Below are positions 1-44,274 of a DNA stretch of 44,274 nt, one piece after another. Origin of the DNA: Candidatus Omnitrophota bacterium (lineage in GTDB: Bacteria; Omnitrophota; Gorgyraeia; Gygaellales; Profunditerraquicolaceae); contig JAKPTF010000106.1 in NCBI GenBank assembly GCA_029571225.1, positions 1 through 44,274 on the forward strand, in the 5' to 3' direction. The position numbers and the translations under genes are program-made. Under the pieces are notes generated by a model. It was given only the letters and a program-made list of their open reading frames with translations, was not told where the DNA came from and did not search any database. How positions within the stretch are numbered: position 1 is the first letter of the stretch; each line of letters starts with the position of its first letter.

Positions 1-760
1 AGCCGAGGTTGATAAGACATCCGGGATCGCCGAATTTCTTTGCGAATTTGCCTTCGCTGAAATAAGAGAAGTTGGGGCAGTTCTGATGGATGGTCTCGCC
101 GAAGAACAACTTCGGACGGCCGAGCTTATCCAGTTCGGGGATGCCGAACAGTAACACATGGACGATGGTCCCGAGCATCCAGTCAGGATGCGGAGGACAG
201 CCGGGGATGTTGATAATGGGAACTCCGGTCACGATCTTTGATATCGGCTGAGCACCTGTCGGATCAGGCTTGCCTGCAGGAATGCCGCCGAACGTGGAGC
301 ATGTGCCGACCGCCACGATCGCTTTTGCCTTGGGCCCGATCTGCTGGACCATTTCAAGCATGGTCACTTCTTTGCCGTCCTTCTCGCCGATCGTGCAATA
401 CACGCCGTGATCCTTGGTCGGGATAGATCCTTCAACAACAAGGAAAAAATCTCCTTTTGCTTTCTCCGCTATCGTATCGAGATACGAAAATGCAAGCTCT
501 CCCGCCGCTGCCATCACGGTCGGATGATACTCAAGGCTGATGATCTTGGTGAGGACATCGGCGATCTTCGGATGCGCGGTGTTCAACAGCGATACGCTGC
601 AGCCGGAGCAGCTTGCGCCCTGCAGCCAGATGACCGGAGGCCTCTTCGCCGCAGCTTCTTCCAAGGCAGAAACGAGTTTCGGCACAGCCATCTGGGAAAG
701 GCCCATTCCCATTGCAGATGCGCTGCACAACTGCAAGAATTCACGCCTCGTAAGTTCCAT
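1..760 (-). CDS. Periplasmic [NiFe]-hydrogenase small subunit (partial; 3' end outside window)
   Basis: This gene runs leftward and is cut by the window edge after about 253 codons. The product is the electron-transfer subunit of an uptake-type [NiFe] hydrogenase, which carries iron-sulfur clusters and pairs with the NiFe large subunit, presumably encoded just beyond position 1. Visible evidence: an N-terminal TRREFL twin-arginine export motif and a hydrophobic stretch; GASCSGC, which supplies ligands of the proximal cluster; GTCSTFGGI; GCPPHPDWM; and HQNCPNFSYF followed by GKFAKKFGDPGC, which matches the distal and medial cluster region of periplasmic group 1 enzymes. The start at 760 is preceded by AGGAGG four bases upstream; an in-frame ATG at 763 is also possible. 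The Tat motif places the enzyme outside the cytoplasmic membrane. Its divergent neighbours are the hyp maturation genes. Group 1 assignment is an inference, since the large subunit is not seen. Confidence 0.95.
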   Translation of the reverse strand, partial: MELTRREFLQLCSASAMGMGLSQMAVPKLVSALEEAAAKRPPVIWLQGASCSGCSVSLLNTAHPKIADVLTKIISLEYHPTVMAAAGELAFSYLDTIAEKAKGDFFLVVEGSIPTKDHGVYCTIGEKDGKEVTMLEMVQQIGPKAKAIVAVGTCSTFGGIPAGKPDPTGAQPISKIVTGVPIINIPGCPPHPDWMLGTIVHVLLFGIPELDKLGRPKLFFGETIHQNCPNFSYFSEGKFAKKFGDPGCLINLG

Positions 761-799
761 CATTCCTCCTATTTTATTAAGCTATTTTTATAAAACTAT

Positions 800-877
800 T
801 TATAAATAAAAAAAGCCGAAAAAGATCACTTTTTCAGCCTCTGGATACTCGTATCCGCGCCCGACCCGTAACTGCAT
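800..877 (-). CDS. Possible 25-codon leader ORF in the hydrogenase 5' leader
   Basis: A short frame starts at an ATG three bases after a strong AAGGAGG and runs 25 codons to a TAA. Its last third lies across the stem of the intrinsic terminator at 811-840. The peptide would be rich in aromatic residues near its end (FFGFFYL). Such an arrangement is seen in translation-coupled attenuators, but the frame is too short to support by coding statistics, and the Shine-Dalgarno spacing is tight. It could instead be chance, with the AAGGAGG playing a role in RNA folding. Confidence 0.3.
   Translation of the reverse strand: MQLRVGRGYEYPEAEKVIFFGFFYL
811..840 (-). terminator. Intrinsic terminator or attenuator in the hydrogenase leader
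   Basis: Read on the minus strand, a stem of about 11 pairs (GGCTGAAAAAG against CTTTTTCGGCT, with GU wobbles) closes a four-base loop and is followed at once by seven T. It sits about 50 bases upstream of the hydrogenase start and downstream of the candidate promoter at 901-929, so it lies inside the leader transcript rather than after a gene. No U-run follows it on the plus strand. Confidence 0.7.
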
Positions 878-900
878 TATCCTCCTTAATATTTATTATG

Positions 901-929
901 GTTTTATCACAAAATAAAAATCATGTCAA
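901..929 (-). promoter_or_regulatory. Sigma70-type promoter for the hydrogenase operon
   Basis: On the minus strand there is a perfect -35 TTGACA (924-929), a 17-base spacer, and a -10 TAAAAC (901-906; four of six consensus bases). Transcription would start near 894, giving a leader of about 130 bases before the hydrogenase start codon. Confidence 0.6.
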
Positions 930-937
930 GTATTTCT

Positions 938-994
938 GAATAATTATTCTCATTTCATTTTTTTGTGTTAGAATAATGCACAAAGCGTTAGAAT
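938..994. promoter_or_regulatory. Divergent control region: 12-bp palindrome and a GTTAGAAT direct repeat
   Basis: GAATAATTATTC at 938-949 is a perfect palindrome just upstream of the leftward -35 box. GTTAGAAT occurs at 967-974 and again at 987-994, exactly 20 bp apart (about two helical turns), just before hypF. TAGAAT at 969-974 could serve as a -10 box for hypF, but no good -35 accompanies it. The elements could bind a regulator shared by the divergent hydrogenase and hyp genes. The palindrome is loosely Fur/PerR-like, but the match is too weak to name. Confidence 0.3.
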
Positions 995-1006
995 GGGTCA
1001 GATATT

Positions 1007-3298
1007 ATGAAAAATGCAGCAGTGAGCATAGAAATTGAAGGCATTGTTCAGGGGGTCGGGTTCAGGCCGTTTGTTCACCGGCTGGCAGAACGTTTCGGGC
1101 TTAACGGATACACGCTCAACACTTCAGAAGGCATTACAATTTACGCTGAAGCCGGGCGCCAGAAGACCGATGCATTCCTGAAAGCCCTGACGGCCGAAGT
1201 GCCGCCGCTGGCGCGTATAACGGGTATCAAAACAAGCCAGGTTGCGCCGCAGGGTATCACCGGATTCTCCATCCGGGAAAGCAAGAAAACTCAGCAGCAG
1301 ACCGCGCTGGTATCCCCTGACATCGGCATCTGTGCCGACTGTCTTGCCGAGATGAACCGGGATACGGACCGCAGGCACCGTTATCCGTTCATCAACTGCA
1401 CCAACTGCGGCCCGCGTTTTTCTATTATCCAGGACATCCCGTATGACAGGCCCGGCACGACCATGAAGGCCTTTAACATGTGCATGGACTGCGCGAAAGA
1501 ATATAACGACATACGTTCCCGCAGGTATCATGCCCAGCCCAATGCGTGTTTCGTCTGCGGCCCGCAGGTCTGGCTTATTTCCGGAGGAAAAACAAAGGCA
1601 TCCGGCGAGGAAGCAATTTGCGAAGCTATACGCCATATCCGCGCAGGGGCCATCGTGGCAGTAAAGGGGATCGGGGGATTCCATATCGCCTGCGATGCCA
1701 AAAATAGCCTGACTGTGCAGCGATTGAGAAACCTCAAGAAACGTCCGTCAAAACCGTTCGCTGTCATGGTCGCGGACCCGAAAAAAGCGCAGACTTTCGC
1801 GGAAATATCGGATACGGAGCTGGCGCTCCTGACAAGCCCGGAGCGGCCGATCGTGCTTTTGCGCAAAAAGAGCGCAGGAAGCCTTTGCCAGGAATTGAGC
1901 CCTGACAACAATTATATCGGGGTCATGCTCTGCTATACCCCCCTGCATTACCTGTTGTTCGACCGCGGCCTTTCAGACGGCCAGCAGCTTGACTGCATCG
2001 TGATGACCAGCGGCAATATCTCAGACGAGCCGCTGGAAACCGATAACGACCGGGCCGCGCGCAACCTCTCGGGCATCTGCGATCATTTCCTGGTGCACAA
2101 CCGCGCGATTCACAACAGGGTTGATGATTCCATCGTCCAGGTGATGGACAAAAGGCCCGTCATGTTGCGACGAAGCCGCGGATATGCGCCGTTCCCGTTC
2201 TTCGCCCGTACGGCCATGAAACCGACGCTCGCCTGCGGGGCCGAGTTGAAGAACACGTTCTGCCTGGCAAAGGACTGCCGTTTTTTCCTGAGCCAGTATA
2301 TCGGGGACCTCAAGACTTACGCGACGTATCAATTCTACCGCGAGGCTGTGTCCCGGATGGAAAAGCTTTTTTCGGTAAAACCGTCCGTCGTAGTCCATGA
2401 CCTCCACCCGGATTATCTTTCCAGCCATTACGCCCTTGCGTTGAAATCGAAAAAGAAATCGCTCAAGATCTTCTCCGTTCAGCACCACGCCGCGCACTGC
2501 GCGAGCGTCGTCGCGGAACATGATCTAAAAGAAAAGATAATCGGCGTCTGTTTCGACGGCATCGGATACGGGGCCGACGGCAGGATCTGGGGCGGCGAGT
2601 TCTTTGCCGGAACGCTCCCCCGTCTTGTCCGCGTTGGGCACCTCGAATACGTCCCCATGCCCGGAGGCGACAAGGCCACGCAGGAACCTTTCCGCATGGC
2701 TATCAGCTGCCTGTATCAGGCGTTCGGCGAAGAAATATACAGGCTCAATATAGGCTTTATCAACAAGTACCAGAACATGCTTGCCGATTTCATCACGCTC
2801 GCCAAGCTCAAGCCTGTCCTGACCTCGAGCGCTGGAAGGCTGTTCGACGCGGTGAGCGCGATCCTGGGCATCTGCGACCGCATTACCTATGAAGCGCAGG
2901 CGGCGATCAGGCTGCAGATGTTCGCCGAGCGGTCCAAAACCGCAAAGGCCTACCGGTTCGATATATTCGAGGAGGGCGGGATGCTTATCGTCTCAAGCGG
3001 CCGTATGCTCGAGCAGCTCGTCAAAGACCTCAAAGGCTACGTTTCCAGGGAGGATATCGCGCGCAGGTTCCATAACGGGCTTGCGGAGGTTACGGCGCGT
3101 ATGTGCTCGGTGATCCGGACGAAATCAAAAACGAACACGGTCTGTCTTTCAGGCGGAGTATTCCAGAACAAGCTGTTCCTTGAAATCGTCGCGGAACAGC
3201 TGCGGGAGAAAAAATTTTCCGTCTTCTACAACGAAGTGCTGCCTTCCAATGACGGGTCGGTTTCGCTCGGCCAGGCAGCGATTGCCAATGCGAGATAG
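1007..3298 (+). CDS. hypF: Carbamoyltransferase HypF, hydrogenase maturation
   Basis: HypF converts carbamoyl phosphate to carbamoyl-AMP and transfers the carbamoyl group to the C-terminal cysteine of HypE, the first step in making the cyanide ligands of the NiFe site. The 763-residue protein has all family parts: an acylphosphatase-like domain (about 1-90, with GVGFRPF and the phosphate-binding Arg20); two zinc fingers (C109xxC112 with C131xxC134, and C159xxC162 with C181xxC184); a YrdC-like domain (about 200-385, KRPSKPFAVM); and a Kae1-like C-terminal domain with the metal-binding QHHAAH motif and CLSGGVFQN near the end. Length is normal for the family. There is no strong Shine-Dalgarno sequence before the ATG. 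It is the first gene of hypFCDE, and hypC follows after 11 bases. Confidence 0.97.
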   Translation: MKNAAVSIEIEGIVQGVGFRPFVHRLAERFGLNGYTLNTSEGITIYAEAGRQKTDAFLKALTAEVPPLARITGIKTSQVAPQGITGFSIRESKKTQQQTALVSPDIGICADCLAEMNRDTDRRHRYPFINCTNCGPRFSIIQDIPYDRPGTTMKAFNMCMDCAKEYNDIRSRRYHAQPNACFVCGPQVWLISGGKTKASGEEAICEAIRHIRAGAIVAVKGIGGFHIACDAKNSLTVQRLRNLKKRPSKPFAVMVADPKKAQTFAEISDTELALLTSPERPIVLLRKKSAGSLCQELSPDNNYIGVMLCYTPLHYLLFDRGLSDGQQLDCIVMTSGNISDEPLETDNDRAARNLSGICDHFLVHNRAIHNRVDDSIVQVMDKRPVMLRRSRGYAPFPFFARTAMKPTLACGAELKNTFCLAKDCRFFLSQYIGDLKTYATYQFYREAVSRMEKLFSVKPSVVVHDLHPDYLSSHYALALKSKKKSLKIFSVQHHAAHCASVVAEHDLKEKIIGVCFDGIGYGADGRIWGGEFFAGTLPRLVRVGHLEYVPMPGGDKATQEPFRMAISCLYQAFGEEIYRLNIGFINKYQNMLADFITLAKLKPVLTSSAGRLFDAVSAILGICDRITYEAQAAIRLQMFAERSKTAKAYRFDIFEEGGMLIVSSGRMLEQLVKDLKGYVSREDIARRFHNGLAEVTARMCSVIRTKSKTNTVCLSGGVFQNKLFLEIVAEQLREKKFSVFYNEVLPSNDGSVSLGQAAIANAR

Positions 3299-3309
3299 GG
3301 AGCTCACAC

Positions 3310-3528
3310 ATGTGCCTTGCCATACCGGTCAGGATAATCAGCGTTAACGGCACTTCCGCCGAAGTCGATGCCAACGGAGTAAAACGAGCAGCGGACGTGC
3401 GTTTTATCGACAACCCGAAGGCCGGCGATTACGTCCTGCTCCACGCCGGCTTCGCGATCGAGAAGATAGACAGGGACCAGGCGGCAGAGACGCTCGCTCT
3501 CCTGAAAGACATCTACTACGAAGAATGA
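3310..3528 (+). CDS. hypC: Hydrogenase maturation chaperone HypC
   Basis: This 72-residue HypC/HupF protein begins MCLAIP. The cysteine at position 2 is the invariant residue that binds iron together with HypD and later contacts the hydrogenase large-subunit precursor. The compact beta-barrel pattern (VRIISV, AEVDANGVKRAADVRF, GDYVLLHAGFAIEKID) is typical. An AGGGAG lies before the ATG. Its stop overlaps the hypD start by four bases (ATGA), suggesting translational coupling of the two partners. Confidence 0.96.
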   Translation: MCLAIPVRIISVNGTSAEVDANGVKRAADVRFIDNPKAGDYVLLHAGFAIEKIDRDQAAETLALLKDIYYEE

Positions 3529-4610
3529 GATATATCGACGAATTTCGCGACAGAGGCCTCGTCAAAGGCCTGGTCAGGGACATCGAATCAGCCTCGACCC
3601 GGAAAACAAACCTGATGGAAGTCTGCGGAACGCACACGATGGCGATCTTCCGCTCGGGGATAAGGCGGATACTCCCTGCTTCCGTCAACCTTATATCGGG
3701 TCCCGGCTGTCCGGTGTGCGTTACATCGCAATCCGATATCGACCGGATGCTGTATCTGGCAGGCCGCAAAGACACGATCATCACGACTTTCGGGGATATG
3801 CTCAAGGTCCCGGGCACGGAAAGCTCGCTCGAAAAAAAGCACGCCTCCGGAGCGGACATCAGAATCGTATACAGCCCGCTCGATGCATTGGCGATAGCCG
3901 AGGCCAACCCCCGCAAGAAGATTGTGTTCCTGGCCGTAGGCTTCGAGACGACTGCGCCGATCATCGCCTCGGTCATCAGCGATGCCGCAGAAAAAAAAAT
4001 AAGTAACTTCTTCGTGTACTGCTGCCATAAAACCATTCCGGCAGCCATGAAGGCTCTGCTGGAAACCCGGGAAATCAGGATCGACGGTTTCCTGTGCCCC
4101 GGCCATGTGTCTTCGATCATAGGATCGCGCGCATACGAATTCATCGCGCGCGACTTTAACGTCCCCTGCGCCATCAGCGGGTTCGAACCGACGGATATCC
4201 TAGAGACGATCCTCATGCTCATCAGGCAGAAGAAGGACGGCCGCGCCTGCGTCGAGATACAGTATAAACGCGCCGTGCAGGAACAGGGTAACGTAAAAGC
4301 AAAAGAAATGATGGACAGGGTGTTTGAACCCTCCGATGGCGACTGGCGCGGGCTGGGCGTAATCCATGACAGCGGCCTGAAAATCAGAAAGGCATACCGT
4401 TTTTTTGACGCAACTGCGGAATTCCGCATACCGGCGCTTCAGGCCAAAGAGCCGCGCGGATGCGCGTGCGCAGAAGTCCTCCGGGGTATAAAGACCCCGC
4501 GGCAATGCGGCTTGTTCGCTAAGACCTGCACGCCGGAAACGCCGTTCGGGCCGTGCATGGTGTCCACCGAAGGGACCTGCGCGGCGTGGTTCAAATATAA
4601 CAGGAATTAG
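3525..4610 (+). CDS. hypD: Hydrogenase maturation protein HypD
   Basis: HypD is the iron-sulfur scaffold on which, with HypC, the Fe(CN)2CO unit is assembled. The 361-residue protein shows the family signatures in order: MEVCGTHT near residue 33, GPGCPVC near 63, the GFETT loop, CPGHVSSIIG, and C-terminal cysteines in GLFAKTCTPETPFGPC and STEGTC that hold the [4Fe-4S] cluster. Length is as expected. It overlaps hypC by four bases and is followed by hypE after three bases, so hypCDE form a tight unit. Confidence 0.97.
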   Translation: MRYIDEFRDRGLVKGLVRDIESASTRKTNLMEVCGTHTMAIFRSGIRRILPASVNLISGPGCPVCVTSQSDIDRMLYLAGRKDTIITTFGDMLKVPGTESSLEKKHASGADIRIVYSPLDALAIAEANPRKKIVFLAVGFETTAPIIASVISDAAEKKISNFFVYCCHKTIPAAMKALLETREIRIDGFLCPGHVSSIIGSRAYEFIARDFNVPCAISGFEPTDILETILMLIRQKKDGRACVEIQYKRAVQEQGNVKAKEMMDRVFEPSDGDWRGLGVIHDSGLKIRKAYRFFDATAEFRIPALQAKEPRGCACAEVLRGIKTPRQCGLFAKTCTPETPFGPCMVSTEGTCAAWFKYNRN

Positions 4611-4613
4611 TCC

Positions 4614-5630
4614 ATGGACGAAAGAATATTGCTGGCGCACGGGTCAGGGGGCACGCTGACGCACCGGCTTCTCCGGGAAATCGTGTTCCCGGCGTTCTCA
4701 AACCATGTCCTTGATAAATGCGAGGATGCGGCGGTCGTGCCGTTGCGCGGGAAGTGCGCATTCACCACGGATTCGTTCGTCATCCAGCCGCTTTTCTTTC
4801 CAGGAGGGGATATCGGCAAGCTTGCCGTCTGCGGAACGGTCAATGACCTGGCTGTGATGGGAGCCCGTCCTGCGTATATGACCGCGGCATGCATCATCGA
4901 GGAAGGGCTCCGGACTGCCGTGTTCCGGAAAATCGTCGGCTCGATTGCTAAGGCAGCAAAGGACGCGGGAGTCCTGATCGCCGGCGGGGACATGAAGGTC
5001 GTTGAAAAAGGCGCGTGCGATAAAATATTCATCAATACGACGGGAATCGGCACGATCACCGAAGGGATCCGCGTCTCGGCCGATAATGCCAGGCCAGGCG
5101 ATCACGTAATCATCAACGGCACGATCGGGGACCACGGCGCAGCGGTCATGTCAGCGCGGAAGGATTATAAACTGCGCAGCTCTATCCGAAGCGACTGCGC
5201 AAGCCTGAACGGCCTGATCGAACGCCTATTGAACACCGTGCCCCGGATCCGCGTCATGCGTGACCCCACTCGTGGCGGGGTCGCCACAACGCTAAAGGAG
5301 ATTGCTGTCCAGTCGAACGTCGAAATAACGATAGAAGAAGACGCTCTGCCCGTAACAGGGCCGGTTCGCGGATTCTGCGAAATTCTCGGCGTCGATCCCC
5401 TCTATATGGCAAACGAAGGGAAGGTCCTTGTTTTCGCGCCCGAAGAAGACGCCAGGCGCGTTGTTTCAACAATGCGAAAGCACGCCCTCGGCAGGAACGC
5501 TGCCGTTATCGGACGCGTCACTCGCCGTTGCAGCAGCAGCGACACCCCGCAGGTGCTCCTGCACACATCAATAGGCTCCATGCGCATCATCGACATGCTC
5601 TCCGGCGAACAACTCCCCCGCATCTGCTAA
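4614..5630 (+). CDS. hypE: Hydrogenase maturation protein HypE
   Basis: HypE is a PurM-like ATP-dependent dehydratase that turns the S-carbamoyl group received from HypF into a thiocyanate for donation to iron on HypC-HypD. The 338-residue protein has the N-terminal glycine-rich LAHGSGGTL, FTTDSFVI, the AGGDMKV region, MRDPTRGGVATTL, and ends in PRIC. The terminal cysteine is the carbamoyl acceptor and must be last. It ends the hyp operon; hypA and hypB, used for nickel insertion, are not in the window. The next gene is convergent nine bases away, with no obvious terminator between them. Confidence 0.97.
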   Translation: MDERILLAHGSGGTLTHRLLREIVFPAFSNHVLDKCEDAAVVPLRGKCAFTTDSFVIQPLFFPGGDIGKLAVCGTVNDLAVMGARPAYMTAACIIEEGLRTAVFRKIVGSIAKAAKDAGVLIAGGDMKVVEKGACDKIFINTTGIGTITEGIRVSADNARPGDHVIINGTIGDHGAAVMSARKDYKLRSSIRSDCASLNGLIERLLNTVPRIRVMRDPTRGGVATTLKEIAVQSNVEITIEEDALPVTGPVRGFCEILGVDPLYMANEGKVLVFAPEEDARRVVSTMRKHALGRNAAVIGRVTRRCSSSDTPQVLLHTSIGSMRIIDMLSGEQLPRIC

Positions 5631-5639
5631 AAAAAAGGG

Positions 5640-8600
5640 TCAGCCAAGCATGCACAAAAGCTCTTTCAACTGCCGTGGAGTAGCCAATGCCCTTTCTTCT
5701 TCCAGCCGCAGTATATTCATCACACAATCAACCAGCGCGCTTTTCTGCCGGGTGGCGTCATCGCGGCCGCAGCATTGTGCGGCATATTGTTTGAGCTGTT
5801 CATAAGGCACCTGGCCCTTCGCAAGCTGTGCCAGGATATCCGACCATTGCCGCTCAAGCTCCCCGGCGCTGACCGTCTGCGCGGGTATAGAGGGAACATT
5901 TGAAATATGCATGACAGCTGACGCAGCCGTGAAATCGATGCCGCCCACTGCCTGCGGATTCTGATACCCGAATAGCCGATCCCCGCCGTCTTTTTGATCC
6001 ACGGTTCCCCGCAGTTTCGCCAGAGCCTCCCTGGCGCATTCCTGCGCGAACTCAAAACTCAAACTGGCAGCTGCCTTCCTGTGCGCGGGTACGGGCATCA
6101 GTACGAATTTTTGCAATCCGGACAAATGGGTTAAACCCACGGCAACAAGCTCGCTCACTGATCTTTCCTTTAAATGATCCAGATACTGGGCGTACACCGC
6201 GTCCACATATTCTTTCTCATAATCGGCGGCGTGCTTGCATCTCCATTGTTCAATCCCTTCACGGTCGGACATGATCTTCATGATCTCCGCCTTCAAACTC
6301 ATCTTTACCCGGTCTTTGCCCGTGTCCGGCTCCCGTCCGCCGTCCTTAACCCTCTGCCACTGCATAAACGCGTTAAGATGATCCAGCGGCAGCTTAAGGT
6401 CCCATTTATCAAATTTCGTATCATCATTAAATACCTCGCGGATGGATTCGCGGGTAAACAGCGCGTATTTGTTTCTCTGCAGCCATTCGATAACGAGGCC
6501 TCCGATCGCCGCTTCATATTGCTGGGCGGTTTGCTCTGCCGCATCGTAGATTTTGGCCTCATACGTCATGACGAATACCGGCTCGTTAGCCGAGGCGCGG
6601 AACACGTATCGGCCTGCGAAGGTACCATCGGGCATAGCAAAATGAATGTCGATAAACCGGTACTTGCCGTCATCCTGGTCTTCTTTAGCCTCGACCTTAG
6701 ACACAACAATCCGGCCGGCGGGAGTGTCATAGACCTTACCCGGAACAAATTCTATTTCAAGCTCCCGGGCGATATGGTCCCGTCCGTCAGCTATTATGCG
6801 CTGGGGCGGATTTTGAGGCTTATCTTCAAACGTCCAATCCAGCCGCTGCTGCGCGTCCTGTTTGTCGGACAGCATCTTTAGGAATGCCGGATCGAACGGC
6901 GCGGAAAACCGCGGCGCCTGCGCGTAGGGAATAATCTTGTCCTTATACGCCTGCAGGAACGGATTATTCGTCCTGGGATTGTTATTCTCGTTGTATTGCT
7001 CTTGCTTGGCCATGACCGCGAACAGGACAGCGACCGCAACCGGGTTTTCTATCTCTCCGGTGATATCAAGCCAGCAATGGCCTGACCGCTCGCCGTAGAT
7101 CGGCACCGAATAGCCGTCTGCCAGCAGCTTTTCCCTCAACGCCTTTAGGAAAACATATCCCGCGTCTGTCTGGAAAGGATCCCCCCCTGCAGCGCTCGTC
7201 TGCTCGTTCACGGCGAATGTCCCGAGAACGTCGCGGACCGCAGCAACCTTCTTCCCCGTTATTTCTTTATTATACCCCCACTTGTTGATAAGATAATCGA
7301 GCAGCGCCACAATCAAGTTATCCGGCGTCAGTGTCGTGAATGAAATCGTGCCGTCATCGCTGCGCTCCGGCACGATAATGGCGCCCCTGTCTCCGTCGAG
7401 GTCGAAGGCGATGCCGAAATCAGCTTTTTCGCTTTCGATCTTATCTTTCAATTGCGCAAGATTCTTATCCTTAGCGGGATCGGCGTTATGCTCTCCGTCA
7501 ACTTCTATCACGTCGCCGTTGAGCAATATGGCTTCTGCGCCGAGATTTTTGAATGTCTCATACCCGAGCTTTCCGCTGGGAGTATTGAATCCTTCCACGA
7601 TAACCCTGACCCCGGCCAGAGGCAAAAACCCTGCATATTTCGCTTCCTCCGTGCCGAGAACTTCGAAAATATCAGGGCTGTTCACCCTTCTGGCAAGCTC
7701 ATACAGGGATTGGCCTGCGGCTGCAGCCTGGCCGATAAGGGTGTTGAAACGTATGCAATCGGTATCAACCTCCACCGTGTCATAGGTCCCGGAGACCTCG
7801 GCCTCAAGATCCTTGATCTTTTCCGGATGTTCTATAAGGTCCGTAATGATCTCATACGATTCCTTTTTTATTTCCCTGGTGGACATGCTCTGCACTGCGC
7901 CACCCTGTTCTTTCATCATCGCCACCTTAAAACCACGCACCTGGTTCTCTTTTATCTCGGAAACATGGCTTGCGGTGATGAAAAGGCTCATGAGCGGACG
8001 GTATGCCTGGATTGCCCATGAATATGATGTGACCGCATTCGGGCCTGTTGCGGCGGTATACTTGACGTTGAGCCCCATATACCTGAACGCGTCGATCAAT
8101 GCCTGCGGCAAATCTTCCTCTATTTTGCGCGCATCGCGCGCGACAATGACATCTCGGTTGGTTATACCTGCGGCTCTGGCCTTATCAAGCGCCATCTTCG
8201 CCCATGCAAGGCCGAAGCGGAACATGATTGCCGGAGTCACCTCCGGGCCTGCCTTCGTCCTGCGGTAGTCATAATCCCTGAACATGTCCTTATTCAGATC
8301 CTTTATCCTGACTTCGGCATTGGTCCATTTGCTCACATCCGGTTCGCCGCCGTCTTTCTTTGCCTGATCCCGGTTATTTTCGGGATATGAGATCTCCGTC
8401 TTGCCGAAACGGGCGTAAAAATCAGCACTGTTCTGTCCGTATAATAATCTGAATACAATCGTGTCAGCCAGCAGATCGGCGAGCCCAGGGCCGACATGAA
8501 ACAAAACAAGCGATCCCAGAGCCACAACCACTAAACCGGCGGAAAAACCTCCTATCAGGTACGCAGCGACCGCGCCTCCAACCGTTGCGGATCCTATCAG

Positions 8601-9848
8601 AACTGCGGATAGCAGCACCCCAACCTTTTCTAATCGCAGATGATCAACTGTCGGCGGCGTATTGTCGTTTGCCTCTCCGTCCCGGATCGCCGGGGCCTCG
8701 AAGACGGTGCGCGGCGAAGGTCCTGGCTGTGCCAGGACAACCTCGCCGGTTTTTGGATTAACCCGCGTCAACCCGTTGACATGTCCGGCAGGAACCTTTT
8801 GCGCAGCGATGACCATGCCATTAACGCCTGACTGCGCAAGAATGGAGGACGATGCGTTAAATTCAATGCCGCCTGATACATATGAGCGCACGGCCAATCC
8901 GTTCACTCCGGGGGCCGATTCTTCCTTATTATATTCGCCGCGGGCAAACGATCTCTGGTATGCATTGAAGTAATGTTCCTTGGACCAGGCCTTTTGCGAC
9001 ATGAGGCCTGTCAGATCGCGCTGATCGATAATACTCTGATCGGTATGCTGTTTTTTGAACCATTGCGCGAGGATCAGGCAGTAATAGACCTGGCGAAGCT
9101 GTGCATATTTCTTCGATGAATTGACTTCGCGGACAAGCTTCGGGATGATCAGTGAACGCACCAAGTCGGAAGAATACGCATTTAACGCGTTCAAACGCGG
9201 GTCATCAAAGCTGACCGCAGAATCTTTTAAATGATCCTGTTCAAGCATGACATTGAGCGTCGCTTTATAAATATAGGCATTTTCTACGCCGGCACGCATG
9301 ATGATCTCACCGGGCACGATCCAGGGACGTGTCACGGTGGGGATAGTGATATTATCCTGGCCGAAAAGCTCTTCGGCTTTGGCGTACAGGGCATTCCAAT
9401 ACTGCCTGCCTTCTTTCGTATCGGGGTCTGTGAAGCGGGCAAGATCTTTTTTAAGCTGAAGGTCGGCTGCGAGTAATATTCTGCCGATATCGGTTTTCTC
9501 TAAAGCAGGATCTATGATGCGGGTAGGATCGTCGGGCCTGAGGTTCACCCAAAAAGTATCATTCGGCAATGCCAGGCCTATTTTGAAATATCGCATGAAT
9601 TCCTGCGCAGCGTCCGCAGCCTGCTGCTTCCCGAAAGATTTCACATCGCCTTTATCAAGATACAGGTTGAATTCGCCAAGCCCCTTGCTGAAAGAAATAC
9701 TGCGCAACTGTACAGGCCTGAACCGGTCAGGCGCTATGTAGCCGTTGATATACGCTGGAATGCCCATCTGGGGAACGGCCTGGGCAAAACCGCTCTGCTC
9801 GAAAACAAGCGTGAAAATTATGACCGCGGATATGATCTTTTTCAACAT
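5640..9848 (-). CDS. Very large exported or membrane-anchored phosphohexomutase fusion
   Basis: The 1,402-residue product starts at the ATG at 9848, which has AAGGAG upstream; a longer frame to 9875 lacks one. A basic signal peptide (MLKKIISAVIIFTLVFEQ, ending near AQA) comes first. A roughly 330-residue region with no family I can name follows, then a low-complexity linker and a hydrophobic segment near residues 400-465 that can cross the membrane. From about 500 to 1,060 lies a full alpha-D-phosphohexomutase fold: TASHVS with the phospho-serine near 626, the metal loop DLDGDR near 816, the sugar loop GERSGH near 920, and a phosphate loop RASANEPVFVMTYEA. A further region of about 300 residues is unassigned. 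All catalytic loops look intact, so activity on a hexose phosphate is likely, but its location is unusual for that enzyme class. Long signal-peptide-bearing multidomain proteins are common in Omnitrophota. Confidence 0.85.
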   Translation of the reverse strand: MLKKIISAVIIFTLVFEQSGFAQAVPQMGIPAYINGYIAPDRFRPVQLRSISFSKGLGEFNLYLDKGDVKSFGKQQAADAAQEFMRYFKIGLALPNDTFWVNLRPDDPTRIIDPALEKTDIGRILLAADLQLKKDLARFTDPDTKEGRQYWNALYAKAEELFGQDNITIPTVTRPWIVPGEIIMRAGVENAYIYKATLNVMLEQDHLKDSAVSFDDPRLNALNAYSSDLVRSLIIPKLVREVNSSKKYAQLRQVYYCLILAQWFKKQHTDQSIIDQRDLTGLMSQKAWSKEHYFNAYQRSFARGEYNKEESAPGVNGLAVRSYVSGGIEFNASSSILAQSGVNGMVIAAQKVPAGHVNGLTRVNPKTGEVVLAQPGPSPRTVFEAPAIRDGEANDNTPPTVDHLRLEKVGVLLSAVLIGSATVGGAVAAYLIGGFSAGLVVVALGSLVLFHVGPGLADLLADTIVFRLLYGQNSADFYARFGKTEISYPENNRDQAKKDGGEPDVSKWTNAEVRIKDLNKDMFRDYDYRRTKAGPEVTPAIMFRFGLAWAKMALDKARAAGITNRDVIVARDARKIEEDLPQALIDAFRYMGLNVKYTAATGPNAVTSYSWAIQAYRPLMSLFITASHVSEIKENQVRGFKVAMMKEQGGAVQSMSTREIKKESYEIITDLIEHPEKIKDLEAEVSGTYDTVEVDTDCIRFNTLIGQAAAAGQSLYELARRVNSPDIFEVLGTEEAKYAGFLPLAGVRVIVEGFNTPSGKLGYETFKNLGAEAILLNGDVIEVDGEHNADPAKDKNLAQLKDKIESEKADFGIAFDLDGDRGAIIVPERSDDGTISFTTLTPDNLIVALLDYLINKWGYNKEITGKKVAAVRDVLGTFAVNEQTSAAGGDPFQTDAGYVFLKALREKLLADGYSVPIYGERSGHCWLDITGEIENPVAVAVLFAVMAKQEQYNENNNPRTNNPFLQAYKDKIIPYAQAPRFSAPFDPAFLKMLSDKQDAQQRLDWTFEDKPQNPPQRIIADGRDHIARELEIEFVPGKVYDTPAGRIVVSKVEAKEDQDDGKYRFIDIHFAMPDGTFAGRYVFRASANEPVFVMTYEAKIYDAAEQTAQQYEAAIGGLVIEWLQRNKYALFTRESIREVFNDDTKFDKWDLKLPLDHLNAFMQWQRVKDGGREPDTGKDRVKMSLKAEIMKIMSDREGIEQWRCKHAADYEKEYVDAVYAQYLDHLKERSVSELVAVGLTHLSGLQKFVLMPVPAHRKAAASLSFEFAQECAREALAKLRGTVDQKDGGDRLFGYQNPQAVGGIDFTAASAVMHISNVPSIPAQTVSAGELERQWSDILAQLAKGQVPYEQLKQYAAQCCGRDDATRQKSALVDCVMNILRLEEERALATPRQLKELLCMLG

Positions 9849-9896
9849 TCCGGTCTCCTTCTTGCAGAAAAACATTTATTAAAGAGTTTTTATATA

Positions 9897-9945
9897 CAAA
9901 AACAAAAGGCCACTACCTGACGAACCGCACATCAGGACCGTGGCC
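9897..9945 (-). terminator. Strong intrinsic terminator hairpin ahead of the phosphohexomutase gene
   Basis: GGCCAC (9940-9945 read leftward) pairs with GTGGCC (9908-9913), with a second inner stem CCTGA/TCAGG at 9916-9920 and 9932-9936. On the minus strand the hairpin is followed by TTTTGTTTTT; on the plus strand a T-run at 9952-9958 also follows, so it could work both ways. It may end the DUF1189-like gene upstream, but it also lies downstream of a good promoter at 9998-10026 and so may attenuate the phosphohexomutase transcript. Confidence 0.75.
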
Positions 9946-9997
9946 TTAGTATTTTTTTGGAGCTTAACTAATTTGGAATCAATATATTACTAATAGT

Positions 9998-10026
9998 AGT
10001 ATACATCCGTACACACTGCCTGTCAA
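9998..10026 (-). promoter_or_regulatory. Sigma70-type promoter upstream of the phosphohexomutase gene
   Basis: On the minus strand, TTGACA (10021-10026), a 17-base spacer and TATACT (9998-10003; five of six) form a near-consensus promoter. Transcription would begin near 9991 and run through the terminator hairpin at 9897-9945 before reaching the start codon at 9848. Confidence 0.65.
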
Positions 10027-10052
10027 GAAAAAATCGGTGCCTATCCCCAATT

Positions 10053-10895
10053 TCAGGCTTCGGAGGGTGTGACGGTAACAGACCTGAGAGCCAGATAAAG
10101 ATACGTAGTGTAAACAATGCAATATATTAAGGCAAAGAACGGGAATCTTAGTCCCATGATATCCATGGCCGCAGCCAGGCAGGTTGCCGGGACCAGTGCG
10201 TAAACTCCTATATTCCAAAGCTGGCTGTAGGCAAACTTCGTCTTGAGGACCCCTGCGATGATCATGGAGGCAAGGCTGAAGATGAGGACATGAAGCGGCT
10301 TGGTGAAAGTATACACAGAAAACCAGAATAACAGAAGCACGGGGAATATGAACATGCCGGCTATATCGATCCACCGGTTGACTATCCTGGGCACGATGTC
10401 GAAGCGTTTCTGCTCGAACGCGAGCTTGAAGCCGTCAGGTCCCGGCGTGATCGAAAAAGACCTGTTTTCCAGGTTGTAGGTCTTTATCTCTGCTGACGCA
10501 TTCCGTGTCGTAGTCTGCTTGGTGATAAGCTGGTTGCGGGTCAAAAGCGCCAGATTCGGGTACTGGGCCATAACCGCGCTCACATTGGCCGGATCAGGTT
10601 CGATGATGATGGCGAACTGCTTTTCGTAGTCTTTTACGAACCGCTGTTTAGGTTCGATCAGCTCCCCCTGCTTCACTGAAACTACCGGGAATTCCCGGGC
10701 GGCCCTTGGCATGTTCTCATCGACCCATTTCTTCGCCGCAGAAAGGCCGGAAAGCGCGACAAAGGTATATTTCACGGACACCAGCGCTGAAATGATCAGG
10801 ACGAATACGACCAGAAAACCTATGCTTCTGCCGACTGACTGCCGTACGACCCTGGGGTAGAACCGCGGGTCGAATGCGCCGAACATGCCGAACAT
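10053..10895 (-). CDS. DUF1189-like polytopic membrane protein
   Basis: A 280-residue protein resembling the DUF1189 family, whose function is unknown. The start at 10895 follows GAGGAGGGCGT; a longer frame to 10952 has no such signal. The layout is one membrane helix near 22-42, a soluble extracytoplasmic stretch of about 140 residues, then about four helices from residue 190 to near the C terminus. The short cytoplasmic N terminus has FDPRFYPRVVRQSVGRSIGF, as in DUF1189 proteins, which start with a short region before the first helix. Its start region is divergent from recN, about 85 bases away, and its end is followed by the terminator at 9897-9945. It probably forms a single-gene transcript. 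Confidence 0.65.
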   Translation of the reverse strand: MFGMFGAFDPRFYPRVVRQSVGRSIGFLVVFVLIISALVSVKYTFVALSGLSAAKKWVDENMPRAAREFPVVSVKQGELIEPKQRFVKDYEKQFAIIIEPDPANVSAVMAQYPNLALLTRNQLITKQTTTRNASAEIKTYNLENRSFSITPGPDGFKLAFEQKRFDIVPRIVNRWIDIAGMFIFPVLLLFWFSVYTFTKPLHVLIFSLASMIIAGVLKTKFAYSQLWNIGVYALVPATCLAAAMDIMGLRFPFFALIYCIVYTTYLYLALRSVTVTPSEA

Positions 10896-10980
10896 ACGCC
10901 CTCCTCTATTGTTATGGTTGAAAAACCAGGATGACCTATTTCCTCTTTTCAAAGGCCCGATTCTCTGGTATCATTATACC

Positions 10981-12675
10981 ATGATCACTCAACTGACAAT
11001 TAAAAATTTCGGCCTGATTGAGTCTTTGTCGATCGATTTTGCCGCAGGGCTCACGGTGCTGACCGGCGAGACCGGCGCGGGCAAATCCATACTCATCGAT
11101 GGACTGCGTTTCGTCCTCGGGGAAAAGATGAGTACCTCCGTCATCAGGGACCCGAAAGCCCCCTGCGTCGTGCAGATAATAATGGAGATATCTGCGGCGC
11201 TCATACAGGAATACCCGCCCCTTGAGGAACTCGCAGCTGACGAAGATTCGCTCATCATCAACCGCACGCTGTCGCCTGACGGCAAATCAAAGGTCAGGAT
11301 AAACGGCATGGCCGTGACCCTGGCTCAATTAAAGGCGCTGGGGGACCATTTGATGGATTTTCACGGCCCGCACGACCACCAGCAGCTTCTGGCCTCGAGG
11401 TCTCACTGCGGCATACTCGACAGGCTGTGCTCCATGGATGAAGATATGACGCGCTATTCCCGCGTATACGAACGGTACACTCAGCTCAATAGGGAACGGC
11501 AGCAGTTACAGGAACTCGTAGCCACGCGCCAGCGCGACGTCGAAATGCTCGAACACCAGCTCAAGGAGCTCTCCGCCGTGCCTCTTGACGAAGACCTTTA
11601 CAACGCATTGCTCGAGAAACAGACAAGGATCAATAACGCGGAAAGGCTGTTCGACGCTGCGCATCAGATGCTCGAGGCAATCGAACGCGAGGATACAGGC
11701 ATCAGTGAAGGTTTAAAAAAAGCTTTTCCTCATGCCAGGACGCTGAACCGTATCGACCCGGGGACAGAAAGATTCACGGAGACGCTGGCCGGTTTACAGG
11801 AATCGTTCGCGCAGCTGGCAAGTCAACTGCGCGATTACTGCGACAGCCTCTCGTTCGAGCCGCAGGAGGCGGCGGACATTAACCGCCAATGCGACGCATA
11901 TTACGAAATTAAACGCAAATACGGGCCCACCATCGGTCAGGCGGCGGATTATTATGCGCGGATCAGGGAAAAATACGAGCGCATAGCGCACGCTGAAGAG
12001 AATACCATTGGGCTGGACAGGCAGATTGCCCAGACACGGGATTCGCTCAAATCCTTATCTGCAGCCCTGACAAAGCACCGGTCGAAAGCCGGCCAATTGC
12101 TTAAGAAGACCATCGAGCAGGAATTAAAAGAACTCGGGATCGTGCACGTCAAATTCGACTGCAGAATAGAAAAAAACGACTTCACCGAGCAAGGGGCAGA
12201 TTCAGTCGTGTTCTACATAAGCCCCAATAAAGGCGAGGACCTCAAGCCCCTGGCTGACATAGTCTCTTCGGGAGAGGCTGCGCGGCTTATGCTCGCGCTA
12301 AAAAAAGCGCTCATCGAAGTTGACCCGATACCCGTGCTCATTTTCGACGAAATTGATGCGCAGATAGGCGGCAGGCTCGGAACCGTCACGGGAAAAAAAC
12401 TCAGGGAGCTTTCACGTAACCGCCAGGTCATCGTCATCACGCACCTGCCGCAGATCGCCTCCTTTGCCGATACCCATCTCAAGGTCACCAAGAAGGTAGT
12501 CAACGGCCGCACGGTCACGCACGTAGAACGCCTGGACGCCGGCGCGAGCGTCAGGGAACTGGCGCAGATGATGTCTGGAGAGCATGAAACCGGGATCGCG
12601 CTCGACCATGCGCGGGAACTGGTCAGTATAGCCGAAAGCAGCACTACTCCGCCGGTGAGGCGTAAACCACATTGA
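10981..12675 (+). CDS. recN: DNA repair protein RecN
   Basis: RecN is an SMC-like ATPase that acts at double-strand breaks. The 564-residue product starts at the ATG at 10981, giving the canonical ITQLTIKNFGLIESLSIDF; a frame extending to 10885 would add an unrelated N terminus that overlaps the divergent gene. Walker A is GETGAGKS near residue 31. A coiled-coil middle (about 155-390) is followed by the ABC-type C-terminal half with SSGEAARLMLALK and Walker B PVLIFDEIDAQIGG, then the ITHLPQIASFADTHLKVTK switch region. TATCAT at 10969-10974 may be a -10 box very close to the start. Its last 32 bases overlap the convergent gene ending at 12644. Confidence 0.97.
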   Translation: MITQLTIKNFGLIESLSIDFAAGLTVLTGETGAGKSILIDGLRFVLGEKMSTSVIRDPKAPCVVQIIMEISAALIQEYPPLEELAADEDSLIINRTLSPDGKSKVRINGMAVTLAQLKALGDHLMDFHGPHDHQQLLASRSHCGILDRLCSMDEDMTRYSRVYERYTQLNRERQQLQELVATRQRDVEMLEHQLKELSAVPLDEDLYNALLEKQTRINNAERLFDAAHQMLEAIEREDTGISEGLKKAFPHARTLNRIDPGTERFTETLAGLQESFAQLASQLRDYCDSLSFEPQEAADINRQCDAYYEIKRKYGPTIGQAADYYARIREKYERIAHAEENTIGLDRQIAQTRDSLKSLSAALTKHRSKAGQLLKKTIEQELKELGIVHVKFDCRIEKNDFTEQGADSVVFYISPNKGEDLKPLADIVSSGEAARLMLALKKALIEVDPIPVLIFDEIDAQIGGRLGTVTGKKLRELSRNRQVIVITHLPQIASFADTHLKVTKKVVNGRTVTHVERLDAGASVRELAQMMSGEHETGIALDHARELVSIAESSTTPPVRRKPH

Positions 12676-14059
12676 TCCGCAGGTTTTCTATATGCTCGAT
12701 TGCCTCCTTGCACGCCAGCGCGTTATCGAGGGAAAGCCTAGCCTGCTCCTTATCGCCGCGATACCGATCGCTCGCAAATGCCTCGTTGAAATAGGCGATC
12801 TTGTTGGAGATCACTGTCGGATCAGGAACGATCCACCCGGCCTCAAATATCCCCAGGCCTCCTTCGGTCCCTACCATCCTCAGGAAGCATCCCATGCACT
12901 CTATATCGTGGATGAACAAAGGATCCTGAGGAGTAATCGGTATCGATTCGCCGTCAGTCTCTATGGTGACTCCCTGAGGCTGGACGTCAACGACCGTGAA
13001 CCGTATGACCGCGCGGCTGTCTTCGCGCACCGTGCTGAATATCTCAATAATGACCTCCTGGTTCAGCCGGGCCTCGAAACGGACCGGCTCGGCACCCTTG
13101 CCCGCTCTATCCGGAACAGCACGGACATCATCCCGGCCGGCATACCCGGCCGCGTCGATATTCAGGTCGAAGACATACGGGCCTTTCGGATGCACGGGCT
13201 TGCCTGCGATTGAAATCCGAGAGAAATCGGAAAGCGAGGGACCTTTGTTTTTCAGCAGATAGGAATTGATGTAGAAATACTGGCTGGTATTCCCCTGGGG
13301 AAGGAAAACAGATGTTTTTCGGCCGTTGAAACCGAGCGTATAATCGCCTGATTTGAATGAGTAGAATTCGACCTTCAGCTTCAGCCAATCAATGAGCCCG
13401 TCGTTATCAGCGTCTATCTCCTGGATCCCGGTCACGCCGCGGCACACCGGCATGATAGGCCTGTTCTGATCGTAAAGGCCGGCGTTCTGCAAAAGCCGCA
13501 GCCCGAAGGAATAAAGATACTGCCAGATGATCTCCCGGTCTTTTGTATTGCGGCTGTTGTACAGGCGGATCGTCTTTTTCCTGCCGTCAACGCGCAGGGA
13601 TATCCTGTATTCTGGCGAAGCAGGGTCGTCGGCCTCCCTGTCGGGCAAGTCCTCAAGCCCGTGCTCGAACATGAACTTCCCCATCCAGTATAACTCTTCG
13701 GGCTGGACTGATATCTCTTTGAGCGTATCGTACATCTGTATGGTAACGGCGCCGTCCCCGGAAATCGTATACGCCATAAGGTCCTCTACAGTGTGCTTGC
13801 CCAGAGGGGTATTGAGAAAGGAGATCTTCAGGTTCCTGTCATGCGGACTGCGGCTGAGGCGCTGTTTGAAATCCAGAGCCAGCGCGCGCCATAAAACGGT
13901 CTCCCTGGGCGCCCGGGCCGCCTCCTCATCCATGGGCCAGGGAATGATACTGTCCTGCGCCTGCGCCCCGGCGCGTAAAAAGAAGAGAACGGATGCCGCC
14001 GCGGCTGCTAAAATGCAAAGCCGCGTGGATCCGCTCACGGACTTCTGATCATTCACCAC
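12644..14059 (-). CDS. Exported protein of unknown function
   Basis: I do not recognise this 471-residue protein. It starts at one of two tandem GTG codons (14059 or 14056) with AGGGAG upstream, has a signal peptide (TRLCILAAAAASVLFF, ending near AQA), and is otherwise soluble, so it is probably periplasmic or secreted. DADNDGLIDW around residue 220 looks like a calcium-binding acidic loop of the thrombospondin-3/dockerin type. Paired cysteines occur in IECMGCF. The start overlaps the stop of the DUF2007-like gene by a few bases, so it is probably the last gene of the transcript that includes the receiver-domain protein. Its 3' end overlaps recN by 32 bases on the opposite strand. Confidence 0.7.
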   Translation of the reverse strand: MVNDQKSVSGSTRLCILAAAAASVLFFLRAGAQAQDSIIPWPMDEEAARAPRETVLWRALALDFKQRLSRSPHDRNLKISFLNTPLGKHTVEDLMAYTISGDGAVTIQMYDTLKEISVQPEELYWMGKFMFEHGLEDLPDREADDPASPEYRISLRVDGRKKTIRLYNSRNTKDREIIWQYLYSFGLRLLQNAGLYDQNRPIMPVCRGVTGIQEIDADNDGLIDWLKLKVEFYSFKSGDYTLGFNGRKTSVFLPQGNTSQYFYINSYLLKNKGPSLSDFSRISIAGKPVHPKGPYVFDLNIDAAGYAGRDDVRAVPDRAGKGAEPVRFEARLNQEVIIEIFSTVREDSRAVIRFTVVDVQPQGVTIETDGESIPITPQDPLFIHDIECMGCFLRMVGTEGGLGIFEAGWIVPDPTVISNKIAYFNEAFASDRYRGDKEQARLSLDNALACKEAIEHIENLRINVVYASPAE

Positions 14060-14496
14060 AACGGGATGCTCCCTGATAAGGGAATGGGCCGCAGGGCGGT
14101 TACGGCGTCTTCGATGCGGCCTTGATCGACCATCAGGGCGACCGGCAATTCCCTGCCCGCCATGCTCATCCTCATAAAATGATACGGGATGCCTGCCTCT
14201 TCCATTGCCCGCTCGACTGCGCTGCGGTCAACATCGGAGTTAACCACAACGATCTCGACAAATGCCTCTGGCTGGCCGGGATCTTCGGCGGAAATCTCAG
14301 GCGAAGGTTTTTCTTCATCCCGGTGCCGAGCAGGCGGATCATCCGGCGCTATGCCGCGACGCCGCGCCTCCTGTTCCAGCAGGCTGTACGCGCCTTCAAC
14401 AAAAGCTCCGGGCCCGTCTTTGAGCAATTCGAGCACCTGTGTATCCGCGTACTGTTCATACTGCTTTTGCAACTTCAGCTGCTCATGCTGGTCCAT
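14053..14496 (-). CDS. Small cytoplasmic protein with a DUF2007-like C-terminal domain
   Basis: A 147-residue protein. The N-terminal 60 residues are helical and charged (QKQYEQYADTQVLELL, then LLEQEARRRGI), followed by a proline- and acid-rich linker. Residues about 78-140 have a beta-alpha-beta pattern (VEIVVVNSDVDRSAVERAME, then AGIPYHF, VALMVDQGRIEDAVTALR) that resembles DUF2007, a small ACT-like fold annotated as putative signal transduction. No signal peptide is present. The start has GGAGG upstream and overlaps the receiver-domain gene by 14 bases; its own stop overlaps the next start. Function unknown; tight coupling to the receiver protein suggests a joint role. Confidence 0.6.
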   Translation of the reverse strand: MDQHEQLKLQKQYEQYADTQVLELLKDGPGAFVEGAYSLLEQEARRRGIAPDDPPARHRDEEKPSPEISAEDPGQPEAFVEIVVVNSDVDRSAVERAMEEAGIPYHFMRMSMAGRELPVALMVDQGRIEDAVTALRPIPLSGSIPLW

Positions 14497-15178
14497 CCTG
14501 CGCCTCCGTGCTTTTCAATGGGCTTAATCGCTCGACCGCTTTGCTCAATTCATCAATCCGCCGCAGCAACTCTTCTTCGCGCTGTTTGAGAGCCGCAATC
14601 TCCTGCTCTAGAGAAAGGATCTTGCGCGCTATGAACTCATCAGGAGGTTCCAGTACCAGCTGCGAGCCCCGCTGCGTGACCTTAGTGCCTTGCGCCACGT
14701 ACACAGAATGCTCTCCCACCTTGATTAGCTCCATGCCAGCTGGAATCTGAGTATCATTGACATCCTGGGCGTGAGCGCTTGTCCCTCCCAGGCACAGCCA
14801 TACAACAAAGAAACCTGCAACCAGTTTCTGTATCTCGATCAAAAGATGCTCGAGGTCGAACGGCTTTGACACATACGCCTGCGCACCCAACACCTTGCCC
14901 ACGACATGGTCGACGTCGGAATCCTTGCCGGTGACCATCATAACCGGCGTCTGTGCCAGGTCCGGATGCTTTTTGAGATTCCTGCAAACCTGCTCCCCGG
15001 GCATATCAGGCAGTATGAGATCCAGGATAATAAGATCGGGCCTGCACGCATCGGCTTTCAAAAACCCGCCTTTGCCGTCATGCGCGACGCTGACCTCGAA
15101 TCCCCGATTCTGAAGAGCTTCCTCAAGGATATGGCACAACAGGAGGCTGTCCTCTATAACCAGGATTTTCTTTGCCAT
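14483..15178 (-). CDS. Receiver domain fused to a transmembrane segment and periplasmic coiled coil
   Basis: Residues 1-118 form a complete CheY-like receiver: acidic pair E9/D10, phospho-acceptor D53, T83 and K105 are present. It is followed without a stop by a hydrophobic stretch (about 119-137) ending in SAHAQD, which looks like a signal peptide cleavage region, then about 90 residues outside the membrane that end in a coiled coil (LEQEIAALKQREEELLRRIDEL). Receiver domains normally stay in soluble proteins or precede an output domain, so this topology is odd. It may be a real membrane-tethered receiver, or two ancestral genes joined by loss of a stop codon. The gene begins four bases after nikO and lacks a strong Shine-Dalgarno sequence, so co-transcription with the nickel operon is likely. 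Confidence 0.75.
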   Translation of the reverse strand: MAKKILVIEDSLLLCHILEEALQNRGFEVSVAHDGKGGFLKADACRPDLIILDLILPDMPGEQVCRNLKKHPDLAQTPVMMVTGKDSDVDHVVGKVLGAQAYVSKPFDLEHLLIEIQKLVAGFFVVWLCLGGTSAHAQDVNDTQIPAGMELIKVGEHSVYVAQGTKVTQRGSQLVLEPPDEFIARKILSLEQEIAALKQREEELLRRIDELSKAVERLSPLKSTEAQDGPA

Positions 15179-15182
15179 ACAA

Positions 15183-15977
15183 TCATTGTATACGCTCCAG
15201 GGGAGGATGTAAACTTTTTTCTATCGCGCCGGGAATATGGCGGTGGGCGTCTTTGCGGAGGCTGTGGGGGACTTCCAGCCCATGTGCTTCTAATAGCCGT
15301 TTATCGGAGAGAATATTGACTACATCTCCCTGCGCTATGATCTTGCCGCGGTCAAGAACGGCCACGCAGTCGCATATCTCAATGACAAATTCCAAATCAT
15401 GGGTAGCGATAATCTTGGTGACCGGCAATTCCTTTAACAGCTCAATGAGGCCCCGGCGGTGCTTGGGATCCAGATTGCTCGTCGGCTCATCAAGGACGAG
15501 GATCTCGGGGTTCATGGAAAGCACGGTCGCGATAGAGATGCGTTTTTTCTCGCCGAAGCTTAAGTGATGGGATGATCTTTTCATAGCGGGAAGCATGTCC
15601 ACAAGCTCCAGCGCATTGACGACCGCTTCCTGCACCGCGACTTTAGGCAATTGCATGTTCACCGGGCCGAAGGCTACGTCGTCGAACACGGTCGGCATGA
15701 ATAACTGCGCATCGGGATCCTGAAAGACAAGCCCCACTTTGCCGCGGATCGAGGACAAATTCCTGTCAACGACTTCCATGCCGGAAATCCTCACCGATCC
15801 ATGCTGTTTCAGGATGCCGTTCAGATGCAGTAAAAGCGTGGATTTGCCAGCCCCGTTCGGCCCGATAAGGCCAAGCGTCTGGCCGCGGGCGACGCAAAGG
15901 TCAACCCCTGCCAGGGCAGGCGTGCCGTCAGGATACGTGAATCTCACATTATTAAGTTCAACGATGGGCCGTTCCAT
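15183..15977 (-). CDS. Energy-coupling-factor nickel/cobalt transporter ATPase NikO/CbiO
   Basis: A 264-residue ABC ATPase of the ECF class. Walker A is GPNGAGKS near residue 39, the signature is LSFGEKKRISIA, Walker B is ILVLDEPTS, and the switch histidine is in IIATHDLEF. The start at 15977 gives the usual MERPIVELNNVRFTYPDG; longer frames add an unrelated tail. It begins eight bases after nikQ. It powers metal uptake with the NikM/N/Q membrane proteins. Nickel rather than cobalt is inferred from the linked nikR gene and the nearby hydrogenase locus; the sequence alone does not settle the metal. Confidence 0.92.
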   Translation of the reverse strand: MERPIVELNNVRFTYPDGTPALAGVDLCVARGQTLGLIGPNGAGKSTLLLHLNGILKQHGSVRISGMEVVDRNLSSIRGKVGLVFQDPDAQLFMPTVFDDVAFGPVNMQLPKVAVQEAVVNALELVDMLPAMKRSSHHLSFGEKKRISIATVLSMNPEILVLDEPTSNLDPKHRRGLIELLKELPVTKIIATHDLEFVIEICDCVAVLDRGKIIAQGDVVNILSDKRLLEAHGLEVPHSLRKDAHRHIPGAIEKSLHPPLERIQ

Positions 15978-15985
15978 ACGTGGTA

Positions 15986-16756
15986 TTATACTCCGCTCAT
16001 CCGGATTGTCATCAATATAATAAGCATGAACGCGCAAAAATAGATATCGTTCTTTGTTATCCGCCAGGCATGGAGAGTCCGTATGGGGCCGGTATATCCC
16101 CGGCAGCACATTGCCAGATAAACCTTCTCCGCTTTTTCATACGAACGTATGAACAAAACGCCCACGATATTCGACAGCGTCTTGATCAAGCCCCACCCGC
16201 TGCGCCGTACTGAACGCGACATCCGCGCGACCTGCATGCGTTCAAGTTCATCCTCAATTACAAACAAATAGCGGTACATGAAGGACACAATCATGACCAC
16301 CAGGCGCGGGATGCGCAATCGCTCAAACCCCTTGAGCAAATCGACAAAATCAGCGGTATTGACGAGAAGAATGCTGCACAGGATGGAAAGATACGCCTTG
16401 ACGATCACGTTCCACATGAGCATGAGCCCCGTGTGCGTCAGGGGCAGGCGGATAAATCCCGCGTTCAGCGTGAATATGACGACACCGGGCTTGTAAAAAG
16501 GGATAAAAGCCGCGATACAGAACACGATGGGCATCAATTCCAGGGATTTCCTCAAGACGAATACAGCCGGGATGCGTGATAGGGCCATGAGTCCCGACAG
16601 GAGAAGGAAATATAAAAAGAATGAACGCATCTGCTCAGGAGGAGTCAGCACAATGAACAGGATACACGCGAAAAACACCCCGATCTTTACGCGCGGATCC
16701 CTCCGGTGCAATATGCTGTCTAAACGGCTGTATTCGTCAAGAAAAGCGTGTCTCAC
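15986..16756 (-). CDS. ECF transporter transmembrane protein NikQ/CbiQ
   Basis: A 256-residue polytopic protein with the CbiQ layout: an N-terminal segment with LDSILHRRDPRVKI, about five membrane helices, and the long cytoplasmic helices carrying ARMSRS and AMCCRGYTG, which correspond to the Ala-Arg-Gly motifs that dock on the ATPase. The chosen start is a GTG at 16756 whose last two bases overlap the stop of the preceding PDGLE gene (GTGA); a longer frame to 16873 would overlap that gene by 120 bases and add a non-family tail. Confidence 0.9.
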   Translation of the reverse strand: MRHAFLDEYSRLDSILHRRDPRVKIGVFFACILFIVLTPPEQMRSFFLYFLLLSGLMALSRIPAVFVLRKSLELMPIVFCIAAFIPFYKPGVVIFTLNAGFIRLPLTHTGLMLMWNVIVKAYLSILCSILLVNTADFVDLLKGFERLRIPRLVVMIVSFMYRYLFVIEDELERMQVARMSRSVRRSGWGLIKTLSNIVGVLFIRSYEKAEKVYLAMCCRGYTGPIRTLHAWRITKNDIYFCAFMLIILMTIRMSGV

Positions 16757-17046
16757 GAACTCTTTTGCCTTTTGATCAACGCCGCGAATCCGTACGCTGC
16801 GCCGAATACGACCAACGTCCCCATGACGCCCGCGGCGGAGGTTGCCAGTTTTTCGTTTTTGATGCCCGGCCATGTATAGTCAGGGACCGGAGACACAAGG
16901 ACCGGCTCCCCTTCGCCTTTTTCCAGAAAACCTTTATCCTCCGCTACCCGTTCTAACCCGTCGGGGAATGAGGACGCAAACGGGGAGAGGACAAGCGCCA
17001 GGAAAAGAGCTGTCAATAACCCGAACAGGATGTCTTTTTTATTCAT
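16753..17046 (-). CDS. PDGLE-domain nickel/cobalt transporter component (NikN/CbiN-like)
   Basis: A 97-residue protein with two membrane helices (about 8-26 and 70-90) and an extracytoplasmic loop that contains PDGLERVAEDKGF, the PDGLE signature found beside or fused to CbiM/NikM. It is thought to help the M component load metal. It overlaps nikM by eight bases and nikQ by four, so the nikMNQO genes are translationally linked. Confidence 0.88.
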   Translation of the reverse strand: MNKKDILFGLLTALFLALVLSPFASSFPDGLERVAEDKGFLEKGEGEPVLVSPVPDYTWPGIKNEKLATSAAGVMGTLVVFGAAYGFAALIKRQKSS

Positions 17047-17680
17047 GCGAACCCTCCGATTTATATACCAGGTCAGGCCTCACTTTGATCACAAATGAAA
17101 CAACCAGGCAGGTAATAACCGCTTCCCCTATTCCGATCAATGCGTGTACGCCGAGCATGGCAGGGAACACGACATTGAACGCAGATGTCCCCGAAATGAC
17201 CAATTGCAAGGAGCATGCGCTTGACGCCAGGATCACTGATGCCCATGAGGCAACGGCAATACTGGCAATAATGAACCGCCTGCCGAACACGCCGTTACAA
17301 AGCCGGTATATCAAGTACCCGCCAATGGTGCCGATAAAGGACATATTAAAAATATTCGCGCCCAGGGCTGTCAATCCTCCGTCCTGAAAGATCAAACATT
17401 GTACCATAAGCACCACTGCTATGACAATAGCTCCTGCGCACGGCCCAAGAAGCACTGCTGCGAGAACGCCTCCCAGGAAATGGCCTGACGTGCCGCCCGC
17501 AACGGGGAAATTGAGCATCTGCGCGGCGAAGACGAACGCCGACATAACACCCATAAGGGGCACTACTTTGTCCTTAAGCGAACGTGATGCCTGGCGGATA
17601 CAGGCTCCCAGGCCGCCGGCTGAAATTAGCCAGGTGGTCACCCAGGTACCGGTGCTTAAGAATCCATCCGGAATATGCAT
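17039..17680 (-). CDS. Nickel/cobalt substrate-binding membrane component NikM/CbiM
   Basis: A 213-residue membrane protein that begins MHIPDGFL. In this family the N-terminal amine and His2 bind the metal directly, so the start is fixed. It has AAGGAGG nine bases upstream and the conserved PVAGGTSGHFLGG and ALGANIFNMSFIG segments. It is the S component of the ECF importer with the PDGLE protein, NikQ and NikO. No cobalamin riboswitch was recognised upstream, which fits nickel more than cobalt. Confidence 0.93.
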   Translation of the reverse strand: MHIPDGFLSTGTWVTTWLISAGGLGACIRQASRSLKDKVVPLMGVMSAFVFAAQMLNFPVAGGTSGHFLGGVLAAVLLGPCAGAIVIAVVLMVQCLIFQDGGLTALGANIFNMSFIGTIGGYLIYRLCNGVFGRRFIIASIAVASWASVILASSACSLQLVISGTSAFNVVFPAMLGVHALIGIGEAVITCLVVSFVIKVRPDLVYKSEGSHE

Positions 17681-17737
17681 ACGAACCTCCTTATCTATCC
17701 CTTGCGCATTCCATGCGCATGGGATTAATTCGGGCTT

Positions 17738-17772
17738 ATGAGTTATGTCGCGCTTCGCGCTCCATAACTCAT
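17738..17772. repeat. Long inverted repeat between the porin and nikM genes
   Basis: ATGAGTTATG (17738-17747) and CATAACTCAT (17763-17772) are perfect 10-base complements. Between them lies an inner GCGC/GCGC pair around a TTC/GAA triloop, flanked by a symmetrical two-base mismatch that would form tandem G-A pairs in minus-strand RNA. Outer GGGC/GCCC can extend the stem. No U-run follows, so it is not a simple terminator. It may be an RNA processing or stability element, or an operator. Confidence 0.55.
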
Positions 17773-17779
17773 GCCCTCA

Positions 17780-19093
17780 TTAAAATTCCACCTGTCCGCG
17801 AAGGCCGGTAACCACAATGGTGCCGTCGCCGTTCGCAGCATCCTTGCCGTACGGCCGCCAGATGATCTGCAGGTCAGGGCTGATCCAGAGATGGTCATTG
17901 ACCTTGCAATTGTAATACCATTCAAAATGGGATTCGGTCTTTGCAAGCAGGCTGTTCGCATCCCTGTATTTATCAGACGGCTTTATCTGGCCGAAACCGA
18001 CGCCGGTAACGTCATCAGGCCTGCCCCACAAAGAACCTTTCACCTGCGGCCCCAGGCTCCAGGATCGTTCAAGGGAGAAGTCGCTGCCGTTGAGGTAAAC
18101 GTCGGGATCCTGCCAGCCGTACCGGGCAAAGATGCCGAAGATATCAGTAAGCTCCTGGTCAATGCTGACCCCCCAGCCATAGCCGTTTTCCTTATCCCTG
18201 GTCGTATCCATCCATTTCGTATGGTTATCTCCGCTGCGCCATGCGATCAAGCGGTAGTTCCCGCCTCTTCTGAACAACTGCGGCTTGAAATTCACCTGGC
18301 CTGCAAGGAACATGGAATCGAATACATCAGTCCACCCCGCTTTACTGTCAACAGCAAGAAGTTCGACATCCAATAAGTCCGACGGAACAGCGGAAAAACG
18401 CACGCCCGCGCCGTTACTAGCCGGGAATTCGATCACCGGGGAATTACCGAAGATCAATGAAAGAAACTGCGAGGTGTCCGTATTCGCATACTCATTGGTA
18501 TCGATGTAATTGGTTGCGTCGAGCTTGCCGAACGTCAGGGTTAATGGGAACCGCTTAAAATGCTGTTCATACCATGCCTCAGGCATCAACACGCCTGAAT
18601 TATCAATAGCATTGTTATTGACATTTCCGTAAAGCCGAAGTGCCTGGTCCACACCTGAGCCCGGGCCAGATTTAAGAAGTACGTACGCGCTGCCGTAATC
18701 GTCAAAGGATTTTTCAAAGGAAAGCTTTGCTGTCATTGACGCGTCGGTCGCATCCTCGCGGTTCGACAACTGGTTCGGGCCGTTGGCATTGCGCACTGCC
18801 TGCACGATGGTCGTTGATTCAAACCCGATTTTGACGCCATCCAGCAGTTGATCGCCGGCAGACTGCGCCGGTGCGGCCTCCGCCCGCAGGGTAAGTTCCT
18901 GTGTAGTTACACGGCGCTCAAGAGACTCGATGGTCTGCTGCTGCCTCTGAACGGTATTCTTCAATTCCCTGATCTGCATCAGAAGCTCATCATTGGTCAC
19001 CGCGGGCTCAGCGAAAACAACTGCCGGGCACGATAAATATATACCAACAAGAAAGCCGTACAAAATTGTTTTAAAACCCTCCGGTCGTAACAC
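17780..19093 (-). CDS. OprB-like outer-membrane porin, probably for nickel uptake
   Basis: A 437-residue exported beta-barrel protein. I place the start at the GTG at 19093, which has AGGGAGG five bases upstream; the frame can be read from 19114, but that start would lie in the operator. After a signal peptide (ILYGFLVGIYLSCPAVVFA) comes a short coiled coil (IRELKNTVQRQQQTIESLERR) as in trimeric or peptidoglycan-linked porins. Beta-rich, aromatic sequence with GWGVSIDQEL and SHFEWYYNCKVNDHLWISPDLQ, typical of OprB-type porins, then runs to a terminal phenylalanine, the usual outer-membrane assembly signal. It lies between nikR and nikM and has a candidate operator over its promoter, so a role in nickel passage is an inference; OprB relatives otherwise move sugars. 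Confidence 0.8.
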   Translation of the reverse strand: MLRPEGFKTILYGFLVGIYLSCPAVVFAEPAVTNDELLMQIRELKNTVQRQQQTIESLERRVTTQELTLRAEAAPAQSAGDQLLDGVKIGFESTTIVQAVRNANGPNQLSNREDATDASMTAKLSFEKSFDDYGSAYVLLKSGPGSGVDQALRLYGNVNNNAIDNSGVLMPEAWYEQHFKRFPLTLTFGKLDATNYIDTNEYANTDTSQFLSLIFGNSPVIEFPASNGAGVRFSAVPSDLLDVELLAVDSKAGWTDVFDSMFLAGQVNFKPQLFRRGGNYRLIAWRSGDNHTKWMDTTRDKENGYGWGVSIDQELTDIFGIFARYGWQDPDVYLNGSDFSLERSWSLGPQVKGSLWGRPDDVTGVGFGQIKPSDKYRDANSLLAKTESHFEWYYNCKVNDHLWISPDLQIIWRPYGKDAANGDGTIVVTGLRGQVEF

Positions 19094-19112
19094 AAACACC
19101 TCCCTCTTGTTC

Positions 19113-19146
19113 ACACGATTTATGCAATCGTGTTACTGCTTGACAA
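19113..19146 (-). promoter_or_regulatory. Porin promoter with an overlapping operator-like inverted repeat
   Basis: ACACGATT (19113-19120) and AATCGTGT (19126-19133) are perfect inverted repeats five bases apart. On the minus strand they cover the spacer and the -10 region of a likely promoter: TTGTCA (19141-19146) with CATAAA (19119-19124) 16 bases on. A protein bound here would block transcription. The adjacent nikR gene makes NikR the obvious candidate, though the site does not match the enterobacterial GTATGA-N16-TCATAC operator. Confidence 0.5.
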
Positions 19147-19165
19147 AAAAATAATACATACCCGC

Positions 19166-19582
19166 TTATACAAGATCCTTTCCCGTTGTCGCCATGCTCA
19201 ACGAGCCGAACTTAACGCCCTTTGTCCCGCGCATTTTGTCCGAAAGCTCCTTTATCTTATCGGGCCTGCCCTTGACCGCGATGATCTCAAGGCAGTTGTG
19301 GTGGTCGATGTGTATATGCTGGCTGGCGAATATGACTCCGCCGAAGTCATGCTGAAGGTCAGTCAGAACCGTTGTGAGCTCGCGCTTATGGTGATCGTAC
19401 ACGAGAGTGATTGCTCCGACCACCTCATCCTTCGATGCCCACTCGTCTTTGACCAGTTCGGCCCGGATAAGGTCACGCAAGGCTTCCGACCTGTTGTCAT
19501 ACCCTCTGGCAGACAGAAGCCGGTCCCATCGCTGCAAAAGGCTCCTTTCAAGAGATACTCCGAACCTTACGAGTGACGACAT
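19166..19582 (-). CDS. nikR: Nickel-responsive repressor NikR
   Basis: A 138-residue regulator with an N-terminal ribbon-helix-helix domain (VRFGVSLERSLLQRWDRLL, about 5-45) and a C-terminal ACT-like nickel-binding domain. The four high-affinity nickel ligands known from E. coli NikR are all present, shifted by two: H78, H89, H91 and C97 in LQHDF and QHIHIDHHNCLE. It represses nickel uptake genes when nickel is plentiful. It is the first gene of nikR-porin-nikMNQO and has its own good promoter. The inverted repeat in its leader suggests autoregulation. Confidence 0.96.
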   Translation of the reverse strand: MSSLVRFGVSLERSLLQRWDRLLSARGYDNRSEALRDLIRAELVKDEWASKDEVVGAITLVYDHHKRELTTVLTDLQHDFGGVIFASQHIHIDHHNCLEIIAVKGRPDKIKELSDKMRGTKGVKFGSLSMATTGKDLV

Positions 19583-19596
19583 ATGCTCTCCATGAT

Positions 19597-19639
19597 ATTA
19601 CGAATGTAATTATTGTAGCACTGGTCGGTTCTCTGTCAA
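19597..19639 (-). promoter_or_regulatory. nikR promoter with a downstream inverted repeat
   Basis: On the minus strand, TTGACA (19634-19639), a 16-base spacer and TACAAT (19612-19617) make a near-consensus promoter. Immediately downstream is ATTAC-N4-GTAAT (19597-19610), a perfect 5-base inverted repeat over the transcription start region, a likely repressor site. Its half-site GTAAT resembles GTAAC next to the porin repeat, consistent with one regulator at both. Confidence 0.65.
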
Positions 19640-19642
19640 GCG

Positions 19643-19679
19643 GAAAAATTGGCCGGGCAGAATTAATTATACCTGGCCA
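19643..19679 (-). terminator. Intrinsic terminator ending the heme/cytochrome transcript
   Basis: On the minus strand TGGCCAGG (19672-19679) pairs with CCCGGCCA (19650-19657), with a single mismatch, and the stem is followed directly by ATTTTTCC. It begins just after the ccsA stop codon at 19683 and separates the heme operon from nikR. Confidence 0.8.
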
Positions 19680-19682
19680 CTT

Positions 19683-20471
19683 TTATTGGTAGCTGTGGAG
19701 GCCTGGCAGGATGAAGTTGACGCCGATGAAGGTGAATAGTGTTGCGAGGAAACCGAAAATACACAGCCACGCGGCCCTGGTATCTTTCCATCCGCAAAGG
19801 ATGCGCATATGCAGATAAACGATATACACCAGCCATGTGATGAGTGAACAGGTCTCTTTCGGGTCCCATCCCCAGTACGTTCCCCAGGCGGCATCCGCCC
19901 ATGCCGATCCGGTTGTCATGCCTACGGTCAAAAAAGGAAATCCGAATATTACCAGCCGGTACATAAGTACATCGAGTGACCGCAGTTGTTCCGTCCCGGC
20001 TGCGCGCCGCTTTGATACGATATAGAGAACGCCGAGCATGAACGCGAGGCTCAATGCGCCGTAGCCGATAAAATACGTGATAACATGGATGCCGATCCAC
20101 CTGCTCTGCAAAGCTGGCACCAGGGGTTTGACCGCGCTGTCGCCGAAGAGAGCTGCCGTCATCAGGCATAACGCCAGGATAAGGCCGGGAACACGCAGGA
20201 TCGAGGCGCGGTACAGGAAAGTGAACGCAAAATACACGGCGATAATCGCCCAGGAGAACAGAACCAGGGATTCGTACATGCTGGCGAACGGCGGCCTGCC
20301 TGCGGCGTGCCAGCGAAAAGCGATAGCGCAGGTATGGAACGCAAACCCCGATGACAGCAGCGCCTGCGTAAGTTTTTCAGATCCGCGTTTCAGTACACCC
20401 GGCGGGATCGCGATAAAAAACGCTGCGGCTGCGTATAAAACAAAGCCGGCCTTCAGGAATATTTCGGTCAT
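19683..20471 (-). CDS. ccsA: System II cytochrome c maturation protein CcsA/ResC
   Basis: CcsA with ResB moves heme across the membrane and attaches it to apocytochromes c. The 262-residue polytopic protein has the periplasmic tryptophan-rich WWD motif (AAWGTYWGWDPKET), with conserved histidines in membrane-edge positions such as RWIGIHVITYF and LHMRIL. It starts within the resB stop region (ATGA overlap) and is the last gene before the terminator at 19643-19679. A second CcsA-like gene lies at 30784-31608, so this one, paired with resB, is probably the true cytochrome-maturation partner. Confidence 0.93.
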   Translation of the reverse strand: MTEIFLKAGFVLYAAAAFFIAIPPGVLKRGSEKLTQALLSSGFAFHTCAIAFRWHAAGRPPFASMYESLVLFSWAIIAVYFAFTFLYRASILRVPGLILALCLMTAALFGDSAVKPLVPALQSRWIGIHVITYFIGYGALSLAFMLGVLYIVSKRRAAGTEQLRSLDVLMYRLVIFGFPFLTVGMTTGSAWADAAWGTYWGWDPKETCSLITWLVYIVYLHMRILCGWKDTRAAWLCIFGFLATLFTFIGVNFILPGLHSYQ

Positions 20472-21484
20472 ATGTTACTGTTTTTTCCGGGACCGCGCGG
20501 CCGTAATTTCGGATACAGGATACCGATGATCCCGGAGTTCATCAGAATAAATCCCAGAAAAACTATTTTAACACCGGGATCATACACGACGTCAAGGCCG
20601 GTCCAGGAAAGCTGTTCGGAATCATAGCGGGATTGATATACGGAATACCCCCGGTATTCAAGCGGCGCGTTCACCTTTATATCCCGGCTGAAAGAGATCC
20701 GTCGGCCCGGGTCATCTACCCTGACTCTGCTGCGGTATTCCTTTATCTGAGGCTGAAGGTCGAACCTGAACCTTATATTGAGGTCGTCCCCCATCTCGAT
20801 ATCCGGGTGGTTGGCAAAAATCCATCGCTCCTCCGAAAGGGCAGGCCCTTTGATACGAACGAGCAGTGCTGGATTCAGCGGCTGACCTGAACGGCTCACA
20901 GCGCGATTCTCCCGGTCGAATACAAAATGAGGCAGATAATCAACAACTGTAAACGAATAGCCGGTTTCGCCCAGCGGATATTCCACGCCGGGCTGCGCAC
21001 GGTACTGTCCGGAAAAACCCCGGTCCTCTACGCGAACGCGCACCGGATAGCCTTTCTGCGCCGTTTCATACCATTCGAGAGAAAAATCTTCCAGTGTGAT
21101 GAAAAACGGCAGCGCGCGCACACCCCTGTCTGTCATGAACGAATCTGCCCGCTGGCCTTCGGACAGCTCAATGGAACCGCGGAAACCGAACAATGCGCTT
21201 ACAAGGGCGCCGGAAAGGATAATAAGCACTGAAGCGTGAGTAAGGATTGAGGCGACCTTTTTTCGGTTGAAAAGGATACGGTCAACAGTACAGACCAGCA
21301 GATTAAGGGCGAACAGCCCCAGGAGGCAGAAAAACCATACGCTCGAATATACGAGCGGCTGTTTTTCTGTAGGCAAAAGCGCTCCGGCAAACGATACGGT
21401 TATGATGATCCACAGAAGGACAAACGCAATCCGCACCGAACCTATGAATCTCCAGGACTGAAGGAATGGATGTGTTTTAGCCAT
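20468..21484 (-). CDS. resB: Cytochrome c biogenesis protein ResB
   Basis: A 338-residue ResB-family membrane protein. It has a short cytoplasmic start (FLQSWRFIGSVRIAFVLLW), three N-terminal helices (about 15-110), a long beta-rich periplasmic domain (about 115-295), and a last helix near 300-325. This layout matches ResB/Ccs1 of System II. It forms a heme channel and ligation complex with CcsA, whose gene overlaps its 3' end by four bases. hemL lies six bases upstream, so heme supply and use are in one transcript. Confidence 0.92.
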   Translation of the reverse strand: MAKTHPFLQSWRFIGSVRIAFVLLWIIITVSFAGALLPTEKQPLVYSSVWFFCLLGLFALNLLVCTVDRILFNRKKVASILTHASVLIILSGALVSALFGFRGSIELSEGQRADSFMTDRGVRALPFFITLEDFSLEWYETAQKGYPVRVRVEDRGFSGQYRAQPGVEYPLGETGYSFTVVDYLPHFVFDRENRAVSRSGQPLNPALLVRIKGPALSEERWIFANHPDIEMGDDLNIRFRFDLQPQIKEYRSRVRVDDPGRRISFSRDIKVNAPLEYRGYSVYQSRYDSEQLSWTGLDVVYDPGVKIVFLGFILMNSGIIGILYPKLRPRGPGKNSNI

Positions 21485-21490
21485 TGAAGT

Positions 21491-22789
21491 TTAAAGCCGC
21501 CGAACCGCGCGCGCACACGCCATAACGGTCTCTCTTATATCCTTACCGGTGTGCGCGAACGAGAAAAAGTTAGCCTCAAACTGGGACGGCGCAGTATATA
21601 TGCCCTGCGCGAGCATTTCTTTGAAAAAACGGGCATAGACTTTAGTGTCGGAGGACTTTGCCGTAGCGTAATCGCGCACGCGCTTATTAGTGAAGAAAAA
21701 AGTGAACATGGATCCTGCGCGGTTGACCGTGCAGGGGACCCGGGAACGCCTGAATATATCTTCCATGGTCTGGCACATCTCGGCTGTATCCGAATTAAGT
21801 TGGGCGTAATCCCTGTTTTTGAGCTCCTTGAGCCCTGCAAGGCCAGCAGCGACTGCTACGGGATTTCCCGAAAGCGTGCCTGCCTGATAGACCTTTCCCA
21901 GAGGGGAAAGATAGTCCATAATCTCTTTTCTGCCTCCGTAGGCGGCAAGCGGCATGCCTGCGCCTATGATTTTGCCCAGGCATGTCAGATCAGGCTCGAT
22001 GCCGAAAAGGCTCTGAACCCCGCCGTAGGTAAACCTGAAGCCGCTGATTACCTCATCGAAAATCAAAAGGACGCGATGGCGGCGCGTAAGCTCGCGCAAT
22101 GCGGCGAGAAAACCCGGTTCGGGCAGGATAACGCCCATGTTTGCCGCTACCGGTTCAACGATAACCGCGGCGATCTTACTGCGGCCCTCGCGAATGATGC
22201 GGCTGGCCGCGTCGATATCGTTATACGCGCAGACGATGGTATCGCGGCTCGTCCCCGCGGTTATGCCGAGCGAATCCGGGACGCCGTACGTTGCAGCGCC
22301 CGAACCGGCCTTGACCAGAAGGCTATCGGTGTGACCGTGATAACACCCCTCGAATTTGAGGATCTTATCTCTGCCAGTAAAACCGCGCGCCAGGCGTATC
22401 GCGGACATCGTTGCTTCGGTCCCTGAATTGACAAAACGGACCTTCTGCATAGAGGGGACCGCGTCACAGAGGGCATGCGCCAAAACTGTCTCGTTCTCTG
22501 TCGGAGCGCCGAAGGACATCCCGCGCGCGGACGCGCCCTTCACAGCCCGGACGACGGCAGGATGCGCGTGGCCCAGGATGAGCGCTCCCCACGACATGCA
22601 AAAATCGATATACCGGTTACGGTCCACATCAACTATACGGCTCCCGGCCCCCTGCGCCATGAAAACAGGGTCAACGCCGACAGCCTTACATGCCCGGACC
22701 GGGCTGTTGACGCCTCCTACGAGGACCTGAACAGCCTCGGCATAAAACTTGCGGGACCGCGTATGTAGATTCCTATTTGCCCTGGCCAT
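21491..22789 (-). CDS. hemL: Glutamate-1-semialdehyde 2,1-aminomutase HemL
   Basis: HemL converts glutamate-1-semialdehyde to 5-aminolevulinate using PLP. The 432-residue product (from the ATG at 22789) has VLVGGVNSPVRA, FCMSWGALILGHAHP, FVNSGTEATMSAIRLARG, FDEVISGFR and the PLP lysine in LTCLGKIIGAGMP. The same frame is open up to an ATG at 22816, which would add nine residues and increase overlap with the pilZ gene; neither start has a strong Shine-Dalgarno sequence. It lies downstream of ahbAB and pilZ, far from hemA in the same array. Confidence 0.96.
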   Translation of the reverse strand: MARANRNLHTRSRKFYAEAVQVLVGGVNSPVRACKAVGVDPVFMAQGAGSRIVDVDRNRYIDFCMSWGALILGHAHPAVVRAVKGASARGMSFGAPTENETVLAHALCDAVPSMQKVRFVNSGTEATMSAIRLARGFTGRDKILKFEGCYHGHTDSLLVKAGSGAATYGVPDSLGITAGTSRDTIVCAYNDIDAASRIIREGRSKIAAVIVEPVAANMGVILPEPGFLAALRELTRRHRVLLIFDEVISGFRFTYGGVQSLFGIEPDLTCLGKIIGAGMPLAAYGGRKEIMDYLSPLGKVYQAGTLSGNPVAVAAGLAGLKELKNRDYAQLNSDTAEMCQTMEDIFRRSRVPCTVNRAGSMFTFFFTNKRVRDYATAKSSDTKVYARFFKEMLAQGIYTAPSQFEANFFSFAHTGKDIRETVMACARAVRRL

Positions 22790-23141
22790 TTGTTTTTCTC
22801 GATTTGCCGTGGACATAATAAATAAGCCGCAGCCTGTTCTTCAGCTCCAGGTTCTCAAAACGAAGGCCGGTCTCATATAAAAGCGCGCCGTCCTTGTCTT
22901 TTCTCGGCTGGACCTTCTGCCAGGCGACCCTTCCGGAGCAGTTAAAGGGCTTTTCATTGTCCGGAAGATAAACCAGGAGTTCGATGAGCGCGTCGGGGTT
23001 GATCCTGCGGTCAAGCCCCAGGCAGAAACCACCTGCCGATACGTCTATCGAATACGCGCTGCCTTCGACCATCTCGTCTTTGATCTTATAGATGACCCGC
23101 AGCCTTCCTGAAACCCGCCTGTATTTTCTTCTCTCTTCCAC
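22773..23141 (-). CDS. PilZ-domain protein, probable c-di-GMP receptor
   Basis: A 122-residue single-domain PilZ protein. The c-di-GMP signature is complete: an arginine-rich RRKYRRV at the N terminus, followed by DVSAGG about 40 residues later. The GTG at 23141 follows CGGGAG; a longer frame from a TTG at 23171 is less likely. It overlaps the tail of ahbAB upstream and the start region of hemL downstream, so it is translated from within the heme operon. It has no output domain and would have to act on a partner. Why a c-di-GMP receptor sits among heme genes is unknown. Confidence 0.85.
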   Translation of the reverse strand: MEERRKYRRVSGRLRVIYKIKDEMVEGSAYSIDVSAGGFCLGLDRRINPDALIELLVYLPDNEKPFNCSGRVAWQKVQPRKDKDGALLYETGLRFENLELKNRLRLIYYVHGKSRKTNGQGK

Positions 23142-24135
23142 AGCGCTGACTCCCGAGTTGCTGCGTCTCAAACCTGGTTTTTTTTAGCTCTTTAACGGTG
23201 AAAAGAATTTTCATGCCTTTTATTATAGGTCCAAGTTGCCTTAAAATCAAATTTAATATTTTGCGGCAGGCAGGCCGGTCAACAGCGTGTATCATGGTGT
23301 ATAACGAGTACGGCCAGCCTGGCTGAACCGTCCTTAGATAACAATGGGATACATGCGGCACACGCGCCATGACGCTCGCAGCCCTTGCAACATCCACTTG
23401 ATCCACCTGCCATGCGACAAGGGCATTGGTTTTAAGCCCGATCTTATAATGGTCAAGGACAGCCCCGAACCTGCGGATGAGCTTTTTCTCCAGCGCGCGG
23501 GCGATAAGCCCGGTGACGTCTTGTTCAGTGCATTCGAGCGCCCGGGCAATGGGTAAAAACGGCCTGTCGGTAACGTCCAGCGGCATGGCCAGCGTTGGCA
23601 GGTATTTGCGGCAAAGGGGAATTGCGGCACGGTGAAATAAGCGCGTCCTGGACCGGCGCATGCTGAATGTCCCGGGGGCGCGGTCCATAAGCGGAAACCT
23701 CGCGTCGATCTTGAAAACCTTGACCGTTGGCAGGTCGAGACATTTTGACGCGCCGGTTTCTTTGCATATCCTGCGGACAAGTTCAGCCCGGCTCCCGACT
23801 GTCCTGCAACTGACGGTGAACCACATGTTGTATTCGTCGTCGCGAAGATAATTGTGCGTTACCTGAGGATATTCGTTGATAATATTGCCTGCGGCATTCA
23901 CGCGGCTGCGGGGGATTGCGAGCGCCGCCAGGCTAGACATAAAACCGGCTTTTTTAGTATCAATCACCGCCCCGATATACCTGATGATGCCTTTTTTCAG
24001 GAACAGCGCGGCCCTGGCCTTGATACATGAAACGGGAATATGCAGACGCCGGGCTATCGCGGCATACGGACGGGGATCAAGAGGAAAACCGTCCTGAAGA
24101 TGCGCCAGAATAAGCCGGTCTTGACTATCGAGCAT
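23086..24135 (-). CDS. Fused siroheme decarboxylase AhbA-AhbB
   Basis: Siroheme decarboxylase removes two carboxyl groups from siroheme to give 12,18-didecarboxysiroheme. AhbA and AhbB are usually separate Lrp/AsnC-like proteins; here both lie in one 349-residue chain. The first half (about 1-165) has a winged-helix start (LDSQDRLILAHLQDGFPLDPRPY) and THNYLRDDEYNMWFTV. The second half (about 185-335) has a second winged helix (LPIARALECTEQDVTGLI) and SHCYLRTVQPGWPYSLYTMIH. These paired motifs are those of the NirD/L/G/H and Ahb families. The start at 24135 overlaps ahbD by 11 bases; a longer frame to 24288 is just the opposite reading of ahbD. The last 25 residues after VKELKKT look non-family and overlap pilZ. 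Confidence 0.88.
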   Translation of the reverse strand: MLDSQDRLILAHLQDGFPLDPRPYAAIARRLHIPVSCIKARAALFLKKGIIRYIGAVIDTKKAGFMSSLAALAIPRSRVNAAGNIINEYPQVTHNYLRDDEYNMWFTVSCRTVGSRAELVRRICKETGASKCLDLPTVKVFKIDARFPLMDRAPGTFSMRRSRTRLFHRAAIPLCRKYLPTLAMPLDVTDRPFLPIARALECTEQDVTGLIARALEKKLIRRFGAVLDHYKIGLKTNALVAWQVDQVDVARAASVMARVPHVSHCYLRTVQPGWPYSLYTMIHAVDRPACRKILNLILRQLGPIIKGMKILFTVKELKKTRFETQQLGSQRCGREKKIQAGFRKAAGHL

Positions 24136-25126
24136 GGGTATTGGCAGTTTTGCGCATGACGCAATCCGGATCCTCTGACATATGATCGCCGTAATGGTAA
24201 TACGCGCGGGCCCTGCATCCGCCGCACGACCGTTTATGGGCGCACGTTCCGCAGGAACCGGCATACGCAAGCGTGCGCAATCCGGCAAAAACAGGATTGT
24301 CCTTCCAGAGAGAGCTAAACGACTCTTCGCGCACGTTACCCACTCGGATCGGCAGGTACGGGCAGGGATGCACGTCGCCGTTGGGAAGGATGCAGCAATA
24401 GCTCGTGCCTGCTAGACAGCCCCGCGCGAAACGCAGATCAATCCCCATTTTCATGGCAAGCGGCACGAACTGGGGGGCGCATACCGGTTTCAATTCTATA
24501 GCGCATTTCTTTTGTTTTAGCAATATCCGCTCCAGCACCAGGCGGATCTCGTCTGAACCGATAAACACGCTGCTGAGGTCCTTGCCGCGGCCCGTGGGCA
24601 CCAGAAAAAACACGTGGTGCGCCTTTGCACCGAGGCCTATGGCAAAATCGGTGATACCAATGACCTCGTTGAAATTCCGCCTTGTCACGGTCGTGTGCAC
24701 CTGGAAATCGAGCCCTTCGTCCCCGCACATCCGCATCGCGTTAACCGTGGACTGCCACGCCCCTGTATGCCTGCGGAACGCGTCATGCACCTGAGGTTTT
24801 ATACTGTCGAGGCTGATGCCCGCCCGCGCGATGCCGGCCTTTTTCAGGCGGCGGATTATATCAGGGGTGAACAGGGTACCGTTGGTGCCCAGGACCGGCC
24901 GCAGGCCGACTGACCTGGCGTGCGCGATCAGATCGAATATGTCCCGGCGCATAAGCGGCTCGCCGCCGCTGAGTATAATGATCTGAAACCCTGCCTTTGC
25001 GATCTCGTCAAGGAGCGCCTTGCCCTCTACGGTCGTCAATTCCTGCGGGTCCTTATCGCCGGCATCGCGATAGCAATGCTCGCATTTCAGGTTACAAGTC
25101 TTGGTAGTGTTCCATGAAATTATCAT
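24125..25126 (-). CDS. ahbD: Radical SAM heme synthase AhbD (NirJ2-like)
   Basis: AhbD oxidatively decarboxylates two propionates of Fe-coproporphyrin III to vinyls, giving heme. The 333-residue protein has the radical SAM triad C11xxxC15xxC18 in KTCNLKCEHC, the SAM-binding GGEPL and GTNGTL, and a C-terminal SPASM-like region with CGTC-AHKRSCGGC and a further cysteine, which binds an auxiliary [4Fe-4S] cluster. NTTKTCNLKCEHCYRDAG is close to AhbD/NirJ2. Assignment as AhbD, with its larger neighbour at 26075 as AhbC, follows from N-terminal form and operon content. It starts two bases after hemB. Confidence 0.85.
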   Translation of the reverse strand: MIISWNTTKTCNLKCEHCYRDAGDKDPQELTTVEGKALLDEIAKAGFQIIILSGGEPLMRRDIFDLIAHARSVGLRPVLGTNGTLFTPDIIRRLKKAGIARAGISLDSIKPQVHDAFRRHTGAWQSTVNAMRMCGDEGLDFQVHTTVTRRNFNEVIGITDFAIGLGAKAHHVFFLVPTGRGKDLSSVFIGSDEIRLVLERILLKQKKCAIELKPVCAPQFVPLAMKMGIDLRFARGCLAGTSYCCILPNGDVHPCPYLPIRVGNVREESFSSLWKDNPVFAGLRTLAYAGSCGTCAHKRSCGGCRARAYYHYGDHMSEDPDCVMRKTANTHAR

Positions 25127-25128
25127 AT

Positions 25129-26115
25129 TTATCGCTGCAGCATTCGCGCCGCTTCCAGCGCGTGGTACGTAATGATGATGTTCGCTCCCGCGCGTTTGAT
25201 GCCGGTCAATATCTCCATGACCGTTCGCTCCTCGTCGAGCCAGCCCATTTTCGAAGCGGCCTTGACCATGGCGAACTCGCCGCTGACGTTATACGCGGCA
25301 AGGGGAATGTTGCACTTCCGCCGTGCCCTGGCGATAATGTCCAGGTACGCCAAAGCGGGTTTGACCATGACGATATCCGCTCCCTCACTGATATCGAGCC
25401 GTATCTCGCGCAGCGCTTCGCGCGCGTTGGGCACATCCATCTGGTAAGACCTTCTGTCGCCGAACCTGGGAGCTGACCCAGCGGCCTGCCGGAACGGGCC
25501 GTAAAAAGCCGAAGCATATTTCGCGCTGTACGCCATAATCGGGCAATCTCTGAATCCCCGCGCGTCGAGGCCGGCGCGGATTTCTCTAACCTGTCCGTCC
25601 ACCATGGCTGACGGAGCGACCATATCAGCGCCCGCCTCCGCGTGGGAAACCGCAATCCTGCTCAGGAGTTCAAGCGTCGCGTCGTTATCGATGGATGCCG
25701 CGGAGCCTGCTCGCCTTACGATCCCGCAGTGGCCGTGCGAGGTGAATTCGCACAGGCACACGTCGGTAATAACGAGGATGCCCGGCACCGCATCCCGTAT
25801 CCGCCTGCACGCCTTCTGAACAATGCCGTCCCGCGCGTACGCGCCGGACCCAAGCTCGTCCTTCGAATCCGGAATGCCGAATAATAACACCGCTGGGATG
25901 CCCAGCTTCCTGGCAGCTTTCACTTCTTTGATCAGGTTATCAACGGAAAGCTGGAAATTCCCGGGCAGCGACGCAATAGGGTACTTCACTGACCTGCCTT
26001 CCCTGACAAAAAAAGGCATGACCAGGTCGTCTATGCTCAAGCCCGTCTCCCTGATAAGGCGGCGGTAATTCTCGTTAGCCCTGAGGCGCTTTGGCCGGTA
26101 TGCGGGGTATCTCAT
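25129..26115 (-). CDS. hemB: 5-aminolevulinate dehydratase (porphobilinogen synthase) HemB
   Basis: HemB condenses two 5-aminolevulinate molecules to porphobilinogen. The 328-residue protein has the zinc-binding cysteine triad in DVCLCEFTSHGHCG, and both Schiff-base lysines, in MAYSAKYASAFYGPFR and DIVMVKPALAYLD, so it is of the zinc-dependent class. GAGGAG lies upstream of the ATG. It overlaps the end of ahbC by 41 bases. Confidence 0.97.
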   Translation of the reverse strand: MRYPAYRPKRLRANENYRRLIRETGLSIDDLVMPFFVREGRSVKYPIASLPGNFQLSVDNLIKEVKAARKLGIPAVLLFGIPDSKDELGSGAYARDGIVQKACRRIRDAVPGILVITDVCLCEFTSHGHCGIVRRAGSAASIDNDATLELLSRIAVSHAEAGADMVAPSAMVDGQVREIRAGLDARGFRDCPIMAYSAKYASAFYGPFRQAAGSAPRFGDRRSYQMDVPNAREALREIRLDISEGADIVMVKPALAYLDIIARARRKCNIPLAAYNVSGEFAMVKAASKMGWLDEERTVMEILTGIKRAGANIIITYHALEAARMLQR

Positions 26116-27283
26116 ACTCTGTCTCCTCGGTGATCCCTATCTCTTCGTCGCTCAGATAGCAGGCGGGGTCTTGCTGCCACATATCGCCGTACACCGCCTC
26201 TGCCCGTGCCCTGAAATTCGCGTTGCATAAATCCAGGTATTTGCACCTGCTGCAGCGGCCCTTGATATGCGAGGCGCGGTTTTTGAGCTTATTCATGATA
26301 TCGTCCGACGTGTCCATCCAGATGTCTCCGAATTTCCGCTTCGTCACGTTGCCGAAAGTATGCGACTGCCAGAACTGGTCCGCATGGACATTCCCCTGAT
26401 TATCGACATTCGCAATCGCGATGCCCGATGCATTTCCCTTATTATACCGCAAAAGGGTAAGGATCTCCTGCGCCTTGCGGGGATCATTTTTAAGCGCGCG
26501 TAAATACACATACACCGCATCGGCGTGATTGTCAACGGTCAGGACCTCTTTGTGTATCCCCCGTTTGAACATGGACTCGGCCCAATCACAGATAGAATCA
26601 ATACAGTGCCTCATATCCGCGCGCGGCAGGTCATCTTCGGTCATGGACGAGCCCCTGCCCGAATAGACAAGGTGATAAAAACAGACCCGGTCGATCGCCT
26701 CGTCTTCGACAAGCTTGAAGATATCGCGGATATCGGGATAATTGTGGCGGGTAATAGTAAAACGCAAGCCGACCTTCTGTCTGACCGCCACCAAATTCCT
26801 GATGCCTTCGAGCGCTAGTGCAAATGCGCCCTGCCTGCCGCGGAACATATCATTGCGGCTGCCGATACCGTCAAGGCTGACCCCGACGTAATCAATGCCG
26901 GCATTCTTTATCTGCTTTGCCGCCTGCTTTGTGATCAGCGTGCCGTTGGTCGAGATTACGGTCCGGATATGATGCGCATGCGCGAACGCATTCAGCTCGA
27001 ACAGGTCCTTGCGCATCAGGGGCTCTCCCCCTGAAAACAGCAATACCGGAACCCGGAACTCCTCCAGGTCCAGGATCATGGCCTTTGCCTGGTCAGTGGT
27101 CAGCTCATTGGCGTACTCGGCGTTGGCCGAATTCGAATAACAATGGATGCAGGAAAGGTTGCAGCGCCGCGACACGTTCCACACGACAATAGGCCTGCGG
27201 CTGGATGAAGTCATGTCCGCGCGGTAACGAAGTTCGTCGCCGTATGACTCAAGATCGCACAAAAGCCTGGTTATACTGATCAT
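26075..27283 (-). CDS. ahbC: Radical SAM 12,18-didecarboxysiroheme deacetylase AhbC (NirJ1-like)
   Basis: AhbC removes two acetate side chains from didecarboxysiroheme to give Fe-coproporphyrin III. The 402-residue protein begins MISITRLL and has RRPIVVWNVSRRCNLSC with the radical SAM cysteines C41, C45 and C48, the GGEPL motif, STNGTL, and a C-terminal SPASM-like set of cysteines in GRCSRCKYLDLC and DPACY. The N terminus and length are typical of AhbC/NirJ1. AAAGGA precedes the start. It sits between cobA-hemD and hemB. Confidence 0.88.
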   Translation of the reverse strand: MISITRLLCDLESYGDELRYRADMTSSSRRPIVVWNVSRRCNLSCIHCYSNSANAEYANELTTDQAKAMILDLEEFRVPVLLFSGGEPLMRKDLFELNAFAHAHHIRTVISTNGTLITKQAAKQIKNAGIDYVGVSLDGIGSRNDMFRGRQGAFALALEGIRNLVAVRQKVGLRFTITRHNYPDIRDIFKLVEDEAIDRVCFYHLVYSGRGSSMTEDDLPRADMRHCIDSICDWAESMFKRGIHKEVLTVDNHADAVYVYLRALKNDPRKAQEILTLLRYNKGNASGIAIANVDNQGNVHADQFWQSHTFGNVTKRKFGDIWMDTSDDIMNKLKNRASHIKGRCSRCKYLDLCNANFRARAEAVYGDMWQQDPACYLSDEEIGITEETEYEIPRIPAKAPQG

Positions 27284-27284
27284 G

Positions 27285-28802
27285 TTATCCTTTATACGCC
27301 TTCAGGACAGCGGCTGCCAAGCCGTCCAGGGTGTACTCCTTTGCCTCGATGCTGACCTTCAACCCGTATTCTTCGCAGGTTCGCGAGGTGACCGGGCCGA
27401 TGGACGCGACCCTGAATCGGTTCTTTTTCGAAAATATCTGCCTGCGCGAAAAAACCTTGAAGAACCCGTGCACGCAGGAAGAGCTCGTGAAGGTTACAAG
27501 GTCGAAATCTTTCAGATATCCCGGGTCAGTGATCCTTTCGCTGCGCAACACTGCCTTATACGCCGGGATAACCCTGACATGCGCGCCGAGCGCCGCAAGG
27601 CCGTCAGGCAGGACATCCCGTGCCTCCTGAGCGCGCACGATAAGGATGTTCGACCCTTTTACTCCGGCCTTCTTTAATGCCTTCAAAAGACCTTCCTGGG
27701 TATAATTTCCTGGCTGCACGTCATTGCGCAAACCCAAAGACTCCACCGTCTCTTTTGTCTTCGGGCCTATGGACGCCACCTTAACGCCCTGAAGGCTACG
27801 GACATCCATGTTGAGCGCGATCAACCGCTGTTTAAAGAATTTGACGCCGTTCTGGCTTGTAAAGATCACCCAGTGAAAATCCTCTATCTGCCTTATGGCG
27901 GAGTCCAGCGCCCGGTAATCGGAAAGCGCGGCAATCGAAATAAGCGGCAGCGCCGTGCAATCAGCTCCGCTTTGCTCGAGCCGCTGCGACAGGCGGCTGT
28001 TGTCTTCCGCAGGCAAAGTAACCAGAATACGTTTGCCGAAGAGGGGCTGTTGCTCGAACCAATTAAGCTTCCTGCGCAAAGAAACCACTTCCCCAACAAC
28101 AAGGATCGCCGGCGGGCTGATAGAGGCGGCGCGGGCGTCTTTAACGATGGTTGCAAGAGTCGCGCTCACGGTCTTCTGCCGCGGCAGGGTTCCCCACTGA
28201 ATCAGGCAGCACGGGGTTTCTGGCGGCCTCCCGTGCCTGACCAACGCAGCTACGATATTACCGAGGTTCTCAACTCCCATCAAGAAAACAAGAGTACCGA
28301 TGCCCGTTGAAATCTTGTCCCAGGCGATGCTAGAATCCTCTTTTGCCGGGTCTTCCTGGCCGGTAAACACCGCAAAGCCGGATGTGAATCCCCGGTGCGT
28401 GACCGGAACTCCGGCGAACGCAGGCACCGATATGGCGCTGGTCACCCCGGGCACGACCTGAAAAGGGATTTTCGCCTTCACAAGCTCCAGTATCTCTTCG
28501 CCTCCCCTGCCGAACACGAACGGATCCCCGCCCTTTAACCGCACGACACGCAAACCTTTTTTTGCAAGCGAAACCAGGAGCGCGTTGATCCTGTGCTGGG
28601 GCAGGGAATGCTTGCTCGACGCTTTGCCAGCGTAATATAGCTGCGCCGCAGGCGGGATATGCGCAAGTATCCGGGGATTCGCGAGGCGGTCATAGACAAC
28701 TGCGTCAGCGTTCTGAAGAAGCCGTACCGCTTTGACTGTTATGAGCTCCGGGTCCCCGGGACCTGCGCCTACCAGATATACAATCCCCTTCTTAAGCGCC
28801 AT
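27285..28802 (-). CDS. Uroporphyrinogen-III C-methyltransferase / uroporphyrinogen-III synthase fusion
   Basis: A 505-residue two-domain enzyme. Residues about 1-245 are the SAM-dependent methyltransferase CobA/SUMT (VYLVGAGPGDPELIT, VVRLKGGDPFVFGRGGEE, VVPGVTSAISVPAFAGVPVTHR), which makes precorrin-2. Residues about 255-505 are HemD (GKRILVTLPAEDN, WVIFTSQNGVKFF, VASIGPKTKETVESLG, FTSSSCVHGFF), which closes and rearranges hydroxymethylbilane to uroporphyrinogen III. The fusion is known in other bacteria. AAGGAG precedes the start. It overlaps hemC by 11 bases, and the pair hemC-cobA/hemD takes porphobilinogen to precorrin-2. Confidence 0.96.
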   Translation of the reverse strand: MALKKGIVYLVGAGPGDPELITVKAVRLLQNADAVVYDRLANPRILAHIPPAAQLYYAGKASSKHSLPQHRINALLVSLAKKGLRVVRLKGGDPFVFGRGGEEILELVKAKIPFQVVPGVTSAISVPAFAGVPVTHRGFTSGFAVFTGQEDPAKEDSSIAWDKISTGIGTLVFLMGVENLGNIVAALVRHGRPPETPCCLIQWGTLPRQKTVSATLATIVKDARAASISPPAILVVGEVVSLRRKLNWFEQQPLFGKRILVTLPAEDNSRLSQRLEQSGADCTALPLISIAALSDYRALDSAIRQIEDFHWVIFTSQNGVKFFKQRLIALNMDVRSLQGVKVASIGPKTKETVESLGLRNDVQPGNYTQEGLLKALKKAGVKGSNILIVRAQEARDVLPDGLAALGAHVRVIPAYKAVLRSERITDPGYLKDFDLVTFTSSSCVHGFFKVFSRRQIFSKKNRFRVASIGPVTSRTCEEYGLKVSIEAKEYTLDGLAAAVLKAYKG

Positions 28803-29715
28803 TGCGTATCTCCTTTAAAATCTTCGCGCCTCCATAGCGCAGTACCTGGCGCGCCAGTCGCCTGCCAAGTTTTTGCCCATCGCGCACCGGCGCTGACGCC
28901 CTGAGCCTGACCATATCCCTGCCGTCGAGCGAAATGACCATACCCTCCAATATCATGCGCCTGCCGGAAACCCGCGCGAAAGCAGCTACCGGCATCCTGC
29001 AACCCGCGTTGCTTTCCCGCAGGAACGCGCGCTCTGCGTCGACGCAGGCGTGAGAAACAGGGTCATCGAGCGCGCTGACAAGCCGTTTGACAAATGCGTC
29101 ATTGGCGCGCGCCTCAATCCCAAGCGCCCCCTGCCCTGACTGGGGAAGCGCCAGTTCGACCGGGACGGGCCGGACCCGGACGCCAGTGATGCCGAGCCTG
29201 CGCAGTCCTGCGGCGGCGACAATGATAGCGTCGTATTCCCGCGCGTGCAGTTTGCGGATGCGCGTATCAAGATTGCCGCGCAAGCCGATTACCTTCAGAT
29301 CCGGCCTGATATGCAAAATCTGAGCCTGCCGCCTCAAGCTGGATGTGCCGACGCATGCGCTGCGTGGAAGGGAAAATATGCTATACCCGTTTCGCGAGAT
29401 CAGGACATCTCGGGGGTCCTGGCGCCTTGTCACCGCTGCGAGGCAAAGACCGCGGGGCAACTTTGACGGAAGGTCCTTGACACTGTGTACGGCGATGTCG
29501 ATCTTCTTTTCCCGCAGCGCATCTTCGATCTCTTTGACAAAAATGCCCGTGTCATTTCTGCCCCATTGTTTCACGCGGTCGCCCATCGTCTTTATCGTCT
29601 CCAGGATGAATTCGCGCCCCGGGCAAATCCTGTGAAGCGCCCTGATGACCAAACCGGTCTGGGCAACGGACAGCATGCTGCCCCTGGCTCCAACGATAAT
29701 ACGCGCCCGCTTCAC
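28792..29715 (-). CDS. hemC: Hydroxymethylbilane synthase HemC
   Basis: HemC polymerises four porphobilinogens on a dipyrromethane cofactor. The 307-residue protein starts at the GTG at 29715, whose bases overlap the hemA stop (GTGA); a longer frame to 29763 would lie in hemA. It has RIIVGARGSMLSVAQT, the arginine-rich SLRRQAQILHIRPDLKVIGLRGNLDTRI, and the cofactor cysteine in ESNAGCRMPVAAFA. Length is normal. Confidence 0.96.
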   Translation of the reverse strand: MKRARIIVGARGSMLSVAQTGLVIRALHRICPGREFILETIKTMGDRVKQWGRNDTGIFVKEIEDALREKKIDIAVHSVKDLPSKLPRGLCLAAVTRRQDPRDVLISRNGYSIFSLPRSACVGTSSLRRQAQILHIRPDLKVIGLRGNLDTRIRKLHAREYDAIIVAAAGLRRLGITGVRVRPVPVELALPQSGQGALGIEARANDAFVKRLVSALDDPVSHACVDAERAFLRESNAGCRMPVAAFARVSGRRMILEGMVISLDGRDMVRLRASAPVRDGQKLGRRLARQVLRYGGAKILKEIRNGA

Positions 29716-30758
29716 GGCAGTGCCCTTTCCGGGCGGCGCCCGCCCGCAGAAAACCGGCAGCACACTGATTCAACGCACTGCGCTATGATCGCCCTGGCAT
29801 CCCGGGCCGCGGCCATGCGCTCCCGGATGTTGGCGTCGCGAACGGACGCGAGATCGTCAATATTATACACATAAACATTGTCAATCGTGTTGGCCTGCGG
29901 GTCGATATTGCGGGGGACACCCAGGTCGATGAAGAAAAGCGGCTCATTATCTCGCGCACGCACCGCCGCCTGCGCCTGGTCCCTGCTGATCACAAAATGC
30001 GGAGCGTTTGTAGAGCTGATGATGATATCGCAACGTTCCAGGCAGGACGCCAGGTCATCAAACGCCACGGCCCTGCCGCCGAATATGCGGGCCAGCTCCT
30101 GCGCCTTGGCCAGCGTGCGGTTGGCGACAAGTATGGTGGAAACCCCGCGAGAGTGCAGATTCTTTACGGTCATCTCCCCAATCTTGCCCGCCCCGATGAT
30201 AAGAACGGTCTTGCCTTCGAGCGTCTCGAAGATCTTGCGCGCAAGCTCTATGGCCGCGGTGGAGATCGAGACTGCGCCTTTGCCGATCTGGGTCTCGGTG
30301 CGGACCCGTTTGCCCACGCGTATCGCCTCTTCGAAGATATAGTCGAGCGTCCGGCCGAGGGTATTGAGCGAACGGGCCCTGAAATACGCGTCTTTGACCT
30401 GGCCGAAGATCTGCGTTTCTCCGACGATCATTGAATCGAGGGAAGACACAACCTCAAACAGATGGTTCACGGCGTCCCTATCCTTTTTTTCATAGATGTA
30501 CTGCGAAAGCTGGCGGGGATCAAGGCCGTGGAAGTCGGCAAGGAACGAAACGAGCGGGTCGCCCTCAGAAGCGCCGTTTTCGACCACCGCGTACAATTCG
30601 GTGCGATTGCACGTCGACAGGATCAAGTTCTCCCTGACTGACCCGCGGTTCTTCAACGCTAGAAGCGCCCGGTCCAGTTTGGCTTTCGGGAAAGACACTT
30701 TTTCCCTGATCTCGATCGGGGCTGTCTTATGATTGATCCCCAGTACCCTGATGTTCAT
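29712..30758 (-). CDS. hemA: Glutamyl-tRNA reductase HemA, lacking most of the dimerisation domain
   Basis: HemA reduces glutamyl-tRNA to glutamate-1-semialdehyde, the committed step. The catalytic domain is intact: LGINHKTAPIEIREK, the nucleophilic cysteine in LSTCNRTELYAVV, and GETQIFGQVKDAY. The NADPH domain is also present (VLIIGAGKIGEMTVKNL, ANRTLAKAQELA, IDLGVPRNIDP). At 348 residues it is about 70-90 shorter than usual: after the spinal helix (IRERMAAARDARAIIAQCVE) only about 20 residues remain, so the C-terminal dimerisation domain is missing. The end is fixed because hemC overlaps it. Whether it dimerises differently is unknown. Confidence 0.94.
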   Translation of the reverse strand: MNIRVLGINHKTAPIEIREKVSFPKAKLDRALLALKNRGSVRENLILSTCNRTELYAVVENGASEGDPLVSFLADFHGLDPRQLSQYIYEKKDRDAVNHLFEVVSSLDSMIVGETQIFGQVKDAYFRARSLNTLGRTLDYIFEEAIRVGKRVRTETQIGKGAVSISTAAIELARKIFETLEGKTVLIIGAGKIGEMTVKNLHSRGVSTILVANRTLAKAQELARIFGGRAVAFDDLASCLERCDIIISSTNAPHFVISRDQAQAAVRARDNEPLFFIDLGVPRNIDPQANTIDNVYVYNIDDLASVRDANIRERMAAARDARAIIAQCVESVCCRFSAGGRRPERALP

Positions 30759-30783
30759 AACTGCCTTTGCGCGGTAACGGTGT

Positions 30784-31608
30784 TTATAAATACGAATGAA
30801 GGCCTTGAAAAAGGAACGACGAACCCAGATACGTGAAGATCATGACGAAAAAACCGGCAATCGCGTACCAGGCGCTGCGGTGGCCCTTCCATCCCCTCGC
30901 GACCCTGCCGTGAAGATACGCCAGATATACCAGCCACAACAACAACGCCCATGTTTCCTTCGGGTCCCAGCTCCAGAGCGCCCCCCAGGCGCGCTGCGCC
31001 CAGACAGATCCGCTGATGATGCCGATGCTCAGGGATATGAACCCGAGCGCGATCGTCTTATACCCCATTGAGTCGAGCATTCCCAGCGACGGAAGCCGGA
31101 AGAAGTTCTTATCCACCTTGCGGGATTTGATCTCAGCCTCCTGCCACAGATACAGCACCGCGAAACAAAATCCCAGGGCAAAACAGGCATACCCGATGAA
31201 ACACGACGTCACATGAAGGCCGAGCCACCTGCTTTGCAAGGCGGGTGGAAGGGGTTTAACCGCGTTATCAACGAACCGGGCAGCGCCCAGCAAAGCTGCG
31301 ACCAGCGGCATGGCAAGGATCGCGTTGACGCTGCTGCCGCTTTTGAGCTCAGAGATCCAGAAGGCGGCCACAAGAAGCCAGGCGAAAAAAAGCAGGGACT
31401 CGTGTAAACCCAGGACCGAAAACCCGCCTGCGGCGAAGGAACGCAGGGCCAGGACCGACGATAGAAATACAAACCCCGCGAGTACGAACGAACGCGCAAG
31501 CGCCCGGACAAACCTGCGCTGACCGACGAAATGCAGGATATACAGGCATGCGCCGGCGAACAGGGTTGCGAATGCGGCGTTGAACAATAACGGGATAAAG
31601 TTGTCCAT
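30784..31608 (-). CDS. HemX/CcsA-like polytopic membrane protein
   Basis: A 274-residue membrane protein with about eight helices. It has the CcsA tryptophan-rich motif (RAWGALWSWDPKETWALLLWL) and histidines in SRWLGLHVTSCFIGY, so it could bind heme, yet it lies next to hemA where other bacteria place hemX. The start at 31608 is two bases after the preceding stop; a longer frame to 31674 lies inside that gene. It could serve cytochrome c maturation as a second CcsA, or affect HemA as HemX does in Bacillus. Confidence 0.8.
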   Translation of the reverse strand: MDNFIPLLFNAAFATLFAGACLYILHFVGQRRFVRALARSFVLAGFVFLSSVLALRSFAAGGFSVLGLHESLLFFAWLLVAAFWISELKSGSSVNAILAMPLVAALLGAARFVDNAVKPLPPALQSRWLGLHVTSCFIGYACFALGFCFAVLYLWQEAEIKSRKVDKNFFRLPSLGMLDSMGYKTIALGFISLSIGIISGSVWAQRAWGALWSWDPKETWALLLWLVYLAYLHGRVARGWKGHRSAWYAIAGFFVMIFTYLGSSFLFQGLHSYL

Positions 31609-31610
31609 GT

Positions 31611-32183
31611 CTATGGAGCGCGCAGCGCCCTCCTTGCCATGCGGGCGAGGATATGTTTTCTTCTGGCAAAACACGCGGATGTTCCGCGCAGCCTCCTGCG
31701 TTCCTTTGCGATTGCGCGCAACGCCGGGGTGTATTTTTCAACAAGTTTCTTGCGCAGGTCAAGCCTGATCTGCCTGCTTAAAGAAGGCGCCAGGCCGCTT
31801 GTGGATACCGCTATGATTAGGCCCTGCTTGTGCAGAACAGAAGGCACTATAAAATCAGATTTCGACGGACAGTCAACGATATTCGAAAGGATCTTCAGGC
31901 GCGCGGCATCGGATGAAACACGGCTGTTCACAGCCGGGTCGGCGGTCGCGGCGATCACAAGGAACGAACCCCGGATATATTTGCTTTGATATGCCTGCCT
32001 GATGCAGCGGACCTCTGCTTTTGCGGCAAGGACTTCCATGCCCCTTGAAAGGCGTGGGGCAATGACGGTAACGGCTGCTCCGGCTGCCCGCAGGGACCTT
32101 GCCTTGCGGCAGGCGACAGAGCCACCGCCGATCACGCAACAGCGTTTACCATGAAGATCCAGGAAAGCGGGATAATATTTCAT
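31611..32183 (-). CDS. Precorrin-2 dehydrogenase, SirC/Met8/CysG-N type
   Basis: The enzyme oxidises precorrin-2 to sirohydrochlorin with NAD, and Met8/CysG members also insert iron to give siroheme. The 190-residue protein has YYPAFLDLHGKRCCVIGGGSVACRKA (nucleotide-binding), SFLVIAATADPAVN and SNIVDCPSKSDFIVPS. The aspartate of NIVD is at 104, the same position as the catalytic Asp104 of CysG (Asp141 of Met8p), so iron chelation is possible; no separate ferrochelatase is seen in the window. The start at 32183 gives the family N terminus; a GTG at 32198 has AAGGCGG upstream but lies in a hairpin. It leads the heme gene array. Confidence 0.9.
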   Translation of the reverse strand: MKYYPAFLDLHGKRCCVIGGGSVACRKARSLRAAGAAVTVIAPRLSRGMEVLAAKAEVRCIRQAYQSKYIRGSFLVIAATADPAVNSRVSSDAARLKILSNIVDCPSKSDFIVPSVLHKQGLIIAVSTSGLAPSLSRQIRLDLRKKLVEKYTPALRAIAKERRRLRGTSACFARRKHILARMARRALRAP

Positions 32184-32194
32184 AAAGGCATAAA

Positions 32195-32228
32195 CCACAA
32201 ACCGCCTTGAGTTTCCGGCGGCTTGCGG
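32195..32228 (-). promoter_or_regulatory. 12-pair hairpin over the Shine-Dalgarno region of the first heme gene
   Basis: On the minus strand CCGCAAGCCGCC (32217-32228) pairs along its full length, with two GU wobbles, with GGCGGTTTGTGG (32195-32206) around a ten-base loop. The 3' arm and loop edge contain AAGGCGG, the only Shine-Dalgarno-like sequence before the SirC-like gene, and the GTG at 32198. No clear U-run follows. It lies between cheW and the heme genes and may control translation or partly end the chemosensory transcript. Confidence 0.5.
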
Positions 32229-32255
32229 GGCGTATAAATCTATGACTCCTTTATA

Positions 32256-32753
32256 TCATTCGCTGTTCTTTGCGGAAACGCCTTTGATATGTTTCTCGAC
32301 GTGCTGGAATTCCTCGGGCGTCAATATCCTGTTGAGGTCAAGCAGGACCAGAAGCCTGTCCTGAAGCTTGCCCACGCCCCTGATATAATGCTCAGGGACC
32401 TCGGTATCAACCAGGCTCGGGACGTCTTCGACGAATTCGGAAGGCAGGCGCAGGACCTCGGATACCGAATCCACGAGCATGCCAACCGTGTTATCCCCCA
32501 CCTCAACTACGATGATCCTGGTATTTTCGCCCCGTTCGTTCGCTTTGATGCCGATTCGTTTCGCAAGGTCTATGACCGCCAGGACCTGGCCGCGCAGATT
32601 AACCACTCCTTCTATGAAATCCGGGGCTTTAGGAAGATACGTGATCTGGACAAGGCGGACAATCTCCCGGACCTGGCTGATGTCAACGCCAAATTCCTCT
32701 TTTCCAAGAGTGAATACGACAAGCTGGTATTCTTTCTGTTTTTCAACAGCCAT
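32256..32753 (-). CDS. cheW: Chemotaxis adaptor CheW
   Basis: CheW couples chemoreceptors to CheA. The 165-residue protein is a single CheW domain: QLVVFTLGKEEFGVDISQVREI, the conserved region VVNLRGQVLAVIDLAKRIG, and GMLVDSVSEVLRLP. It has a somewhat extended C terminus (TPEEFQHVEKHIKGVS). It is the last che gene of the operon, 57-72 bases before the heme array. No receptor gene is in the window, so its partners are elsewhere. Confidence 0.95.
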   Translation of the reverse strand: MAVEKQKEYQLVVFTLGKEEFGVDISQVREIVRLVQITYLPKAPDFIEGVVNLRGQVLAVIDLAKRIGIKANERGENTRIIVVEVGDNTVGMLVDSVSEVLRLPSEFVEDVPSLVDTEVPEHYIRGVGKLQDRLLVLLDLNRILTPEEFQHVEKHIKGVSAKNSE

Positions 32754-32764
32754 AGGCCCCTCCC

Positions 32765-33373
32765 TTATTTGATATTGAGCGAGTCGAAAACTTTCTGCAA
32801 AGATTCCATCGTGGGAAACAGCAGAAACAGGCCGTTCAGGCGCAACCCTTTGATCGTGATATCCGTCTTGATATAGAGCGCCTCATCAGATTCCTCAGCG
32901 ATCTGTATGAAAATGAAATCCAGAATAGCCCCGATCATATCAAGCGCCATCGAAGGCGTGGAGATAGAAATCGTGAACTTGGTCATATCGGCCATGGCAG
33001 AAACATAGGACCCGCCGAGGATGTTGCAGACTTCCTTCAGCGCGGATTTGAACATCTCGTCGTTAAAATCCATTTCTTCCTTCGGCCTTGATAAAAGCGT
33101 TGCTGCGAGGAATTTGGCGTCCTCCGGAGGGAGCAGGAAGAAGATACGACCCCTGACATCCACCTGGACCTCCATGTCAAGGATAAAATACATCTCGTCT
33201 GGCCGTGCCAGGACGGTGCCGATATTCTCAAGAGGGACGAGGGTGACCTGCGGCACCGAAATCTCAACCTTGGATGCGAGCATATCAGCCAGCGCCGTAG
33301 CCGCCGTCGCCGACCCGATCGTGCCGATCTCCTTCAAAACATCCAGCTGATTATACGATAATTGCTCTGCCAT
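32765..33373 (-). CDS. CheC-family CheY phosphatase (one active site kept)
   Basis: CheC proteins dephosphorylate CheY and bind CheD; each of two sites uses an E-x2-N motif. In this 202-residue protein the first site reads LKEIGTIG, with the asparagine replaced by T18, while the second reads LKEVCNILGGSYVSAMAD, with E114 and N117 intact. It is therefore likely an active phosphatase with one site. The fold is well kept (VEISVPQVTLVP, DMIGAILDFIFIQI). AAGGAG lies upstream. It sits between cheB and cheW. It is the only one of three paralogs in the window with a complete site. Confidence 0.9.
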   Translation of the reverse strand: MAEQLSYNQLDVLKEIGTIGSATAATALADMLASKVEISVPQVTLVPLENIGTVLARPDEMYFILDMEVQVDVRGRIFFLLPPEDAKFLAATLLSRPKEEMDFNDEMFKSALKEVCNILGGSYVSAMADMTKFTISISTPSMALDMIGAILDFIFIQIAEESDEALYIKTDITIKGLRLNGLFLLFPTMESLQKVFDSLNIK

Positions 33374-33396
33374 AATCCGTATCTACTCCTTGCAGG

Positions 33397-34461
33397 TTAC
33401 CCGCGTACCCCGGCTTCAGCCGCGTTCACGAACCGCGCGATGGCATCCGGTATCTCCGATATCGGAAGGACCGCATCCACCACTCCCTCCTTGAAGACTG
33501 AACGCGGCATACCCCAGACAACGGATGACTTTTCATCCTGAATAATTACCGCGCCTCCGGCTTCCTTGACCTTGCGGCTGCCGTCCGCGCCATCCTTGCC
33601 CATGCCGGTAAGAACCACCGCGACGCAATTCTTCCCGAACACCTCTGCCGCGGAGAACATGGTAACGTCAATGGAAGGACGCACGAAATTGACGAGCGGG
33701 TCCTGGTTCAGATGGACGCGCACTGATCTTCTATCCCGGTCCAGCGTCATATGATACCCTGCAGGTGCCACCAGGATCTTTCCTTCAGAAAGCTCATCGC
33801 CTTCTTCCGCTTCTTTCGCGCGCATGCCTGACTGCCAGGAAATGCGTTCCGCAAACGACATGGTAAAACCCTTTGGCATATGCTGGACGATAAGAAAAGC
33901 TGCGGGCAATTTTGCGTTCAGGCCCTGAACGAGCTCAAGGATCGCCTTGGGACCGCCCGTAGAAGCTCCGATGACCACCAGGTTCCTGACCGCCGCCCCG
34001 GCCTCCGTCGAAGCTATCGCAGTACCGGCGCCCTGTGCCACAATGTATTTATCAAGGTTGACTTCGGCAGCCAGTTTGATCTTGGTGGTAATTTCTGCCT
34101 TTAATTTGTCAAGCCCGAGAGATATCTCTCCAGAAGGTTTTGCGATGAAGTCCACCGCCCCGAGCTCAAGCGCCCGCATAGTCGCGCTGGCACCGCTGCG
34201 CGTGTACGCTGAGAACATGATAATCCGCGTGGGGTGGAACTTCATGATCCTGGTAAGGACATCGATACCGTCCACGACAGGGAGGTTAAGATCCAGGGTA
34301 ACGACATCGGGGGAAAGGCTGACGATCTTGTCAAGCGCCTCCTGCCCGTCCTTGGCCTTACCGATCACCTCGAGAGCTTCATCGCTGTTGATTATGTCAG
34401 AGATCACTTTCCGCATCAGGAACGAATCATCCACAACCAAAACTGTTATCTTTCTATTCAT
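33397..34461 (-). CDS. cheB: Chemotaxis protein-glutamate methylesterase CheB
   Basis: CheB removes methyl groups from (and deamidates) receptors for adaptation. The 354-residue protein has an N-terminal receiver (phospho-acceptor D57, K109) and a C-terminal methylesterase with the catalytic triad S167 (GASTGG), H194 (IVQHMPKGFT) and D290 (GMGKDGADG). All key residues are present. It starts directly after the cheD stop. Its presence with CheR means true methyl-accepting receptors exist elsewhere in the genome. Confidence 0.97.
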   Translation of the reverse strand: MNRKITVLVVDDSFLMRKVISDIINSDEALEVIGKAKDGQEALDKIVSLSPDVVTLDLNLPVVDGIDVLTRIMKFHPTRIIMFSAYTRSGASATMRALELGAVDFIAKPSGEISLGLDKLKAEITTKIKLAAEVNLDKYIVAQGAGTAIASTEAGAAVRNLVVIGASTGGPKAILELVQGLNAKLPAAFLIVQHMPKGFTMSFAERISWQSGMRAKEAEEGDELSEGKILVAPAGYHMTLDRDRRSVRVHLNQDPLVNFVRPSIDVTMFSAAEVFGKNCVAVVLTGMGKDGADGSRKVKEAGGAVIIQDEKSSVVWGMPRSVFKEGVVDAVLPISEIPDAIARFVNAAEAGVRG

Positions 34462-34962
34462 TTAAACGACTTTCTCGCCCCAGGACACGGTCTTCACAAG
34501 AACCTTACCGGTCTCCGCATCAAGCTCGATAGTCCTTCCGAAAGTTCCGCCTACGTCTTCAACCAGTATTTTCAAGTTTAAATTTTTAAATATCTCGTGG
34601 GCCATATCTATGTTCTTCTGGCCGACGTTCAAAGCGCTGTCCGCGTTGATAAAACTGAACATATGCGCACCGCCGAATATCTTGATCTCATACCGCGACC
34701 GGAAACAGCCTTTCTTCTCGAGTTCCTCCATGGCCAGGGCAATGCCGGAGTTGACAAAACGGCTCGGATTGTTTTTGATCTTCGACCATTCCATATCCGG
34801 AAGCATCGGATGCACCATGGCGCCTGTCTTCTTAACCGGGTCCCAGATGGTTATGCCAAGACACGAGCCAAGCCCCCTGGTAATGAGCCGGTCCGGGGCC
34901 TGCGCAATCTCCATTTTGCCCATCTGGACTTCGATAAGATTACTCTCCATAACTCTGTCCAT
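34462..34962 (-). CDS. cheD: Chemoreceptor glutamine deamidase CheD
   Basis: CheD deamidates receptor glutamines and is bound by CheC. The 166-residue protein keeps the catalytic set: T28 and C34 in LITRGLGSCLGI, and H51 in AMVHPMLPD. NIDMAHEIFKNLNLKILVEDVGG is typical. The start overlaps the cheY stop (TAATG). The CheC-CheD pair suggests phosphorylation-dependent control of receptors as in Bacillus and Thermotoga. Confidence 0.95.
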   Translation of the reverse strand: MDRVMESNLIEVQMGKMEIAQAPDRLITRGLGSCLGITIWDPVKKTGAMVHPMLPDMEWSKIKNNPSRFVNSGIALAMEELEKKGCFRSRYEIKIFGGAHMFSFINADSALNVGQKNIDMAHEIFKNLNLKILVEDVGGTFGRTIELDAETGKVLVKTVSWGEKVV

Positions 34963-35333
34963 TAGCCGCCCAATGCACGCTTCACTGCCTCGATGACGCG
35001 TGACGGCTGGAATGGCTTCGTCACGAAGTCTTTTGCACCCGCCTGGATGGCCTCGACGACCAGAGAATGCTGGCCCATAGCGGAAACCATGATAATCTTT
35101 GCCTGCGCGTCGGCCTTGACGATTTCTTTGACCGCGCCGATGCCGTCGATCTCTTCGATCTTGGGCATAACAATGTCCATTGTCACCAGGTCAGGTTTAA
35201 GCTGTTGGTATTTGTCGATCGCATCCTTGCCGTTCTCGGCCTCTCCGCAGATCTCGATTCCTTCCTTCTTCAAAATGTCTGATAACATCCTGCGCATGAA
35301 GAGCGCATCGTCCACAACCAGCACACGTGCCAT
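34962..35333 (-). CDS. cheY: CheY-like response regulator with a three-residue loop insertion
   Basis: A 123-residue single receiver: acidic D8/D9, phospho-acceptor D53, S84 and K106. It is closest in style to Thermotoga CheY (MARVLVVDDALFMRRM, AKIIMVSAMGQHS, DFVTKPFQPSRV). After D53 it reads IVMPKIEEIDGIGAV, three residues longer than the usual MPEMDGIEAV. The same insertion occurs in the other CheY at 41965, so it is not an error. The loop lies next to the phosphorylation site, where phosphatases such as CheC approach. It is followed by cheD. Confidence 0.95.
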   Translation of the reverse strand: MARVLVVDDALFMRRMLSDILKKEGIEICGEAENGKDAIDKYQQLKPDLVTMDIVMPKIEEIDGIGAVKEIVKADAQAKIIMVSAMGQHSLVVEAIQAGAKDFVTKPFQPSRVIEAVKRALGG

Positions 35334-35366
35334 TCATACCTCCCTGTTATTTTCATTAAGACGACA

Positions 35367-36248
35367 TCACGCCGCGTTCTGTGCGACCTTCCGGTATATC
35401 TTTGAGCTCAGATCCACCGACTCGAACTTATCCTTTTCCCAGATCGTCTCTACTTTGGCCACGACAAGAAAACCCGTGTTGTTGAGCGCAGCATAGAATT
35501 TCGAAAATATGATATCCTGCTGGGCCCTGTTGAAATATATAAGAACATTCCGGCAAAAAATCACGTCCATATGACGAAGGGGTTCGTCAGTGATAAGATT
35601 GTTCTTTTCGAACCGGACATACTGACGGATATCATCATTGACGCGGTATTCCTTATTATACTCGAGAGTAAAATATTTATCAAGCAGCTTCTTGTCCGTC
35701 TCGCGGAAATCCCGCTGGTCATATACCCCCTTCGCGGCCCGGTCGAGTGCTTCCTGATCGATGTCGGTTCCGATGATCCTGAAGGACGACGGATTGTCGC
35801 CCATGGCTTCTTTGAAGAGGATCGCAAGCGAATACGCCTCCTGGCCCGATGCACATGCGGCAGACCATATCCGGATGCAATTGCGCTCACCGGCATCCTT
35901 GCGTTTTACCAGTTCCGGAATAACGATCCGTCCGAATGCCTTGAAAACTTCAGCATCCCGGAAAAAATGCGTGACGTTTATGGAAAGCGTTTCCAGGAAC
36001 AGCTTGAATTCGTCAGGATCCGCTTTCATGCGGGCGATGTACTCCAGCGACGTCGCGCATCCGGTTTCCTGCATGCGGCTGCGCAAATGCCGGAACAGGA
36101 AATTCTGGCGGTAATAGGCAAGATCAATACCGTAACGTTGATTCACGAACGGTATAATCTTCGCGAGATCCGCTTCGTCTCCTTTTACCCTGCTTTTAAT
36201 TCCCGGAACTCTATCTTCCAATCGCTGGCTCCATTGCGCTCCGCGCAT
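35367..36248 (-). CDS. cheR: Chemotaxis receptor methyltransferase CheR
   Basis: CheR methylates receptor glutamates with SAM. The 293-residue protein has the N-terminal CheR helical domain (FVNQRYGIDLAYYRQNFLFRHLRSRMQ), LSINVTHFFRD, the SAM site WSAACASGQEAYSLA, GTDID, and CRNVLIYFN. It starts nine bases after the comFB stop. The first 20 or so residues before the family start have no clear match, and the true start may be slightly later. Confidence 0.95.
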   Translation of the reverse strand: MRGAQWSQRLEDRVPGIKSRVKGDEADLAKIIPFVNQRYGIDLAYYRQNFLFRHLRSRMQETGCATSLEYIARMKADPDEFKLFLETLSINVTHFFRDAEVFKAFGRIVIPELVKRKDAGERNCIRIWSAACASGQEAYSLAILFKEAMGDNPSSFRIIGTDIDQEALDRAAKGVYDQRDFRETDKKLLDKYFTLEYNKEYRVNDDIRQYVRFEKNNLITDEPLRHMDVIFCRNVLIYFNRAQQDIIFSKFYAALNNTGFLVVAKVETIWEKDKFESVDLSSKIYRKVAQNAA

Positions 36249-36257
36249 CCGGATTCG

Positions 36258-36521
36258 TCAATGCTGCGGATTGCGGCTGACCTTCAGGATCGCCTTCGTC
36301 AGCTCTTTGACCACATCGGCCTTGAACTGGGTCTCCTGCTCCGTCAGCTTTGTATAGAGGCGGCCGCGGTTGGTGATCACGTATTGCGGCGGCAGACGGT
36401 TCAGAGCCATTACCATAATGTCGTATTTGCATTTCTGGCATTTGCAGATATCGTCGCGCTCGGACAGAAGCATTTCCAGCTCGTCCTGGACGACGTCTTC
36501 CATATAATTCTGTATCTTCAT
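36258..36521 (-). CDS. ComFB-family protein
   Basis: An 87-residue protein of the late-competence ComFB family: IQNYMEDVVQDELEMLL, a C-x2-C pair in CKCQKCKYDIMVMALNRLPPQYV, and ITNRGRLY. AGGAGG lies upstream. ComFB-type domains have recently been reported as receptors for cyclic di-nucleotides, including c-di-GMP, so this may link the chemosensory operon to that second messenger; I infer this from the family only. It sits between the FtsA-like gene and cheR. Confidence 0.85.
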   Translation of the reverse strand: MKIQNYMEDVVQDELEMLLSERDDICKCQKCKYDIMVMALNRLPPQYVITNRGRLYTKLTEQETQFKADVVKELTKAILKVSRNPQH

Positions 36522-36537
36522 GGCTCAAACCTCCTGG

Positions 36538-38676
36538 CTAATTTCTCTCCTCGAATACGATCCTGACCTGAGCGCCGTCGGCCACGCGGGTCGTGAAACC
36601 TGCAGGCGCGTCGTCAACAAAAAACCTCATGCGTTTGCCCAGGACCTTTGACGCATCTACGTCAATATAATTGAATATTTCCGAAAGCAGCACCTGATGC
36701 TGCTTTGAATAATACACGCGAATGTCTGCTCCGTCAACAAGAAATTCATCGGGCGACACCTCATGGCCGTTCATGAACACCTGAGCTTTTCGTATGCCTA
36801 TGCCAACGTCTTTGCCGTTCACGTTAACCGTGATCCTCTCAATGCCCTCGGGGACATCCACGACGTCCCGGATCCGGAAGAAACCGGGTTCTTCCATTCT
36901 GAATGAGATCACGTCGCCGGGTGCGACCGGGGCGGTAAACTCAGCGGGAATGCCGTTGAGGGTGAGCGTATAATTGCGCTGCGGGAGCACCCGCGGATTA
37001 TTGTTGATGTTGACCAGTATCTGCCGCTCAAGGCAATGGCTCGTGTCGATCCCCTTATGGCCCAGCACGCCCAGCACCGTCACGGGTTCCACGGTGATCC
37101 GCGCGCGGTCCGCAAGCGGGGTCTCGAAAGACACGGGAACGCCGTTCATCTTGACCGGCACAGGCACGGACACAAGCTCGTTGTTTAGAATGCAGCGCAC
37201 CCGTTGATGGCCCGCCACGTCCGCGACCGTAGCCGCGGCATCGCAGCCGTCCACCGCCTCGACAAGTTCAATACTGTCTCCGTCGCAGACCCGGGCTGTA
37301 AGGGATTCGGCCGGGACGCCGTTCACCGTGATCTTCGCAGGCTGGCCCATGGTGCCCTTGATCGTCTTGAAAACTCCGTTAACCTCTACGGTCAGGGCCA
37401 TTCCCATGCGCGGGTACAGCCGTTTCTGGCGGATGACGCCCGAGAGGCTCAACGCGCCGAGAATATCCTTTTTCTGAGAGAGATCAAGCATCTTGACGTT
37501 CTTGCCGTTAACCGTCACATTGATGAACTGCAGCCCCTGCCTGGCAAACGTCATCCGTGCTATACCTATAGGCGTCACCGCTTCCGGGCCGGTGAGCTTG
37601 CCGGTGGCATCGTCCAATCCCTTGATCGCGCGGGGAAGCCTTATGCCAACCTTCTCAGCGGGAAGGCCGCACAGGCCCGACAGTTCCTCAAGAAGCCCGG
37701 GAGTAAGCGCCCCGCCGCCTACTGCGACGACCGCCTGTGGAACCCCGCCGTTGAGCTCAAGAGCGGTTGCCGCTATCGAGGCCGCAAGCTTATGCACCGC
37801 AGGGCGGATCATCTCACGCAAACGCTGCGATTTGATCGTATGGCTGCGGTCCCAGATATCCTTATAACTTATCTCGTCGAGGACGGCGATCGAACGCTTG
37901 ATCCTTTCCCCGGTGTCGAAATCAACGACACAATGGCCACAGATGCATTCGGTGATCTCATCCCCTGCCTCCGGCACCATGCCATAGGCAAACACGACTC
38001 CGTCGCGGGAAAGCGCCAGGTCCGATGTCCCGGCGCCTATATCAACAAGAACAATATTGAGCCTGCGCATCTCCGCCGGAACGATGGCGTTCATCGCCGC
38101 GATCGGCTCCAGTGTAATGTTCATCGGCTCAAGGCCGGCGTGTTTAAGTACCGCGAAAATGCTGTCCAGAACCACCCTCGGCAGGAAGGTCGCAATAATC
38201 TCGACGCCGATAGTCGAGCCCTTGTGGCCTACCAGGTCCTGCAGCCGTTCCCCGTCCAGCTCGTAATACACCGGGCTGTAGCCGACGCAATAAAAATCCG
38301 ACAGGCCCGCGCCCGCTTCGGCGATGATGCGGCTTATCGCGTCAAGCTCGAGCGCCCGCACCATGTCAACTGATATCTCCTCGTACGCGTCCGCCTCATG
38401 CTCGAGTCGCACGGTGCGGGTGAGAAGATTCCTTCCGGCGACCGCGACGCCCGCGGACTGGAGCCTTCGGTGCAGGCGTTCTTCAAGCGCTGACTTGATC
38501 GCTCCCACGTTCTGAGCCACGGCCCGTATCGAGTGAACCTGGCCGTCGAGCATTGGGCGCGTCGCGTGCTCCCTCGTTTCGGCGTCTATTATGCGCAAGC
38601 CGCTACCGTCATCGACGGCGACGATACCCATGACCTTGCGGGTCCCTATATCAAGCGCGAAGATCCCGTTGCTCAT
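36538..38676 (-). CDS. FtsA-like actin-family ATPase with C-terminal beta-rich repeats
   Basis: A 712-residue protein. Residues 1-385 are an actin-fold ATPase of the FtsA type: phosphate 1 loop FALDIGTRKVMG, an FtsA-like 1C (SHS2) region near 85-165, phosphate 2 loop VDIGAGTSDLALSRDG at 211, and the adenosine-side VVAVGGGALTPGL at 317. Residues 385-712 have no FtsA counterpart. They hold about five copies of a short motif, V-NG-P---F-T-V-DGD-I-I, starting near 449, 508, 571, 632 and 685, spaced about 60 residues, which look like small beta-grasp or ubiquitin-like units. The membrane-targeting helix of FtsA is not evident. Its start overlaps the cheC stop by four bases, inside the che operon. 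Function unknown; it may polymerise and act on the envelope or pili. Confidence 0.8.
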   Translation of the reverse strand: MSNGIFALDIGTRKVMGIVAVDDGSGLRIIDAETREHATRPMLDGQVHSIRAVAQNVGAIKSALEERLHRRLQSAGVAVAGRNLLTRTVRLEHEADAYEEISVDMVRALELDAISRIIAEAGAGLSDFYCVGYSPVYYELDGERLQDLVGHKGSTIGVEIIATFLPRVVLDSIFAVLKHAGLEPMNITLEPIAAMNAIVPAEMRRLNIVLVDIGAGTSDLALSRDGVVFAYGMVPEAGDEITECICGHCVVDFDTGERIKRSIAVLDEISYKDIWDRSHTIKSQRLREMIRPAVHKLAASIAATALELNGGVPQAVVAVGGGALTPGLLEELSGLCGLPAEKVGIRLPRAIKGLDDATGKLTGPEAVTPIGIARMTFARQGLQFINVTVNGKNVKMLDLSQKKDILGALSLSGVIRQKRLYPRMGMALTVEVNGVFKTIKGTMGQPAKITVNGVPAESLTARVCDGDSIELVEAVDGCDAAATVADVAGHQRVRCILNNELVSVPVPVKMNGVPVSFETPLADRARITVEPVTVLGVLGHKGIDTSHCLERQILVNINNNPRVLPQRNYTLTLNGIPAEFTAPVAPGDVISFRMEEPGFFRIRDVVDVPEGIERITVNVNGKDVGIGIRKAQVFMNGHEVSPDEFLVDGADIRVYYSKQHQVLLSEIFNYIDVDASKVLGKRMRFFVDDAPAGFTTRVADGAQVRIVFEERN

Positions 38677-39293
38677 AACCCCACAATCTTAAGCATCTTG
38701 TTTACACTGTCAAGTTCAAGCAGAAATACGACGAACAGATCGATCTCGGTTTCTTCTATGACCATCTTGTTCTCAATGGGAAGGAGATAATTAACCCCTC
38801 CTTCGGACAGACGCCTGCCAAGCAATATGTTGAGCCTGTCCATCCGGTCAACGATCGTCTGCGGTATCGAAAGCATCATATTATGAAGCTCCAGCATTTG
38901 TGCAACCGCATTCAGGTATGCGCCGGCGAGTATATGGGAACTCTCCGAAAGCGCGGAAGCCTCCAGAAGGTTCAAAAGCTGGGTGGTCCCCGCAGGGCGC
39001 TTCATCAGTATATCGATCATCATGAGCGCGCTTTGCTGGGAATAGAGGGCCAGCATCCCGCCACGCAGAGCCCCGAGTATCTTAAGATCCACCGCAAGGC
39101 CGATATCCTCCGATTTCATGGAGAACGCCGCCGGAGACATCTGATCGCCCGAGAACAGGCTAACCTGAGGGACAGCAATCGAAACTCGTTTTCCCAGAAG
39201 CTGGCTTAACGCGGTCGCGGCGCTGCCCGATCCGATGGTGCCAATCTCGCGCAGGACATCAAGCTGATCGCTATTTAAAGCAATATTTTCCAT
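38673..39293 (-). CDS. CheC-family protein with both phosphatase sites degraded
   Basis: A 206-residue CheC homolog (LDVLREIGTIGSGSAATALSQLLGKRVSIAVPQVSLF). Both E-x2-N sites have lost the asparagine: T19 in the first (REIGTIG) and H120 in the second (LSESSHILAGAYLNAV). The fold-defining segments remain. It is probably not a CheY phosphatase and may bind partners such as CheD, CheY or the FtsA-like protein, whose gene overlaps its stop. AGGGGG lies upstream of the ATG. Confidence 0.88.
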   Translation of the reverse strand: MENIALNSDQLDVLREIGTIGSGSAATALSQLLGKRVSIAVPQVSLFSGDQMSPAAFSMKSEDIGLAVDLKILGALRGGMLALYSQQSALMMIDILMKRPAGTTQLLNLLEASALSESSHILAGAYLNAVAQMLELHNMMLSIPQTIVDRMDRLNILLGRRLSEGGVNYLLPIENKMVIEETEIDLFVVFLLELDSVNKMLKIVGL

Positions 39294-39302
39294 ACACGCC
39301 CC

Positions 39303-41294
39303 CTACTTTAATGACATGATATCCAGTATCAACGCTACTTTGCCGTCGCCCAGGATTGTCGCGCCGGCTATACCCTTGGTCCGCTTGATGAGCGAACCCA
39401 GAGGCTTTACGGCGATATCCTGCTCTCCCAGGACCTGGGATACGGCCAGACCCAGAGCCTTCTTGCCGAACTCGCAGATCACCAGCGAGATACGATCCCG
39501 GGATTCCTCTTTATCCCCGGGCCTGCTGGCGATTGCCAGCTCCTTGTCGAGCCTGATGATGGGGATAATCTCATCCCTCACTTTGACGACTTCGAAACTC
39601 TGAAGGACTTTGACATCGCGTATGTCGATCTTGATGGTCTCACGAATATTAACGAGCGGTATCGCGTATATCTCATGCTTGACCGAAACAAGCATTGCCT
39701 TGATAATGGCCAGCGTCAGAGGCAGCGTCAGGATGAATTTAGACCCCTCGTTGACCCTGGTCTCAAAATCAACCCTGCCGCCGAGATATTCGATCTTCGA
39801 TTTGACGACGTCGAGCCCCACGCCTCTTCCCGATATGTCCGTGATGGTCTGCGCGGTCGAAAAGCCCGGCATGGTAATGAGGTCCAGGATCTTCTTCTCG
39901 TCGATCGCGGCTGCGTCCGCTTCGGATATGATCCCGCGCTCAAGCGCTACCCGCTTGACCGCGTCCACGTCTATGCCTTTGCCGTCGTCGCCGACCTCGA
40001 TGCATATCTGGCCCTTCTGGCGGCTGACATTGATGAACAATTTCCCTTTCGGAGGCTTTTTCGCCTTTACCCGGACCTCCGGCTTCTCGATGCCGTGGTC
40101 AACGGCATTGCGCACCAGATGCAAAAGCGGATCGGAAATCTCGTCGAGCACGATACGGTCGAGTTCTATGTCGCCGCCGGAGATCGACAATTCGACGTCC
40201 TTGGACTGCTTACGGGCCACATCCCGCACGACTCGCGGGAACGCGTCTAGGACATACGCGACCGGCAGAAGCCTTGTCTGCATTACCTCGTCCTGCAGCG
40301 CCGATATCAGCCGATCCAGGCCAAAGCCGACCTCTTCGAGAGACTCGATCTTGTATGACTGAACTATCTGAAGCAGCCTGATCTTTGCAATAGCAAGCTC
40401 CCCCATCAGGTTCATGATCTTGTCAAGGCGCTCGACCGGAATGCGCATATTCTGGATCTTCTTTATATAGGCCGGAGACGCTACGGCCGAAGCCTTGGGT
40501 TGGCCGGCCTGTCCCGGGACCTGCGGAGCGCCGCTGCCAGCATCCGGTTCTGCATCTACCGCGCTAACCGTGATACGCTCGACATCAGAAAGTGTATTGA
40601 GTTCCTGCTGAAGCACCTGTTGCTGCTCATTGGTCGCCAGGACCAAATCGAAATCAAGGTCAAACGAACCCTCCTTCAACGCCGCCACGTCCGGATGCGA
40701 GACAACGACTTCGCCCATCCTGTTCAGGCTCGTGATGATCAGAAACGCCCGCGCCTCCTTCATGGCGCAATCCTTGACGAGGGTGACGCTGACGATAAAA
40801 ACGTTGGCAAAACGTTTTCTGAACTCGTTGATACGCCTCATCTCTTCGTCCGTAAGAGAAGGCGCGGTCTTCGAGGGCCTGCCGGGCTGCGGCTGCGCAG
40901 GCACTTCCTCTTCAGGAGCGGCGGAAAGGAATCTCTTGATGTCCTTAATCACCGGCTCGATGTCTATGACCGATTCCTTGTTTGCCTTGATCTCCTCAAA
41001 GAGCTGTTCGAGCAGATCGACGCCCTGAAAGAGGACGTCGACCGTAGCGGTGGTCATTTTCCTGCGCTGGTTGCGCAGTTCGTCAAGCAGATCCTCCATC
41101 TCGTGCGCCAGGTGCGACAGTTTATCAAAGCCCATGGTCGCCGACATGCCTTTGAGCGTATGGACGCAGCGAAAGATCTCATTGATGGAATTCTTGTCGG
41201 AGGGGTTTTCCTCGAGTTTCACGAGGCAATTGCTGATATTGACGAGGTACTCCTGGGATTCTGAAAGGAACAACTCTCGGTAACTATCTTGCAT
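39303..41294 (-). CDS. cheA: Chemotaxis histidine kinase CheA
   Basis: A 663-residue CheA with all domains: P1 with the phospho-histidine H45 (CVHTLKGMSATMGF), a CheY-binding P2-like region (about 160-240), P3 dimerisation with IPVERLDKIMNLMGELAIAKIRL (near 280-310), the P4 ATPase (HLVRNAVDHGIEKPE, GDDGKGID, GRGVGLDVVKS) and a CheW-like P5 (from about 525). It phosphorylates the CheYs and CheB. It is a plain class with one P1 domain. Confidence 0.97.
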   Translation of the reverse strand: MQDSYRELFLSESQEYLVNISNCLVKLEENPSDKNSINEIFRCVHTLKGMSATMGFDKLSHLAHEMEDLLDELRNQRRKMTTATVDVLFQGVDLLEQLFEEIKANKESVIDIEPVIKDIKRFLSAAPEEEVPAQPQPGRPSKTAPSLTDEEMRRINEFRKRFANVFIVSVTLVKDCAMKEARAFLIITSLNRMGEVVVSHPDVAALKEGSFDLDFDLVLATNEQQQVLQQELNTLSDVERITVSAVDAEPDAGSGAPQVPGQAGQPKASAVASPAYIKKIQNMRIPVERLDKIMNLMGELAIAKIRLLQIVQSYKIESLEEVGFGLDRLISALQDEVMQTRLLPVAYVLDAFPRVVRDVARKQSKDVELSISGGDIELDRIVLDEISDPLLHLVRNAVDHGIEKPEVRVKAKKPPKGKLFINVSRQKGQICIEVGDDGKGIDVDAVKRVALERGIISEADAAAIDEKKILDLITMPGFSTAQTITDISGRGVGLDVVKSKIEYLGGRVDFETRVNEGSKFILTLPLTLAIIKAMLVSVKHEIYAIPLVNIRETIKIDIRDVKVLQSFEVVKVRDEIIPIIRLDKELAIASRPGDKEESRDRISLVICEFGKKALGLAVSQVLGEQDIAVKPLGSLIKRTKGIAGATILGDGKVALILDIMSLK

Positions 41295-41338
41295 AATCTC
41301 TGGCCCTGATTAAGCCGCGGCCTCACGTGCGCCGGCGG

Positions 41339-41950
41339 TTATTTGTTGCCGATGGCCCGCAGGATCAACTCGAAACCAGCAGGGTCCGGGATCAGGAAAA
41401 AATGCCCGGTGATGGACGATTCCGGCTGCTTGAATTCCGATTCGATCAGCAGGGCGAACAACGATTTACAGCTCAATTCTATAAGGATATAATCGACGAT
41501 GGCGCCAGCCATGTCTATTATGACCTCGGGCACGCGGGGAACAAGCCCCATGCCCACGAAACTTCCAAGCGCCCCGAGGTAAGCGTTTGAAAGGATGACG
41601 CCGACCTCTTTCAGCGCCGAGCGTTCTAACTCCGATATAACCGCGGTCTCGGACACCTGTTTGCCCGTCATCAAAGACGCCAGCGCCAGCGCATCCTTCT
41701 GGGAGAATATGAAGATGATGCTCGACGGGAGATCGCCCAAGACACGGAGCATAAGCCCTACTACCAATTGATCGTTGCCTCCGACCGCCTGCGGGACATC
41801 CTCGATGGGAAGGAACAGGATCCTCGGGACCACGATCGAGACCTTGCGGTCCAGAAGTTGCGAAAGCGCGGTCGCCGCGTTGCCCGCGCAGATCGTGCCG
41901 ATCTCCTTCAACGCGTCTTTCTGATAATCGTTAAGATGGACCTCTTCCAT
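41339..41950 (-). CDS. CheC-family protein with both phosphatase sites degraded
   Basis: A 203-residue CheC homolog (QKDALKEIGTICAGNAATALSQLLDRKVSIVVPRIL). The first site has T19 in place of asparagine, and the second reads LKEVGVILSNAYLGAL, with V118 where asparagine is needed. The glutamates E16 and E115 remain. It is probably a binding or scaffold protein rather than an active phosphatase. AGGAG lies before the ATG. It follows the first cheY and precedes cheA. Confidence 0.88.
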   Translation of the reverse strand: MEEVHLNDYQKDALKEIGTICAGNAATALSQLLDRKVSIVVPRILFLPIEDVPQAVGGNDQLVVGLMLRVLGDLPSSIIFIFSQKDALALASLMTGKQVSETAVISELERSALKEVGVILSNAYLGALGSFVGMGLVPRVPEVIIDMAGAIVDYILIELSCKSLFALLIESEFKQPESSITGHFFLIPDPAGFELILRAIGNK

Positions 41951-41964
41951 AAGAAGCGCTCCTG

Positions 41965-42336
41965 TCAGGCTCCCAACGCCTTGGCAACGGCATCGAGCAG
42001 CCTCTGCGGCTGAACCGGTTTGATGACGAAATCCAGCGCGCCTGCCCGTATCGCCTCAACGACAAGCGATTGCTGGCCAATGACCGAGCAGATGAGGATC
42101 CGAGCCTTGGGATCATGCCGTATGATCTGGCGCACCGCTCCTATTCCGTCGAGCTCATCCATCTTTGGCATCACGATGTCCATGGTCACCAGGTCAGGGC
42201 GGCACTCCTTGTATTTCTCAACAGCCTCTGTAGCGTTTGCCGCCTGTCCGCAGATCAGGTATCCATGCTCCTCCAGTATCTGCGAGATCATCCTGCGCAT
42301 AAACAACGCGTCATCAACGACCAGTATTCTCTGCAT
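41965..42336 (-). CDS. cheY: CheY-like response regulator, first gene of the chemosensory operon
   Basis: A 123-residue single receiver (from the ATG at 42336; a frame to 42372 crosses the promoter). Phospho-acceptor D53, S84 and K106 are present. It is a paralog of the CheY at 34962 and shares the extra three residues after D53 (IVMPKMDELDGIGAV). It lies directly behind the consensus promoter at 42361-42388. Confidence 0.95.
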   Translation of the reverse strand: MQRILVVDDALFMRRMISQILEEHGYLICGQAANATEAVEKYKECRPDLVTMDIVMPKMDELDGIGAVRQIIRHDPKARILICSVIGQQSLVVEAIRAGALDFVIKPVQPQRLLDAVAKALGA

Positions 42337-42360
42337 AAAGATAAAACTACCTTTATTAAG

Positions 42361-42388
42361 ATTATAAGGCACGAACGAGTTATGTCAA
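42361..42388 (-). promoter_or_regulatory. Consensus sigma70 promoter of the chemosensory operon
   Basis: On the minus strand a perfect -35 TTGACA (42383-42388) and a perfect -10 TATAAT (42361-42366) are 16 bases apart. Transcription would start near 42354, about 20 bases before the cheY start codon. It is the strongest promoter seen in the window and has no flagellar sigma28 character. Confidence 0.85.
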
Positions 42389-42440
42389 GTAAAATCCCGG
42401 GTGGCGCGTATTATAACTTATTCAGTGCCCAATATTTATA

Positions 42441-42483
42441 AAAATAAAACGGCCCTTTAAGAATACGAAGTTCTTAAAGGGCC
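42441..42483 (-). terminator. Intrinsic terminator after the pilin gene
   Basis: On the minus strand GGCCCTTTAAGAA (42471-42483) pairs perfectly over 13 bases with TTCTTAAAGGGCC (42451-42463) around a seven-base loop, followed by GTTTTATTTTTATA. It lies 22 bases past the pilin stop and insulates the chemosensory promoter. Confidence 0.9.
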
Positions 42484-42505
42484 GCACGAAAAAAATACAC
42501 TTAAA

Positions 42506-42922
42506 TTACGGACAGCACACACTCATGTTGATCACGCCTGTTCCGGGGTCATACACCGTTGGATCGCCCCAGTTTACTTTGGGATTCGATGTAGTCGATG
42601 CGTTGTCAGGCAACTTTCCGTCAGCGAAATATTCTTCGGCAAAATCAGTCGCGTTCGCGCTATAGTTAAGTTCATCATTAAGCGGGAAACCAGATGTCGT
42701 ATTAACGTCAATGCCCCCCGCGGTCGCTCCGGTGCTATTGACCTGATACTTTGCGTAAAAATTCGAAAGCGCGGTCCTTATCGCTCCTACGTTAGACTGG
42801 CACACTGCACGGTCTGCTTCATGTTTAAGGTCTATGAATTTCGGAATTGCGACTGCCGCAAGGATACCGATAATAACAATAACCATAACCAATTCGATAA
42901 GAGTAAAACCTTTTCTCGACAT
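42506..42922 (-). CDS. Type IV pilin / type II pseudopilin-like protein
   Basis: A 138-residue prepilin. The start at 42922 (GGAGG upstream) gives MSRKGFTLIELVMVIVIIG, with a short basic leader, the prepilin peptidase site G-F with Glu at +5, and a hydrophobic helix that anchors and polymerises the pilin. The globular part is short, with cysteines in DRAVCQSN and at the very end (SVCCP), which could form a disulfide. It may be a major pilin or a GspG/H-like pseudopilin. It has its own promoter and terminator, so it is a single-gene unit. Confidence 0.88.
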   Translation of the reverse strand: MSRKGFTLIELVMVIVIIGILAAVAIPKFIDLKHEADRAVCQSNVGAIRTALSNFYAKYQVNSTGATAGGIDVNTTSGFPLNDELNYSANATDFAEEYFADGKLPDNASTTSNPKVNWGDPTVYDPGTGVINMSVCCP

Positions 42923-42954
42923 ACCAACCACCTCCGTTTTAGGTTTATGTTTTG

Positions 42955-42982
42955 AGTTTATCATAGAGGGTCATTTTGTCAA
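42955..42982 (-). promoter_or_regulatory. Promoter of the pilin gene
   Basis: On the minus strand TTGACA (42977-42982), a 16-base spacer and TAAACT (42955-42960; four of six) precede the pilin start by about 30 bases. No riboswitch fold was seen in the short leader. Confidence 0.5.
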
Positions 42983-43000
42983 GGATTTTCAAAGCGTTCC

Positions 43001-44274
43001 TTACCAGAGATTATCCTCAAGCCAGGCGTCGATCTGGTCGAGCCTGTTGTTGATCACGCGGCTACGGTCGGATCTGCGGCGCGGCCTTGACCTGCGCTCT
43101 CCGGACTTTTCTTCAAAAAAGGATGATTCTACCCCTCTTTTCTGTTCCAGGTCAACCTCCTCAAACGCCCCTTCTTCGCGGATCTTGCTCGATTCCTGCT
43201 CAATAAGCTGCTGTTTGATCTGCGCCGCGTATTCCCGCAATTCTTCTTCCTGAAGCTTTCTGTGCTCCTCCCGGGTCAATGCCTGCGAAACAGCGGCATC
43301 ATCCCGTGCCGCTTCCGGCGCTTTTGCCCGGGCGGTCGCAGGCTTTTCTGCGGCGGGCAATTGAAGCGGCCTTGCAGGTTCAAGTTTGCGAGCCTGCTGC
43401 TGTGATTCTTTTACAATCCTGAGCTCCTCTTCTTTACGCGCCTCCTGTTCTTTCAAACGCTCCTGTCTTTGCTTTTCCCGCAGGGCCCGCGCTTCTTCAC
43501 GAACCGTTTGAGCGCGTTTTTTTTCTTCTTCCTTTAGCCTGCGCTCTTTCTCTTTCTGTTCTGCGCGGAACGCAGCTTCCTTATCCTTCAGGGATTCTGT
43601 TCTGCCTGGCTGTTCTTCAGCAGGGGCCGCTGTCACCTTTTCCGGACCGGCGCCCTGTTGTGTTTGCGCCTTTGCGTGTTTCCGCTCGTCCCGCTCCTTT
43701 TTCGCAGCCTCCCGCACTTCCCTGCGCTTAACCAACGCCTCCTGGCGAGCCTTCTTGCGCTCGGCTCTCTCCTGCTCGGTTGACGCTATTTGTTCCTTGC
43801 GCTGTTTTTCCGCAGCCTGGCGCGCCTCTTCCCTGCTTCGGACAAGGCGCTGTTTCGCTGATTCCAGTTCCGCTGCCAGCTGTTTCTTCTCATCCTCTTT
43901 ACGCTTCAACTCATCACGAAGCTGCTCCTCCTTATGCAAACGCGCTTCTTCTTTCTTTTTTGCAAGCTGCTGCTTTACTGCCTCGAGCTTTTCGCTCAAT
44001 GCTTTCTTCTCGGCTCTTTTTTGGTCAAGCTGCTTCTGCAAACGGGCCCTATTCTCTTCAACAACGGATTGCCGCGCTGCATACGCCTCCTGCGCTTCAC
44101 GCTCTTTTTTTAAACGCGCTTCTTCTTTCTTCCGCGCAAGCTGCTGCTTTACTGCCTCGAGCTTTTCCATCAACTGTTTCTTCTCTGATTCTTTTCTGTC
44201 AAGTTCCGACTGCAGTCCGGCTATCTTTCGATCAACAGCGGATATCCTGGCCTGCTGCGCAGCCTGTTTTTTTT
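43001..44274 (-). CDS. Long charged coiled-coil protein (partial; 5' end outside window)
   Basis: The reading frame is open to the window edge, giving at least 424 codons to the stop at 43001. Nearly all of it is Lys/Glu/Arg/Ala/Gln-rich heptad sequence (EKLEAVKQQLAKKKEEARL, EKKQLAAELESAKQRLVRSR) with a proline- and alanine-rich break near the middle (GPEKVTAAPAEEQPG), then a less regular, arginine-rich C-terminal tail (RRSRPRRRSDRSRVINNRL). No signal peptide can be judged as the start is missing. I do not recognise a family; it may be a cytoskeletal or TolA-like spacer protein. A 56-base direct repeat lies inside it. Confidence 0.75.
   Translation of the reverse strand, partial: KKQAAQQARISAVDRKIAGLQSELDRKESEKKQLMEKLEAVKQQLARKKEEARLKKEREAQEAYAARQSVVEENRARLQKQLDQKRAEKKALSEKLEAVKQQLAKKKEEARLHKEEQLRDELKRKEDEKKQLAAELESAKQRLVRSREEARQAAEKQRKEQIASTEQERAERKKARQEALVKRREVREAAKKERDERKHAKAQTQQGAGPEKVTAAPAEEQPGRTESLKDKEAAFRAEQKEKERRLKEEEKKRAQTVREEARALREKQRQERLKEQEARKEEELRIVKESQQQARKLEPARPLQLPAAEKPATARAKAPEAARDDAAVSQALTREEHRKLQEEELREYAAQIKQQLIEQESSKIREEGAFEEVDLEQKRGVESSFFEEKSGERRSRPRRRSDRSRVINNRLDQIDAWLEDNLW
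43938..44167. repeat. Pair of 56-bp direct repeats, period 174 bp (58 codons)
   Basis: Bases 43938-43993 and 44112-44167 match at 52 of 56 positions. They encode the repeated EKLEAVKQQLAxKKEEARL block of the coiled-coil protein. The four differences are clustered together. High DNA identity suggests a recent internal duplication of a 58-residue unit. Confidence 0.85.

Follow-up and report, generated by a model that had tools for sequence, protein, structure and literature searches.

A predicted FtsA-type actin-like protein with β-grasp repeats encoded in the chemosensory operons of Omnitrophota

A gene for a protein predicted to join an FtsA-type actin fold to five β-grasp repeats lies inside a chemosensory operon of Candidatus Omnitrophota (contig JAKPTF010000106.1), and a profile search of a phylum sample of 384 Omnitrophota genomes recovered the family in 23 of them, in every case near cheA or cheC. 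For convenience we call FtsAx the gene found at positions 36538–38676 of the 44,274-nucleotide stretch of DNA analysed here (the window), as well as its product. FtsAx represents a real, apparently uncharacterised family of the FtsA/PilM superfamily, which in Omnitrophota is recruited into a non-flagellar chemosensory system. Literature searches of titles and abstracts, incomplete in their coverage, that combined FtsA with CheC or chemotaxis, FtsA-like or PilM with chemosensory, and FtsA with beta-grasp found no protein like FtsAx.

The FtsAx gene and its operon

The open reading frame lies on the minus strand, starts with ATG and encodes 712 amino acids; its closest relatives, with 80% identity, are found in Candidatus Omnitrophota genomes. 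Its start overlaps the stop codon of a cheC gene (CheCb) by four bases (ATGA), and comFB and cheR come after it, exactly as described in an earlier note made from the DNA alone; the same type of overlap occurs at four other loci. Gene order then continues with cheY, cheD, cheB, cheC and cheW, and upstream of FtsAx stand cheC, cheA, a further cheC, the second cheY and a gene for a pilin-like protein that carries a prepilin methylation motif. The operon holds a complete set of components, namely CheA with its Hpt, ATPase and CheW domains, CheW, CheB, CheR, CheD, two CheY and three CheC, and chemoreceptors (MCPs) are present in 18 of the 20 carrier genomes tested. The features of the locus are the following:

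37549..38676, minus strand: predicted FtsA-type actin-fold ATPase core, residues 1–376 (TIGR01174 alignment over 5–372, AlphaFold model against FtsA crystal structures, nucleotide-site conservation)
36541..37545, minus strand: C-terminal arm, residues 378–712, a β hairpin (381–417) followed by five β-grasp-like repeats (arm model, fold search, ThiS matches)
37243..37401, minus strand: repeat R1, residues 426–478 (hhalign to R2–R5 95–98%; ThiS match 448–477)
37075..37215, minus strand: repeat R2, residues 488–534 (hhalign to the other repeats 84–98%)
36871..37035, minus strand: repeat R3, residues 548–602 (hhalign to the other repeats 94–98%)
36697..36852, minus strand: repeat R4, residues 609–660 (hhalign to the other repeats 90–98%; weak Ub-Mut7C match 634–660)
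36541..36642, minus strand: repeat R5, a shorter unit, residues 679–712 (hhalign to the other repeats 84–95%; DSSP of the model)
38673..39293, minus strand: cheC (CheCb), overlapping FtsAx by four bases (Pfam CheC 1.4e-11; ATGA; motif table)
39303..41294, minus strand: cheA, with Hpt (HTLKG), P2, dimerisation, ATPase and CheW domains (Pfam, motifs)
41339..41950, minus strand: cheC (CheCa) (Pfam, motif table)
41965..42372, minus strand: second cheY (ORF, DIVMPK receiver motif)
36258..36521, minus strand: comFB, putative cyclic-dinucleotide receptor (Pfam ComFB 1.3e-26; function of relatives from PMC12313861)
35367..36248, minus strand: cheR (ORF translation, conserved order)
34962..35333, minus strand: first cheY (ORF, receiver motif)
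34462..34962, minus strand: cheD (ORF translation, conserved order)
33397..34461, minus strand: cheB (ORF translation, conserved order)
32765..33373, minus strand: cheC (CheCc) (Pfam CheC 1.5e-21; motif table)
32256..32753, minus strand: cheW (ORF translation, conserved order)

Just upstream of the operon, the window also encodes a pilin-like protein (42506–42964) and a charged, coiled-coil-like protein without a Pfam match (43001–44173); one other locus (L004) holds both genes at the same position.

The actin-like core

The core is matched in Pfam by MreB_Mbl (2.3e-7) and FtsA (5.6e-7). The NCBIfam ftsA profile (TIGR01174) aligns with residues 5–372 (7.3e-25) at 87.8 bits, below its cut-off of 175.85, and the PilM profile TIGR01175 gives 44.2 bits, far under its cut-off of 133. 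An AlphaFold model that includes the core has a mean pLDDT of 87, and the modelled core compares with FtsA crystal structures of the PDB with TM values of 0.78–0.84 by target length, the next nearest fold being PilM (0.66–0.80). Among 82 members of the family, the phosphate-1 (D9, G11, T12), phosphate-2 (D212-x-GAGT-x-D219) and adenosine (G320, G321) residues reach 97% conservation or more, and the family has a signature of its own, H37-x2-R40-x-M42-x2-G45-Q46. The complete FtsA-type nucleotide site proposed in the earlier note thus holds, and the N-terminal 376 residues are predicted to form an actin fold of the FtsA type with this site intact.

FtsAx and the FtsA of cell division have the whole fold, over about 380 residues, and the nucleotide site in common. 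FtsAx differs in falling below the TIGR01174 cut-off, in its own signature, in its five-repeat β-grasp arm and in the lack of a C-terminal amphipathic membrane-targeting helix, since in both model and sequence the chain ends in a β strand (703–710 of 712).

The C-terminal arm

Five similar motifs about 60 residues apart, resembling β-grasp modules, had been pointed out in the arm in the earlier note, and both parts of this description stood up. In profile–profile comparisons with hhalign, all ten pairs of R1–R5 were recognised with 84–98% probability, far above the 0.4% that none of 30 column-shuffled comparisons exceeded, which rules out a chance origin of the repeats; their spacing is about 60–66 residues. 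The hairpin at 381–417, considered as a sixth repeat, reached at most 3% and is not detectably a copy. At the loose threshold used for Pfam, ThiS matched 13 of 13 family members (best 9.6e-11, E up to 0.5), Ub-Mut7C nine and TGS eight. A separate model of the arm (pLDDT 86.9) found its best fold matches in tandem ubiquitin-like proteins, a bacterial multi-ubiquitin protein and ISG15 (E = 1.7e-4 and 1.7e-3); the global TM of these matches is low (about 0.15), so that the support covers the fold of the units and not their arrangement. Searching the arm sequence against solved structures returned nothing significant. On the Pfam matches and the fold search, we assign the repeats to a predicted β-grasp fold of ThiS/ubiquitin-like type. 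Unlike tandem ubiquitin-like and ThiS proteins, with which the arm has this repeat fold in common, FtsAx has its repeats fused to an actin ATPase, and it ends in VFEERN without the Gly-Gly tail of ThiS and ubiquitin.

Distribution and linkage to che genes

A 24th match (G206) was left out of the carrier counts as that genome's own canonical FtsA in the dcw cluster. CheA is encoded by 23 of 23 carriers, compared with 84 of the 384 genomes for any CheA at the same threshold. The window and all twenty loci fetched with their flanks place FtsAx in a che operon, and in the two carriers whose flanks were not fetched (G152 and G194) FtsAx and cheA are side by side on one contig. Two layouts occur, cheA-(cheC)-FtsAx-comFB-cheR-cheY-cheD-cheB-cheC-cheW and cheW-cheY-cheC-cheD-cheB-cheA-cheC-FtsAx; the linkage is kept across families f1/f5 and f35 despite a differing gene order. 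The gene directly upstream is cheC at 16 of 19 readable loci and cheA at the other three; downstream come comFB-cheR or a topA-like gene, and never pilN/pilO directly. Genomes of family f37 keep cheA-comFB-cheR-cheY-cheD-cheB-cheC with neither FtsAx nor the extra cheC, and the cheC-FtsAx pair therefore looks like an optional inserted module. One sequence titled Planctomycetales (L011, SBBM01000019.1) has an operon of the Omnitrophota type and a protein inside the Omnitrophota clade, and is probably misnamed or misbinned.

Outside Omnitrophota, in the phylum to which [Eubacterium] yurii belongs, 168 of 299 genomes gave relatives in the profile search, and the family is common in Clostridia. These FtsA-domain proteins of 590–870 amino acids are full-length homologues; of 60 examined, no fewer than 59 have R1, R2 and R5, and some are without R3/R4. 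The che linkage sought by a genome survey thus holds for every Omnitrophota carrier but not for Clostridia, where the 60 loci sampled lie mostly away from che genes; the ancestral function of the family therefore need not be chemosensory. A cheR gene is nevertheless found within 1.5 kb of FtsAx at 12 of the 60 loci and at none beyond 3 kb in the same flanks (Fisher p = 6e-5, for loci that are not independent, with at least four changes of the cheR trait on the family tree). In this tree the Omnitrophota copies group into a single clade (SH-aLRT 100) among the clostridial ones, the outgroups being very long and the rooting and direction of transfer unsure. Six clostridial loci have the order tagA-FtsAx-ctsR-mcsA, most with mbl and a flgG-like gene before tagA; at five loci (L102, L108, L109, L113, L120) the cluster reads mbl, flgG-like, tagA, FtsAx, ctsR, mcsA, mcsB-like, clpC-like, and ties the family to another actin (Mbl) and to cell-wall genes.

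CheC motifs and output context

CheC phosphatases use the Glu and Asn of two copies of a D/S-x3-E-x2-N motif. In the window, CheCb has lost the Asn at both sites (E..T, E..H), as has CheCa, and CheCc keeps the second motif (E..N). The second-site Asn is missing from 13 of 13 CheC proteins encoded upstream of FtsAx, replaced by His, Ser or Tyr, many of them retaining the first, and it is kept in 16 of 16 distal CheCc proteins of window-type operons. Since CheCa has lost it too, this loss is not specific to the CheC adjoining FtsAx. Owing to the missing catalytic Asn residues, CheCb may be a receiver of CheY-P instead of its eraser, comparable in this respect with the FliM/FliY/CheC family of switch and phosphatase proteins; unlike FliM/FliY systems, the FtsAx genomes are without FliG (none of 20 carriers).

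The earlier note had argued for an output other than a flagellar switch, at the envelope, pilus base or division site; the absence of FliG agrees with the first part, and of the targets the division site is the least likely. PilT is encoded in 20 of 20 carriers, and type 4a pili are reported for nearly all Velamenicoccia genomes of Omnitrophota (PMC10066038); pili being general in the phylum, PilT permits a pilus target and neither singles it out nor proves it. Some che loci adjoin pilC/pilM/pilN-like, pilin-like and PilZ-type genes. In cyanobacteria, pilus biogenesis is under the control of ComFB relatives, which bind c-di-AMP and c-di-GMP (PMC12313861), and by this analogy the ComFB neighbourhood is consistent with a pilus or surface output. 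Near two che operons (L043, 15142–15975; L045, 11667–12515), inspection by eye of the sequences suggests proteins with a pilus-ATPase N-terminal domain and a PilZ-like part, a possible cyclic-di-GMP input.

Proposed role of FtsAx

Tentatively, we favour the reading that FtsAx is a nucleotide-binding FtsA/PilM scaffold with a β-grasp arm, dedicated to a non-flagellar chemosensory system, coupled to CheY-P/CheC and acting on the envelope. The genomic link with che genes is observed; the mechanism, including any filament, is inferred and would run as follows. The nucleotide state of the actin core would be coupled to CheY-P, probably via the neighbouring CheC, and in the window's lineage CheCb, its catalytic Asn residues lost, might, like FliM, bind CheY-P and leave it intact. 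The arm would dock on an envelope target, for which the neighbouring genes suggest the type IV pilus machinery as the likeliest, steered jointly with the putative cyclic-dinucleotide receptor ComFB. A fuller version, in which CheY-P acts through a degenerate CheC receiver on the assembly of an FtsA-like scaffold or filament, and this in turn steers the envelope or the pilus machinery of cells with neither flagella nor FtsZ, appears rather doubtful.

FtsAx could instead act in the adaptation or phosphatase branch, its core and arm binding and regulating CheR, CheC or CheD in signal termination and driving no effector. Its place beside cheC, comFB and cheR in Omnitrophota and the lone cheR at the 12 clostridial loci favour this; sister genomes, however, have a complete operon without FtsAx, and for a regulator of this step a scaffold of 712 residues with an FtsA fold would be large; we know of no precedent. 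We regard this role as a less likely yet serious rival. The same judgement applies to a cytoskeletal organiser by which arrays of chemoreceptors and CheA would be placed or clustered at the envelope: the core matches filament-forming FtsA structures and the gene shares an operon with cheA and cheW, but sister genomes with a close CheA do without FtsAx, the C-terminus has no membrane helix and, to our knowledge, the arrays of model bacteria form without any such protein.

Still less probable is that FtsAx is an analogue of PilM in a pilus or secretion platform and merely shares the che operon. PilM belongs to the same superfamily, its fold is the next nearest and pil genes neighbour several che loci, yet FtsAx falls far below the PilM cut-off, has no pilN/pilO directly after it and bears an arm without PilM counterpart, and a separate PilM-like protein is encoded in the window's genome.

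FtsAx and cell division

A second division FtsA, to which FtsA as the best curated family match would point, is largely refuted and very improbable. The window's genome has a canonical ftsA after ddl-ftsQ (G000:C101), and FtsAx is in the che operon, outside the dcw cluster. A separate FtsA, which the earlier note had proposed looking for, was found in 20 of 20 Omnitrophota carriers tested, 18 over the cut-off, one just below it at 169 bits and one only as a fragment; FtsAx itself stays below the TIGR01174 cut-off in all 20 (at most 120.9 bits) and has no C-terminal helix. FtsZ, the partner of FtsA, was detected with TIGR00065 in none of 29 Omnitrophota genomes, and the tubulin/FtsZ domain PF00091 in two of the 384, neither a carrier, while 13 of 14 control genomes were positive in both searches. 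Because no FtsZ is detectable in these genomes, FtsAx cannot anchor it, and the analogy with an FtsZ anchor drawn in the earlier note fails.

The tubulin/FtsZ domain thus went undetected in 382 of 384 genomes; its only matches are L166 (G290:C130), L168 (G290:C77) and L167 (G198:C10), of which the two in G290, one strong and one weak, may reflect contamination or a divergent tubulin relative. Omnitrophota loci keep ddl-ftsQ-ftsA, with murC-murB before where seen, and ftsZ is missing after ftsA (G000:C101 (L162), L160, L161, L163, L164). A study of 2016 left the FtsZ question open from three genomes, one of them with FtsZ (PMC5147048). An FtsA without FtsZ in Omnitrophota would be remarkable and merits its own study. 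In some Omnitrophota, pilT follows the canonical ftsA directly or past a response-regulator gene (L160, 2026–5392; L161, 1225–4595; L071, 1603–3917), an arrangement that recalls the pilT-ftsA-ftsZ operon of Clostridium perfringens (PMC6958937).

Finally, a chance or inherited bystander association with che genes is scarcely credible: the Omnitrophota copies are one clade and their events not independent, but 23 of 23 carriers have FtsAx beside che genes, the linkage persists in different gene orders in f1/f5 and f35, the four-base cheC overlap recurs at five loci including the window, and Clostridia have a separate cheR link.

Significance

The chemosensory outputs known to us are flagellar switches, pilus motors, cyclic-dinucleotide enzymes and small polarity proteins. 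A dedicated actin of the FtsA superfamily in a che operon would amount to an output or organiser of a new kind. The clostridial family, large and apparently unstudied, would also gain its first function, and cultured species that can be used for tests are among its carriers. For the Omnitrophota that carry FtsAx, with neither flagella nor FtsZ, our results suggest that the sensory system may work not through a flagellar motor but through a scaffold linked to the envelope or to pili.
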